A program made the position numbers and the translations under genes. The notes under the pieces were generated by a model that was not told the origin of the DNA, did no database searches, and worked only from the letters and a program-made list of their open reading frames with translations. A stretch of DNA of 64,000 nt from Prillingera fragicola (taxonomy: Eukaryota > Basidiomycota > Tremellomycetes > Trichosporonales > Trichosporonaceae), in the NCBI GenBank assembly GCA_002335605.1, contig BEDY01000002.1, forward strand, positions 1,674,001 to 1,738,000. Direction: 5' to 3'. Shown here piece after piece: positions 1 through 64,000 of this stretch. Numbering within the stretch: position 1 is the first letter of the stretch; every line of letters starts with the position of its first letter.

Positions 1-821
1 AGTATCGCTCTTCATGCTCGATTCTGTTCAGTGTCGTGACTCGCCGTCGTATCGGCAAGAGCAAAGTGCATGCGCTCGCGACGCTGCGCCTCGACGACTG
101 CCCCGAGGGCGAAGAGTGCCAACGCCGCATCCCACTCTTTGAGACCGCGTCTGTGCGCGACGGCATCCGCGCCGCCAGCTCATACTATGACTATACGATG
201 CACGAGGGCGACAACGACGTCGCACGCACCCCGCACGGCGTCCGGCTGCTCGGGTTTATCAACGTCTCGTTTGTCCTGCACCCGGGTGTGTCGCGCGTCC
301 ACCGCCGGCTGGGCAAGCGGGACCTCCGCTTCAAGGCCGTCTACGACGCGTGGCTTATTGCGAGGCAGTTTGACACGGTCGTTCCGCCCGCGACGGAGAA
401 TGACGAGGAAAGACAGTACATGTGCGACGACGACGATTTGAGCGACGAAGACGACTCGAGTCCTGTTGCAAATGGGGCTAATGGCGCCAACGGGGCCAGC
501 TCGAGTGCGAGCGTGATCCGCCGCGCGCGGAAGGGGAGCACGGCGGCCAACGCGCTGCATCAAGACGACACCCAGGCGATGCTGGACCAGAGCCGCAGCC
601 ACTCCAAGGCTCTGCACGATAGCGTAAGCTTTTCTTTTCCAACGTAAGCTGACAGGCAGAATCGCGGCATCTTCCAGCTCAAACTGGCCCGCACGGGCAA
701 GTATGTCAAGGACAAGCTCGAGGCAAAGGTCCTCGCTAGCGCGCAGGGGACCAACCTCGCGCAGCGGCCTAGGGGCGCGGATATGGAGGTTGAGCGCGAG
801 GGGCAGAGTCGTCTTGGATAG
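1..821 (+). CDS. C-terminal part of a probable C2-domain (Mug190/tricalbin-like) protein, 5' end outside window
   Basis: The frame is open from the left edge, so the start lies outside the window. Two exons are visible: 3-623 and 660-821, joined across a 36-bp intron with a CTGAC branch site. The first part reads as alternating beta-strand sequence (around GFINVSFVLHPG and RDLRFKAVYDAW), which fits the end of a C2 domain. An acidic, Ser-rich low-complexity stretch and a basic tail follow, ending EGQSRLG. Fungal tricalbin-like C2 proteins such as Mug190 tether the ER to the plasma membrane and transfer lipid; assigning this fragment to them is from family resemblance only. No SMP domain can be checked because upstream sequence is missing. 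The product could be another C2 protein. Confidence 0.6.
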
Positions 822-1065
822 GCTGCCAATAGAGTTTTGTCAGCGACAGCGACGACGAGTCACGACACAAGGGTAATGTTTATTGGTATATATTTCTTTT
901 TAATGCCTTTCAGCCTTCACGGCGATGCAAACTGTAGCTTATGCCTGTGTGCTGCTGTAGCTGATGCCTGTGCGTACATCATGTCTGTCGAAATGGGTGT
1001 GTGCAAATGCGTACAAGATCTATAGTGTCTATATACAACCCCTCAACCTCTCCTCCCGGGCGCTC

Positions 1066-1908
1066 TCAGAGTACCCAGTCGTAAATCGTAGTCAACCCAG
1101 CGGCAAGACTCAGCAGCACGAGCGCGCCAAAGCTAATAGCAATGGCCATGAACTCGCGCCCCATCGGCCGCTCGAACACGGCGACCTCGTCGCCCTCGGC
1201 GTCAAACAGCTCGACATCATCCTGGCTCGCAAACGCCACCCGGCGTTCAAGGTCGGGATGGTGGTGGCTCGAGATCCGCACCAGGGGGATCCCGGACATG
1301 CTCGTCCGCGACTGCGCGTGGCCGTTGGCTGCGACCTCGCTGCGGCGCGCTGCAGGGGGGCTATACTCGTAGCTCACGTCTGCTGTGACCGGCGCGCGTT
1401 CGCGTTCGCGGCCGCGTGTGCCTTGCTCTGTGAAGGCGAGGACGTCGTCGTCGTCGCTATCCGACTGAGAGGTGAGGCGGCTCGAGGACGGGTCAAGGGG
1501 TATGGCGTTCTCTGCGGCCCAGCGCGCGGGATCTGCCGGGTCGTGGGGGACGTTGACGAGACCCTCGGCGAGGCCGCCTGCGCGCCGGAGATCCGAGCTG
1601 ACGTCGAGTGAGCGCGAGCGCGAGCGGTGTTTCGGGCGGGAGAGCTGGTCAACGCGCCCGCGCCTGCCGCGCTCGGCGCCGGCGGTGTCGGAGACGGGGG
1701 AGCCGGGAGGGGACTGGGTTAAGGGGGTGAGGCCGGGGGTGCGGCTCGTGTGTGGTGTTGCCGGGAGGGAGCGGGCGTCGGCGTCGCCTTCGGAGAGGAC
1801 AGAGGCTGGGCGGGTGGAGCGCGCGAGGAGGAGAGTGGCACTGCTGCCTGAGCGGCGGCGCGCCGGGTGGAGGGGCAGGCTGGGGATGCGGAAGGCTGGT
1901 GGTGCCAT
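1066..1908 (-). CDS. hypothetical single-pass (tail-anchored-like) membrane protein, 280 aa
   Basis: This is a single exon read from ATG 1908; an in-frame ATG at 1965 would add 19 residues. The chosen start gives MAPPAFRIPSLPL. The body is Arg/Ser/Pro-rich and disordered, with basic RS-like segments and a short acidic run (DSDDDD) near residue 170. The only clear structure is one hydrophobic segment at the very C-terminus (about residues 255-275, FMAIAISFGALVLL...), followed by a few residues ending DWVL. That layout suggests a protein anchored by its tail in the ER or another membrane with the long N-terminal part in the cytosol. No family was recognised. It converges on the gene ending at 821 and diverges from the gene at 2420. 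Confidence 0.6.
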   Translation of the reverse strand: MAPPAFRIPSLPLHPARRRSGSSATLLLARSTRPASVLSEGDADARSLPATPHTSRTPGLTPLTQSPPGSPVSDTAGAERGRRGRVDQLSRPKHRSRSRSLDVSSDLRRAGGLAEGLVNVPHDPADPARWAAENAIPLDPSSSRLTSQSDSDDDDVLAFTEQGTRGRERERAPVTADVSYEYSPPAARRSEVAANGHAQSRTSMSGIPLVRISSHHHPDLERRVAFASQDDVELFDAEGDEVAVFERPMGREFMAIAISFGALVLLSLAAGLTTIYDWVL

Positions 1909-2419
1909 TGTGGTTGATGGCCTTCGCCGATATGGCCGCAAGCCAAGCCAGGAGCTTGCAGTCAAGCGTTGTTATGCAAAGCCTCGTTCAGTGCTCAGAG
2001 GCGCTGTATCGCTGCAGAGCGGCCCTGTTGTGGCCGTGCAGGATGTAGTTTACGGTATGGTCGCGGGTGTCGTAGAGTGTTGAATGTTGAGATTGTAGTG
2101 GAGGCGGCAAAAAGCCAAGAAAGCCAAGTCGAGATCGCCGGACACCCGCTGGCTGGCACCGAGGCTAGTTGTGGTGGGACGGCCAACCTGCAGAGCAGTG
2201 ACAGCAGCAACGCAAGATATACTCGTAACGTCGGCGCTGCTCTACTGCACAAGAGGAACGACAGAGGCCATATTGTAATTTCCAGGCTCTGAACCGTGGT
2301 CAGGATCAACACCGTCCCGCGGGCCAAGGCGCCCGGTCACCCACACTGGCCACATCCATCGTGCCAACCAACCTCCATCTACTACATCGTGTTCCATCAA
2401 AACTCTTCAACGCCGCATC
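1909..2419. other. divergent intergenic promoter region
   Basis: This 511-bp gap separates the divergent genes starting at 1908 (-) and 2420 (+). It should hold both promoters. No TATA box, repeat or RNA gene was convincing. The last 60 bp before 2420 are C/A-rich, typical of a fungal 5' leader. Confidence 0.5.
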
Positions 2420-5400
2420 ATGGACGATCCATGGGCCGCCTGGGGCACACCTAAAAAGCCAAGCCCAAAGGCGGCTCCACGACTGAGCTTCTCACCACCG
2501 CCAGAAGAGCTCGACGTCAACGATCCCTGGGCAACACCACGTCCCAAAGCAGCGCCGGCCGCAGCACCAGCACCGGCACCAGCACCATTAACGAGCGATG
2601 CTACCTCCCTCCCCCTCTCGTCGTCACCCCCAAAGGCCAAGGTTCTTCCAGCCGACCTCCCCACCTCACTCGACGCTCCGTCCTCGTCCTTCCCTCTAGC
2701 CCCGAAACCCATCGCACTCGCCTCTGGTGGCCCCAGCGGCGCCTGGGGCGAGGATTCTGGGTGGGACTCAAAGCCCAGCCTGGCAGAGGAGCCCATGAGT
2801 CTGCCAGCACTACCGCGCTCGCCATCACCCGAGATCGGCGGGGCCGACCCATGGGGTGCTGGCACCGCTGCTGCTGCGGTGCCCGATGACGCAGCCGCAA
2901 CAGACACTGCCGCCCTCTCGCTCTCCCGCCAACACTCGCGCGGCAGTGTCACGGCGCTGCCTGGGCTAGAATCTCCGGCCAGGTCGGCGTCGCCTGGGCC
3001 GTCATTGGGGTCGCCCGTCAAGTCTGTGTCGCCCGTTTCAGTCGGTCCCAGAAAGTCAGTCGAAGCCACGAGGTTGTCCATCGAGGATGAGTTTCGCCGG
3101 TCTCTCGAGATGTCATCGCCTCGTCGTTCAGTCGACTCGCCAGCATTCAGCTCACCTAGAACGTCGCTCGACCCGGATACGTCGTTTGGCGCGCCTCTTG
3201 CTCTTCCTGAGGCCACAGGCATGCGCCGTTCGCCGTCGTTTGGTTCAGACTTTGGCGACTTTGGCGCAGCCGGCGACCCATGGGGGACTAACCGTGCAGC
3301 AGGAGCAGAAGCAGCAGATCACAGCTGGGGAGCAGCTGGGGACGACGACGAGTCGGACGAGGAGAACGCTGGCTGGGGCGTCCCCAAAGCCAAAGAGAGC
3401 GCAACGGATGCCACGAGGGACGAGTACGAGAGTTGGGGCGGCCAGCGCAAGGCTACCCCACCGTCCGAGCCCACGGCGCAAGAGACCGACTGGCAGGCTG
3501 CGCAGCGTCGCATCGCTGTTGCCGATGCGCGCGCGCCGTTCGACAAGGTTAACGCGATCAAGAAGGGATGGGACGAGGTGGCCGCTGTTGTCGTTGGCGA
3601 GTCTTTCATCCCTTTCACCGAAGAGGAGGAGGAGAAGCTCAATGAAGCTGTCAAGGAGCTCGAGGACAAAGTGTAAGCGCACAAGAACAGGTCGCGTGCT
3701 AACCCGCAGTGCCGACACAATGCGTACTCTCGCGACACTCCCACCAGACACCAACACCTACCCCGCAGTGCTGTCCTCGCTCACGACGCACCAAAAGCTC
3801 CAGGCAGCGCTTGCGCGCCCAAACCCAAACCCGCAGAGCTCGCTTCTGCACGCGCCGATCCGCGCGAGGCGCCTGGAGGGATTGTCGTTTGGACAGGGAT
3901 TGGAGGGCTCATGGGGAGGCCGATCACGTCTTGGCGAGCCGGATGCTGTCAATGCCAACTTGGAACCCTCGCCGACCGACTCGGCACAGGGCGGCTCGCG
4001 CTGGTCATTCTGGCGCAAGTCGGCCCCTCCCAAGCCCCTGCACACGAGCGGTGGAGGTATTCTCGAGGTCAAGGACGTGAGCGCTGGCAACAGCCCTGCG
4101 CCGTCACCGATACAGGCCCTCAAGTCAACGACCCCTGTGGCTTCCCCCGTGGAGGTAAAGCCCACGACCCCTATCGCAGCGACCGGTTCGACACCCCGGG
4201 CGTCCACTAGCAGCGCACCAATCGGTACAACTGGAACGCCAATCTTCAGCTTGTCTCGCCCCGGTACCCCTGACATCTTGAAGCCCTCATCGCGCTCGGC
4301 GTCGCCTGCACCAATTCCCACAGACGACCCAGATGACCCAGACGCAGCAGCCGGCAGCGCCGCGCCAGCACCCTCTGCCGTGTCCCGCTTCTGGGGCCGC
4401 TTTGGTCGCCGCCAGTCGCAGCAGAGCAACGTGCAGACGCTTGCGGACAACAAGGAGGATCTCGAGCTCAGTGCCGACGACTTTGCGTTCCTCGGGCAGG
4501 TGCCTGCCATGCCTACTGCAGGCCCAGGCACTGGTGATCTGTTGTCCATGAGTAGTGGTCCCATCACCGACTTTGACTCCATGCTCAAGCCCTCTGGGGC
4601 CGCGCTACCTGCGCCCCTTGCGCCTCCCCCTCGTGGCCCGCCGTTGCGCACCGCGTCGGGGTCGAGTGGCAGGTTCCCTGCGGCGCGCATGTCGAGTGGG
4701 CCAGCGCCGCCGCGCCAGAGTGACGTGGATCTGCTCTCCGGTCTCGACTTTGACGCGCCGTCGTCGTCGCCGACCACCGCCTTGTCGAACACCACCTCGC
4801 CGACGTCGGCCACGAGCATGTCTGCACCAATTGGGTGGGACGACATTCTCGCCCCATCCGCGCCGACTCCCAAGGCCACTGGAACCTCCACGCCACCGAT
4901 TGCTCCTCCCCCAGGTCGCACATCGTCATCCCTCACCTCGCCATCCCTCTTTGCACCGCCTCCCAGCGGCCGCGTACCATCGCCCATTGCACCCCCTCGC
5001 GTCTCTACACCCCCTATCGCACCCCGCATCAGCTCACCCCTCACCTCGCAGCCCCTCAACGCGGGGCTCATGCAGCCCACCGCTCCCCAGGCCTCGCGAC
5101 CAGTGTCCATGGCATTCGACTCCACTCCGCTTGCGCCCAAGCCTCCCAGGCCGATGAGCGTGATGGGTTCGGCCCCTCTCACCCCCACCACGGCGGGCTC
5201 GCGCCAACCCTCAATGTCGGGTCTCGGCAGCGTCTCCCCTCCTGGCACCTCTCCCTTGGCGCCGCAGCGCAGTCTCTCCCCGCCGGTGAACCAGGGACTG
5301 GGCTTTGGCATGCTCCAGCCAACAACATCGAGTTTGTCGTCTCTCACCCCCTCGCCGGCTCCGAGTCCTGCCCCCATGGCAGCACCCATGGCACCGTCAT

Positions 5401-5954
5401 TTCCTTCCCTCGCGCCTCCAGCCGCCCCGGCTACACCGCAGCGCCCACCCGCCTCACCAGGGATGGACGACTTCGCCGACTTTGGCGACTTTTCCTCCTT
5501 TGCCACGCCTCAGCCAGCTTCAGCAGACACCTCGGGTGACTTTGACGACTTTGGAGACTTTAGTGCCGCAGCCGACAGGTCTTTCGACTCGCCGGCACCG
5601 ATCCCAATCGAAAAGTCGCCCGCCTACGCACGTCCAGCCGTGCAGCCCAACTTTGGCGCCGCGAGCGTGCCCACCCCGCCACCCCTGTTTGCCAGACCGG
5701 CAGGGCACACGCGCGCGCCGAGCATGGGCCTGAATGCGTTTGGCCAGCCGATCCCGGACTCCGCGTCGAGCAAGGTCGTGGATCACAGCCCGACGCTCAG
5801 CCTCGTCACGGCCGCGAGCCACTCGCCGGGGCAGTGGCCGGCCCCGCCGAGTCCTGTGCCCCAGAGGCTGGCGCCGCCGCCGGGTAGTGGGACGGCTGCT
5901 GGCGGGGCTAGGAATGGGAGTGGGGGTGGCTTGGTGGATCTGCTCGGGGATTAG
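2420..5954 (+). CDS. large DPW/DFGDF-motif protein, probable clathrin-adaptor-associated trafficking factor (1165 aa)
   Basis: Two exons: 2420-3672 and 3710-5954, with a 37-bp intron that joins frames exactly. The protein starts MDDPWAAWGTP and is Pro/Ser/Ala-rich and mostly disordered. It carries several DPW-type motifs in the N-terminal third (DPWAAWG, DPWAT, DPWGAG, DPWGTN) and DFGDF/DFxDF acidic-aromatic motifs near residue 290 and again near residues 1005-1045 (DFADFGDF, DFDDFGDF). Such motifs bind appendage or ear domains of clathrin adaptors in endocytic and AP-1/GGA accessory proteins (aftiphilin, yeast Laa2). A role in trans-Golgi or endosomal trafficking is therefore inferred. No folded domain was recognised. 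A helical segment around residues 355-415, ending just before the intron, might be a partner-binding region. Confidence 0.75.
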
Positions 5955-6571
5955 GAGGGAGGAGACGATATAGTACATTTTTGCATGCATAGATCCAGCC
6001 AACGACACAGGGTGACTCGAGTTGGGGTCAGGCAGACACCCATGCACAAGTGGGAGGATGACCCGCCCAACCAACCACTGGAGCCTCACCGCCTTGTTGA
6101 TTGCTTGCCATGGTGTGAGTCTTGAACGGCACCAGTAACACTTTTTTGTTTACGATACCTTGTCGCTTAAGTGCCATGACGTCTGTGGATCTGTGGCGAT
6201 GTTTAGACGACAGCAGCCCACCAGCTGCACTAGCCCATCTGCATCTCATATCTGCAAGGTGCACCCAGGGCTGGCCAAGCAAAGCCAAGACGCTGCTGTG
6301 CTGCATTCGCACTGTGCAAGCAGGGAGCCCAGGGCCCAGATGTTGCTGCGTTAAAGAGAGAGACGAACGGGGGCCCGATAGAGATTAGATTTCGAATTTG
6401 TGTAATCCGACCAGTCCCGAGTGAGTGGCCACCCTGCCCTGGGCTGGCAGCTAGACGCCACCCAAAATGTCACATGCGAACCACAGACAACTGTTCATCT
6501 CTCTCTCATCCTTGCATTTCTCGGCTTCATCACGTCCACTCCACGACGCACACAGTCGGAACACGGTCAGC
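5955..6571. other. intergenic region upstream of the NRAMP gene
   Basis: These 617 bp lie between the end of the DFGDF-motif gene and the start of the transporter, both on the plus strand. Short ORFs here lack the codon pattern of neighbouring genes. A GATA-like hexamer (CGATAG near 6377) is present, but one such match is expected by chance. No other element was recognised. Confidence 0.4.
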
Positions 6572-8600
6572 ATGATCTCACTCCGCCGAGCGCGCGAGGT
6601 GTTCGTTCGGTACGTCCCAGTCCACTGTCGGGCATCGCAGCGCGCTAACAACAACTGCAGACACCTGGCCTTTGTTGGTCCGGGCCTCGTCTCCGCCGTA
6701 GCCTACATTGACCCGGGAAACTGGGCGACCGACCTCGAGGGAGGCGCCAGGTTTGGATACAAGCTCTTGTTCATCATTTTCCTCGCTGGTCTCGCTGCTG
6801 TTGGTACGTTTTCGGGGACCTGTGGGGCGGTCGCGTGACGGACGGGCGTCGTTGGGCGCACGTCACGTTTGCATAAGGAACTGTTTGCTGACATGACAGT
6901 ACTGCAGATCTTGTCAGTTCGTTTGGGTGCTGTTACGTCGCAGTCGCTGCCGGCGCAGACACGCGCACTGTTCTTGCGATGGGAGGCGCAGTATCCAAAG
7001 TACAAGCGGCTGCTACGGGCAGGGCTGTACACGTTGTGGGCACTGGCGGAGATTGCGATTATCGCGACCGACTTGGCCGAGTTGCTGGGCTCGGCGATTG
7101 CACTCCATCTGTGAGTGTGCTCTGTTGAACCAGTGCTGACTGTGTAGACTCTTTCCCAAGCTGCCCCTGTTCGCCGGTGTGTTGATCACTGCAGCCGACG
7201 TCATGATCGTGCTCGTTTTTTTCAGGACGAGCAACGGTCGCAACGGCATGATGTTCTTTGAAATTATTATCGTCGTCATGGTCCTCGCCGTGTTTGTCAG
7301 CTTCATGATCCTGCTCCACTTGATCAAGCCCGAATGGCGCGAAGTGTTCCTCGGTCTCGTCCCGTCCAAGACTTTGGTCAAACCTGGAGCACTGTACATT
7401 GGCGTGGGTATCATTGGAGCAACCGTCATGCCGCACGCATTGTTCCTCGGCTCGGCACTCGCTTCCGTTGATCGCCTCAACATGCTCCCCAAGCCGCCAA
7501 CGCGCAGGAGAAAGATGTTCAAGAACGCAAAGATGCCGTCGTTCAACCCTCTTGCGGCCATGCGAGGTCGCAGGAACGGCAACACTGAAGCCGAAGCCCA
7601 AGCCCAGGCCATTGAAATGGACGAGCGCGCCCTCGACCTGGAGATTGAGCTTCCCAACGAGCCGATGCCCGCCCACTCGTCGCGTTCTCGCCTCGACTTG
7701 CCGCAGATGGAGAATGGTGTCGGGCTCCAGCTTGCCCCCAAGAGTAGCAAGGAGGACGACTTTGAGGCGGCCATGGAAGAGTACGAAGCCGAGCTGCGCC
7801 GGTTTGACCGCATTCGCTGGGTTGACCTGCATGTCAAGCACGCAACGGTAGACACGGGATACTCACTCCTCGGCTTTGCCCTCACCATCAATTCGTCCAT
7901 CCTCACTCTCGCCGGTGCAGCCTTCTACTACGGTGCTGGCGACCCGGAGAATGCCGACTTGGCCGGCGCCCACGCGTTGATCAAGGACTACATCGGCACA
8001 GGCGCCGCCATCATCTTTGCGCTCGCCCTCCTTTGTGCCGGCCAAAGTGCCTCGATCACGGCCACGCTCGCAGGCCAGATCGTCTCGGAGGGTTTCCTCG
8101 AGTGGAAGACGTCCCCGCTTGTTCGTCGTCTGTGCACGCGTCTCATCGGCGTCATCCCTGCAGCCGCCGTAGCCGCAGCAGTGGGCAACAAGGGTCTTGA
8201 CGACATGCTGGTCGCGTCCCAGGTCGTTCTGTCCATTGTCCTCCCGACCGTCATTGCCCCCCTCGTATACCTCTGCAGCAGGGCAGACGTCATGAAAGTC
8301 CAAGGACCCATCGACGAGGTCCGTGCACCGACACCCAGCACGCCCACGCCAGCCCCAACCCCCGAGGCAGAGACCGAGACCGCCGTCGTCCGCGCCAGCG
8401 GCACCGACTCGCGCCCCACGGGTGCCGCCACGCCAGTCTCGGCGACGTCCGTCCCCGTGCCGGCTGAGACTGTGCCCGAGCGAAGGTCAAAATCGTACGT
8501 GTCCCCGAAATGGGTCACGATTCTCGGCTGGGCCCTCAACACGGTCGTCATCGTTGCCAACGTCTATGTTATTGTCGAGCTGGCCATGGGTCGGGGATGA
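6572..8600 (+). CDS. NRAMP-family divalent metal ion transporter (614 aa)
   Basis: Four exons: 6572-6609, 6661-6803, 6900-7110 and 7148-8600. Proteins of this family (yeast Smf1-3, animal DMT1) move Mn2+, Fe2+ and related metals into the cytosol with protons. The two metal-site signatures are present: DPGN in TM1 (residues 30-33, in [12 protein letters not shown]) and MPH in TM6 (residues 225-227, in [12 protein letters not shown]). Eleven or so hydrophobic segments can be followed. The TM6-TM7 loop is expanded to about 100 residues (roughly 240-345), acidic and charged, longer than in Smf proteins. The C-terminal cytosolic part before the last helix is Pro/Thr-rich. The short N-terminus, with TM1 almost at once, is typical of fungal members. 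The membrane used (plasma, endosomal or vacuolar) cannot be told from sequence. Confidence 0.95.
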
Positions 8601-8733
8601 AAAGCCAGAAAGGGGAAGAAAGGAGGGCTGTATTTGCAACTGTATCTATCCATACCACAACCCATGCATTGATCACAACAGACTGGTACTGGTAGCGTTT
8701 CCTGTTGATGTCCCAATCAACTGCCCAAATCGT

Positions 8734-9947
8734 CTAGAGATTGTACGCCGCCACGAGCCTCTCCATCCTCAACGCCTGGCGACACAGCGGACACTCCATC
8801 TTATCCAGACCACCGAGACATCCCCAGCAGAAAATGTGTCCGCACTCTGTAACAGCGACTGTGCCGCCGGACCCCTCGCCGGTCCCGCGGGGCTCGAGGC
8901 AGAGGGTGCACTGGCGCTCTGAAATCTCCTGCGCTTCGGGGGTGAGATAGGTGTTGGGCCGGTCGTAGTCTGTTCCCTGTTCGACGACAATGTTGGTTTT
9001 GGTGTCGCCGGCGGACGCGAGGGGGTCGGACGACTTGAGCTGCGCTTTCGGCGTGGTCGGCGGGGTGGGTGTCGAGGGGGAGAAGCGCGGGAAGAGCCTG
9101 TACAGCAGGGGGAGGGCCATGAGGATGCCGAGGGGCTCGTACGAGGCAGCGCGGCGCTCGGCGGGCTTGGGGGGGAGGTCCGAGATCTGCCGTCAGTCGG
9201 GAATAAAGCAGAAAGACTCACGTATCCGACGCCGGTGAGGCGGCGGGCAAACTCGTAGAACCGCCCGCCAAACATGAAGACGACGAGGTGGATTTCGGGC
9301 AGGCTCTGGCCGAGTGGGGATTCGAGAAACTTGACCACGCTGCGCTTTGTGCGCGCCAGGAGAGATTCATCGCGGGGATCGCCCCGGAGGTAGTTTAGCA
9401 TCGCGGGTGAGGTAATGGCCGTGGGGAGGAGGAGGAGGAGAATGGTCATCAGACGGCGCTACTGTCAGCTCTGATTGCAAACGGTAAGCTTACCATTCGG
9501 GTTGGAGGTGCACCGCGTGAAACGACGTTGGGAAGCACATCAGTGTACTCCTCTCCAAGAGTCTGACGGCCGCGTCCAAATGTCAAAAGAAGGTAGACTC
9601 CTCGCACGGCGAGGTCGATAATGGTCTGCTTGTGCGCGAGCCATCGCGTCCCTGCGCGTCAGTACTGGTCAAGCCGCAGCTGACGAACCAGCTATTGAGC
9701 GGATGAGCTCCGAGACGAGGTCCGAGAGTCGCGAGATCTGGGCCATGTCGCGCTGATTTGACCTCACTGGGTTATGTCAGCTGGGGTTTGTAGAATGCGG
9801 CTTACAGATTTGAGCTTGAGAGGCATCGTCTGGCACCAGACGCTCGTATGGGTCGGGTGCTGCCCCTGGAGCTGTTGGTGGAAGGTTCGATGCGAGACCC
9901 GCATTGTGTGTATTTGTTGACAAAGCTCGTGTTCCTTCCCTGTCCAT
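8734..9947 (-). CDS. PEX10: peroxin-10, RING-type E3 ubiquitin ligase of the peroxisome (355 aa)
   Basis: Five exons in transcript order: 9947-9806, 9766-9689, 9651-9494, 9458-9222 and 9186-8734; all introns are 35-39 bp and the total is 1068 nt in frame. Pex10 sits in the peroxisomal membrane with Pex2 and Pex12. The complex ubiquitinates the receptor Pex5 so it can be recycled after delivering PTS1 cargo. The N-terminal half carries family features such as the TLGEEYTDVLP segment, followed by hydrophobic membrane stretches. The C-terminal 60 residues form a C3HC4 RING: CTLC, then CGHIFCWGC, then CPLC. The acceptor of intron 3 must be the TAG at 9459-9461, because the nearer CAG would leave a stop in frame. 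It is divergent from HOS2. Confidence 0.93.
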
Positions 9948-10282
9948 GTTGAGAGTGTGCCGTGAGTGCAAGGTGTAAGAGCAAAAGAGTCGTCTCAAAG
10001 TCGACGAGGAGAGAGGTGTGGATACGGTGATAGCCGGTGTACCGGACTGACCAGGCACTCACTGTGGGTGTGAGCGGGAGCATATTTTGATCCCGCGTTT
10101 CAACATGTTGGGTGGCAAGAGACCGAGTTGTGCCAGGAGAGGACGACTACTGCCAATCTTTTTCTTCTACGACTTCCATCCACCTCGGCAGCCATTCCGC
10201 AGCTCCCATCCTCATCTGAACTCCTCTGCAGCGACTCCGGTAGAGGCCTGATGAGCCCCCGGTCAACATACCCATACCCATA
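9948..10282. other. divergent promoter PEX10 / HOS2
   Basis: This 335-bp gap lies between the divergent starts of PEX10 and the HOS2-type deacetylase and should contain both promoters and leaders. Pyrimidine-rich patches occur before the plus-strand ATG. No specific binding site was recognised. Confidence 0.5.
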
Positions 10283-11829
10283 ATGTCCACGGCACCCCTC
10301 AATCACCCAACCTTTTCAGACTCGCCATTCTTCTACGACCGAAGGAACTTGCACATCCCTCAGAACGAGAGTGCGCATGTCCAGGTGAGTTGTTCATTGC
10401 GATTAGCAAAACATTGGCTAACTCTTCAGGCCCACTCCCAACCGCGCGTAGCCTACTACCACCCGAAAGATGTCGGAAACTATCATTACGGAGTGAGGCA
10501 TCTCCTTCCCCAGGCTGACCAATACTAACACCCGCGCAGGAGAGGCATCCTATGCGTCCTCATCGTCTTGAACTCACCAACAACCTAGTTCTTGGTTACG
10601 GATTGCACGACAAGATGGACATTTACAATCCCCGGCGCGCGACCGAGGACGAGCTGAGCGAATTTCACGACACCGACTATGTCGAGTTTTTGAAGCGAGT
10701 GACGCCGCGCAACGCGCAAGCGCTCACCAAGGACTACACCATGTACAACATTGGTGACGACTGCCCCATCTTTCACGACCTGTTTGGCTTTTGCCAGCAG
10801 TACGCAGGCGGATCGCTCGCCGCTGCGCGCAAGCTGAGTCAGGGCGGAACGGACATTGCGATCAACTGGAGTGGTGGTCTGCACCACGCAAAGAAGGGCG
10901 AGGCGAGTGGATTCTGCTACGTCAACGACATTGTGCTGGGAATTCTCGAGCTGCTGCGTTACCACCCGCGAGTGCTGTACATCGATATTGACATCCACCA
11001 CGGTGATGGTGTTCAGGAGGCGTTCTACCTGTCGAACCGCGTCTTGACCGTATCATTTCACAAGTATGCTGTCGACTTCTTCCCCGGAACAGGAAATCTG
11101 TCCGAAATCGGTGCCAACCTCGGCAAGCACTTTGCGCTCAACGTGCCCCTCCTGGACGGTATCGACGACGAGAGCTACATCTCGTTGTTCAAATCGGTCA
11201 TGGAGCCAACAATCACAACTTTCCGCCCAGAAGCCATTGTCCTCCAGTGCGGCGCCGACTCTCTCGGCTGCGACCGTCTCGGCACATTCAATCTCTCGAT
11301 CGCAGCTCACGGCGAATGCGTGCGCTTCATCAAGACCTTTGGCCTGCCACTGCTCACCCTAGGCGGCGGCGGCTACCGCCAGTCCTCTGTGGCACGATGC
11401 TGGGCATACGAGACGGGTGTCCTGGCAGGAATGGAGCTTCCGAACGCTTTGCCGCCAAACAACTACTATGACTTTTTCGGACCAGACTACTCGCCCCACC
11501 CGCCCCTCTCTGGCCGTATCCAGAACCTCAACACCCGCGCAAGCCTCGAGCGTATCCGTGTTTCCATACGCGAAAAGCTACGATACCTGAACGGCGCGCC
11601 CTCGGTACAGATGCAGGAGATTCCTCCAGACCTGCAAGGCTTTTTGGAAACCGAAGAGCGTAAAAAGGAAGAACACGAGGAAGACTTTAACAACGGCACA
11701 GCCGGCGAGATGCGCGACGACGGCGAGCAAAAGCGCAACGAATACTTTGACCTCGAAGTCGGCGGGGATGGCGCTGGCGGCGGCGACGCCATGACCATCA
11801 CGCGCGGTAAGCGGACAATGCGGTTCTAG
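10283..11829 (+). CDS. HOS2: class I histone deacetylase, Hos2/HDAC3 type (484 aa)
   Basis: Three exons: 10283-10384, 10430-10492 and 10540-11829, with 45- and 47-bp introns at codon boundaries. It is a Zn-dependent deacetylase of histone lysines; Hos2 is the catalytic subunit of the Set3 complex. Visible active-site elements are the HH pair in GLHHAKK (about residues 170-171), DIDIHHGDG with Zn ligands Asp and His (about 204-210), GCDRLG with the third ligand, and GGGGY with the transition-state Tyr. HDAC3/Hos2 rather than Rpd3 identity rests on the N-terminal [15 protein letters not shown] segment and the [14 protein letters not shown] segment. The last 75 residues are a charged, poorly conserved tail. 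Codon bias is strong and no residue is missing. Confidence 0.95.
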
Positions 11830-12121
11830 GCCGCGCGCCTGTGTCTGTAGAGCGGTGTGTATCTCGCGCTTGGGCTGCATGGCGGTGATTCCCCCGATGT
11901 CTCATACCCCCGGGCCTTTGTTGTACGTCTTGTCAGTAGCACCATGCATAGATTAGTATAGTTTCTGGCTGTCTTTCCGCTCGGTGCAGCGTACGTTGAT
12001 TGACGAGGATGCTGAGCGAGTCACAGCATAGCGACGAGTTGGGTGTATATCGACGTATCCACCGCAGTCTGCACAGCGGCACAGCCGGACTTGCATGCTA
12101 TTTCTATATGTAGTACACTGC

Positions 12122-13009
12122 TCACGCGCCCATGCCTACGATTGTCAGCGCAGCCCTCTCTCACAAGACTCCGCAACCAACTCACCCTCAACACCAACGA
12201 CGTCCCGGATCTTGGCCACCTCGCTAGCGCTCAGCCGTCCCTTCATCGAGTTGAGGAACGTGTTGAACACGCTGTCGGCGTCGACTTGTGCGGCAAACTC
12301 GCCCTGCACGAGCGAGTGCAGCTTGTCCCAGAACTCGGGGTTGGAAGCAGTCGCGTGGAATGCCTTGGAGGTGACGGGCGAGTGCTCGGGACTAGGCTCG
12401 GCAAAGGCGAGGGGAACGTTCTCGTCGCCGTCAGTCGTGATTGTCAGTGTCGGTGCGCGGGGGCGGGTAACCACTGGCGACTTGAGGGTGGGGGAGACTG
12501 CGCTGGGAGGAGGGGCGGTGATGGTTGCCGGAGCGGCGCCGGGCTTTAGGAACAGAGTGACGACCGCTCCGTCAGTGAGTGAGTACTCCTTCAGGAGCTT
12601 GGTGTCTGCCAGAGCTTTGCCCTTGAGAAGCAGGCGCTGGGCGTCTGGCGGCGGTGCGGCAGCCGAGGCGGCGGAGACTGCCGCCTTGAGGTCCGCGACG
12701 CTGTCGGAAAGGTGTGCCGTGACAGTGACACTCAAAGGCGGCTTGAGCGACTTGACCGTGAGCGACACAGTGGCGTCTGCGGTCAGCATATTGCGGTGCA
12801 AGGAGAGACTCACCTCCAGCAGCTTCCTGTGCGAGCTCGGGTGGCGGCGCAATGGGGATGCCAATGACGGGTACGCGGCGCGGCCGGTCCTCGAGCGGTG
12901 AGGCATAGTCGGCCGGGTACTCGACCTTGCGGGGTGCGAGGGTCTCGAGGTAGCGTTTAGCAAAGGCCTTTTCGGCGGCGAGATGCTCTCCGGACAGTGG
13001 GCTGTCCAT
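12122..13009 (-). CDS. GET5: GET pathway ubiquitin-like protein Get5/Mdy2 (266 aa)
   Basis: Exons in transcript order: 13009-12814, 12776-12186 and a 14-nt last exon 12135-12122. Get5 pairs with Get4 and hands tail-anchored membrane proteins from Sgt2 to Get3 for ER insertion. The N-terminal 60 residues (helical, AEKAFAKRYLETLAP) fit the Get4-binding region. Residues about 66-145 form a ubiquitin-like fold (ATVSLTVKSLKPPLSVTV ... LLLKGKALAD ... GAVVTLFL). The C-terminal segment beginning FWDKLHSLV matches the Get5 homodimerisation helices. The last exon is inferred from a donor at 12185; if that intron were retained, the protein would instead end after 12 other residues at 12145. It shares a promoter region with the plus-strand gene at 13463. 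Confidence 0.85.
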
Positions 13010-13462
13010 GGTGTGTGCGTGAAGGGTGAGGAAGTGTGCAAGTGAGAGAGAGAGAGAGTTGATGATGGCTGACTTCTTGTAATGTCTATGTTGCGGTGCA
13101 TGCGCGTGGGTAGTGGTGCCTGGGAATAGATTCCGTTGTTCCTGGCTTGGCTCTTGCTTGGCTGGGTGTGCGCGATTTTGTCTGCAGCTGTGCACTGATG
13201 CTCTGATGTTCTGATTTTGATGTAGTTCATATGCATACTGTATGGCAAGAGGAGATGCACGATGGAACAGAATGATGCACTCTGAGCACTGGGCACGATA
13301 TCTATTGCAGTTCCTATGTCGCAGAGTAATGACACTACGCTCCGGTAGAATGACGGCGATCACTCAATCTCCGTGTTTCGTCACTCTCAGAAGTGTAAAG
13401 TCGACCATCCTTCTCAGCACATCTGCACCGACCATCTCTCCCTCCCCCACACACATCTTACA
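13010..13462. other. divergent intergenic region GET5 / 13463 gene
   Basis: This 453-bp region lies between divergent genes. Just upstream of GET5 the minus strand has a CT-dinucleotide run (13042-13058), and the plus-strand gene has a C/A-rich leader, both usual for fungal 5' UTRs. Nothing else was recognised. Confidence 0.5.
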
Positions 13463-14326
13463 ATGGGATCCTCAGCATCAAAGACAGCTCGAAGGCTACC
13501 AAAGACAGTCCCCTCAGCCGTGCACCCCGCACCACCCACTGCCCGACCTCCTCCCCCCGAGACTTCAGCACCTCCACCCACCGACCCACCCGCTGAACCC
13601 GTCAACTCTGGCGGCGAGTTCGTCTATGGCGGCAGGGAAGAAGGCCGTGGACCGTTGTTTAACAAGAACGCTGCTCGCCCCGTGCGCTCCGTTGAGGGAA
13701 AGGACGGCGGGCCGCTCTTCAGCGGCGAGAAGGATGACCGTTAGTTTTGTACGCTGTGGCGACATCGCTGACGACGATAGAGGTCGTGAAGGACGGCATG
13801 GACCCCGGAATTGACCCCCAGTTCCTGGCCAACCTCCACCATCTTGGACCTGTCAGTGTGCATGAGTCGAGTCGTCTGGTTCGATCGGTGAGTGCGAAGA
13901 GCTAGTGCTTCTGAAGCAATCTCTCGCACAAGACTGACAAACAGCCCCCCCGCGCTCAGCGGACCCTCAACGCCCGCCGTGCAGAGTATACGAACCCAAC
14001 CGCGACTCCACCACGGGGAATGCTGAACGCCGGCCTCCTCACCCAGCTGCTGGATACCCTCAAGTCCCTTCCCGCAGGCGCCGACCCGACAGCTGTCTAC
14101 AAGCAGTACGGATTGACGGCGGCCGAGATGGAGCCTATTCGCAAATGGGTCAACTCGCCCAGCGTTGGATCCGAAGAGGTGTTTGAGATGCACGACAGTG
14201 GAAACCAGCAGGTCGAGCAGACGGTTGAGATGACTGTGAGTTTGCTTGTGTGGCTGTGAGTGTGTGCTAATTGTTCCCCAGGCGGTGTGGGTTGATGCGC
14301 AGGATAAGGACGCGCCCAAGCGATGA
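13463..14326 (+). CDS. conserved-looking protein with N-myristoylation-type start, function unknown (239 aa)
   Basis: Four exons: 13463-13739, 13781-13887, 13945-14235 and 14282-14326; phases agree throughout. The product begins MGSSASKTARRLP. Gly2 with Ser at position 6 is a good N-myristoylation sequence. A Pro-rich linker follows, then two GP-L-F repeats (EGRGPLFNKN and DGGPLFSGE), a segment DPQFLANLHHLGPV, and an alpha-helical C-terminal third (LLTQLLDTLKSLPAG ... AVYKQYGLT) ending WVDAQDKDAPKR. I do not recognise a named family. The strong codon bias and coherent splice structure show it is a real gene. Membrane attachment through myristate is inferred from the first residues only. Confidence 0.75.
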
Positions 14327-15016
14327 ATGTAGCTCTTATCTGGGCAGCACTGGGATTTTGAGTGTTCCGCAATTATCGGAGAATGCTGGGACGTACTGAC
14401 CTAGGCACTGACAGCTGACCTGAGAGGGAGGACAAGTTAATAAATTAGTGGGGACTAAACCCCTCTGCAGTGATTCTCTACACGCGCACACAAGTCGTCG
14501 TGGGGTGCCTTTCTCAACTGGGTCGACCTAGCGTACCCAGCAATGGTGAAAAACAGGTACATATACACGAGAGGAAAATTACTGGGAGTGATGATGGTCA
14601 AATGGCAGACTCCAGAAGCCAGACTGACAAACGGCGTCCAACCCGATTTACATTCCTCTCTACGCTGTGTGTGTCCGTCAACATCCACAACCTCAACCAA
14701 GCTCACAAGCACTCTACTCCGCTACCCCGTACACACACTCCACACGCCACAAACTCCAAAGCGTGACTTTCCACGCGAACCGAGCTGGACCTGGCCGTAA
14801 CTGACTTCACGATCCAATCCTTTCGACACCATCGTAGTTTGCTACGATTTCACACAGCCATGTACAGTATGCTGGTATATATCTGGGAGCTTGGGTCGCC
14901 TGCCTTTTGCCTCATGCCCTCTTGTGGTTTTATTGGTTTATCCCCACTCCTCGTGTTCTCGTCTTCACCACACTCCCCATTGACCTGCACAAAACTGAGC
15001 AGGATCACTCAATCGA
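14327..15016. other. intergenic region
   Basis: These 690 bp separate two plus-strand genes. AT content is higher than in the coding regions, several short ORFs lack codon bias, and no RNA gene or repeat was recognised. It presumably holds the 3' UTR of the upstream gene and the promoter of the next. Confidence 0.4.
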
Positions 15017-17224
15017 ATGACCTCATCACACTCCACCGCCACAGTCGCCCCCACAGCTCCCGAACAATCCACCATCAGCTTCATCTCCACCGCAGACGAG
15101 GATGATCCCATAATACGCCCAGACAGCCCCGTGAGCCTTGAAGACGCCGAGAATTTCTTCAACGAAATCGACATCAAGCGGCGCGCAAGTGCCAGTGAGC
15201 CGTCTACCCACCTGGAAGCCGACTCCTCGTCACCTGCCACTGAAGATTCCAACCCTCTGTCAATCTCCTTGCAGGTGGATCAGGTCTTGCCGACCAATGC
15301 GCGCATTGGCGTTAATATTCCCTACATTCCTACTCGCCTCAGCGTGGTAGCATCTCATTCTGGTACATCAGCAGAATTAAGTGAACGCGTGGTTCACGCA
15401 AAGCTCTCTCCTTCGTTTGTTGCGAGTGCGGGAATAATCGACGTTCCAGTGCCACAGATTGACTTGACAATCCACCGGCCGCCAGTCGACGAGCGTATCC
15501 CTTTGCCTCAAACCGTTCTTAAAATCACGACCTCCGACCACTCGCCGCTCATATCAAGGCCCTCAGAAACGTTTCAGCCATTTATTGGCCGCTTGAGTGC
15601 TGAGCCGATAGCGGCCTCGTGCCGAGCTACGCCAGCCCAGCTGTCCGTCACTGCCCCGGTGGGCGACGTGTTGTCACACGCATCGTCTGATCTCCATCAG
15701 CGGGGAGCTGTTCGACATATGTCAGGTGCAGTGCCACGCAGTAAATTCGCCATGGATTTGACTGCCCATTTCGGCACGGATGGGCCGCGTATAGGTGTCC
15801 CACTGATAAACATGGCTGCCCGCCTGAACGAATTCCCCCTCCCACCCAGCGAGCCCTGCAGCGGCCTCGCTCCCGTCTGCGCCTCAGACTGGCGAGTCAT
15901 GGCAATCTGCCAGGTGGTTGATTCCCATTTGGTCGAGCGAGTTCCAGAGGCTCTATCCATTCTGGACAAGACGATGGCACAGCAGGGCTGCGCCGGCGTG
16001 CGTTCGCTAGAGATTGGGTGCTGGAATGTCCTGCACGCCAGGTGGGGGAAGGGCCGCACGATCTTGAACTGGAATGAGCCTGGATGCCTGACCTTCTTGC
16101 TCATCAAGCAGTGGATTAAGCCTTCAAGCCAGTGCAGCTTGTCGCAAGACCTACCCGGCCAGAACTCGCGGCCGGCTGCCATCAGTACAACAGAGACCGC
16201 GCCAAGGGGACATAAACGCAAGACTGAAACTGATCCATCTCCCTCCACCAAGCGTGTCCGTCCCATAGCGCAAATGCCTCGCGCGGCAGGCGTGGTCAAT
16301 ACGGCGATGGGCTGGAAGATGCCCACGGCCCTCCCAGGTCTCAGCAACACAAACTCTCCCTCCCCTACCGGGCCGGTCCTCACGACTCCCTCTCCCGCGA
16401 AAGACGTTGCAGGTTTATCTTGGAGCTTCATAGGAAAATATCTTGGTTCTGCAGCCGCACCTCCTACTGCGCCAACCCATGTAATAACGGGCAAGCGCAA
16501 GCGCGGCGAGGAGACTTGTCCGACAGAGACGACACCTAGTGTTGCCTTAAAGAAACCACGCTTCATCACTGACCCGACAGGGGCCGTCTCCTTCAACACC
16601 CAGTTGCCCCAGCCCAACGTGTCCCACGCTGCAGCCCAGAAGCCCACCAAACAATGGTTGACGATGGCAATGCCCTTTGTCCAAGCCTTCCTGAGCGACG
16701 ACCCCACCCCCCACCTAGCAGATTTTGCACGCATCCCCCCAATCGTACAGGAAGTCGCCCTCAAGTACATAGCCGACAACCTGATACCGTGGCGCAAAGC
16801 CCGCCTCATCCCGTTCAACGTTATCAACAACGTGACGGCCAACACGCGCATAGTCTACGAGTCGTTGGGCGGCAGACTTACCGAGGCCGCCAAACTGCAT
16901 ATAAACAGCATACACTCCCGTGTTGGCTTGTATGGTGCCGAGGTGTCGAGTCGGGACTCGTCCGTGGTTGCACCTCCACCCGTCTTTGGCGCAGGTAATG
17001 TGCAGCCGCAGCTCATCCTGCCGCAGCAGCCTGTCATGCAGCAGCAGCCTGCCCTGCCACAGCGGAATATCCTGCCGCAGCAGCCTGTCCTGCAGCAGCA
17101 GCAGCAGCCTCAGCTCGTCGCGTCCTCTAAAGCCCAGCCCGCAGATACTGGGTACGAGCACAGCATGCCTGTTGCTGCTCTTCCTGCTCTTCCGGCAAAC
17201 AGTGCAGGCTTCCCCCAAATGTGA
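15017..17224 (+). CDS. unrecognised 735-aa protein with basic motifs and C-terminal Gln/Pro repeats
   Basis: This is one uninterrupted exon, unusual here because most genes of this size are split. The N-terminal 280 residues are Ser/Thr/Pro-rich with repeated strand-like pieces. The middle has two or three basic clusters (GHKRKTETDPSPSTKRVR, GKRKRGEE, LKKPRF) that could be nuclear localisation signals. A more ordered helical region lies at about residues 540-625 (TMAMPFVQAFL ... VALKYIADNLIPWRKARLIPF). The tail holds LPQQP/QQQ repeats, including an exact 21-bp repeat. No domain family was recognised. Codon use is weaker and more mixed than in neighbours, which fits a fast-evolving lineage-specific gene. 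A nuclear role is a guess from the basic motifs. Confidence 0.6.
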   Translation: MTSSHSTATVAPTAPEQSTISFISTADEDDPIIRPDSPVSLEDAENFFNEIDIKRRASASEPSTHLEADSSSPATEDSNPLSISLQVDQVLPTNARIGVNIPYIPTRLSVVASHSGTSAELSERVVHAKLSPSFVASAGIIDVPVPQIDLTIHRPPVDERIPLPQTVLKITTSDHSPLISRPSETFQPFIGRLSAEPIAASCRATPAQLSVTAPVGDVLSHASSDLHQRGAVRHMSGAVPRSKFAMDLTAHFGTDGPRIGVPLINMAARLNEFPLPPSEPCSGLAPVCASDWRVMAICQVVDSHLVERVPEALSILDKTMAQQGCAGVRSLEIGCWNVLHARWGKGRTILNWNEPGCLTFLLIKQWIKPSSQCSLSQDLPGQNSRPAAISTTETAPRGHKRKTETDPSPSTKRVRPIAQMPRAAGVVNTAMGWKMPTALPGLSNTNSPSPTGPVLTTPSPAKDVAGLSWSFIGKYLGSAAAPPTAPTHVITGKRKRGEETCPTETTPSVALKKPRFITDPTGAVSFNTQLPQPNVSHAAAQKPTKQWLTMAMPFVQAFLSDDPTPHLADFARIPPIVQEVALKYIADNLIPWRKARLIPFNVINNVTANTRIVYESLGGRLTEAAKLHINSIHSRVGLYGAEVSSRDSSVVAPPPVFGAGNVQPQLILPQQPVMQQQPALPQRNILPQQPVLQQQQQPQLVASSKAQPADTGYEHSMPVAALPALPANSAGFPQM
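17015..17107 (+). repeat. coding LPQQP/poly-Gln repeat
   Basis: Inside the 15017 gene, an exact 21-bp unit occurs at 17015-17035 and 17069-17089, encoding ILPQQPV. CAG-rich spacers encode runs of Gln around it. Replication slippage in a disordered tail explains it. Confidence 0.8.
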
Positions 17225-17370
17225 GAAGAGCAGTACCGCGCCACGATGCTTCAAGTTGGGTTGAGGCACTTGCTGTGAATAGAAGAAAGCATGCTAGGTG
17301 AATAATTGTAGTTCTTGTTAGTGTAAGCTCCATGCATCGTGCTGCATCGTACAACAAGCTCCTAACAGAC

Positions 17371-18256
17371 TCATCGCCTGCGCGAGGAGCCGTTCTGGGC
17401 CTCTGCGTCAGCCTCACGGCGCTCGCCGACGCGGTCGAGGAACGCTTGCTTCTCGAGGTATCCGCCTGCCCGGCGGTGAGCTGCCAGCTCGTCTTCGAGC
17501 CCCTTTTCTGACGACTTGTGCGACTTCCAGTCCATCTGCGACTGCTCTGTTAGCGTTGCAATTGGGTAGGAACGCACCTTCTCCAGTGTGGTCATCTTCT
17601 TGCCTGCGTCAAGGGCGGCGGACATTGCCTCGAGGGACTGCCTCGGGCGCTTGCGGATGGGCCCACGTGGGCGCGGCTTGGAAGCATCTGCAGAGGCTGA
17701 GGATATGGGTGCTGCTGAGGACGAGGTAGGTGTCGCTGTCCCAGAGGACGAGGCAGCGGCGTCAACGGCCGGCGCGATAATCTCCTTGGAGGATGCCTGC
17801 TGAGCAAAGTAGCGGACAGCCTCGGGGTCATCTTTCGGGACCATGACCGGCTCACTTATCGTCAGCAATAGTTTTGCTACTTTAGACGTACTAGATTGTC
17901 TCGCCTGCGAATCGCCTCGGGCGCTTGATCTCGACCATCTCGACTTCCGCCTTCTTGGGTGCCACAGCCGCCGCCGATGGCCCTGCCCGGTCCTCCTCCT
18001 GCATCGCACGAAAAGCCTCAGCAGCACGGCGCTTCCTCTCAACAGCTTCTGCCTCTGCCTTCTCCTCGCGCAGGCGCTTGACTTCGTCGTCCTCTACTGT
18101 GTCATCCTCGTCCGATGAATAGTCCGATCCAGAGCTGGCGCTACCGCTGCCTCGTCGTTTTGCACCCTTCACGCGCTTCGGCTTGGCGACAGGGACAAAA
18201 TCTGTGTCTCCCTCGTCGTCTGATGGTCCGAGGTCTGCTGCTGCGAGGGTGGACAT
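17371..18256 (-). CDS. SWC5: SWR1-complex subunit Swc5, BCNT-C domain (270 aa)
   Basis: Exons in transcript order: 18256-17892, 17854-17578 and 17541-17371. Swc5 is the Bucentaur/CFDP1 subunit of SWR1, needed for ATP-driven exchange of H2A.Z into nucleosomes. The N-terminal half is acidic and Lys-rich (SDDEGDTDF, SSDEDDTVEDDE), as in family members that bind H2A-H2B. The BCNT-C domain occupies the last 80 residues: KKMTTLEK is joined by splicing to SQMDWKSHK, then a Gly-Tyr-Leu/Gln-Ala-Phe-Leu motif (GGYLEKQAFLDRV). The second intron interrupts this domain, and only its removal gives the conserved spacing. It diverges from MOB1, sharing 282 bp. Confidence 0.93.
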
Positions 18257-18538
18257 GGCGGAGTAGGTGAATTTCAAGTGGCAAGAACGAAGTCGCGCGA
18301 CAAGGGACAGAGATGTCAACATTAACCAAAACGGGGGGATGATATAAATCATTTCACGTGATTTCCATGTGGACAGGTGCTTCAGCCCCTCGATCCCGAC
18401 TCCTGGCGACAACAACAACATTGACTCTGTCATCCCTCTTTGCTCCTCACACTGCATTCACACTCATTTCTGTCTCTGCATTGACATACGCTACTCCTAG
18501 ACACTGCCTTATTGTCCCGACACTTTCATTGAAACGCA

Positions 18539-19421
18539 ATGTCGACTCTTTTCAGCTTGTGAGTCGCGAGACGCGCAGTATCAACACGGGACCCTCCCCT
18601 GACACCTTACCAGGAAGACCAATGTTCAGTCCAGGAGTGGGTGCAAACATGCTGTCGCCACCAAGCTTTCTAACGTCTTATTTAGCATTCAAACCCAAGA
18701 AGGTTCCTGAGGGTACCAAGCAGTGGCAGCTCAAGCAGTACGCGCAACAGACTCTCGTATGTCCACCTGGCTCGCCTGTGGCTGACATGACAGGGTGCAG
18801 GCAATCTCCGTAGCGCTGTGCAGCTCCCCGAAGGAGAGGACCTTCAGGAATGGATTGCTGTTCATGGTGAGCTTTCCAACGTTGCATCTCAGCTAACCAG
18901 TTCAGTGGTCGACTTCTTCAACCACGTCAACATGCTCTACGGCACCATCTCCGAGTTTTGCAACCCTACCGAGTGTGCGATCATGAACGCCGGTCCCAAG
19001 TATGAATTCTACTGGGAGGACGGAGACCAGTACAAGAAGCCCACTGGCCTGTCTGCACCCGCCTACGTCGAGGCTCTGATGACCTGGACCCAGAGCATTC
19101 TTGACGACGAGAAGGTGTTCCCCCAGCGCATTGGTGTCAAATTCCCCTCGTCGTTCATGAACACTGCAAAGACGATTCTGCGTCGTCTCTTCCGAGTCTA
19201 CGCACACATCTACCACTCTCACTTTGACCAGATCTGCGCGCTCGGTATTGAGGGTGAGTGATCATGGCCCGTGTTTGACTGACCTTCCAGCGCACCTCAA
19301 CACCAACTACCGCCACTTCCTCCTCTTTGTTGACGAGTTCTCGCTTCTTAGCGATCGCGACCTTGTTCCTCTGGAGGACTTCAACAGGGCGATCCTTGAG
19401 GAGGTCGGTGCCAAGAAGTAA
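18539..19421 (+). CDS. MOB1: Mob1/phocein family kinase co-activator (221 aa)
   Basis: Six exons: 18539-18558, 18614-18636, 18686-18756, 18794-18866, 18906-19253 and 19291-19421. Mob1 binds and activates NDR-family kinases (Dbf2/Sid2) in the mitotic exit or septation network. Joining the 20- and 23-nt first exons gives MSTLFSLKTNVQSRTFKPKK, which matches the family N-terminus; starting at the later in-frame ATG (18622) would lose it. The rest is textbook Mob: [37 protein letters not shown], then CNPTEC and the zinc-binding Cys/His residues through HIYHSHF, ending FSLLSDRDLVPLEDF. Length equals the usual 210-230 residues. Confidence 0.95.
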
Positions 19422-19830
19422 AGGAGCGTTGTTGTTGCCACCGGAACTTGGCAGCGTCTTCGAGCTCTGTCGCTCCTGGGCAACTCTGGAGCTCTCCAGC
19501 TGGCCATGATCCAGCAGTATCACCAACTGTGTACACGTAGCTCTGTAATGCACGTCACGATTTAACGACTGTCCCCGAGCGCGTATGACCACTGGTTGAT
19601 TACATTGCCACTGCGTTCTTGATTACAAGTCCCTTTGTAATGCCAATTAGACGCGGAATCAATTTACATTACTGTGCCTGAGTTGCCACAGCGGAAATAG
19701 ACCCCAAACGCCGTGGATCGCGACTGCTTTCTGAGGTGCCATGTGTCAACACCATCAACACCATCGTGCTCCTATCACCTCCTCGTCACAACAGTCGCAT
19801 CACAAACCCAAGCGACATCCTCTGGCCGCA
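19422..19830. other. intergenic region MOB1 / SGO1
   Basis: These 409 bp lie between two plus-strand genes. The part next to SGO1 is C/A-rich leader sequence. No other element was recognised. Confidence 0.4.
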
Positions 19831-21744
19831 ATGTCATCACGGAGACCACGGGGGTCTTCGGGGCTCGTACCCAGCTCCGATTCAAACGAAGCCGCCATGC
19901 TGTCGACAGTCGCCCAGTTTGACGACTGTACGTATTGTTGTTGGGACGGCCGAGAGATATTTGAGACTAACAAGACCGCTAGTTCGCAAGCGACACTCTC
20001 GTCAGAACCGCGAAGTAGTCATGTGAGCAATCACTCTTCATAGTCGACGATCCATTTCTGACACCACCAGGGACAACATCAGCCGTCGTACCATGTCAAT
20101 AAACCTCCAGAAGGAGGTCACCGAGCTGCGCAAGGAGCTGCTCGAGGTGCAGCGTTCCAACTCGATTCTTCGGCGGCAGATAAAGCAGGTGCAGGCTGAA
20201 GCCTTTCGTGTGCGAACAGACGTACGTTGAGCTACGGACTGATGTTTGACAATGACTGATGACGCAGGCCGTTCGGGATGCACTTGACGGCATACTCACT
20301 GCCGTGCCGGTATTGAGGACATTGCGCAACGCTCTCGAGCCCGTCGTAGAGCCCCCTCGACCAGGAACTAACGCGCCCGTGATGCGCGACAAGACCAATC
20401 CAACTGCCACCCGTCCCGCTGCTTCCGCTGCGGCGGACATGTTTGGTTATGGTGGCCTCGGCACCTTGTGCGAGGCCCCGGATGAGGGTTCACCTGGTGG
20501 AGGTCGTCGGCGTGCAGCCAAAGGGTGAGTAGTGCGTGTATAATGTAAGTACTAACCTTACAGACGCCGCACGCCCGTCAAACGTGTTACACCGAGCCCG
20601 AAGCGCCGTCCGATAATGTCGTTCACCTCGGGCAACCACAAGCGCTGGGTGGATGTCGAGTCCCCAGTGACGTCCCCTGCATCTCCTAGTCCCAAGAGGA
20701 CGCCAAAACGAACCGTCCGCAGACGACGCGAGAGCGGCATGCTCAACCCTTCCCAGTTCGAGGACTCCGAGGAGCCCGCACAGCCTGCCCAACTCGAGCA
20801 TTCTGGAGACGCATCAGTCTGGGAGGAGGGAGAACACATCCAGATGGAGCCAGCAGATGCCGAAGCGCTGCTGGAGGAGGCTGTCGTCGAAGAGGCTGTC
20901 ACTCCTCAGCCCAAAAAGGGCAAGGGCCGAACTACCCCCTTGGCTGGTCCTAAAGTGAAGGACATTGCCGCTCAGCTGCAGGCTGCTGCAGATGGCGCCA
21001 CTGAGAAACCCAAGAGCCGTAAGCGTGTGACCAAAGCCGCGGAGCCCGCAGAGGAGACTTCAAATCGTGAGTCACGCGTCCTTGCCAGCACTGACAGTCA
21101 GCCACCAGCGCATCTCGCAACACCGCCGAGACAGCCAGTCCCACCAACACTGCACCCTCATCACCTGGCCCCGAAGGTGGCCGCCAGCGCCGCGCGCGCC
21201 AGACGATCAACTACAAGGAACCTTCCCTTGGAACGTAAGCGTCAAATCACGACCCAACTAACAAACCAGGAAAATGCGCAAGCCAGACGGTCCTAACATT
21301 CTCGAACAGGCTAGCGCCCGCGTGCGGGAGTCGCTCGGCTCTGCGCCAAGCGTTGCCTCGTCGGGCATCTCAGGTGTGCGAAGGAAGAGTGCGCTACCCC
21401 GGTCAGCGGCCAAGATTGGACTCGGCGCCGCAGCCTCGTCTTCGCCTGATGAGGACGAGTACGAAGAACTCGACCGTGCTCCGACACCCAGCATTCCGCG
21501 GCCCAAAGTGCGCCTCCGCTCTACGAGTCCGTTGAGTGATGCGCCAGAGCCGGAACAAGAGGGCGAGATGGAGGCGACGGTCGTGATCGGGGCCGACAAG
21601 GAGGTCGCAGCACAAAGGGCAATCCTGGCGCCTCGTAGGCAGACGGGTGACGTACGCCTCTCCGAGTCTGTGACGGCGCCGACGCCGGCGATGCCTAAGC
21701 GTGCCGGTGAGAGGCGGACAGCGCGCCGCTCAGCGGCCGTGTAG
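19831..21744 (+). CDS. SGO1: shugoshin, protector of centromeric cohesin (551 aa)
   Basis: Seven exons: 19831-19927, 19983-20022, 20071-20221, 20268-20524, 20564-21066, 21102-21234 and 21270-21744. Shugoshin recruits PP2A to centromeres to keep Rec8/Scc1 unphosphorylated and contributes to tension sensing. The conserved N-terminal coiled coil appears only after splicing: RKRHSRQNREVVM continues into DNISRRTMSINLQKEVTELRKELLEVQ. The C-terminal SGO motif, which binds phosphorylated H2A, is RRARQTINYKEPSLGT followed by KMRKP across intron 6. The acceptor of intron 5 must be at 21101; the CAG six bases on breaks this frame. Between the two ends the protein is disordered and acidic, as in other fungal shugoshins. 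Confidence 0.9.
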
Positions 21745-21928
21745 AGTAGTAGAGATGAAGGGGAGCGGTTGTTATAGTAGATTGGCTGGGTGTAGATGTG
21801 CCCTATGTTTAATGCGATGCGTACGACCCATGTGAGTGCGGCATTCAAATGTGCTCTGGCCGCTGTCATGAACAGTATGCATATGATGATAGTGTGGTAG
21901 TGTGGTCGTCTCCTGTGTGTTGAATGGC

Positions 21929-24900
21929 TCATCGGCCGGGCGGTGGGGGGCCCCTCCGCCCGCCTATGAGATGCGTATTCATGGCCGCGCGCACATTCGA
22001 AACGGGCGGGGGCGCGGCTGGCCGATTAGGCTTCTTCTTCTTCTTCATGAACAGCACCTCCTCTGTAGAGCGCGGTGGTGGTGCGCGGGGAGGTGGAATG
22101 CGAGGAGGTGGGTTGGATGGCCCGGCGACTGGTGGAGGTGGGATACGAGGTGGCTCAGAGGTGGGAGGAGGTGGGGGTGGCATCACGCGAGGAGGGGGTG
22201 GTTGCGGAGCTCGCGCTGGTGGTGCGGGCGCTGCGACTGGCTTAGGCCGTTTAACGGGTTGAGCGTCCTCGACAGCAGAGACCTTGCGTTTAAACAGCGG
22301 CTTAGGAACAGATCCCACGACAGGGATCTGAGTGCCCTGTGATGAGGGCGGAGAGATGCTGCGTGGACGCTTGGGGTTATACGTCGAGTTGGAAGACTTT
22401 GCAGACTCTGAGAATGTTGTCGGCGTGTACTGGATAGTGAGCATGAGGCCTGACAGTGCAACTCACGTTCACCAGCAGATGACGGTCCCGGGCATCTGTC
22501 ACAACAGTCTTCCACTTTTCGTCACTACGCTCGAGGGTTGACGCGTTGCCAATGACAAACAGCGAGCTCTTGGCACGTGTGAGGGCGACGTTCATTCGGC
22601 GATAGTCACGCAAGAAACCAATGCTACGCAAATTGGGTCCCGAACGAACACAGGATAGGATGATTATGTCCTTTTCCTGACCTTGGAAGCCGTCCACAGT
22701 GTTGAAGCTGAAATTGTCAGTACTGAAAATATCTGGGAACTCACTCAATGGTCTCCAGAATATCGGCGCCGAACGTTTGGTTAAAGTTGCGCTTCAACTC
22801 GTAGAGCTGCTCCTTATACATGGTAATGATACCGATACGCATGGAGAGGTTGACACGGCGCCCGAATTGGCGCTCAAGATTGCGGTAGATATCCACTGCA
22901 ACTCGAGCCTCGTCCGTGTTACGTGTCGAAGTGCCTGCTTTGGTCTCCTGTCCTTCCACATTGACGAAGTGGTAGGGGCCGAACATGTCATTTTCATACC
23001 AAATAGCCTTGGTCTTGGCAGCCATGTCCGGCCCGTCTTTCAGGCGACCGTCATAGAACACCTTGGACGGAAGCTCCGAGATCGCTGGGTTCATACGATA
23101 CTGGATACTAGAACAGTCAGCTGGGTTCAAACGGTGAAACTCACCTCAAGAGGTGCATGTGCGAGTTGCGTTGCTGGGCAATACGAACGAACAAACTCTG
23201 GTTGAACTTGTTCGCCTCTGCTTCCGAGCTGAAAGTTGTCGGAGGAAGCTGGTTGGGGTCTCCGACCATGATACAGCGCTTGCAGCCATATTTGAGAGGA
23301 ATGAGACAGCTCATCTCGATGGCCTGAGCTGCTTCGTCGATAATGACTGTTTCAAACTCGTACTGCGCGAGGACTTCGTGGCCAGCTCCAGACAATGTGG
23401 CGCAAATAACGTCTGCCTCTCTGAGGACTGCCTCACGAGCGGCACGGCGCGCTCCATCTAGGTGACGCGTTGCGTCACGAGCCGCATCCTTGGCCTTGGT
23501 CGACTGCTGACCGAGTTTGGTACGACGAGTGTTCAGCTGATGGAACTCGGTCTCGAGGGTCCTGCGCTTCTCATCGTTACCTTGAGCGCGTTGAAGCTCA
23601 GCCTGCTTTTCGCGAATCTTCTCCTTGACCTCCTCGAGTTCGGCTTGGATGCGGGCGAGATCGGTGCCGCCACTGTTCTTACCAGCAGTCTCTTGGTTGA
23701 CGCGGGCCTCGACAATGTTGTCAAGCGAGACGTCCTTAACGGCGACGTTGACTGACGTCTCTACACCGATACGAACAATGTTAGGCGTCAAGGTCGACCC
23801 AGTTGAACTTGGCACACCGTCCATGAGACGCTTGCACACTTCGTCGATGGCCGCATTACTGGGAGCACAGACGAGCAACTTGGCCTTCCTCGGTGCTTCG
23901 CCGTTGACGGGAGGAATGAATGCCTTGCGCTCTGACAAGAATTTGCCAACTAGACCGCTGATGGTCTTGGTCTTACCAGTACCAGGAGGACCCTGGATAA
24001 GGGCAAAGCCTTCCACACCCATGGCACCCAGAATCGCCTTTGCCTGAGGCTCGTTGACTCGGTAGTTCTTTATGGCGTCCTTGATCGCATACTCGGGCAG
24101 GGTAGGCATAGCTGAGCTGCGGGCTGCCAGCACATCCGCTAGAAGCCTGTCCTCGTAGTACTGAAGACCACGGAGAGCGGCGTATTCTCGAATGGCGGTG
24201 CTCAATCTACGCTGTCAGCTAAAATATTCCCTTAGGCTTGCGTTACTTACGAAGTGTGCTTCTTAAGAATTAGCTTGGCACTGGCACCAAGTCCCCTCTG
24301 ATCAAAGGCAGTAAGAATACGAAGCTTGATTGCCGATTCCTTCATCTTACGCCGAAATCCCTGCACCTTGGCAAACAACGGCTTGCTGTCTGGCGCATCC
24401 ATCTGAATTGTTACAACGTCGGTCTCGTTGATAAAAAAGTTGGGAGGGAGATTGCCTTTGACGTTGACGTCCATGTCAATAAAGTCGTCTTCGTACGCGC
24501 GCGATGCGACCTCCACTCGAACCACAGCTTGCGACGGCGTGTCCTTGATAAACTGCGCCCATAGCTCTTGTAGGAAGAGAGGAAATAGTGTCCGCTCGTA
24601 CTGTTGAGCATTGACAAATGTCGTAGGAACTGGCTTTAGAGGACCGAGCTCCATTGCCATCTTCCCGGGATACGGTGGGCGCGAGCCATTATGCTGAGGG
24701 TCCCAGGCAAGGACATAGCGGTACAGTGGTGTGGTGTCAGGATGAAGACGATTCCTCTTTGCGTGATTCTTGCGCCTCCGCTCGTCACGCTCGCGCATAA
24801 TGTCGGCGTGTGTCGAGCCGAGGATCTTGATGGAACGTTTGGGCGCGATAGTGAACCGCTCGGCAGGCTTGACTGCCGGCTTTTGGCGCTGGACAAGCGC

Positions 24901-27900
24901 ACCGATGCCTTTATTCTCTTCGTCCGACGACGAGTCGGAGGCACTGGAACCAGAGTCGACGGGCTTGGCTGCAGGCTTCGGGGGGCCGGTGTAGGCACCT
25001 AGTCCCGACCCGAGCTTGCCAGCATTGGGCAGCCGGGGAACAGGAGGCAAAACACCAGCACGCTTGCGCTCGGCCTGCTGCTGCTTGTGGTCGCGACTGA
25101 GGTCGCGCATAAACTTGGACGTGAACGAGCCGGCCTTGGGTGCAGGCTTGGGAGGATAGAAGGACTTGGGAACGACGTTCAGGACAAGCTTCTCGGACGG
25201 CCTGGAAGGCCTGACCGTGGAAGGCCTGTTGCTAGATTTGCCAGCATCAGATCGAGCACGACTCTCCAATAGGTCCAGGTCGTTTGCAGAGAGACCATCC
25301 ATAAAGTCATCGTCGTCGAACTCGTCCAGAGTCATCTGCCGAGGCTTTGTGGGCTTGGGCTTGGATGGGCGATCAGAGGGCGAGTAGGAGCCACCGGCCT
25401 TCTTCATCATCATGGCAAACGCATTCTTCTGGCTGGAAGATGAAGCCTTGGGCACCTCCTTGACGCTGTCATTGCTGGACGAACGGCTCATGCCCTCAGC
25501 CACAGATGCCCTTTGCAGCTTGCGCGTGAGAGTCTCAGTGTCATTCTCCGCAGGTGCAGTTGACGGCGGCTTGGTAGCGGAGACAAACTGGACATCGTCG
25601 TCTAAGGGTAGGTCGAAAGATGAAAGCAGATCCGAGAGCTCGGACAACAGGTCATCAGAGAGGCGGCAGGTGTACCGGCTCGACGCGCGACGACAGAATT
25701 TGTCTAGCTCGAGCAGCGTCGCTTCCAACTGAGGCTCTGTGCTGAGATCCGGGTTTGACTTGCTGATACGACCGAGGATAGTCTTGATCAACTCGTAGGT
25801 TTGATGGAGAGTCTCGGCGCTGTATGTGAGCATTGGCCAAGGGAGTACACTCACTCAGTCAGACGCAGCCACCCTACCAAATCGCGAAGCACCACCTCGA
25901 GCTTTTGCACAAGGTTCTTGCCAATGTTCGACAACTTGATGGGAGATCCAGAGGGGTCCTCGCCGGCAGAACGCGTGCGGTTGAGCATGGCGTTCTCAAA
26001 GATGCGAATGTGCTCGGTGACAGCACGACCAAAGACGAGCGCGTCGCGCATCCAGTCAACCATGACCTCGTTGGCATAGTATGGAGCCCAGTCTGCAGTG
26101 CGCTTGAAAATGAGAGCGAGCGAGTCTGTCATTTGCTGCCACAACACACCAATGCGGTGCGTCATCCACTTGCCACCTGCGAAAGATGACAAGAAAGCGT
26201 TGGACTGCAGGAGCGGAGGTGAGGATCCTGAGGACTGGCATAGAGCGTCAAGTACGTCGGTGAAGCAGCGAACGAGCCATTTGGCCAGCGAACACGCTTC
26301 AGGCACCTTGCTGGCAGTCTGGATGAACGAAGCGAGGAAAGCCGAGAGGCCATCCATTGCTGGGATGGGAAACTTCTCCAAAAGTACACGGATACAATCG
26401 CCACGGTCATCGACATCCTCAAATGAATGCTGGATGAGGTTGATAATTGACTCGTGAATGTTGTCAGCCGGCGACATGAGCAGAATAATGGCAGCCTTGG
26501 CAACGTCTGGCTGCTGCCACAGCGACTGGAGAAGCTTTGGATCCGGCTGGGCTGCGAGAGCTTCAAGTGTCGTCGCAAACTGTGCGTATGCAGCGTTGAG
26601 ACCTGAGTTTATAGCGCGTACACTGATAATCCAGTCATTGGCGTCGACGACCTCCTTCAAGTCGGTAGGGTTCCACGCTTCTCTGCGATCAAGCGCTTCC
26701 AGGTGGGAGAACGGCGCAACTGACTTGATCATGAGTGCCAGTCCTGAGACGTCGGAAGGCGAGAGCGACTGATAGGCGGCAGCCCACAGTTCACGACGGA
26801 CTGCAGCACGATGCAAGCTCTTAACCGGTGTTGAGTCAGGGAACTTCTGCGCAAGCTTGACAGCCCGGTGCTTCAACTTCAAGCGACGGCGCTCTGTTTG
26901 GGCAATCACGGCGAGGCCCAGGACGCTCTCCAGAATGTCCTTGCCATCTTTGTCGAAGACAGCGCTGAGAAGTTTGCGCGCTTCCTCGCGTGCTCGGTCC
27001 CAGACAACATCGGGGTGGGGTTGGAACGCAGTGCTGCCAATGAATTGCGCGTGCACCTCGATCGCGGACTTCAAAGCTGAGGTTGCCATATTAGACGTGA
27101 CCTTGCCTTGAAGGACAATAAGGGCCTGTTTGTCAGCAATGATCCCTGCACGCAGCTTACCTCACACCCAGCCTCAGCAGCAGCACTTCGAGCAGCTGGC
27201 TCAAGGCGGTCATGCTGCATGTCGCTGAAGCAAAAGCTGATAATCTTGGCAAGTGTCTCAGAGAAGCCGTTGGAGCCATCGCTGCCCTCCAGACCAGCAT
27301 CATAAACGGATAAAAGGTAGTCACTGATCCACACGAGGGGGTGACAAACTAAATTCGTCTCTTCGCGTTCCTTGCCCTTGTCAGACGTGGGTCGTGCAGA
27401 TGCCAACAATTCTTGGAAGGACGCATTCTTCTTGATGTCTGAGAAAAGGGTGTGTGGCAGCTCTGCCGACTGGTCAAACTGCCAAATGAAGCGAGTTGGG
27501 GAAATGCGAAGGACGGTAGCGAGACACTCGAGAATGATAGGGAACGCTATTGTCAGCTCTCCCCCTCACGGCAACACCTACCAGTTGAGGGACTTCCGAG
27601 GAGACGCGCGATAAGCGCCATTACGGAGCGATCTGGGCGTGGCGGCGATCCGTCGTACTGTCCAGCAAGGATACCTTTCCTGAGCACTTCGGGCGAAAGG
27701 ACGTCAAGGTTCAGCATAGTCTTGACAGCCGTCCACTGCTCAGTGTTGCCGCCTGGAAAGCTGCCGTAGAGCAAGTTCTGCACCTCTGTGCCAAGACCGC
27801 TGTCACACCATTCTTCGAGGCTTGTACACTGACGGTTGACGCACCGGAGCTCTTTCAAAGCCCACTGGCGTCGTGCGTCTTCTGGCGACGCGAGCATGCT

Positions 27901-28622
27901 GATCAAACCCGCGGACAGGCCGAGTCCGGATACTGCTGAAGGCCCTTCAGACGACGCGGCAATGGCTTTGCCGAGCGGCTCCTCGAGCCTGGGGTCGGCC
28001 AAGACACTGGGCTCGTTGAATAACAATAGGAGGTATGACTGGGGAAGATCGAATAGCGTCTCGCTCGACGTGCTGCCATAGGCATTGGTGGCCAAGAATC
28101 CCAACGCAGCCAGAGTCACGTCGCATTGCCAGACATCGACAGCCTTGTAGAATGTCTTGATGGTGGCGGCGGCATACTTTGACAAATACCTGACGATCAG
28201 CTTTGGCCGTCGCTGGGTTGCCACTGCACTTACAGCCTGCCGAACAGTCGCCTCGCACACCCAAAGCCACGAGCACACGCAGGACAGCTACGCAGAATAA
28301 GCTCCAGGGTCTCAATCCAAACCTTGGCCGTGCCACCATCCTGGCTGCGCTTGAACGCGAACAGGAAGATGAGGTACGTCGCCGCGCGCCGATGGAGCTC
28401 GCTCGGGGCCTTGGCGCAGTACCAGTGTTCCGCCGGGACAGATAGCAAAACAGTCGACGAGCTAGCACCAGCATGAGGCGTGGGGATGAGAAAGTTGTAG
28501 GCAGGGACAAGCTCGTCTGCTTTAGGCGGGTCTTGGATCTGGGTACGGCGTTCAAGGAGCGCCTCGACCTCCTCGCGCAGGCTGTCCCGCCCGGGAGCCT
28601 GCGTGGTTGAGGAAGACGCCAT
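21929..28622 (-). CDS. SEN1: SEN1-type superfamily 1 RNA/DNA helicase (2129 aa)
   Basis: Nine exons in transcript order: 28622-28234, 28189-27582, 27546-27161, 27125-25855, 25819-24251, 24206-23145, 23107-22745, 22707-22467 and 22429-21929; 6390 nt in frame. Sen1 unwinds R-loops and ends transcription of non-coding RNAs (with Nrd1-Nab3 in yeast); human senataxin is the homologue. The first 1000 or so residues are the helical Sen1 N-terminal region. The helicase core starts near residue 1400: Walker A GPPGTGKT (about 1480-1487), motif II DEAAQA, GDPNQLPPT, SIQYRMNP (across intron 6), and NTVDGFQGQEKD (across intron 7) with VALTRAK. The last 170 residues are disordered and Pro-rich with KRPKP-type basic clusters that may serve nuclear import. 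It converges with SGO1, leaving 184 bp. Confidence 0.95.
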
Positions 28623-28890
28623 TGGGGTATAGGGCCGTTGCTCCTAGAGCATTTCTAAGAACGAGAGGTGTAAGAGTCGCGTCTATCTATGCTGTGGTGT
28701 GGTATGCAATGAGCTCAACAAAGGCGCGTCTCAAGATGACGGTGTTGCTCGAAACATTTGCTCCCGCCGGACATTGATCGCACTGGGGCTCCGCGTTTGC
28801 AAAATCAAGGTCAGCTCAAGGTGGCGGCGAGACGCGATCAACAGGCAGGTCCGCAATGTACAAGTTCATGTGATGCTACAGGTCTATGCA

Positions 28891-31866
28891 CTAATCCCAC
28901 TGCCAAGGCTCCTTCCAATCTCCCATGGCAAAGGTCAGCATCCGCCACATCTCTCTCTCTTCGGCGCCCTCCACGCCTCCCTGACCGCACATCTGGTCGA
29001 CGCCGCGACGCAGCCTGCGCACCTGCGAGTTCAGGTCGTCGCGTACACGATTCAGAGGCCGAACCGTAAACGACGTAGCGCCCTGAGCACGCTCTACCCT
29101 GGACACGCTGAGGTCGTTCTCATCTGAATCTGATGCGTCGAAAATCCCCTTGCGCTGCTTCTTCCTCCTTCGGCGTGGTGGCCGCGGTGGAACTGTGGAA
29201 GGAGCGGCCGAGGCTGCTGCAATTGACGCAGCGTAGATATCCTCGGCAAGACCAACGAGATGCTCCAGAGCTTGGAACGTCGACGCACCGTCGTCGTGCA
29301 GGAAGCAGAAACGGCGCAGCCGACGAACATGTGCGAGCTCCAACTGGATCAAATCGTTGAACGAGGGGGAGCCACTGGTGAGTTTCTGCTTGTGCCGATT
29401 TGACTGAATCTCCAGCGCGTTGTTGATCCAGATCCAAAGAGTATCCAAAACCCAAGCGAGGCCGTGTCGGAGTCGCCCAAGTTGTGGCACGTTGACGCCA
29501 CTACCAACCCGCGCATCTGCCATCATGCGTGCGGTGAGTAGCAGCTTGCGCGCCTGAAGCAAACGAAGCAGAAAGGTAAAGACATCTGAACGCAGGTCGA
29601 TGGTCGTGGGCGAGAACAACTGAGAAAGAGGGAAGGGTACCTGTTGTCAGCTAGGAAAGAAACATGCAGCTCACCATGTAAGTCAGCCTAATGTCAGACA
29701 AGGTCGCTCGCGGTCCCCTCCTCTCCGTCCGGATACGAATGCACGCTGGGTTCATCCAGTCTGCTTCGTGCGACTCGATCATATCCTGGATAGACTGAGT
29801 GAGAAGCTGAAAGTCAGCCCAGGGCTGTCCGCTGCGACTTTGCATGAAGAGCCATTCAGCCCAGTCGTCCATAACGGCGTTGTCTTTCATGAGCGTGAGG
29901 GCGTCAATGGCATCGAGGTGTTGCTGTAGGTCACAGTCCCACCCCAGAACCTTGTGCAGCAGCTCATGGCTCGACGCGCAGATTGGGGAGAGATATTCAA
30001 TCAGGGACTGCGCAATGTCACCGGGGTCGTCCACGTTGATGATCTGATCGAGAGACTGCCACTGTTCTTCCTCTTGCCCAAACGTGGCCAAGCTGCGGAG
30101 AAGACCCCGAGCCTTTCCACCCTCCATGATGACCTCGTTGGCGCCAGCTAGCCAAGCTGGCCACCCTTCAGTCCCAATGACAAACCCCGCTTCCCAAAAG
30201 TCCTCGTCAGACCACGACGAGTCAAAGTCGCGCTGAATGAAGAACTCGGGGAGCAGCCGGCGCTCGTCGTCAGACTCCAAGAGAGCCAGGTCGGCATCAC
30301 GCGCCAACAAGCTCGCAGGTACTGGCATGCCTCCCACCAGCCATTCGCCCAGCAGGCGCCACATGGGCGTGGCCGTCTTGATGAAGATGTCAATCAACAC
30401 GGGTCGCATCGCTAGTGCGGTGGGAGCACTGACGGCCCCATAGATGGTGTTCAACAGGTCGTTCGCAGAGTCGGCGTAAGGAACAAAGTCGCACAAGCTA
30501 TCGAGTACGTCACCAAAGCGTTTCGACAGCTCGAATTGCAACATGAGTGGGGTCGAAATGGGTTTAGCTGACGTGCTAGGCGCTCCCATAAACTCTGCCT
30601 CCAGACCAGCGACCCAGCTGAGGAGGCCGGACATGATGACGCGGCAGGCTTCGGCGAAGGCTTCACGAGTCTCAGAGTGCTTTGCCGCGCCAGATGGAGA
30701 GACAACCTTGGCACAAGGTGTCTGCACGGACGAAATGAACGCACGTAAGCCAGCTGCTTGTGATGCTCGTTTGGCGAAGAATGTCAATATGCCTTCCAAA
30801 GCTTGAGGGCTGAAGCTGGCGACGGTAGGATGTCGTTCAAGGATCTGCCCATCAGCGTCGCTCACATAACGCACACCTACCGAGCAAGTGCCGTCTGCAC
30901 CAAAAGAAAACATGACCCCCGGTCGCCCGCTGATGGCAAATAAGAGTTCACGCTGAAGCTGGGAGGCACTAATCGACGTCGTTGGCGGACTATCCTTGAG
31001 AGCCGGAGAAGCCATCGCCGGCACTGACGACAGTGCCCGCCACCCTTGAAGATCGTCTCGCAATGGAACGGCTTCACCACCAGTCTTCCAGTAGGCATTC
31101 GCAGAATGCTCTCTCAAGCTCAGCTTGGCCATCAACAGCCGCTGCTCCTCTTCTTTGCGCTGCCGAGCCTCAATTTCCCGAGCCGACTCTCGTGGCCGGA
31201 GCGCTCCCTTGGACGGCGCAGGAGTGACAATCTCGTCCTCGCTAGGTGTGAGACTCGAATAGGAATCGTCATCGCTCTCGGTCCAGCCTTCGTAGACTTC
31301 ATCGTCGTACCCCTCTCCCCAGTGGTCGCCCTCGAAGGGCTCCGCCATGATCTCTTGAAAGAGACGCATGTCTGACTTTGGCGGGACAGCTAGCCGTGCC
31401 AGGTATCCCTCCGCAAACTCATGTGCACGCTCTGTCGTTGGTTGAGAAAGCTCTATCTGATACGGTCAGCCACGCAGATAGCCAGCCACGTACCAAGAGC
31501 TGAACGTGCTGTGGAATGTTGCTCGTCTGCAAGGGCATCGTCTCGTCCCACAACGAGCCACCGCGGCGGCGATGGTCCGCAAGCTTACCGATGAGCTTGT
31601 CATACGCATCCGCAACATCGTCTTCAACTCGAATGCGTGCTGTCCGAGAAAAGCTAGACGTCAGCGTCGTCCAACTCCATGTCTCACCCTTGCAGAGTTC
31701 CCCGGACATCCATCCACTCCTTCCTCGTGCCGCCATTCCTGTCGGCCTTGATGCGTCCTACAGTCCGCCGTGCAGCTGTTTCCAGTTCTGCTGGATGGTC
31801 TCCAATATCTGGCTGGAGAGCTCTCACGAGCTGCCTCGCGAGGTCTTCCATGCACCCCGCACTCAT
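28891..31866 (-). CDS. gamma-tubulin complex component, GCP5/Mod21-like (956 aa)
   Basis: Four exons in transcript order: 31866-31688, 31653-31494, 31456-29675 and 29640-28891; introns are 34-37 bp. GCP proteins form the gamma-tubulin ring complex that nucleates microtubules. GCP5 signs are the N-terminal helical part, an acidic linker (EGWTESDDDSYSSLTPSEDE), then the short aromatic segment NAYWKTGG, where GCP5 proteins have HxYW. The C-terminal gamma-tubulin-binding domain shows PFPLSQLFSPTTIDLRSDVFTFLLRLLQARKLLL, the usual Spc97/Spc98 block, rebuilt across the last intron. The first intron uses the TAG acceptor at 31654; the next CAG would bring an early stop. GCP6/Alp16 is the main alternative. 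It shares strand and spacing (268 bp) with SEN1 but has its own start. Confidence 0.85.
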
Positions 31867-32151
31867 GGCTGGAGGGAGAGTTGGTGATCAGGAACAACAA
31901 CCTGGGTGGGTCAAGACGCGTCCTGGCTCGTGCTGGTGGAGGGAAGGTGAGGAAATGCTTCCGTCGAGTGGTTGAGTTTGTCCCGAAGCGGCAAGTCTTG
32001 TCAACCAGCCTCCCACCCTGTGCCCGTCATGTATGGTGGCCATCCCACAGGCTCTTTGGATCCACTTCATGTCATAGCAAAGGTCATCATTCTTCTTTAC
32101 ATCTCTCAGTGACATCGAATACATCTACAATCACACATCTATACTTACACA

Positions 32152-32935
32152 ATGGCCCCAAAACGCTCCTCAAAGCAGGCAAGCGGCCTCAGCCAGGTAT
32201 GTGTCTGTGAACGTGTCAGTGAGCAACAAACTGACTGCCCTCCAGCCTACTCTCTCGTTCCAGGCCAAGCGCCCGACAACTGGCGGAGGCAAGGCTGTCA
32301 ATAAGAATCTTTCAAAGACACCAGCACTACGCAAGTCGGGATCGGCCTCGTCGCTCTCGTCTGTTGATCGCGCCGCTACGCCGCCTGTCAAGGAGGTTGC
32401 CGAGGTCATTGAGGTGCCCGAGGAAGTGCGTGATACCCTCGACCCTAATGGCAAGGAGTGGAATGCGCTGTACAAGGATGCCAGGACGGAGATGGGCAAT
32501 ATGCCTGCGAGTAAGTGATGTCGGCTCCCTGACTTGACGGCATCGTACTGACGATGCAGTCCACGCCGGTCCCGAAATGACCAAAGTGCACAGTGAGTAG
32601 CTGCGCTGCTGGTCTATGCTGGCGCCTCGAAGACGTCACCAGGTTTTCTTGTTGCCGCGAAGACTTGCGTAAAGACGATCACTGACTTCTGCAGACATTC
32701 TGAGGGTGTTTGACTTGACATCCAAGTATGGTCCGTGCGCCGGCATTACCCGACTTGAGCGCTGGGAACGGGCAAAGAAGTGGGGACTGAACCCTCCCGA
32801 CGAGGTAGATATCGCCCGGGAACGTTCTCCTTAGAAGAGAAGCTGACAGGCCTTCAGGTTAAGACAATCCTTCTCACCGAGCAGGGCGAGGATGATGCCT
32901 CCCTCCGTGAGAGTGTGCTTCACGGCTGGGTGTAG
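32152..32935 (+). CDS. CDM1: DNA polymerase delta small subunit, POLD4/Cdm1 (176 aa)
   Basis: Five exons: 32152-32196, 32246-32510, 32560-32592 (33 nt), 32695-32804 and 32858-32935. This is the fourth, non-catalytic subunit that stabilises Pol delta; budding yeast lacks it, so its presence agrees with a fission-yeast or basidiomycete-like replication set. The conserved C-terminal domain reads ILRVFDLTSKYGPCAGITRLERWERAKKWGLNPPDE, a close match to human POLD4. The N-terminus MAPKRSSKQASGLSQPTLSF has a QPTLSF segment that may be a PCNA-interacting motif, split by intron 1. The middle is a disordered Ala/Ser/Lys linker. The ending LHGWV is a short tail. Confidence 0.93.
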
Positions 32936-33690
32936 CAGTCTGTGCAGGGTGATGCGTGAAGAGAGAAACCATCTATATAGTATTGAGTTGTGCGTGCCCA
33001 GGAGACGAGACTGACATCATTTGTAGAGACAGCTATGCATAGAGGTGTTGTACAGCGGTGGTCGCACCGTAGCTCCTGTCTTTGAGGAAGGATTCTCCTC
33101 CCGTTATCTGGATATAGAAGGCACAAGCGCAGTACGCGTTGACCGAGCCATACCAGGGCCAGCCGCTCCGAGGCAGTCACCTTTCGCGCCAGCTAGAGTG
33201 AGCACGATGTGGGGAAGCAGGCTCCTTCACCGTTGGCGGACCTGGGGTATGGGCGCCTAGTGCCATGTATCAACAAGTGTGGGGGCCTAATGGGACCAAA
33301 CACCGCGCCTACCGAGCACGACAACGAAAGCAAGAAGGTCGGAGGATTTGTTGCCCTGGCCGCCACAGGCCGCAGGTCGTACACGCCCAGTGAGATCCAG
33401 CGACGGTGCTACAGCAGCGCAGCCGCGGCGTAGCAGGGCAGCAGCAGCAGCACCCTCCTGTCCTCCTGCACCCTTACATGGTTGGGTGGCCCTTTGAGCA
33501 CACGAGCCAGTCTGTCCAGCCAGTGAGCCCACGCAGCGAGCGCTTTCGGACCCTCGGGTTTACTGTCTCGTGGTTCTTCCTTCTCGCTCTCTTGCAACTT
33601 CTCAACAACAGTAATCACCACTCTCTCACACACACACATTTTCGCCCTCCTCCCTACCCCCGGCAAGTGGGTCACCGTGCTGTTCGTCCA
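32936..33690. other. intergenic region upstream of Zn2Cys6 regulator gene
   Basis: These 755 bp lie between POLD4 and the start chosen for the regulator. From 33406 the regulator's frame stays open without a stop, but codon bias is poor. The stretch 33620-33665 is CA- and CT-rich, typical of a transcribed leader, so it is treated as promoter plus 5' UTR. No repeat or RNA gene was seen. Confidence 0.45.
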
Positions 33691-36600
33691 ATGGATCCGG
33701 CTCTTATTCAATCGTCGCACACTCAGTCCCAGTCGGACGACGCCAAGCCAGCAGTCACAGCTGCTGGCGCCACCCATGGCACTGGACAGACTGCTGAGTC
33801 AACACACGACAACTCTTTCTCCTCTGGCCCAATGGACACTATGGACGAAGACCCAGGAGACATGTCGGACGCTACTGGTAGCGGCGATGGTGTAAAGCGT
33901 CCCCGTCTGCGCTTGGCCCATGCTTGCGACCGGTGTAGGAAACGCAAGATTCGATGCGACACGCAACAACCCTGCGGGCCCTGCTCCGCAACAAAGAACG
34001 AATGCACGTTCAACACGCCTAGTCGTAGGGTCGCGAAGCCGAAGGCCCCAGAGCCTTCGCGGTCGTCGTCGACCTCGGGCATCAAGCGTCCTCACTCGCC
34101 ATCGCGATCCGGAGCTTCTTCATCAAGCCAGTACCAGGCATCCCTGGAGGCGCGTCTGGCCACCCTCGAATCTCTGCTGAGAGACGTACCACCCAATGTG
34201 CACAATGCGTATCTCTCGACATTGGATGCGCGCCTTGGGAGCAGCCAAGACCTGGACATTGCACGCAAGGGCGACACCCTGGGCATTCCCGAGGCTCTCG
34301 CAGTCGGTGGCAACGGATCCATGCTCAACACCAACCTGGCTCCCATCTTGAGTGGACTGAGGAACGACGCCACCCTCGCACCGGCTTGGTCATCGTCTAC
34401 TGGTATTGGCGGAAACTGGGGAGAAAACCGTGGGCGCACCGGACGTCGCCGCAACGAGAGCGTGGACGACGTCGCGCGTCGCATGGAGAGCCTCAGCTTC
34501 TTCTACGAGGACGAGATTGGACAGGCCAAATGGCAGGGTGAGTGCTTGACATTGGTGGATCTTTGCTGACAAACAGGCGCTACTTCGGGTTTCCCTTTGC
34601 TTGAGCTTCTCACGCGCTCGCGTGCCACCGAACCCGAGGACCCCGCCGCAGAATACTCTTCTCCCTCGTCGAACGGCACCCCACAAGCACGTACAACTGC
34701 GCCCTCTCCCCCCACAAGAGTCGGCGGGCGCCGCGCAAGCTCGCAGTCGGCGGTGAACCACCGTTCGCCTTCTTTGTCGTCCAAGATTCGGTCGGCTAGT
34801 GCTCATAGTCCTCGCCTCAAGTCGCGCTTCTTCCCCGACCGTACGCCTCGTCCGCACCAGACTCTGAACCCGGAAGCGAGCTGGAAGGTCATTACGGGTG
34901 TCATTCCACCTGATCTCATGGACACACTGGTGCGCTGCTATCTCTCGACCAGTCACCTCCTGTGGCCCTTCCTGCACGTGCCGTCGTTCCTGGCCGACTA
35001 CGCCAACCCCCAACAGTGGGGCGAGCCTGGCTTTGCGTGCTTCATTGTGGCCGTGTGCACGCTCTCGTCGCGTCATGTCGATGACCCCCGCGTGCGCGCC
35101 AACCCTGCGGACCCTTCTACTGCCGGCAAGCAGTACTTTGAGCTGTTCAAGCGGTTGCGTGACTTGCCCTCGGCTGATCGCCCGACACTTTACTCCATCC
35201 AGGCTGCTTTCCTGGCAGCAGTGTACGCCTTTGGTCTCGGGAACCTGAGCAAGGCGTTTGCTCTGCAGGCCGAGAGTATCACCCTTTGCCTGGACGGTGG
35301 ATTGCATCGTAGCGTCGACATATACGACCACTTCGACGCTGTCGAACGCGAGACCCGGAAACGTACCTTCTGGTCGATTTACTCGTGGGACAAGCAGTCG
35401 GCCATCCTGTTCGGCCGCCCTCCCATCATCCACCTCCGCGACTGCGATGTCACTGAGCCTATGATTATCGATGACGAGAACCTCACCGCCGAGGGTGCTT
35501 CGCACCAGCCGAACCCCGACTCGAGCCGCATGTGCGCTTTCATCGCCGCCATCCGTCTCCACGTCGTTCTTGAGGGTGTCATCGATTCCTCCGTTCAGCC
35601 CTCGACCTTCCCCGGCTCCAACTTCCTTACACAGGCTGCGGCAACGATAGCCCGCCGTGAGCCGGGGAATGAGTCGCTTCGCAACGAGGAGGCCCTCCTC
35701 GAGGAGTGGACTCGTATTCTTCCCAAGTGCTGGGCGTACGATTCGGAGACGGCCAACTCTCGCGACCCGATTCGTATCACGCAGGCTGAGCGACTCCACT
35801 GCCTCGAGCACCTGGTCAAGATGATCATCTACCGCCACCGCTTCTCTGGCTTTGTCATGAACCCCGCGTCGACTGTTGAGGAGCGTGCTCGTCACGTCGA
35901 GTGGTGCCGCCGCGCCATGCAGTCTGCCCTTACCATCATCGCGGACCATGTTCACATCAGCCAGCGGGGCATGATGACGTACTATGGTGTCCACGTCATT
36001 CACCAGCTCGCTCAGGCTGGTCGTACACTGGTGGCTGTTATTCTCAACTGCAAGTCACCCGAGTTCCGTCCCCTGATTTCGTCATCAGTTGAGGGTCTGC
36101 GTTCGTGTGTCGGGCTGCTTCGCCGCTTCAGTGGCCGTTATCTGTGTGGTCTCCGTTCCGCCGATATCATTGACGAGTTCTGCCGTGGTGAGTATCTCGT
36201 GCGCATTTGAGAGTTATTGACTAACATCATCAGTTTGTAACATTCCTGTGGACTCTCCTCGTGTTCCCGACTCTGCTGGCCGACCCTCGCCAGCCTGGCT
36301 TCGACCTGTTCGCAAACGTGCCTCAATGTCGCCTGCTCCATCCAACCTCCGTCACGCGAACCCTGGTACTCCGTCATTCGGCCAGGACATCATGTCGGCC
36401 CAGCCGGATATCCTCTCCGGGCAGATGCCCGGTGACCTCGAGTCAGTGTTCAACACCCAAGACTACTTTGACATGGACATTACGTCGCCGTTGAAGAATG
36501 GCGTCAACCTGCCAGCAACGAGCAATGGTAGCATGGGCCCTCCCATCAGTAACGCATTCTCGTCGTCATTGGGCGAGCCCAGTGCTCCATTTGACCGCCT

Positions 36601-36991
36601 GGAGACTTTGTCACCGAACGAGAATCTTGGAGGGCTCGGCTCCACGCTCCAGCAGTTTGCGACTGCCACCACAAACGGCAGTCACGGTGCTGCTGGCATG
36701 GACGGCCTCTCTTTCGGCTCCAACGGCAATGGTATGCCCGGCGGCATCGATTCAGGTTCTGACGGTCTCAATGGATCGCGTTCGCAGCAAGGACTGTGAG
36801 TTTTCTGGAATGAGTCTCGGACTCCGGGTGCCTATCTTCATGTCCGGATGTACTGACAGGGCAGGTCTGCGGCCACGATTCTGAGCCTTCTCGAGGAAGG
36901 GACCTTTGACTATGGCTCCATCTTCACCGACCAGGCACCTTTGACCGACTTTGACTTCAACTCTGGCATCGTTCCAGAGGCGGGCAATTAA
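33691..36991 (+). CDS. Zn2Cys6 fungal transcription factor with Fungal_trans domain (1048 aa)
   Basis: Four exons: 33691-34537, 34577-36187, 36234-36795 and 36865-36991. The DNA-binding zinc cluster is C79-x2-C82-x6-C89-x5-C95-x2-C98-x6-C105 ([14 protein letters not shown]...), followed by a basic, Ser-rich linker and a possible dimerisation helix ([16 protein letters not shown], about residues 150-165). The middle domain holds the Fungal_trans signature: [45 protein letters not shown]. The C-terminal 250 residues are Gly/Ser/Asn/Pro-rich and end in acidic-hydrophobic patches ([20 protein letters not shown]) resembling an activation domain. Targets cannot be told from sequence. The last intron, at 69 bp, is longer than most here. 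Confidence 0.9.
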
Positions 36992-38248
36992 TCATGCCGC
37001 GTGACCAACGCCGTCATCGGCTTACTCTGCGTGGCTGTCAGGCATATTCTGCGGCGCCGGTCACTTTGAGTCATGGTTTAATCGCCGTATCGGTACCGGC
37101 TGTGGTCCTCATGCGGAAATCATGACTGTGGAGTCGCGCGACTGGCCCTCCTTTCTCGCCTAATCTTGTCGCAATAGAATTTCTGCATGTACTTCTGTAA
37201 CACGAGATGGCTGCGTAAAGTTGAGCTCGCACGACCTCGGGGGCATGTTGTCGTGAAGGCCACTAGCGCATCTTCTTTGAATTGCGAGGCATGTTCCACA
37301 ACGACGCTAGTAGCCGGGCCGAGGGCGGCACCGATACGCCTCCACAAAAGGATCCACTTTCTGATTGCCCAGCTTGTGCCATTGCTGATCAGGTGACGTG
37401 CCGAACGAGTTTAATCCAGGTGGGTAGACAACTGCTCGCCTCGAGTGCGCAGAGACGCCGCTTCGAGCTCCGCAAACCGCCGGCCCAAAGATCGTCATAG
37501 TCTCTCACATGCCCATTGCCCCCGAGGTGGCGCGGATCTGCAGCCAAGCCTGGGCTACACATGCGACTCGATCCCACTTGTCACTTGCTCGGCTGTCCTG
37601 TTCCGCGCTGCCAATATGTGATTGCGCAATGGATGGTGGGTCTCGGCATCATTGCCTTATCCTTTACGAGTCACGCATGCCGACAGTGTTGCATCGTCAT
37701 CAATGATTCCCTGTGAGTGGCCCGTGTCTGAACCTGCAACATGGTCTGCCCCTTTGATGGCGGTCTTTGACAGGGTGAGGCTGAACATGACGCCGCTTCC
37801 CCACACTAGCGACCAGATTTCGCTCCAACGGTGTTTTCGCCATGTGAGCGGCGACGCCCGCCGCGGCCCTCACCGCGCTGGCCAGTTTCAGACAGAAGTA
37901 CAGGAAACAAAAAGTCGGGTGGAGTCGTGTTGGCACCGTCATAAGGCACCGGACCAGAGTGGAGTCATTGTCGGCCCATACCACCTGTTCTCCGTGCGTC
38001 GATGCAATGGTGGGCCTCTGCACTCGTGTCCATGATGCTAGGAGCTCCCCGTATTAGTGGAGTGACTCAACAAGCTTCCCAGTGCCCCTCTTGATAAGAA
38101 CCAAGTTGGGGAAGCTCTGTTGGCCTCAGTAACAACCACCGCTGCTCACCACTGCCCATCGCCACACCACTTGTTATTGTCTCTTGCCTCACCACTGCGC
38201 CTCAGGCATACCTCCAAAGTGTCTACCACACCACCCCACACACACGAC
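36992..38248. other. large intergenic region (1.26 kb)
   Basis: This is the longest gene-free stretch in the window, between the Zn2Cys6 regulator and a 67-aa gene. ORFs present are short and without codon bias. A CCCCT element (near 38086) and A/C-rich leader sequence precede the small gene. No tRNA, repeat or mobile element was recognised. A long promoter or an unannotated non-coding transcript is possible. Confidence 0.4.
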
Positions 38249-38500
38249 ATGACAACTTCTCCCTCTACTTTCGGGGACATCACCCTGTGCCTCAGAAATG
38301 GCTCCAAATGTAAGTCTGCCCCCGTAACCTCACAGTCACCAACTAACACTCCCGCAGCTTCAGAGCCAGTCGACGTTCGCGAGCGGAAGCGTCGGTACTC
38401 GCAGGAACTCTACCGCTACACCATGCAGATGTGGGATCAGAACAGGGCCGACATCGAGTGCGTCCCAGTGGCAGACGAACCGCCTGTGGCACAGCACTGA
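38249..38500 (+). CDS. small charged protein, 67 aa, function unknown
   Basis: Two exons, 38249-38309 and 38358-38500, are joined by a 48-bp intron with a CTAAC branch site and CCCGCAG acceptor. The second exon has very strong C/G third-position bias in this frame and encodes VRERKRRYSQELYRYTMQMWDQNRADIE, a compact amphipathic helix rich in Arg, Tyr and Gln. Another frame through the same exons (start 38302, stop near 38611) is also open for 88 codons, but its codon use is not gene-like. No family was recognised. Its long upstream region (1.26 kb) suggests conditional expression, by inference only. The N-terminal exon is less certain than the second. Confidence 0.5.
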   Translation: MTTSPSTFGDITLCLRNGSKCKSAPVTSQSPTNTPAASEPVDVRERKRRYSQELYRYTMQMWDQNRADIECVPVADEPPVAQH

Positions 38501-39306
38501 CTGGCCCAGGCGACGCTCTTCCACTGAGGCGTTGAACGCTCTGGCCGGCCTGCGTCCCAGTGGGAACGAGCGTATGCCCTCGGGATTCTCATTCTGTGCT
38601 GTTGGAATGTAGGAGCGCACGCTCGGTACCCAGACTGGGCGACCGATTCCAGTGTGTCCCCGCCCGACAGCATAGCCTTAACGACAAACCACAACGATCC
38701 CCATCACCAAATCCACTAGTAAAACAGAGTTCTTCCCTCGCTGAACTCCCTGACTGTATTGATAGTAAACAAATGTAAATCAGATCAATGGCCATACGTT
38801 AGAGGCGAGGAAGGATGGAGTGAGGGGGAAGAATTCCAAGGAAATCGGTGGCTGGATTGGCAGCGCTACCGTCTCACTACACCATATGAGCATAGGAACA
38901 CTGGCTTGGCATCCACTTCTGTGACCGGCAGGCAGTACTTCTCGTTGTTGTCGCTCCATCCGGATCAAGACCTGCTGGCATGCTGGAAAGCCATGCGTCC
39001 ACCACAAAGCCGTGCCATGCCTGGGCATCGGCCGACTCGAGTCCTGCACCCCACCTTCGCCGACGTTAATACAACATTTTCTAATGCAAATATCAATCGT
39101 ATTACAATGTTTCCGCAAACTCAATTAGACCGGAAGTATATTTCAGGGCGTGTCTCGGCGCTGCTCTCTTTGTCCTCGGTAGTCGCCACCTAGCTGTTCT
39201 TGACTTTCCTCTTCTCCCCAAACGTCTCGCATATAGCAGCAGAGACTGCTACTTTAACTACATAATCACTCCGAACGACTCGGCGACAGGCCCCTTACTC
39301 GTCGCC
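38501..39306. other. intergenic region
   Basis: These 806 bp lie between the 67-aa gene and the demethylase fusion gene. AT-rich patches occur around 39060-39140. No coding, RNA or repeat signal was recognised. Confidence 0.4.
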
Positions 39307-42300
39307 ATGTCGGCCGCCCAACCTGCAGCCCGACCTGCCCCGCATGCCGGGCTCACGGATCGCGTTGCCGCCGACATGTCGACGCGCAGCCATGTCTTCC
39401 CCAACGCCGTAGCAGGTCCGTCGACCCACTCGTCCTCGGACTTGTCTCCAACGCCACGTAAAACACGCAAGACCATGACCCCAGCGCTGCCTGTTCCCCG
39501 ATATGTTCCGCCTTCGGCTGCGACTGAGATCGAGGTCGCCAAGCCTCACTGCTTGTATGTGTTCATACACACGCGTTCATGACTGACTTTAGTTTCCCGC
39601 TTAACAACCACCCTGCAAGGTCGCTAGAGCAGGAGCCCGAGGAGACTCTGGAAGAAGTCGTTTATCACCCCGACGATGACCCCGCTGCGCTCCGCGGCAT
39701 CCCCGTCTTCAAACCGACATTCGAACAATTCAAGGTAAGCGCGCTTTTGCTACTAGTTCATCTCTTGCTGACTGCATAGCAATTTGACGTGTACATGGAG
39801 AAGGTGCGCCGGTGGGGTGAGCGCTCCAGCATCGTCAAGATCATTCCGCCGAAGCAGTGGGTCGACAATGTGAAGCTTATCGACGAGGCCGCCTTGTCCG
39901 AGCTGGAGATCCGAAGCCCTATCGAGCAGTGCATGCTCGGCAAGAATGGCGTATTCGTTCAGCGAAACGTTGAGCGCATGCGCAATCGCCCGCTGTCCAT
40001 TCACGAGTGGTTTGATAAGTGCAATCACCCCGAGATGATGACACCAAATCCTAAGGAGATGGACCGTTCGATTGACCGCGATTCGAAGGAAGCAAAGGAG
40101 TGGAAGGCGCAGATGCTGGCAAAAGCGAAGGCAGAGCGAAAAGCCAAGAAGGATGCCGCTGCCAAGCGCAAAGAGGAGCGCGCGCAGCGTCTCACCTCAG
40201 CCAAGGTCAAGGAAGGCGATGCCGAAGAGATGGACGAGCCCGATGCCCCTCTTCAAGCCCGTGCACCCATGGAAGAAGATATCAAACTCGAAATTGGCAA
40301 TGAGCCTATTGAAGACGACGTTCCCGATCTCGACGCTTCCTCGCACACCTCACACTCAACGGGTGAGCCACTAGCTACGACTCCCGAGCCCTCGTTTGAT
40401 GGGAATCGTCCGGTCGACCCTTTCTACGCCGAAACAGATCTTCGCAAGGCCTGGCTACCAGAGGGCGTCGAACCTTCAGACTTCACGGTAGCCGGTTGTG
40501 CGAACATTGAGCGCAAGTTCTGGAAGACGCTGGGAATAGGGAAATCAAGCTGGTACGGTGCCGATCTGGCAGGATCGCTGTTCGCCGACGACAAGTATCC
40601 TTGGAACGTCGCTCAGCTCCCGAACCTTCTTCGAAATCTTCCCGAGAAGCTGCCTGGAGTCAACTCGCCCTATCTCTACTTTGGCATGTGGCGTGCTGCC
40701 TTCTCTTGGCACGTCGAGGACATGGACTTGTTCTCGATCAACTACATCCACTTTGGCGCCCCCAAGTTTTGGTACGCCGTGCCTCAGGTCGAGGCCGAGC
40801 GTTTCGAGTCGGTTGTGCGCAGCCGCTTCCCCAACGAGGCGAACATATGTGGCCAGTTCATGCGTCACAAGTCCTGCACAATCTCCCCCACCATGCTGCA
40901 CGCAGCCGGTATCCGCGTCAACAAACTCGTGCAGCACCAAAACGAGTTTGTCATTACCTTCCCTCGTGGGTACCACGCCGGGTTCAACATGGGCTTCAAC
41001 TGCGCGGAGAGCGTCAACTTTGCGCTCCCTTGCTGGGTAGAGCTTGGCCGCAAGGCTAAGGCTTGCTCATGCGTCGACTTCAGCGTCCGTATTGATGTGG
41101 ACTATCTGACAGGCGAGCGTCCGCCGAATGAGGAGTCCGAGTCTGAATCCGAGGCTGAGCCCGAGCTCGAGCCAAAGCCTGAGGCCGCCGGTCGTAAGCG
41201 CAAAGCTGAGGATTCTGTAACTCCCAGCACGACACTCAAGAAACGCGGCCGCCCACCCAAGACTGCCAAGGCGCTGGAGCAATCAATCCCCGCCCCTGTC
41301 CCGACGCCAATCAAACTCAAGATCGCCCTTCCACAGGCTCCGTCAGCACCGGCTGCGCAAAAGACGCCACCCAAGGCCAAGACTCCGCGCAAACCCAAGG
41401 AGACCATCTTTCTCGAGAAGCCCACTCCGTGCCCATGCGTCCTGTGCCCTGGTCTCGCTGTTGACGACCTGGCACCTGTGTTTCAGCCGTCTGACCACAT
41501 ATTTTCCTTGTCCCAAACAACTGCTGTACAGGCCCACATATCCTGCGCAGTCGCAGTACCGGAGGCCTTCACCGAAGATCTCGAGGTGGGTGGTCAGACG
41601 ATCACCTATATCAAGGGTATCGACAATATCGACAAGGCCCGCTGGAAGTTGAAATGTGCCGCCTGCAAGGACAAGCGCCGGTCAACCATGGGTACCAAGA
41701 TTCAGTGCACCAAGGGCAAGTGCATTCGTGCCTACCATGTCTCTTGTGCACGTGATGATGAGATGGTAATGTACTCGGCTGAGACCAGGCTCACTGCCGA
41801 GCCTGTCGAGCGGCCGGATGGAACGTGGGACTATAAGCAGGTTCCCGAATTTGTTGTGGAGCTCTTGTGCCCCACCCACAATCCCGCGGTCCTGGAGCTT
41901 AAGAAGCGCAGAGCGGAAGAGGAGCTGCGCGCCAAGGTTCTCGCGATTGAACTGGGGTCGTCTGTCAAGGTTAAGAAGGGCGGCAGCACATACCAGGCTC
42001 TGTTGACACATGTCGATGAAACGAAGAGGACCATCATTGTCCGCCTTGACGACACCTCGAACAGGGAAGTCAACTGGACCGCTCTGGACTTTACAAGCAA
42101 GCAGCCGCAGATGCTTGAGAACGAATATGCGCGCCCACCGAAACGCAGCCGCAAGGAGCAGCCGGCCGCCATTGGAGGCTCTGAGGCTCCGGCTCCTCAA
42201 CACGACGGTGACGTTGCTGCCAACATTCCTCGACACCCCGTGCAGTACTACAGGCCGCCGCCTGCTCACGCACCGGCACCACCCAGGCAGTACCATCAGC

Positions 42301-44066
42301 CACCCCAGCACCACAACATGGCTCACCCCATCATGCCACCACCTCATTTGCCACCCGCTGGGTACCACTATGGCCGTGGTCCTGGATCGATGATGCCGCC
42401 ACCTCCACGCAGTATGCCTCCCCCGAGCATACCTCCGCACGTCGCGTATCGGCCGCCTCCGCATGGTCACATGCCACTGGCTCCACCACACTGCGCGCCC
42501 ATTCACGCGTCTCGCCCTCCTCTGCACATGATGGGCCCGCCTGTCTACACCGGCGCCTCTGCCGGCCACCCTGGCGCGTCAGGTCCGCAACAGCCACCTC
42601 AGCACCTCCCGCAGCAGCCTCAGCAGCCATCACAGCCAGGTCAGGCCCCTCGGCTTCCCAATGGCACGCCTGGCGGTGTTGGACGCATCGACCTTGGATT
42701 GGACCGCATGATGTCTCTCATGGCTTCTTTGCCACCTCTCACCGTTCCAGCTATCCACTTGTCTGGGACAAACGGCAAGGGATCGGTCTCGGTGCTGCTC
42801 GAGTCCTGCTTCAACAGGGCAGGCATGCGAACCGCTCGTTACAACTCTCCCCACCTGCTCGAGCCTCGTGACGCCGTCCGTATCGATGGCATTCCGCCCT
42901 CGGCGGAAGAGTATGCCGCAGCCTTGGAGTTTGTGCAGCGCACTGCCGATGGACGCAGGCTGGAGGCAACAGTGTTTGAAATTGCGACCGCCGCGGCCTT
43001 CTACATTATCAACGCGGCAAAGGTCGACGTCATGATCATCGAGTGTGGTATGGGTGGTGCACGGGACGCGACAAACGTCATTCATCCTGGGCTCATCCTC
43101 GCCTCCGGTCTCACGTCTGTTGGTCTCGACCACACTGATCGCCTCGGCAACACCATTAGCGCGATTACTCGTGAGAAGGCGTCGATCGCCGTACCTGGGG
43201 GTGTGCTTGTTGTCGCTCCACACCTCCTTCCAGAGGCTCTTGCGACAGCGCAGCAGGTGGCTGCAGAGCGCGACGTGATGTTCGTTGAAGCCCGCGCGAC
43301 CACTCAGGTGTCACCTCCCAGCACTGTCCGTCTCGAGCCATTCCACGAGCCTGAGCCTGCAACAGTGCGCACGCCCCTCGCGGGAGCCAGAACCAGCGAT
43401 CACACGCTCGTAACGCGTCTCAGGCTCGGCGGCTCGCACCAGCTGGATAATCTGAGTCTTGCCCTCACTCTGCTCGACGTGATTCGTAACAATATGCGTG
43501 CCCATCACATCCAGCCCAAGCTTGCTGGACTCAACGATGCCCATCTTTCGGCCGGGGTTGCTGATGCCCAGTGGCAGGGCCGCTGCTCGTGGCTGCAGCT
43601 CCAGGATCCATCCACCGGCCGGGTCATACCGATGCTCGTCGACGGTGCGCACAACGCAGACTCGGCGGCGACACTCAGGCGCTACATGGACTCGCTTGGT
43701 CCTGCGGCTCGTCGCCCACGCACCTTTGTTCTGTCGCTCTCGGCCAACCCGTCCAAGACGCCGAAGAGCGTGCTCGCCCCTCTGCTGCGTCCAGGCGACC
43801 GCGTCGCACTAACCTCGTTCACTACGCCAGTCGAGGGAATGCCATGGATCCGCGTCGCTGACGCCGCCGAGGTACGCAAGGCGGCTGAAGAGCTAGGCTG
43901 TCAGTCGAGTCAGGTGCGGGACATTGCTGGCTCGGGTCCTGCAGCTGTTGCCGACGCCCTTCGCTGGGCGACGCATGATTGGGACAAGACTGGTCCCGCA
44001 TTGGTTGTTGTTTGTGGAAGCTTGTACCTGGTTGCGGACGCGTATCGTCTCAGAGGACAGGCGTGA
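39307..44066 (+). CDS. JmjN-JmjC-PHD histone demethylase fused in frame to dihydrofolate synthase (1558 aa)
   Basis: Three exons: 39307-39554, 39593-39734 and 39780-44066; the 4.3-kb last exon has no stop. JmjN spans about residues 118-165 (IPVFKPTFEQFKQFDVYMEKV, across intron 2). JmjC spans about 410-550 with Fe(II) ligands H441, E443 (SWHVEDMD) and H529 (GYHAGFN). A Cys/His-rich extended PHD follows (about 676-830), then a Tudor-like stretch and a Pro/His/Met-rich linker. This matches KDM4/JHDM3-type H3K9/K36 demethylases. From about residue 1098 the chain becomes a folylpolyglutamate-synthase-family enzyme: RIDLGLDRM, P-loop SGTNGKGSV (about 1126-1134), SPHLLEPRDAVRIDG, ECGMGGARDATN, SVGLDHTD and DGAHNADS. 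The DGA motif and 460-residue length fit Fol3, which joins glutamate to dihydropteroate. Homology begins before any nearby ATG. Confidence 0.88.
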
Positions 44067-44241
44067 GCAGTTGGAAGTGGAGTTGCCTGTCCCAGCCGTA
44101 TCAGCTGTAGCTTATGAATTGCAAGTGTATTGCCCGGTACGCTGTCGTCACTGTTATGAGAGTAAACTAGTCAGGCAAAAGATGATGCATCTCTGACCAC
44201 TGATGGCATCTCAACACCCAATACTGCTATCCAATTTTAGC

Positions 44242-45611
44242 TTAGAGCTTGCTGCCGCCGAGGAGCTTGGCTCCCTGCGCAAGCGATGCCTTGGCGCCGG
44301 CGACCATCTCATCGATAATCTGCTGAGCGGGCTGGACCTCCTTGATGACGGCCGAGACGTCTCCCATGAGCCAGGGGCGGCCGGGGAGCGAAAGCTCGGG
44401 CTTCTTCTGGAGCTCAAGCTCGTGGGGGAGCTTGCCGGCCGAGGTGAGGGCCTTGATCTCGTCCTGGCGGCTCTCCCAGCTCTTGACGTAGTCGGTGCGG
44501 CGGACACGGAGGGGACGGCCAGTGTAGATGAGGGTGGTGCCAGTGTCACCGTGGTCGGCGGTGACGACGAGCTCCTTGTGCTTGGGGGGAGCACCGGCCT
44601 CCTTGGAGGCAACGAAACGGGTGCCGACCCAGACACCCTGGGCGCCGTACATGAGGGCAGCGGCGAGACCACGGCCGTCGTAGATACCACCGGCGGCGAT
44701 AACGTAGATGGGCTTGCCGGTGAGCGACGAGGTCTTGCCCTTGCACTTGTCAACACAGGCAGGGATGAGGATCGAGGTGGCGACCGAGCCGGTGTGGCCA
44801 CCGCCCTCGCCACCCTGAGCGCAGATGAGGTCCATGCCGACGGCGAGGGCCTTGTCAACGTGCTTGGGAGCGCCAACCATGTTCATGCAGACAATGCCGG
44901 CCTTGTGGAGGCGGTCGACAACATGCTTGGGGGGGACACCGACGGCGCAAACAAAGAGCTTGGCCTTCTCCTCGATGATGACGTCGATGAGCTGGTCGAG
45001 CTGGCCCTTGGTGTAGTCGTAGTTGGTCTTACGGGCAGTCTCAGCGGTTGAGGGGAGGAGGAGGTCGACACCGAAAGCTGATGAAGGTTAAGACTAGCTT
45101 CTCCGGCTTTCGGCTGGTAGAATGGATTCATAGCCGAGGTGGGCTATGGGACTCACGAAGGTCGGGCGACTTGAGATCAGCCTTGAGCTCTTTGATGACG
45201 CTGCGGAGGTGCTTGGGACTGGATTGTCAGCTATAGGACCTTCGGGATGCAGAAAGACGCGTCAAACTCACGTCTAAAACATTAGTCATGGCCATCGGAA
45301 TTTGTTGCTCACGTCTGTGAGGATCAGCTTATGGCTCGAGTGATCGGCGAGAGTCACGTACAGCCAACACCACCAATTGTGCCGAGACCACCGGCGTTAG
45401 AGACGGCAGCAGCAAGCTTGGGGCCAGCGGCAACGTTCATGCCGCTACAAAGGTCAGTTCATGTTTGATTAGGACGCGTGAACCGGGCCAGGTCCGCTGA
45501 AAACGTACGCAAGGAACACGGGGTTCTTGATGCCGACTGGGGATGTTAGGACTGTAATCACATGGGAGCGTGATACTCACGCATCTCGGTGACTGGGGTC
45601 TGGAGCGACAT
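44242..45611 (-). CDS. nitronate monooxygenase (2-nitropropane dioxygenase family), 347 aa, with two 2-nt microexons
   Basis: Exons in transcript order: 45611-45581, 45536-45509, 45444-45362, 45314-45313 (2 nt), 45273-45272 (2 nt), 45218-45157 and 45077-44242. The enzyme is an FMN protein that oxidises nitronates such as propionate-3-nitronate to harmless products. Visible motifs are GIKNPVFLAGMNVAAGPKLAAAVSNAGGLG at the N-terminus, FGVDLLLP, then CAQGGEGGGHTGSVATSILIP and AAGGIYDGRGLAAALMYGAQGVWVGTRF for flavin phosphate binding. The microexons are needed to give GGVGYTPKHL; without them the frame breaks. One alternative uses the donor at 45357, extending exon 3 by four bases, and removes a single 138-nt intron, giving GGVGCTPKHL instead. 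Codon bias is extreme in the last exon, suggesting high expression. Confidence 0.9.
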
Positions 45612-46341
45612 GATTGCTAGTAGTGGATGAGGGGTATGCAAGAATGAGCGATGGAGGGACAAGAAGAAGGTCCACGTTCAACAGTAGATATACAACGGTG
45701 GCCGGTTAGCTTCTAAGCCGGACTCCCCGGACATCGGCCGCCGCTGAGATTTATCGGGCGAAGCCGAGCCACGCGTTGCACCGTACGCCGAGTTTGGCTG
45801 TGGGCTCTCCCGCCAGGCTGTTCGCTTGCTTTGGCAGGTAATGAGCTTGGCAGTGGCTCATGGGGGATGTCTGCGTGGGCGAACTGTGCAGCCTCCGCGG
45901 CATCTCACCATGTGCCGAAGAGTTGCCGGGAGGCGCAACGGGCACCACCGATCAAGAGCCTCTCCGTTGGCACTGGCATTCACCCAGCATGCGTTTAATA
46001 ATCAGGTGATACACAGAGGCGCTATTTCGCCCACATTTGCCCCAAAGATGGGAGACAAGGGAACAGTTGGCTTGTCAGCAATGCCTTGTGCATGCCACGA
46101 AGATGTTTCTGACGGCAACGACATTGCGCAAGAATGCTGACCGGTGCGGGTAAGGTCGACAGATCCGGACAGCTGCAAACAAGGCTCGCGTGGCATCAGC
46201 ATGACTGTCCTTTATTTAGCCACCCACTTTGTTTCCACGCGACGCACGCACCTCCACACTGACCTCAACTGTCACAGTGTCCTTCGTCACTCGTGGTCTT
46301 ATCAACATCAGTGTCACTGTTGCACCCCTCCTGCCACCGCA
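45612..46341. other. divergent promoter region nitronate monooxygenase / CSN3
   Basis: These 730 bp lie between divergent genes. Short ORFs lack codon bias. No repeats, RNA genes or recognisable operators were found; both promoters should lie here. Confidence 0.45.
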
Positions 46342-48157
46342 ATGGTCGACTCGCATTACTATGACGGCTCTGGTGCTGGTCCTTCCCAGGCCCACCCAGC
46401 CTTTCCTCAGATCCAATCCCTCAACCAGGCGGGCAACCCACAGACAGTCAAGCCGCCACTGCCCAATGACGCGCAAGCGGTCTATGAGCTCATTGCCTCC
46501 CAATCCAGTCTCGCGACCATTCAGCGCACCCTCGTTCCGACTCTGAACGATCTCTGCGATGGTCCTCTGTCGCAGTTTGCGTTCCAAAGCCCCAAGGCTG
46601 CGGACCCGCGGCTGGCTCTGGAGGGCATCAGCCTTTCTGGCGTGACGGACGACCACCTCCGCGCGCAGTCGATTGGCTTTGTCTTTGTTCTGTGAGTGGT
46701 GCCTTTTGATGATATCTAATGTTCTAGGCTTGCTCGTATGACCCGCAGTGGCAAGAACTTCAGCGAGACCCTTGACCTTGCGTTCCGCCTTTGCGCTGTT
46801 GCAGACCCAGCACAGCTTGCCCTTGCGCCCAGTCGTGGTACGTTGTCGAGATATGGAGGCGCATCACTGAACTTGCAGTTACCGAGTTTGCATGGGCCAT
46901 TTTCCGGCTCACCAAGGGCGAGGAGGTGAGACAGTCTTGGAAGCGTGGACTAACAACAGTCTGCTCGTTGGGCGGTAGACGCACTTCACTCGCTGCTCCT
47001 TCGCACTACCCAGGATGCTTGCTTTAACCCTGTTCATGCCGTCTTCCTCGAGGTAAGCGCTTCATTTCTTGCCAGATGCTAACTACAGGCTTGCCTCGTT
47101 GCTCGGGACATTCCTCGCGCCTTTCAAACACTCGACGTCATTTACGTGCACGTCCGTAAAGGAGGTGTCTCCTATCTCGACGTCCTCACCTTCCACCACC
47201 ACGCTGGAACAGTCGCTGCCGCCGCGGGTGACTATGAAAAGGCTACCGACTTCTTCGTCTTCGTGAGTAAGCTCGACACGACGGACAGCTGACAACCAGG
47301 CTGCAGCCATGCCCACGCAGGCTGCATCTGCCATCCAACTTGCTTGTGCAAAGCGTGCTACCCTTTGCGAGCTCCTGCGCAGCGGTAAGCAGGTCCAGTA
47401 CCCCAAAGACACGTCTCGTGGCGTCCTCAACATTGTGGAGAAGGAGAAGGACACGTACATCAAGCTCGCAAAGGCATTCCAGGGTCATGACTGGAAGGCG
47501 GTTTCTGAGGCTGTGAAGCAGGGCGAACCACAGTTCAAGGAGGTGAGATCTGGTGTTTGAAAGGTTGCTTACGGCGAAAGGACTGCAACCGTGGACTCGT
47601 GGACCGCCTTCTGGCATCTATAACCAAGCGTCGTATTCTGAGGCTGCGCAAAGACTACTCTCGTGTCACATTGGAAGAACTCTGCAGCATGGTTTCTGCA
47701 CCCCAGGAAGAGGTCAAAGTCACCATTGAACATCTGGTAACTAGTCATTGTCAGTGCGCCAGCTAACTGTTCAGGTCTCGACCAACGAGATCCGTGCCAC
47801 TATCGACGGGACACCAGAGATTGTCACCTTTATTGAGGACGACGACTATGCGTCGCCAGAGAACATGATCAAGCTGCGCAAGGCGCAGGAGCGGGCCGAG
47901 TGGTTCCTTCGTGACTTGACCGAAGCGAACCGCACCATGGGCCTCAACACGTCTTGGCTGAAGAAGGTGATTAGGAAAGTTGTGACAGTGCTAACGCGCA
48001 ACAGCAAGTCAAGAGCATTGAAGCCAAGGAGAAGACGAACCGGCCAGCCGAGTTCAAGGGCGGATTTGACGACATTACGGGCGGCATGGGCTTGGCCATG
48101 CCTGGAGGAAGCGGAGTGCGTGGCGTGGGCAGTAACCTGGCCGACATTGGATTCTGA
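46342..48157 (+). CDS. CSN3: COP9 signalosome subunit 3 (498 aa)
   Basis: Nine exons: 46342-46691, 46749-46837, 46879-46925, 46960-47052, 47089-47262, 47300-47542, 47581-47736, 47775-47966 and 48005-48157. The COP9 signalosome removes Nedd8 from cullins; Csn3 is one of its PCI scaffold subunits. The N-terminal two thirds are helical repeats (HAVFLEACLVARDIPRAFQTLDV, HAGTVAAAAGDYEKA). The PCI winged-helix part is seen as RRILRLRKDYSRVTLEELCSMVSAPQEEVKVTIEHLVSTNEIRATIDG. The C-terminus is Gly-rich (GGFDDITGGMGLAMPGGSGVRG). Most introns fall between codons. The eIF3 and proteasome-lid PCI proteins are less similar in this pattern, but a search would settle it. Confidence 0.85.
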
Positions 48158-48971
48158 GCTGGATAATACGACCGAGACAAGACAAGAGAAGGAGAGTGTG
48201 CCTAGATATGCCACACAGTGAAGCAACGATGGTTGATTGGGCCGACGAAGCCGACCCTCGACGCAGTCAGCTCAGTGACTCTCCCCGGGGGTCCGGGCGG
48301 CAGTTGTGCGTTCGTGTCGAGCCGCTTAGGCCGATGATAGCACGATGATCGACGGATCAGCGGCACGGCGATCATTTGCGCCCCAGGCAAAAACAGTCGA
48401 GCACAGTTGGTTGTGCCGTAGATGTGTCGGGGCCGGTACGCTCCGACCTGCTGTGCGGCATCCTCCGCACATCCCCAAAGCAGGCGTGCTGCTGCTCGCT
48501 GTTGGAGGAAATAGGCATGAAAGGTGGGGATGCCTAACGCTGGCTGCCAAGGGTCGGGGCTGGTCGGGTATGCTCGGATAGGCGGATTAGGCGTGGTGCC
48601 CCAGCCATGTGCATGTGCGGGTCAGCCAAGTGCCGGGCGAGGGCGCATCGGCGTATCACAGACTGGGTGCCCGCTATGGGTGGCTGCGAGGCGGCAAGGC
48701 GCTGGCGGTGACGCGCTGGATGGTTGACGCGGGGCTCATCCGCCTGGCCGCTGCTGACAGAACACGCGAGACGCCCGGGTGCGTGGGTGGGTGGACTCGA
48801 CAGGAGGAGGCATCCGGTCCCATACCCCCGCGCCCCCCACGTACGCCCAGCGTGCAACTGTCCACGCTGTCGGAAACCGCGCCATAAGAATACACGCATC
48901 TCTTAAACTAGACTCTTCTCTCTCTCTCTCCTCCTCTATACTCTTTTACCAAACACACACATTTGCCCAAA
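48158..48971. other. intergenic region upstream of highly biased gene at 48972
   Basis: These 814 bp lie between two plus-strand genes. The last 70 bp (48910-48970) form a CT-dinucleotide run followed by ACACACA and CCCAAA before the ATG, a leader typical of strongly expressed fungal genes. No other element was recognised. Confidence 0.5.
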
Positions 48972-50341
48972 ATGCCCCAGCCTCCTCTCGACATTCACAA
49001 GTACTTTACCGCCAAGCTTCCTCACATCCATGAGAAGTACCCCCCGGGCACTGGCGGTACTGGACCTCGCTCCGAGTGGCCCGAGGGCACCCTCAAGGGT
49101 GTCGAAGTTGTCGACGACTTTGACTCCAAGGTCAAGCAGTGTACGTACATGACGACGTGGACGGGGACGGGGACGCCGAGTAAACCGTCCTCGTCCACGC
49201 CACGCTGGTCAATGACGAAATGTCACGCTGACGAGGCAGACTTTGAGCAGCTTCCCAAGGAGCTCATCTACCCCGAGCCCTACCACAAGTACCCCAAGAC
49301 CGTGCAGGTCGCCAACGACCTCCCGGATGACTTCCGCACGTCGCAGGACCTCTCCAAGGGTGAGTACGAGGACAATGCCGGATCGACCTCCGTCACGGCC
49401 CGGTCGAGTGCGGGGCAAAGGGTAGTGATGCGGAGGTGGCGCGCTTAGCATCCGAGCCGGTGTCCACAACGTGCTAACATTGTCACAGCCCTCACCACCC
49501 TTCCCCTCGCGGCCATTGCTTCGGTTCTGACCGCGCTTGAGGGTGGACCCCAGGGTTACCTTAGCAACCGCCGCGTCGACGCCGCCGGCTACGAGTCGGA
49601 CGGCGGTGAGGAGGACCTCTCCAAGCAGCCCCGCGACGACTCGAAGGCTTGGGCCTGGCGCTACTCCAAGTCGCCCCAGGGTGAGTTTGTGATTTGCAGG
49701 CAGCACAGACTCGGCGCTGTATCGAGTCTGTGCTCCGCGGTGCCTCTGCAAAAAAGTCGCTAACCTCTTCTCCAGGTTCCCCTGAGCTTCTCCTCGTCAA
49801 GGGCGAGTCGAACGACGTCAACATGGTTGTCCGTACCATCAACTCGTCTGCCTTTACCGAGGCCGACTGGGCCGAGTTTGCCGTGACTGGTCCTTACCAG
49901 TACACCACCAAGAACAAGGCTTCGTGGTACTGGTCGCGTACCTGGGGTGCCTGCAAGCGCCTCGACACTCGCTTCTGGGTCCTCACCGACTGGCAGCGCT
50001 GGGTCTTTGGCTGCTTTGACAAGGACGAGAGCCACGGTTGGGTCTCGCCCATCATGCCCTACGACGCGAGCGACCCCACCATCCTCGCCACTCTCTTCTA
50101 CTGGGCCCAGTCGTCCAAGGGCGAGAAGGGTGCCTTTGCCCGCGACCCCAAGGACGTCTCTGGCCTCCCCGCTCTCTTCCCCGCCAACCCCGCTCGTCGT
50201 GTTTCGATCTCGGGCCACAAGCCCAAGGTTCGCGACATCAACGCCCCCAAGAAGGCCAACGAGTCGGACGTGAGTTTACAACTGTTACAGAGGTGGGGCT
50301 ATTGCTGACAATGACAGATTGAGGAGTCGGACGCCGAGTAA
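48972..50341 (+). CDS. unrecognised, probably very highly expressed protein (332 aa)
   Basis: Five exons: 48972-49140, 49240-49359, 49489-49680, 49776-50269 and 50318-50341. The introns (99, 129, 95 and 48 bp) are mostly long for this genome and three have hairpins. Codons end in C or G almost without exception, the strongest bias in the window, and a CT-rich leader precedes the ATG. The protein starts MPQPPLDIHKYFTAKLPHIHEKYPPG, is Pro/Asp-rich early, and has a Trp-rich central part (KAWAWRYSKSPQ; ASWYWSRTW; RFWVLTDWQRWVFGCFDKDESHGWVSPIMPYD). It ends ANESDIEESDAE. I do not recognise a family; no signal peptide or membrane segment is visible, so it is likely cytosolic. Translation factor or metabolic enzyme identities were considered without support. 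Confidence 0.8.
49156..49199 (+). repeat. inverted repeat (hairpin) inside intron 1 of the 48972 gene
   Basis: Arms 49156-49170 and 49185-49199 can pair over 15 bp with one G-U pair, leaving a 14-nt loop. It lies between donor and branch site, so folding would shorten the effective intron. Confidence 0.8.
49702..49734 (+). repeat. perfect inverted repeat inside intron 3 of the 48972 gene
   Basis: Arms AGCACAGACTCG (49702-49713) and its exact complement at 49723-49734 enclose a 9-nt loop. The hairpin sits in the middle of the 95-bp intron. Confidence 0.9.
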
Positions 50342-50488
50342 AGTGCCAGCCTGCGCGCACAGAGCATGACAGAGAATCAGGAAGATGTATGGAGATACGA
50401 CAACTATGGCATGTGAATGTATTACGTTGTTCCAGAATCCGGGGCGCGTAAAATGCTAATGCTCTGTGACATGATATGCTAACAATTC

Positions 50489-52970
50489 CTACGCAACAGC
50501 ACGGTGCGAGCGCAGACAGCGCCCCACACCCTCGATGGCCTGCGCGACCCACTCAGTCTCCTCTCCGCCGTTCACCAGCCCAGCAACGACTCCACCGACC
50601 AACGAGTCACCCGCCCCCGTCGAGCTCACAATCTCATCAGCTCCAATGACAGGCGCGGGATAGTGGGTCAACACAAGCCACTGCCCAGCAAGCTCTCCGG
50701 AGGGAACACGGTGCGCGACGCCACTGCCAACCTCGGGCCGGTCCTTCTGCACCCTCAAATGCAGCACGCCGGCCGCACCAGCCTTGAGCCAAAACCCGCC
50801 CACCCACGGCATGGTGGCTACCATTTTCGTGACGACGCCAGAACGAATCCACGCGCCGGAGCGGTTGGACAGGGCCTCGACGCCGGCGCGCCAGTCGGCT
50901 TGCAGACCGAGAGCGTTTACGAATGCCCAGCCGCGCCCGTCGTCGTCGTCCTCTGTCAGCGCCGTGTAGAGCGCGTCCAGCTCGAGTTCGTTCGGGGACA
51001 GGTAGGTGAGTGCCCTTGGGTGTGCGCGGAGGGCGGGGAGGAGGCGGGCGAGCTTGGGCGTAGAGGTCGGATCGCTGAATGCTGCGACGCCATGCTCGGC
51101 GCAGGCTGCGAGCAGGGAGGTGATGGTGGCTGCGAGCAGGTTGCAATCAAACACCACCATGCGGGGCTTGGTCTCTGCGATGCGCTGGGCAACTATGTCG
51201 CCGCTAATAGTCTCGACAATGCCCATGTCTGCTACGCCGCCGACGAGGTCGCCGTCATGCTCAAGGACGAGGCTGCACACTGCCGTGGAGCCAGGGGCAG
51301 TCACGAGGCCGTCGGTGCGCAGCCCGGCGCCAGTCATCTCGAGCTTGAGAAGCGTGCCGAACGTATCTGTGCCGGCGGCACCAGCTGCAGGGTCGGCGTC
51401 TGGCGTGTCTGGAATCGCAGCTGCGCCAATCGCCGAGATAAGCTGCACCGCTCCGGCTGGAAGAAGGTTCTGAGCTGCTTCGGCGATGTTACGGCCAACG
51501 CCACCGGGCGTCACCGAGACCCTCCCTGGAGTGGTCGTGCGTGGAACAATGGCGCCGGGTGTCTTGGATGTGAGGTCGATGGCGGCAGAACCAAACACTA
51601 GGACTGTAGGCTTGGGGAGAGGGATGGACTGTGTGGGCTGTGTGGGCTCAGCTGGGGGTTGAGTAGACGGTTTAGTCGTCACTGCCGACGGCACGTAAGC
51701 TGAAGGCGATGCATTCGTCAGGCGCGCGACTTCTTTGGCTACCTGCGCGCCAATGTGGGCATTGTTCTCGATGAGCTTGATGTCTGTTGGTCAGCCAGAG
51801 GCTACAGCTGGTGTGACTCACTAAGTTCCAGGGCTGAGCCCTTGGTGAGCTCACCAACGCGCTTGAGAAGCCAAGGGGTGACTTCCTTGCCACGTTTGTC
51901 AATACCCTGCTCGACGCTCTCGCGCACGGCCTGTTCAACGGCAATTTGGACAGCGTTGCCGCGCTCAGCGTACTCAGCAGGAATGGGAACTGCTAGGAGT
52001 GTGCTCAGAGGCGAGGGCAGCGTCAGTCCCGTGTCTGTACCATCAGCATGAATGGGAGCATTGGAGACTCACGAGCCACCGCTGCTGCCTCGGCAATGGT
52101 GCCCACGCGCCAGGGCGACTGGCATCCCGAGCTTGGCGAGTAGAAAGCCGGAAAGTCGGGCTTGTCGCCATAGGTTGCAACACACACACCCTGGGTTTCA
52201 AGAACTTCAAGCGTACGGGGAATGTCGAGAATGCTCTTGGCTCCTGCACAGACAACCATCATGGGCTAGAGTGTCAGCGTCAGGTCGCCTGGGTGGAGCT
52301 CACAGTGCGGCCAAGCTCGATCAAGTCGGCAGAAATGTCCATGCCTGTCGTTAACTGGGGCCCTCACCTGCTACGCACTGTCTTCGGCACCACGATGCAC
52401 TCCGCCAATACCACCGGTGACAAATGATTGAATGCCAACGCTCGACGCAATCACCATGGTACCGGCGACTGTTGTTCCACCAGCGCGGCGAAGGGCAAGA
52501 GCAGGCGCCATGTCCCGCCTTGACACCTTGACAGCTGGCGCGGTACGCACAGTCGCAGGGTCAGCAAGTGCCCCCAGCTCTGCCTGAGTCAAACCAACGA
52601 CTACATTGCCGTCAAGCAGAGCAATCGTTGCAGGCACTGCGCCATGCGAGCGGATAATACTCTCAAGCGACTTGGCCGTGGTCAGGTTCGTGGGGTATGG
52701 CATGCCTAGAGATCAGCCCAAGTTGCGAGGAGCCCCCAGCCCACCTACCATGAGTCACGATGGCTGTCTCGAGCGCAACGACTGCGGTACCCGTCTCGAG
52801 TGCGTGCTCAACTTCGTCTGAAACAACGAGTCGCCCGTTCTGTTGTTAGCTCGTGTTCAACTGCCTTCCCTCACCCATCGCCGACGCGCCTCAGCGAGCG
52901 AGCTAGCTGCACGCGAGGAGGTTGCTCCTGCGACTCGACGGTGCCATGCGGGCACGGCACGACGCAGCAT
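50489..52970 (-). CDS. bifunctional pseudouridine-5'-phosphate glycosidase / pseudouridine kinase, probably mitochondrial (751 aa)
   Basis: Seven exons in transcript order: 52970-52875, 52839-52749, 52705-52379, 52344-52304, 52265-52073, 52034-51822 and 51783-50489. The N-terminal domain (residues about 33-340) is PsuG, splitting pseudouridine 5'-phosphate to uracil and ribose 5-phosphate: VVALETAIVTHGMPYPTN, TGGIGGVHRGAEDSMDISADL, VVCAGAKSILDIPRTLE. The C-terminal domain (about 375-751) is a PfkB/ribokinase-type PsuK: VFGSAAIDLTSK, GGVGRNIAEAA, and the anion-hole/base motif STGAGDSLVGG. Together they degrade pseudouridine from RNA turnover. Exon 1 encodes 32 residues, MLRRAVPAWHRRVAGATSS..., with Arg and Ser but no acid until Glu27, a mitochondrial-type presequence. 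Starting at the internal ORF at 51694 would give only the kinase and is rejected. Confidence 0.92.
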
Positions 52971-53403
52971 GATGGATTGCGAGAAAGGGTATGCTGGTGA
53001 TGTGCTATGCAGTGATTGTGATTTTGCCACCGAAGCTGCAGGCAGGCTACTCGACGCCCCTTGTGAATCGGCGGATCTGGTGATATCTGCGTTTGGACAA
53101 TGGGGGCGCAGGCTCCAGGGGCGCAGTGGGTTTCGCACCCAAATCTATTCTTCCGTGTGCAAGTTCGACTCTCGCTCAAGTCGTCTGATTTTAAATCTCT
53201 CCCACATTCACATTCACAGCAACAAACCTCCACTGTTGCCATCCACTCTATCAACAAACCTCTTTACAACATAGAAGCTAGTGACTCCTCGCCCACTCTG
53301 CCAGCATCAAAGTGCCCTGTGCTCTGATTCCCTTGCTCGGCAAACAACCCTACTCTCAACAACGGCTCCTCGACTTGCACGAGTCGTCTGAGCTATCAAC
53401 AAC
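52971..53403. other. divergent promoter region pseudouridine enzyme / BRF1
   Basis: These 433 bp lie between divergent starts. Sequence 53161-53175 slightly resembles a Pol III B box but no tRNA folds around it. CA-rich leader precedes BRF1. Confidence 0.45.
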
Positions 53404-55694
53404 ATGCCGCCACCAGTGAGTGGCTCCTCCCTGGCTGCCATAGATCATACTGACCTGTCGTAGCGAGTCTGCCCAGGATGTCACGGGACGGATATCGCGA
53501 CTGACTACTCGGCGGGAACCGTAGTGTAAGTGGGACGCCCGTGCAGTGGTCGTGCGCGCCCCGCTGACCCCGCAGATGCCAGAACTGTGGTATTGAACTC
53601 GAGCAGGGCATTCTCGTGTCCGAGATTGGCTTTGCTGAGGGCTCTGGTGGACGTGTTCATGTTCAAGGAACCTTTGTGTCGCACCACTCCAGTAAGTCGT
53701 TTTCCCAGCTCCCCATCGTTGTGTGTGTCGTTGCGCCTCGATGTAGCCAGACATGTCTCGCACCAACCGGCCCCTGAACCTCGCTAACCGTGCACAGCGG
53801 GCATTGGTGGCTTCCGTGGTAGTGGCCCGTCGTCCGAAAACATCAAGGAGGAGGGCCGCAAGCGCATCCAGCTCATCTGCAGCCAGATGGGTATTCTGCC
53901 ATCGGTGCAGCGTGGTGCTCAGCGATTCTACTCGCTTGCCGTCGACAACAAGTTCAACCGTGGCCGCCGTACAGACTATGTGGTCGCCAGCTGCATCTAC
54001 CTCTACAGTCGCTTTGAGAAGGATGCCCTCATGCTAATCGACTTTAGCGAGCGTTTACAGGTGGGTATTCTTAGCCAACTGGCCGCTGACAACACAGATC
54101 AACGTGTACGAACTTGGCGCCACATATCTCAAGCTCCGCAACACTCTCATGCTGGACCAAATCCTGCCTGAGATTGACCCAGCCGTCTACAATATTCGCT
54201 TTGCCAACCGTCTCGACTTTGGCAACAAGGCCAGCGTCGTCGCCCGTGATGCGTCGCGTTTAATTAAGCGTTTCAAGGCCGACTGGATGACGGCTGGCCG
54301 TCGCCCCGCCGGTATTTGTGGCGCGTGTTTGGTGATTGCCGCTCGCATGAGTGACTTTCTGCGCACGCCCGAAGAGGTCGCACAGGTTGTCAAGGTCTCG
54401 CCATTGACGATCAAGAAGCGTCTGGTCGAGTTTGCGCAGACCTCGGCAGCCACCAAGACTGTCGAGGAGTGGCGCTCTCTCACCGACGCGGACCTCGAGG
54501 CACCGGACGACGCCGAGCTTCCTCCTATCATGAAGAAGCAAAAGCTCAAGCAGGAGCAGGTCAAGCGCGAGCGCGAACTGGAAGGCGAGGACGAAGAGGA
54601 GGCTGCGAGCGAGGCAGGCGAGGCACCACGCAAGCGACGCCGCCATGACGATGAGGCCGCCAAGCGCGCACTGGCAGAGGCTACCGAGGGTATAGAGCCG
54701 CCTTCAGAGGGAAACGACGACGAGGATGAGAGCATGGACGCGCTGGCCAAGGAGGACTATGTGGATGACCTGCAAAAGGCAGGCGACAACTCGGACGAGG
54801 CGCTTGCACAACGTGCTCGCGAGCGCAAGCAGCTCATGGCGAGCCTCAAGGGCGCCGACGGCCAGGACCTGAACGACGAGGAGCTCATAGGCATAGCCGA
54901 CGAGGACGCCAAGGAGGACAACGACGAAGAGGACGACGGCGATGCTGCTGCTACGTTTGCGGGTGGCTTCCGCGAGATACCGCTGCCCAAGGACTGGAAC
55001 GACAAGCAGGCGGTGTATGCCTACATTGAAGAGCACTTTTTCGGTGACGAGGACGCCCTCTACGGCGGCAACCAGGCAGCGATGCAGGAGCGCATCGACC
55101 GGTGGCTGCAGGGCCGTACCCCCGAGGAAGTCATTGGCGAGATGCGCCGCGTCGAGTGGGCTCGCCACGAGCGCGAGTGGAACGCCAAGCACGAGCGTGA
55201 GGAGCAGTTTGACGACCTGGACGACGACGAGCTTGATCAATACTGGGTCATGGACGACGACGAGCGTCACGCGCGCGCGCGCATGTGGCTGTCGCACAAC
55301 TCCAAGTGGCTCGAGGAGGACAAGGAACGCCAGGAGCGCAAGGCCGCGTACAACAAGGCCCGTGGTATCGACCCCAACAAGCCCAAGCAGCCCAAGAAGC
55401 GCCGCAACGCCCAGAACCAGCGCAAGGGCCCATTCACCTCTGCGCGCGAGGCCATCGACTCGTTTGCTACCCAAAAGAAGTTTTCGTCACGTATCAACAT
55501 GGACGCTATCCGTCGTCTTGGGCCGCTCGACGACAGTCCCGAGCTGCCCGAGGGTCTCGAGACTATGCCCGAGTACGACGACGAGAAGGACGAGGGTGAG
55601 TTTGACTCGGCAGTGGCAGGGGATATAATGGCTGACATAGTTCACAGGAGATGAGAAATACGACGAGAAGTATGATGAGAAGTACGACGAGTGA
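53404..55694 (+). CDS. BRF1: RNA polymerase III initiation factor TFIIIB subunit Brf1 (665 aa)
   Basis: Six exons: 53404-53415 (12 nt), 53464-53525, 53576-53691, 53798-54060, 54098-55595 and 55648-55694. Brf1 bridges TFIIIC, TBP and Pol III at tRNA and 5S genes. The zinc ribbon is C7-x2-C10-x15-C26-x2-C29 (CPGC ... CQNC), assembled over two introns. Two TFIIB-like cyclin repeats follow (SQMGILPSVQRGAQRFYSLA ... ; DASRLIKRFKADWMTAGRRPAGICGACLVIAARM). After an acidic, Lys-rich linker comes the Brf1 C-terminal homology block that binds TBP (ERIDRWLQGRTPEEVIGEM ... DDDELDQYWVMDDDE). The end is a repeated DEKY tract (DEKYDEKYDEKYDE). The 106-bp third intron is unusually long. Confidence 0.95.
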
Positions 55695-56111
55695 GAGACA
55701 TGCTGTAGGCAGGGTGCCTGTAGATTCTAGAGAGGCTACTGTAATTTTCATCACTGTACTTTGTGTAGTATAGCGGGCGTCGTCATGCATGAGCCGTGCG
55801 ATGTGTGCTGCTGGCCACTGGTGGCCATCGCATGAACAATTCCAGGTGCTCAGCCATTCCTTAGATCTGAGATCCTGTTAATTAAATAGCCCTTCGGATC
55901 TCGGCTTTGCAAGCCATCGTAATGAAAATCAGGCACGTTATAAGTCCGACGCGTTGTAAACGAGCCAACCAACCGGGAATCTCGTACAGTCAAGTAGGGT
56001 TATAGTCAAGTAGGGTTATGCATGTACTGAGTCTATCAATGAAGGTGTATAAAATGTATGTATTGCCTAATGGCACGAGTAGGGCACCATTGCGCACAGC
56101 GTCCGTGTAGC
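55695..56111. other. convergent intergenic region with short tandem repeat
   Basis: These 417 bp hold the 3' regions of two convergent genes. The stretch is AT-rich, with a TTAATTAA site near 55878 and a 16-bp tandem duplication at 55988-56019. Confidence 0.5.
55988..56019 (+). repeat. 16-bp tandem duplication (AGTCAAGTAGGGTTAT x2)
   Basis: Two perfect adjacent copies. Each holds TAGGGTTA, which resembles telomere-type boxes but is far too short to be telomeric. Confidence 0.85.
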
Positions 56112-57674
56112 TTAGAAGACCGTGGCGATAGCCAGAGCGACAAAGCCGACGGCCGCGCCGAGGATGTTAGAGTCCGCAATAGTGGCGGCGGCGGCGGCGT
56201 TGGAAGTGCCACTAGTGGAAGAGGGTGCGGCCGACGTCTTGTCGCCACCGGCAGTGGCGCTGCCGCCCGACGAGGAGCCGTTGGTGGCAGTGGAACCTCC
56301 AGCAGTGGTGGTAGCGTTGGGAACAGCCTTCTGAGGAGGAAGGGTGAAGTCCATGGTCTTCCACGCGGCGCTGGCATCCACAGTGTAGGCCTTGATGGCG
56401 CCAGTAATGTAGTGGATCTTGCCCTCAGTGTCAATCTGGACACATGCAGTGTCCGAGCATGCGTAGGCCGACTCGGCGTCCTTGGAAGGGGGTGCGGGAA
56501 GGGTCTGAGTCGAGTTGATGAGGTTGGCGGCCATGGGCCCTGGGGTCGTGTCGTTGGAGCCACCAAGTGCTGTCCAGTGCGTCACGACGTATGCAGCTGA
56601 CATGTCACTGGGAACAAAGAGCGCCTGGCTGGGTCCGTCCTCGAAACCAGGAACGGGAATTCCGACGGCTTGACCTGACGATGCGGGGAACGAGCTACCA
56701 CTAACGGCAGGGTATGCCTGCTGCTGAGGCTGGAAATAGTTGTCTGCACGGACGCATTAGACTCTGTAGGCACATTGTTTGTCTGCGGTACTCACAGTGA
56801 ATCACAAACACGTCGGCGCTGCCGGCAGGGGTCCCCGGAACACCGAAGTAGTCTGGACGTGTTGTCAGTTCCGTTTGCCAAGATGTCATAAGGCACGCCC
56901 ACGGAAATGGCTGGCCCACGTGCTGCCAAGATAAACTTACTGATGTGGTTTGACGACAAAGCAGCGGTAACCTTGTAGCCATCGGTGCTGAAGGGAGGGG
57001 TCTTGACAGACTCCCAGGCAAGAGTGCCAGCAGCAGTAGAGCTAATGGCCGACATGTCGAGCTCATACAGCATACCTCCATCGCCTGCCATGGTAAAGAT
57101 CGAGTTGGTGTCGTGGTCAAGAATGGCTGACGAACGCGAGTTCTGCAGGGCAGGAGGAGCACCCGAGGTGGTCTGCTCAGTCCACGAGTCCCCAGCAAAG
57201 TCGTAAATGTAGACCGACTGCGGGTGGTGTTAGTCCATGTCCAGGAATGGTAATTCGTTGCACTCACTCCGGGCTTGGCAGCATCCGCACCCAGCACATA
57301 CATGGCATTGGTATTCTGCGACAGCATGCACTGCGTGTTCTTGCCCGTCCATGGAGGACGGCCAGTAGCAGTGAGAGTCTTGGGGCTGACAGCTGTTGGC
57401 GTTAGCGGAAAGCTATTGTAGACTACTGCAGAGTCCCGTGTGGCGCGGCACTGGCCACATTGGCCCTGCACTGCGCAGCGCGACGGGTATGCAGACACCC
57501 GTCAACGAGCATAAAAGCAACGCTGTACTCACAAGCCCAAGTAGTGTTGGCACCGAGCTTGACGTCCTGGTCACCTCCAAAAGCGTAGAGGCTGAAGCTT
57601 GAGTCGAACTGAACACAAGGGACGGCCGCGGCCAGCGCGGGAAGGAGAGCGATGAGGGAGACGAGAGAGACCAT
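56112..57674 (-). CDS. secreted GPI-anchored Kelch-like repeat protein (410 aa)
   Basis: Five exons in transcript order: 57674-57533, 57392-57268, 57217-56941, 56852-56796 and 56743-56112. The N-terminus MVSLVSLIALLPALAAAVPC is a clear signal peptide with an Ala-x-Ala-type cleavage region near residue 17. The body has strand-rich units resembling Kelch/galactose-oxidase blades (SVYIYDFAGDSWTEQTT; NSRSSAILDHDTNSIFTMAGDGG; MLYELD). A Ser/Thr/Gly/Ala-rich stalk and a hydrophobic C-terminal tail (ILGAAVGFVALAIATVF) without a cytosolic end predict GPI attachment. It is therefore probably a cell-surface or cell-wall protein. The first intron is 140 bp and carries a small hairpin. No catalytic residues of glyoxal or galactose oxidase were seen. 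Confidence 0.8.
57482..57503. repeat. hairpin within the long first intron of the GPI protein gene
   Basis: GACGGGT (57482-57488) pairs with ACCCGTC (57497-57503) across an 8-nt loop. It sits in a 140-bp intron. Confidence 0.7.
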
Positions 57675-58205
57675 TTTTGAGAGTCGTATTTGAGGTATTA
57701 AAGAGAGTAGTAAAGATTAAGCGGCGTAGGGGAGAGGGTAGTCTCAAGAAGAGAGCAGAAGGTAGGGATGAGAGAAGTAGAAGGAGGAGGAGGGGAGGAG
57801 GAGGGGCTGATGCAAGAAGGTGGTGAAGTGATAGAAGTCAAGACCCAAGTAGTCTCACTGGAAATGAAACCGGCCACCGTCACTCTGGGTGCACTCGGGC
57901 CACTCGGGCCACTCGGGCACAGGGGAACCAGGCCCTTCGGTGCCGTTCGTGGACCCTGAGTCTCGCCGTCATGGACCCTGAGATGCTCAGTCTGTTGAAT
58001 GGGTAGCTCAGGGTCCAAACCGCGTGAGTCTCGCGGAGTCCCCGGCGCCCAAACGCGCCCAGTGACAAGCCATCTTAATCCCGCCATTCACCGGTGAGTG
58101 TGGCACTTGTGGCCACTGGGCAGAGAGGCACACCCTGGCTCGTGGAGATTGTATTTGGCTCGCAAGCATCATATTTGGACTGTCCATACCACATCCATTG
58201 TCACC
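57675..58205. other. divergent promoter region GPI protein / NTF2
   Basis: These 531 bp lie between divergent genes. Next to the GPI gene the plus strand is purine-rich (57700-57820), so the leader on the minus strand is CT-rich. A 9-bp unit repeats three times at 57892-57918. Confidence 0.5.
57892..57918. repeat. 9-bp tandem repeat CACTCGGGC x3
   Basis: Three perfect copies in the shared GPI/NTF2 promoter region. It could be a clustered binding site or simple slippage. Confidence 0.85.
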
Positions 58206-59008
58206 ATGTCCGACATCAACGAGATCGCAAAGGCGGTACGTAGCTTGGGCATATGAACAGAATGTATACTGACAAACTCCAGTTCACCGGTGAGCCTCGC
58301 ACCGAGCTTATTCACAGCACAGTACTGACCACCGTCTCCTATCAGACTACTACTACAACACGTTCGATGCCGACCGCGCCGGGCTTGCTCCCCTCTACGT
58401 AGGTGGTGCACAGCCAGCAGGGAGCACTACTAACCATCGTCTCTGTACAGAGGGACCACTCGATGTTGACCTGGGAGAACACCCCCATCATGGGCACCGC
58501 CGCCATCATGGAGAAGCTCCAGGTGCGTATCTCACAGTGCACGCACCGTCGGTCCTGGTTCTTGGCCATGGTGCCGGCGCTGGGTGCAGATGAGGCAGCT
58601 GGCAGATACTAACGTATGCAGGGCCTCCCCTTCGCCAAGGTTGCTCACCGCATCCTGACCCTCGACGCGCAGCCGGCATCGGCGACGATTGCTTCGATTC
58701 TCGTTCTCGTTACTGGCCAGCTCCTCGTTGACGACGGACAGAACGTTTTGCAGTACTCTCAGATGTTCCACGTGAGTGGGGGTAGCGGTGCCATATGGTG
58801 GCTTGAGTGTTGCTGCTGGCATCCGGCCATGGCGTCAAATGCTGACCACGATCTAGCTTGTCCCCGAGGGAGGAAACTACTTTGTGTACGTTGCACGTTT
58901 CGTTGTCATTTCACTGCTGACACTCCAGTCAAAACGACGTCTTCCGCCTGTACGTCGCTGATCATGTCAGCGGGCCGACTAGCTCACAATCACAGTGTCT
59001 ACGGATAA
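58206..59008 (+). CDS. NTF2: nuclear transport factor 2 (124 aa), eight exons
   Basis: Eight exons: 58206-58235, 58283-58289 (7 nt), 58346-58398, 58451-58522, 58622-58771, 58857-58885, 58929-58949 and 58996-59008 (13 nt). Ntf2 carries RanGDP into the nucleus through FG-nucleoporins. Spliced, it reads MSDINEIAKAFTDYYYNTFDADRAGLAPLY, then MLTWENTPIMGTAAIMEKLQGLPF, ILVLVTGQLLVDD, LVPEGGNYFVQNDVFRLVYG: a complete family match of exactly the usual 124-125 residues. The 375-nt coding sequence is cut by seven introns; exon 2 has only seven bases (TTCACCG) yet both flanking junctions are required for FTDYYY. High codon bias agrees with an abundant protein. Confidence 0.96.
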
Positions 59009-59260
59009 ACCACCATCGCGCCCCTAGGCGCCAGCATGCGAATGTAGAGGTGGGAGGCAGTCTACGACGAAGGGGTAATGAATGCATGATATCTGTCATC
59101 TGTTGTCTATGTGACCGCCGTCGGCGCGGCAAGGAGTGCTAGCTCATATGGAGGTTGAAGGCAGCGATAATCGGCGCGTGCTTCAAGCTCTGCAAGCGCA
59201 TGCAAGCGTGTGCAGCTGCAGGCCACCAAGAGCTCTCTGTCCACGGATCTTTCCATTTGT

Positions 59261-59954
59261 TTACTCGTCGTGCACGCCGTTGGCCTGGTCCTCAATCCAA
59301 GCGGCAGCCCACTGCTCGATGCGCTTGACATTGTCCTCGACCTCGTTGTCGCCGCCCGATCCGTCGCTCTTGAGCTCGACGATAATCTCTTCGGCATAGC
59401 TCTCGCGGGTCTCGGTCGCGCACGTCATCATGATCTCGGCGGTAATGTTCTCAGTGATCTTGTTCTCCGGGTAATTGCTGCGCAGTTAGCAGTCTGGACG
59501 CCGATGTGGTATGGCTGGCGGTAGCTGTGAGAGACTCACCGAGCAGTCAAACGCTCATGCAACACCTTGTTGTCGGCAGTAAGCACGACGGCAAGGTCGA
59601 CCCATCGCTCGGGGAACAGTCCGGGGTCGTGGTGGTCCAAAATAAAGCCTACGCCTCGTAAGTCACAGCCCCCCATGTCCAACACGTTTACGCACCAGTC
59701 TGCGCCGGCGCGTCACGGGGGTTGACAATCTCCTCAAGGTGGTCAAGCAGCCTGTCCTCGTCGACGGTCCAGCTCTGCCACTCCTCGTCGAATCCCTCGT
59801 GCAGGCCGTGCTGCTTGACAATGTCGCCAATGTTGAGGTGCACGAGCGGCGTGGGGCAGTCGGTCGCCAGCAGCTCCGAGTGGAGGGTCTTGCCCGTTCC
59901 GGGCGTTCCGGTAATGAGGATGATGGGGTGGCGGCGGGGGTGGTGCGTCGTCAT
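59261..59954 (-). CDS. FAP7: adenylate kinase isoenzyme Fap7/hCINAP (194 aa)
   Basis: Exons in transcript order: 59954-59696, 59648-59540 and 59477-59261. Fap7 is an atypical nuclear adenylate kinase/ATPase that works with Rps14 in cleaving 20S pre-rRNA during 40S maturation. The P-loop is GTPGTGKT (residues 16-23). Further family features are HLNIGDIVKQHGLHEGFDEEWQSWTVDEDRLLDHLE, GFILDHHDPGLFPERWVDL, the LTADNKVLHERLTARNYPENKITENI lid region, and EIIVELKSDGSGGDNEVEDNV. The intron joins fall inside GFILDHH and TARNYP and are needed for both. Length is normal. Confidence 0.95.
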
Positions 59955-60186
59955 GGTTGTGTTGTTCGTTGTTGAGTGGGCGAGTCTGGGGTAGATGTTG
60001 ACGATCGGTGCATGGCAACTTTTTCAGGTGGGGTGGTGGCAACGGGAGTATTTTGGCCAGGCACCACCGACTTGAGCTTGTGGCCAGTATGGTGAGATGC
60101 CGAGGTGTACGAAGAAGGCAGCGAGGGCTGGTCAGTCTGTGCGCAGAGGGTCAAGGTGAAGCCAAGATACATGCACATGCAAAGCT

Positions 60187-62104
60187 CTAATCGAAAACAA
60201 TCTTGGTCGCCTTGGGGGCGTCCGCACCGCCCATCTCCTTGGCCTTGCGCAACCTCGCCGCCTCCCACGACGGGTGCAGCTCCTTGCCGTCCGCCATCGC
60301 AGGCACTGGCTTGAGCTTGGCCACAGCAGAGACAGGCGCAGCTGCAACTCCAGCCGCTCCAGGTCCACCAACGGGACCAAAGCGAGACGGACGGCCAGCG
60401 AGCACTGGCGCGCTGTCGGGCGCAATACCGCCACGAGGCTTGTCCTTGTCGCCCCATCCGCCGTCGCGCTTCTGACCCTGCGGGCCACGAACGCTCTTCT
60501 CAGCCTCCTCACGCGCCTTGACAACATGCTTGGCGCCCTTGCCGTACTTCTTCTCCCAGATAGCCTGGCGCGCACGCTGACCACGACGGTTCTTGCGCTC
60601 CGGCTTCTTGGTACCGATGATTCCATCGGGGTCGTAGTCCATGTCAGGGTCAGAGTCGCTGTCACCGGCAGCGAAGCCAGCAGCGAGCGAAGGCAGGAAG
60701 GTCGATGAGGTGGTCTCAGACTTGCTCGGCACCTTCTCCTTGGGCAGCTTGGGTAGCGGGGCGGCCTTGGGCTTGTCCACCTTCTTGTCCGCCTTGGCAC
60801 GCTTCGGCGCCGGTGCGATGGAGGTGTCCGAGTCTGAAGGGGGAGCAATGTTGTACTCGTTGCCAGAGTCATCGCCAGATACCGACCCAGACTCCCACCC
60901 AGCACCCTCGTCGTCATCTCCAGATTCCCACCCTGCAGCGTCCGCAGCCTTCTCCTCGAGGACAGCCTCGTCGTCACTGTCCAGTCCCTCGACAATGCCC
61001 ATAGGAATGTCACCGTCTTCCTCGTCATCTCCCTCGTCATCGCCGTGGCTCGAGTCAGAGTCCGAGTCTTCGGCAGCCATCCGCAACCTGTCGGGGTGCA
61101 TAACAGCCCCAGCCTTCTTGGGAGGTGGGCGCAGGTTGAGCGTCGCTCCGGGCTGCGACAGCACCCAAGCAACGGTCGGCTTGAGGGCATCGGCGACCTG
61201 CTTGGCGCTGCACAACCGGTTCTCGACCTTGGAAATGACCTCGGGGGTAGCAGACGAGGACGACGCCGAGATGGAGGGTGCAACGGGAAGGAGGGAAGAG
61301 ACGGACTGGGGAAGGGTCTCGTGCTTGAGGGTGTGGTGCTTCTTCAGCTTTTGGCCGAGGTGGTTAGTGGCAAGGGTGTGGAGCTGAACAACCTGGGTAG
61401 GTTAGCGTAGCCGTTTACATAGGCATCCTGGGCACTAACCGAGAGGAGCTTGAGCTGAGTCTCAAGCTCGGCCACCTCTGCGCTCTTCTCGTCCTTTGTC
61501 TTCAGGAAGCGAATCTTCTTGATCAAACGCATAGTCTCGGCCTTCTTGGCCTCCTTGAACACAGGGTGCAACTTCTTGAGACCTTGGGGCTGCGATGTCA
61601 GTCGTTGCACACAGCATCGATCGAGTAACGCACAATACGCTTCGCAAGCTGTTCAAAGTCGACACCCTTGGGCTCCTCCTTTGCGGCAGGCTCATCAATC
61701 GTCTCTCCAGCATCGATCCTTGCCTGTCCTGTTAGCTTAGTCCTTTACTGTTAACCCACCTGAATCGCAAGACGCTTGGCCTCGGCGCGCATCTTTCCAG
61801 TACGCTTGCGCTTCTTGCTGCCCTCGGCAGGCGCGTCTCCTTCCTCGGTGGGAGCGACAGCTTCCTCAGCCGGAGCTTCAGCCTCCTCAGTAGGAACAAC
61901 AGTCTCTGTTGCCTCAGGTGCCTCTGCGGCCTCGTCCTCGGCCGGAGGAGCAACAACGCCAGCAGCCTCTGCCTCAGCCTTTGCCTGATTGTCAGCGGTG
62001 TCCGTTCACAGCATGCTTACCATAGCGGCACGCTTTGCCTCCTCGCGCTGCTTTCCTGTGCGCTTGCGCTTCTGACCCGCAGCGGGGGCAGTGATGTCGG
62101 CCAT
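60187..62104 (-). CDS. BUD22: BUD22/SRFBP1-family ribosome biogenesis protein (584 aa)
   Basis: Exons in transcript order: 62104-62021, 61984-61760, 61723-61634, 61589-61440 and 61392-60187. Bud22 is a nucleolar protein needed for 18S rRNA processing. The N-terminus is a charged duplication, QKRKRTGKQREEAKRAAM and SKKRKRTGKMRAEAKRLAI, separated by a Glu/Ala/Pro-rich stretch. The conserved helical part follows: GLKKLHPVFKEAKKAETMRLIKKIRFLKTK, VVQLHTLATNHLGQKLKKHHTLK. A long acidic Ser/Asp-rich middle leads to the C-terminal signature PERKNRRGQRARQAIWEKKYGKGAKH and LHPSWEAARLRKAKEM ... KIVFD. That closing block is diagnostic for the family. It is on the same strand as IRC3, 224 bp downstream of it. 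Confidence 0.92.
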
Positions 62105-62328
62105 GGTGGTGCGGTGTGTAGTTGTGTAGTAGTACTGTCTGGAACGGTTGAGCAACACTCACTCTTATTTGCACTGCGAAATTTCAGGTTCCCACGGTGG
62201 TTCGCAAAATGCCCGGTGGAGGTCAACTACCACCGTAACGATGGATCTATGCTCCATAGATCGATGATACGGTAGTCTATGCATGTGATGGTGTTTGGTG
62301 TACTGGTGTATGCAGGTCTAGTGCTATG

Positions 62329-64000
62329 CTATTGTACAGGAGGCAAAGGCAGGTTCCTTGCCTGGGCTGCATTCTCCTTGTCTTCTTTGGCCTGCGCCTT
62401 CTTCCTCACCCTGGCAGCGGCTCTGTCGACCTTGTCCCTCTCAGACTAAGGTGTCAGTCGGTCCCCGTTGGCAGAAGCCAGGTACTCACCAGCGCACCGT
62501 GCTGGGCAGCCGCACTTTCATATCAGTAAACATTCCACTGTTGAGAGTCTCGGACCTACATGAACGCTGCAATCTGGGCAAGGTCAGCTCTGCCGCTGCG
62601 TCGGCTGCTCACCTCTCCGGCCTTGAGTGAGCTGGCAGCCACCGTCTTGCCCAGGATAACCACTTCCCTGGCACCAGGACCAGAGGCATCAACCCCTTTC
62701 ATCTTCAGCAGCAGCTGCACTTGCTTTGGTGATGCAGGCCGTTGTCGCCACGACGCGTACCGTGACAGTCTGATCGTCAGCCCGCTCTAGCCCTGTCATC
62801 TCACTGTTTTGATACCTCCGGCCCAGCACGTTTCTCAGCAAACTTGTCAGCCGTCTCAACGGCTCGCTCGAGATTTTCCGCTTGCGCAATCGCCTGGCGA
62901 CGAGCAAATGGAGACCTGCCCCTGAGTTCGGCGGGAAGCTTGGGAGTAAATGTAATGGACTTTAGGCCGTCGCCAGACGTTGAGATGGTGAGGTGGCCAA
63001 TGCCCATCATCTCCAGGATGTACTTGCCCCCTCCGCAGGATACCTGATCGTCAGCAGCAGCCTCCTCTGTACGCCCACCCATGCGTTGTTAGTCATCCTG
63101 GCCAATGGCTTCTTCACGCCAGTTTCGAGACCAAATGGATCCAGCGAGTCGATCATTGTCACTTTGAAGTCGTGTTGTCGTTCAGTGGTTTGGCCTGGGG
63201 AGGGTGACCACGCTTCTGGGTGGGGTTAGTCAAAGACCCTTTGCAGCCACTTACCATCCCTGGGAGCTGGCTCAGCGGCTTCCTTCTCTGAGCGTTGCAG
63301 CTCCAGCTCCTCGTGCGAGAGTCCGAACAATGTTGGTGCTACGGTCATTCCACTGGAGCGTGAAATGTTGTCCACAATGTCGATCAGATAGCAATCCTCC
63401 TTGCTTGTCTCTGGCGACAGTCGAAGTCCTCGTCCAACCATCTGAGCAAGCAGGTTCTTGCTCTTTGTAGGTCGTGCAAGAACGATGCAGTCGATCTGAA
63501 CATGAGTTCTTGGCGGAAGAAGCGACTCACCTCACGAATGTCTGTTCCCTCAGTCAAGACTTCACAATTCACTAGAACGGGGAATTGACCGTCCTGGAAC
63601 TCTTCGATGATTCGCATGCGGTCTTGGCCCTTCATGCGAGAAGAAATTGAGCGCGCATCAATGCCAACCCGTCGAAAGGTGCGAACCAGGTCATCGACGT
63701 GAGCGAGGTCGATGGCAAAGACAAGTGTGGAACGTCGGTCGTCTGTCAGTCAGCATGGGACGATTCTTGGGCCGTTACCAGCTCGCTGCAGATATGTGCG
63801 AACGACTAGGTCGTTCACTTCTGGAGTGTTGACGGTCTGTGCCAGTACCGAGGACCGGTAGTCTCCTTGGTTGTTGAGCTCGACGCGATCCAGATTCAAG
63901 TCTGCGTATACTGCGGTGGCCTTGACGGGAGAAAGCCTTAAGTCAACCCGGCTCCGTTAAACCACTCACCATCCCTCGCCCAGCATCTGACCGACTTCCC
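62329..64000 (-). CDS. IRC3: IRC3-like superfamily 2 helicase (mitochondrial), 5' part beyond right edge
   Basis: Visible exons in transcript order: 64000-63970, 63936-63779, 63742-63531, 63495-63255, 63215-63079, 63043-62805, 62769-62613, 62573-62560 (14 nt), 62514-62490 (25 nt) and 62445-62329. Irc3 is a DExH translocase acting on branched DNA in yeast mitochondria and needed for mtDNA upkeep. The window has the second RecA-like lobe: [42 protein letters not shown] (motif V over an intron), QMVGRGLRL (motif VI) and the family segment [13 protein letters not shown] ... APTLFGL. The C-terminal accessory region follows, ending LPLPPVQ. Walker A and DExH motifs and any presequence lie outside the window. 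Confidence 0.9.

What the first reader, a model, noticed from the sequence alone, without database searches (positions are those of the whole stretch)
39307..44066. JmjC histone demethylase fused in frame to a complete dihydrofolate synthase
Seen: one 4287-nt exon without a stop carries JmjC (H441, E443, H529), extended PHD, a Pro/His linker, then a full Fol3-type domain with P-loop SGTNGKGSV. Homology to Fol3 starts at RIDLGLDRM, upstream of the nearest ATG pair (42708/42711), arguing against two separate genes. Known: JmjC demethylation releases formaldehyde, which reacts with tetrahydrofolate; folate binding has been reported for the unrelated demethylase LSD1. Inference: the fusion could couple a folate-making enzyme to a formaldehyde-producing one on chromatin, or supply both by alternative starts. 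I know of no such described architecture.
Basis: partly seen in the sequence, partly recalled or inferred. Interest (0 to 1): 0.88.

Follow-up and report, generated by a model that had tools for sequence, protein, structure and literature searches.

The report
Histone demethylase fused to folate synthase
In this fungus one uninterrupted reading frame joins a KDM4-type histone demethylase to the only Fol3-like dihydrofolate synthase gene found in the genome, the same join appears in database proteins of 25 named fungi of two orders, and it likely yields a single two-enzyme protein that would carry a step of vitamin B9 synthesis into the nucleus.

Summary
Exon 39780-44066 (4287 nt, no stop) encodes JmjC, extended PHD, a small barrel, a disordered Pro/His/Gln linker and a complete FolC-fold Fol3 domain. 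The genome search found one other FolC-type gene, which looks like the polyglutamylase. The same order is found in 29 of 261 collected proteins, 25 of them named Trichosporonales or Tremellales. In trees of both halves these form one clade, with split Cryptococcus genes nested inside: one old fusion, probably with later fission. In a sister clade Fol3 is the C-terminal end of other frames, including a HOS3-like histone deacetylase in Naganishia.

So Fol3 looks like a recurrent C-terminal rider, which speaks against formaldehyde capture as the reason for joining; Fol3 would make dihydrofolate, not the formaldehyde acceptor tetrahydrofolate. Most likely: one bifunctional polypeptide with a synthase predicted to be nuclear. 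No transcript or protein evidence was available; a free Fol3 from an internal start is not excluded. Ten full-text searches listed no description. Architecture and distribution are shown; single-chain product, location and activities are inferred.

The parts
39307..39554 (+). exon 1 of the fusion gene (predicted)
   Evidence: ATG at 39307; intron 1 reads GTATGT...CTGAC...TAG; the spliced model is open
39593..39734 (+). exon 2 (predicted)
   Evidence: intron 2, 39735-39779, reads GTAAGC...CTGAC...TAG
39780..44066 (+). exon 3: 1428 codons and stop, holds both enzymes
   Evidence: stop-free frame
39702..39848 (+). JmjN domain, cut by intron 2
   Evidence: PF02375 42 bits, cut-off 26, residues 120-153 of the spliced model
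40671..41021 (+). JmjC domain, KDM4/Rph1 type, Fe ligands H441, E443, H529
   Evidence: PF02373 137 bits; 3opt E 6.5e-86; residues
41238..41261 (+). KKRGRPPK, AT-hook-like basic stretch (label recalled)
   Evidence: sequence
41529..41789 (+). extended PHD
   Evidence: PF13832 56 bits and PF13771 55 bits
41961..42074 (+). small four-strand beta-barrel, Tudor-like by appearance (not searched apart)
   Evidence: AlphaFold2 model, high pLDDT, strands at model residues 181-218
42135..42155 (+). PPKRSRK, NLS-like basic stretch (label recalled)
   Evidence: sequence; the same or nearly the same stretch in several relatives
42099..42683 (+). Pro/His/Gln-rich linker, predicted disordered
   Evidence: pLDDT mostly under 50 over model residues 227-422; composition
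42684..44063 (+). complete Fol3/FolC-type dihydrofolate synthase domain
   Evidence: TIGR01499 243 bits; FolC fold, Foldseek TM 0.83 by target length to 2vor; PDB sequence matches
42762..42785 (+). P-loop SGTNGKGS
42528..42533 (+). in-frame ATG pair (42528, 42531), nearest possible internal start before the Fol3 homology
   Evidence: use untested

Best explanation
The gene is an old in-frame fusion of a KDM4/Rph1-type histone demethylase gene with a Fol3-type dihydrofolate synthase gene, and it is likely translated as one bifunctional protein in which the synthase rides on a long, predicted disordered linker. Shown: the open frame, both complete domains, the conserved motifs expected for catalysis in each, the only Fol3-type gene found in the genome, and the same join in 25 named fungi of Trichosporonales and Tremellales. 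Inferred: the demethylase half removes methyl groups from histone H3 tails; the synthase half joins dihydropteroate and glutamate with ATP to give dihydrofolate, and as the only such gene would supply the whole cell; the basic stretches upstream of the linker would take both to the nucleus, where small substrates and products can pass nuclear pores. The synthase is best read as a C-terminal rider that tolerates many N-terminal partners, so direct channelling between the two active sites is not needed and is probably not the reason for the join.
For: Open frame and model; domains; FolC fold and disordered linker; one other FolC-type gene, with P-loop TGTKGKGS; DHPS and DHFR genes present. Of 261 proteins collected by the three searches 29 hold JmjC+PHD+FolC and 4 more PHD+FolC; 32 of these 33 keep the P-loop and 28 a WHxED iron-site motif. 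Joined rows form one clade, split rows inside it, in a FolC tree of 61 rows chosen by known partner (100/99) and in a demethylase tree of 39 rows (100/99), apart from Phaffia, Mrakia and three Agaricomycetes. A linker motif (like RVVVCDS), 102-266 aa before Fol3 and in its frame, occurs in 30 of 62 relatives that have at least 40 aa of frame upstream (62 of 93 rows of the clade); shuffled linkers gave a mean of 0.015 and at most 1 (the motif was picked after seeing these sequences). No branch-point-like site in the window's linker.
Against: No RNA or protein data. The window's own linker lacks the motif and aligns to 15 other linkers little better than shuffles do (3 to 163 of 200 shuffles score as high). 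C. deuterogattii and C. depauperatus have separate halves, C. neoformans a demethylase without Fol3, T. mesenterica separate models of which the demethylase is marked partial. One unnamed trichosporonalean ORF (P0170) stops inside the linker. In-frame ATGs before Fol3 allow a separate synthase. Of two odd Cutaneotrichosporon models, P0006 cuts the linker to 18 aa and P0011 also drops the start of Fol3 with its P-loop; both keep the join.
Confidence: 0.66

Rival explanations
1. One gene, two proteins: an internal promoter or start, or cleavage in the disordered linker, gives a free synthase besides (or instead of) the fusion.
For: In-frame ATGs at 42528/42531 with A at -3 for the second; disordered linker; split-gene relatives have a free synthase with a short N-terminal extension (P0103, P0115).
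Against: No in-frame Met position is seen to be shared by the linkers that I read by eye; no transcript data either way.
Confidence: 0.24
2. Functional coupling: tetrahydrofolate made near the demethylase captures the formaldehyde it releases.
For: JmjC demethylation releases formaldehyde (established chemistry, recalled); LSD1 binds folate, suggested to protect it from formaldehyde (review PMC6722216, passages seen).
Against: Fol3 is expected to make dihydrofolate, which must first be reduced by DHFR, a separate gene; in a sister clade Fol3 is joined to a deacetylase, a zinc-finger-like, a DENND11 and a hydrophobic-tail protein; halves separate in some Cryptococcus.
Confidence: 0.06
3. Two separate adjacent genes, merged only by the open frame and by automatic annotation.
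For: Split proteins in some Cryptococcus and in T. mesenterica; some of the 75 hits look like annotation merges, e.g. Fol3 before a GH28 enzyme.
Against: No stop between the halves, so the demethylase has no end of its own; no canonical intron signals; ORFs of other sources (P0001, P0007), which look genomic by their intron-like starts, run through without a stop; a linker motif kept in frame in relatives.
Confidence: 0.04

Closest known systems
Saccharomyces cerevisiae Rph1 and human KDM4A-D (JMJD2) demethylases
   Same: JmjN and JmjC over cut-off; best solved relatives Rph1 3opt (E 6.5e-86) and KDM4D (E 3e-74 and weaker); extended PHD; a small Tudor-like barrel follows (KDM4A's Tudor pair is recalled)
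   Different: About 195 aa of disordered linker and a whole metabolic enzyme follow
Fungal Fol3 / bacterial FolC (dihydrofolate synthase; E. coli FolC 1w78)
   Same: Fold, P-loop, DATN and DGAHN motifs
   Different: No start codon of its own at the usual place; it is the C-terminal domain of a chromatin enzyme
Folate multi-enzyme fusions (fungal Fol1, protist DHFR-TS; recalled)
   Same: In-frame joining of a folate enzyme to another protein
   Different: Those join steps of one pathway; here the partner is a histone demethylase
LSD1 with bound tetrahydrofolate (Luka et al. 2011, 2014, as cited in PMC6722216)
   Same: A folate link to a histone demethylase
   Different: LSD1 is an unrelated demethylase that binds folate; nothing is fused and no folate is made
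Naganishia HOS3-like deacetylase joined to Fol3 (P0035, P0036, P0039; found here)
   Same: Fol3 as C-terminal domain of a histone-modifying eraser
   Different: Other partner, separate clade

Membership tests
KDM4/Rph1 histone demethylase | JmjC domain over Pfam cut-off with HxE...H iron ligands | tested here: met
   PF02373 137 bits of 24 needed; H441, E443, H529
KDM4/Rph1 histone demethylase | JmjN domain over Pfam cut-off | tested here: met
   PF02375 42 bits of 26 needed in the spliced N-terminus; exon 3 alone falls short, 15.1
KDM4/Rph1 histone demethylase | Closest solved relatives are Rph1/KDM4, with 2OG-site Tyr/Lys and Zn-site Cys/His motifs | tested here: met
   best PDB matches 3opt Rph1, then KDM4D and KDM4A; motifs located (residue roles recalled)
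KDM4/Rph1 histone demethylase | H3K9/K36 demethylase activity | not testable with these tools
   needs an assay
FolC/Fol3 dihydrofolate synthase | NCBIfam folC over cut-off | tested here: met
   TIGR01499 243 bits, cut-off 162.65
FolC/Fol3 dihydrofolate synthase | Pfam Mur_ligase_M over cut-off | tested here: not met
   12.5 bits of 24; the precomputed Pfam lists of most joined relatives lack it too, and fold and TIGR01499 are clear, so membership rests on those
FolC/Fol3 dihydrofolate synthase | FolC fold | tested here: met
   top Foldseek matches 2vor, 2vos, L. casei FPGS; 1w78 at rank 9
FolC/Fol3 dihydrofolate synthase | DHFS rather than polyglutamylase activity | not testable with these tools
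   inferred from the second gene with P-loop TGTKGKGS that looks like FPGS (the P-loop rule is recalled)
Bifunctional fusion protein | One open frame across both domains, shared by relatives | tested here: met
Bifunctional fusion protein | One transcript and one polypeptide | not testable with these tools
   no RNA or protein data held

The most novel reading that the evidence does not exclude
Basidiomycete yeasts have more than once bolted their only dihydrofolate synthase onto histone erasers (KDM4 in Tremellales and Trichosporonales, a HOS3-like deacetylase in Naganishia), placing folate synthesis on chromatin so that one-carbon supply and histone marks are controlled by one molecule.
Probability: 0.17. 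Interest if true: 0.92.

Novelty: new variant of a known kind. Interest (0 to 1): 0.74.

Why it matters
A vitamin-pathway step that animals lack and an epigenetic enzyme would be one protein in yeasts of two orders, so a mutant or inhibitor of one half could disturb the other. The split form nested in Cryptococcus gives a natural comparison of joined and separate halves. The wider pattern, Fol3 ending up at the C-terminus of unrelated proteins in several lineages, asks why this enzyme tolerates or favours fusion, and whether folate synthesis in the nucleus is useful.

Tried and rejected
Two-gene reading: rejected for lack of a stop or canonical intron signals between the halves and because of the shared join. 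Frame-breaking intron in the linker: one 5'-site-like match and no CTRAY; a non-canonical intron is not excluded. Conservation of the window's own linker: aligned against 15 linkers with shuffles; little beyond composition. Docking of the conserved linker motif: second AlphaFold2 job, on P0077, leaves the linker (residues 46-199) under pLDDT 50, no sign of docking. Identity of the tail joined to Fol3 in P0139 and kin: Pfam and PDB gave nothing useful; my first guess, a sugar transporter, stays unconfirmed. A weak third match in the genome (C3:2286305, E 0.033) has no FolC P-loop in its longer frames and is not in the folC family search. Adjacency of split genes: no scan of a collection holding fungal contigs was available; close locus tags (L203_105660/L204_105664, from two strains; TREMEDRAFT_31415/31421) only hint at it. 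Papers: ten full-text searches, seen as listings, show no paper on the fusion; in PMC4102429 (domain architectures in fungi) a term search found JmjC without this pairing and no Mur ligase or folylpolyglutamate; PMC6722216 was seen in passages. Supplements were not open.
Full report
What is there. The strand reads from an ATG at 39307 through two short introns (39555-39592 and 39735-39779, each with GT...CTGAC...AG) into one exon, 39780-44066, that is free of stops until its end, 4287 nt. The spliced product has 1558 residues. The exon-3 product of 1428 residues matches JmjC (PF02373, 137 bits) and two extended-PHD families (PF13832, PF13771), all over the curated cut-offs, and NCBIfam folC (TIGR01499, 243 bits, cut-off 162.65). 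JmjN, cut by intron 2, passes in the spliced N-terminus (42 bits of 26). Pfam's Mur_ligase_M stays under its cut-off (12.5 of 24). Solved relatives of the first part are Rph1 (3opt, E 6.5e-86) and KDM4 enzymes, and of the last part FolC enzymes. A predicted structure of the product from 41421 on shows a confident extended PHD region, a small beta-barrel, a linker with pLDDT mostly under 50 (model residues 227-422) and a confident last domain; the best Foldseek matches of the model are FolC/FPGS structures (2vor, TM 0.83 by target length).

Is the joint real in this genome? The linker frame is open for 600 nt; by its own composition 6.1% of simulated sequences would be, by flanking non-coding composition 0.04%. 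Synonymous codon use favours the coding frame (+17.3; the other forward frames -3.1 and -21.0, the reverse frames -22.0, -2.6 and +10.7). There is no CTRAY branch-point-like site in 41951-42720 and a single 5'-splice-like site. None of this is decisive alone; the comparison with relatives is.

Relatives. A search with the Fol3 part, restricted to proteins of the length of the whole, returned 75 proteins (only the 7988 candidates sharing most words were scored). Two more searches, with Fol3 alone (94 proteins) and with the demethylase part (best 120 of 861 listed), brought the collection to 261. Of these, 29 hold JmjC, PHD and FolC parts, 4 PHD and FolC, 136 FolC without either, and 92 JmjC and PHD without FolC. 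Of the 29, 25 carry names: Vanrija (3), Cutaneotrichosporon (3) and Cryptotrichosporon (1), which are Trichosporonales, and Kwoniella (12), Cryptococcus (3: C. amylolentus and two unnamed species), Naematelia (1), Kockovaella (1) and Tremellales sp. Uapishka_1 (1), which are Tremellales (Cryptococcus recalled). Four are unnamed ORFs, of which P0001 and P0007 begin with residues that look intron-derived and so look genomic. Other genera of the two orders were not looked for one by one. Split forms: C. deuterogattii and C. depauperatus (two strains) show both halves as separate proteins, C. neoformans a demethylase without Fol3, and T. mesenterica two models, its demethylase marked partial. In a 39-row tree of the demethylase half the joined clade has support 100/99 against Phaffia, Mrakia and three Agaricomycetes; the split Cryptococcus rows are nested within, while T. 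mesenterica stands at an unresolved base. In a 61-row tree of the FolC half (rows chosen because their partner was known) the KDM4 clade has 100/99, with T. mesenterica beside P0033, an ORF with PHD and FolC (100/98), and the split Cryptococcus rows beside joined ones (95/61 for C. depauperatus with C. deuterogattii and kin). One fusion at the base of Tremellales plus Trichosporonales, then one or two fissions, is the simplest reading; that the T. mesenterica split is real rather than a gene-model break is not shown.

The linker. In 31 of the 33 joined rows it measures 159-356 aa and is rich in Pro, Ser, Gln, His, Gly and Ala; two Cutaneotrichosporon models are shorter, P0006 with 18 aa, and P0011, a doubtful model that lacks the start of Fol3 with its P-loop. 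A short motif like RVVVCDS stands in 30 of 62 relatives with at least 40 aa of frame upstream of Fol3, against a mean of 0.015 and a maximum of 1 over 200 rounds of shuffling (the pattern was chosen after seeing the sequences). Another, like LRMDEMLNP, is in the joined P0021, P0022, P0023 and P0012 and in the tails of the split demethylases of C. deuterogattii, C. neoformans and C. depauperatus, but not in P0013 (8 proteins checked), as expected if the split cut through the linker. The window's linker does not match the first motif and aligns to 15 others about as well as shuffles do. A second structure prediction, of a relative with the first motif, leaves its linker without confident structure.

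The genome. Fol3 matches this locus and C1:1.689-1.690 Mb, the latter a FolC-type gene with P-loop TGTKGKGS, which from recalled knowledge looks like the polyglutamylase Met7/FPGS. A third, weak match (E 0.033) shows no FolC P-loop. Genes for dihydropteroate synthase and DHFR are present. The fused domain is therefore the only candidate dihydrofolate synthase found; the search scores only the best candidates and the assembly may be incomplete.

A wider pattern. In a sister clade Fol3 is again the C-terminal end of other frames. In three Naganishia species (Filobasidiales) it follows a histone deacetylase (PF00850; best solved relative of P0035 is HOS3), and four unnamed ORFs (P0144, P0147, P0148, P0155) run from that deacetylase's tail into Fol3 in frame. 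Three ORFs carry a HIT/MYND-like finger (scores under cut-off), in P0040 about 15 residues before Fol3; eight share a tail, hydrophobic where long enough, of unknown identity; one carries DENND11. Each state with more than one row is its own clade (HDAC 100/100, tail 100/99, finger 100/99). Thirteen rows, many of them named smuts, share an N-terminus of roughly 740-980 aa, with no Pfam match in the one scanned. Topoisomerase I in Batrachochytrium and a photolyase in Sorochytrium also precede FolC domains, each one database entry. Some of the 75 hits are probably annotation merges, for example Fol3 before a GH28 enzyme.

Reading. The fusion is real and old. Most likely it is one protein with two working enzymes, the synthase carried as a rider and, because of basic stretches in the demethylase part, predicted to be nuclear. 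Formaldehyde capture is a weak reason for the join: the product of Fol3 is dihydrofolate, the acceptor is tetrahydrofolate (established chemistry, recalled), and the synthase has been joined to unlike partners elsewhere. A nuclear advantage (KDM4, HOS3, topoisomerase I and photolyase are nuclear or DNA enzymes by recalled knowledge) is possible, but the other partners do not fit it, and no count of chance joins was made. A separate synthase from an internal start or by cleavage stays open. Ten full-text searches of an open-access library listed no description of this architecture; subscription papers and supplements were not searched.

Noticed in passing
P0035, P0036, P0039 (Naganishia), ORFs P0144, P0147, P0148, P0155: Fol3 is joined in frame behind a HOS3-like histone deacetylase: a second fusion of the synthase to a histone-modifying enzyme, its own clade.
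   Followed up: partly
P0037, P0040, P0161; P0130, P0131, P0134, P0137-P0140, P0142; P0034: Further ORFs with Fol3 at the C-terminus behind a HIT/MYND-like finger, a partly hydrophobic tail of unknown kind, or DENND11.
   Followed up: partly
P0046, P0049, P0050, P0052-P0060, P0065: Thirteen rows, many of them named smuts, have a FolC domain behind a shared N-terminus of roughly 740-980 aa; the one scanned, P0055, has no Pfam match.
   Followed up: partly
P0043 (Batrachochytrium), P0044 (Sorochytrium): FolC domains behind topoisomerase I and behind a photolyase; photolyases use a folate cofactor (recalled). One database entry each, could be annotation merges.
   Followed up: no
linkers of relatives, e.g. 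P0013, P0029, P0092: Conserved short motif like RVVVCDS in an otherwise disordered linker, function unknown; absent from the window's copy.
   Followed up: partly
P0170: An unnamed trichosporonalean ORF of the same demethylase stops inside the linker without Fol3: a further split, or an intron there.
   Followed up: no
window 44242-45087, strand -: Convergent neighbour gene with a nitronate monooxygenase domain (PF03060, 137 bits, cut-off 28).
   Followed up: partly
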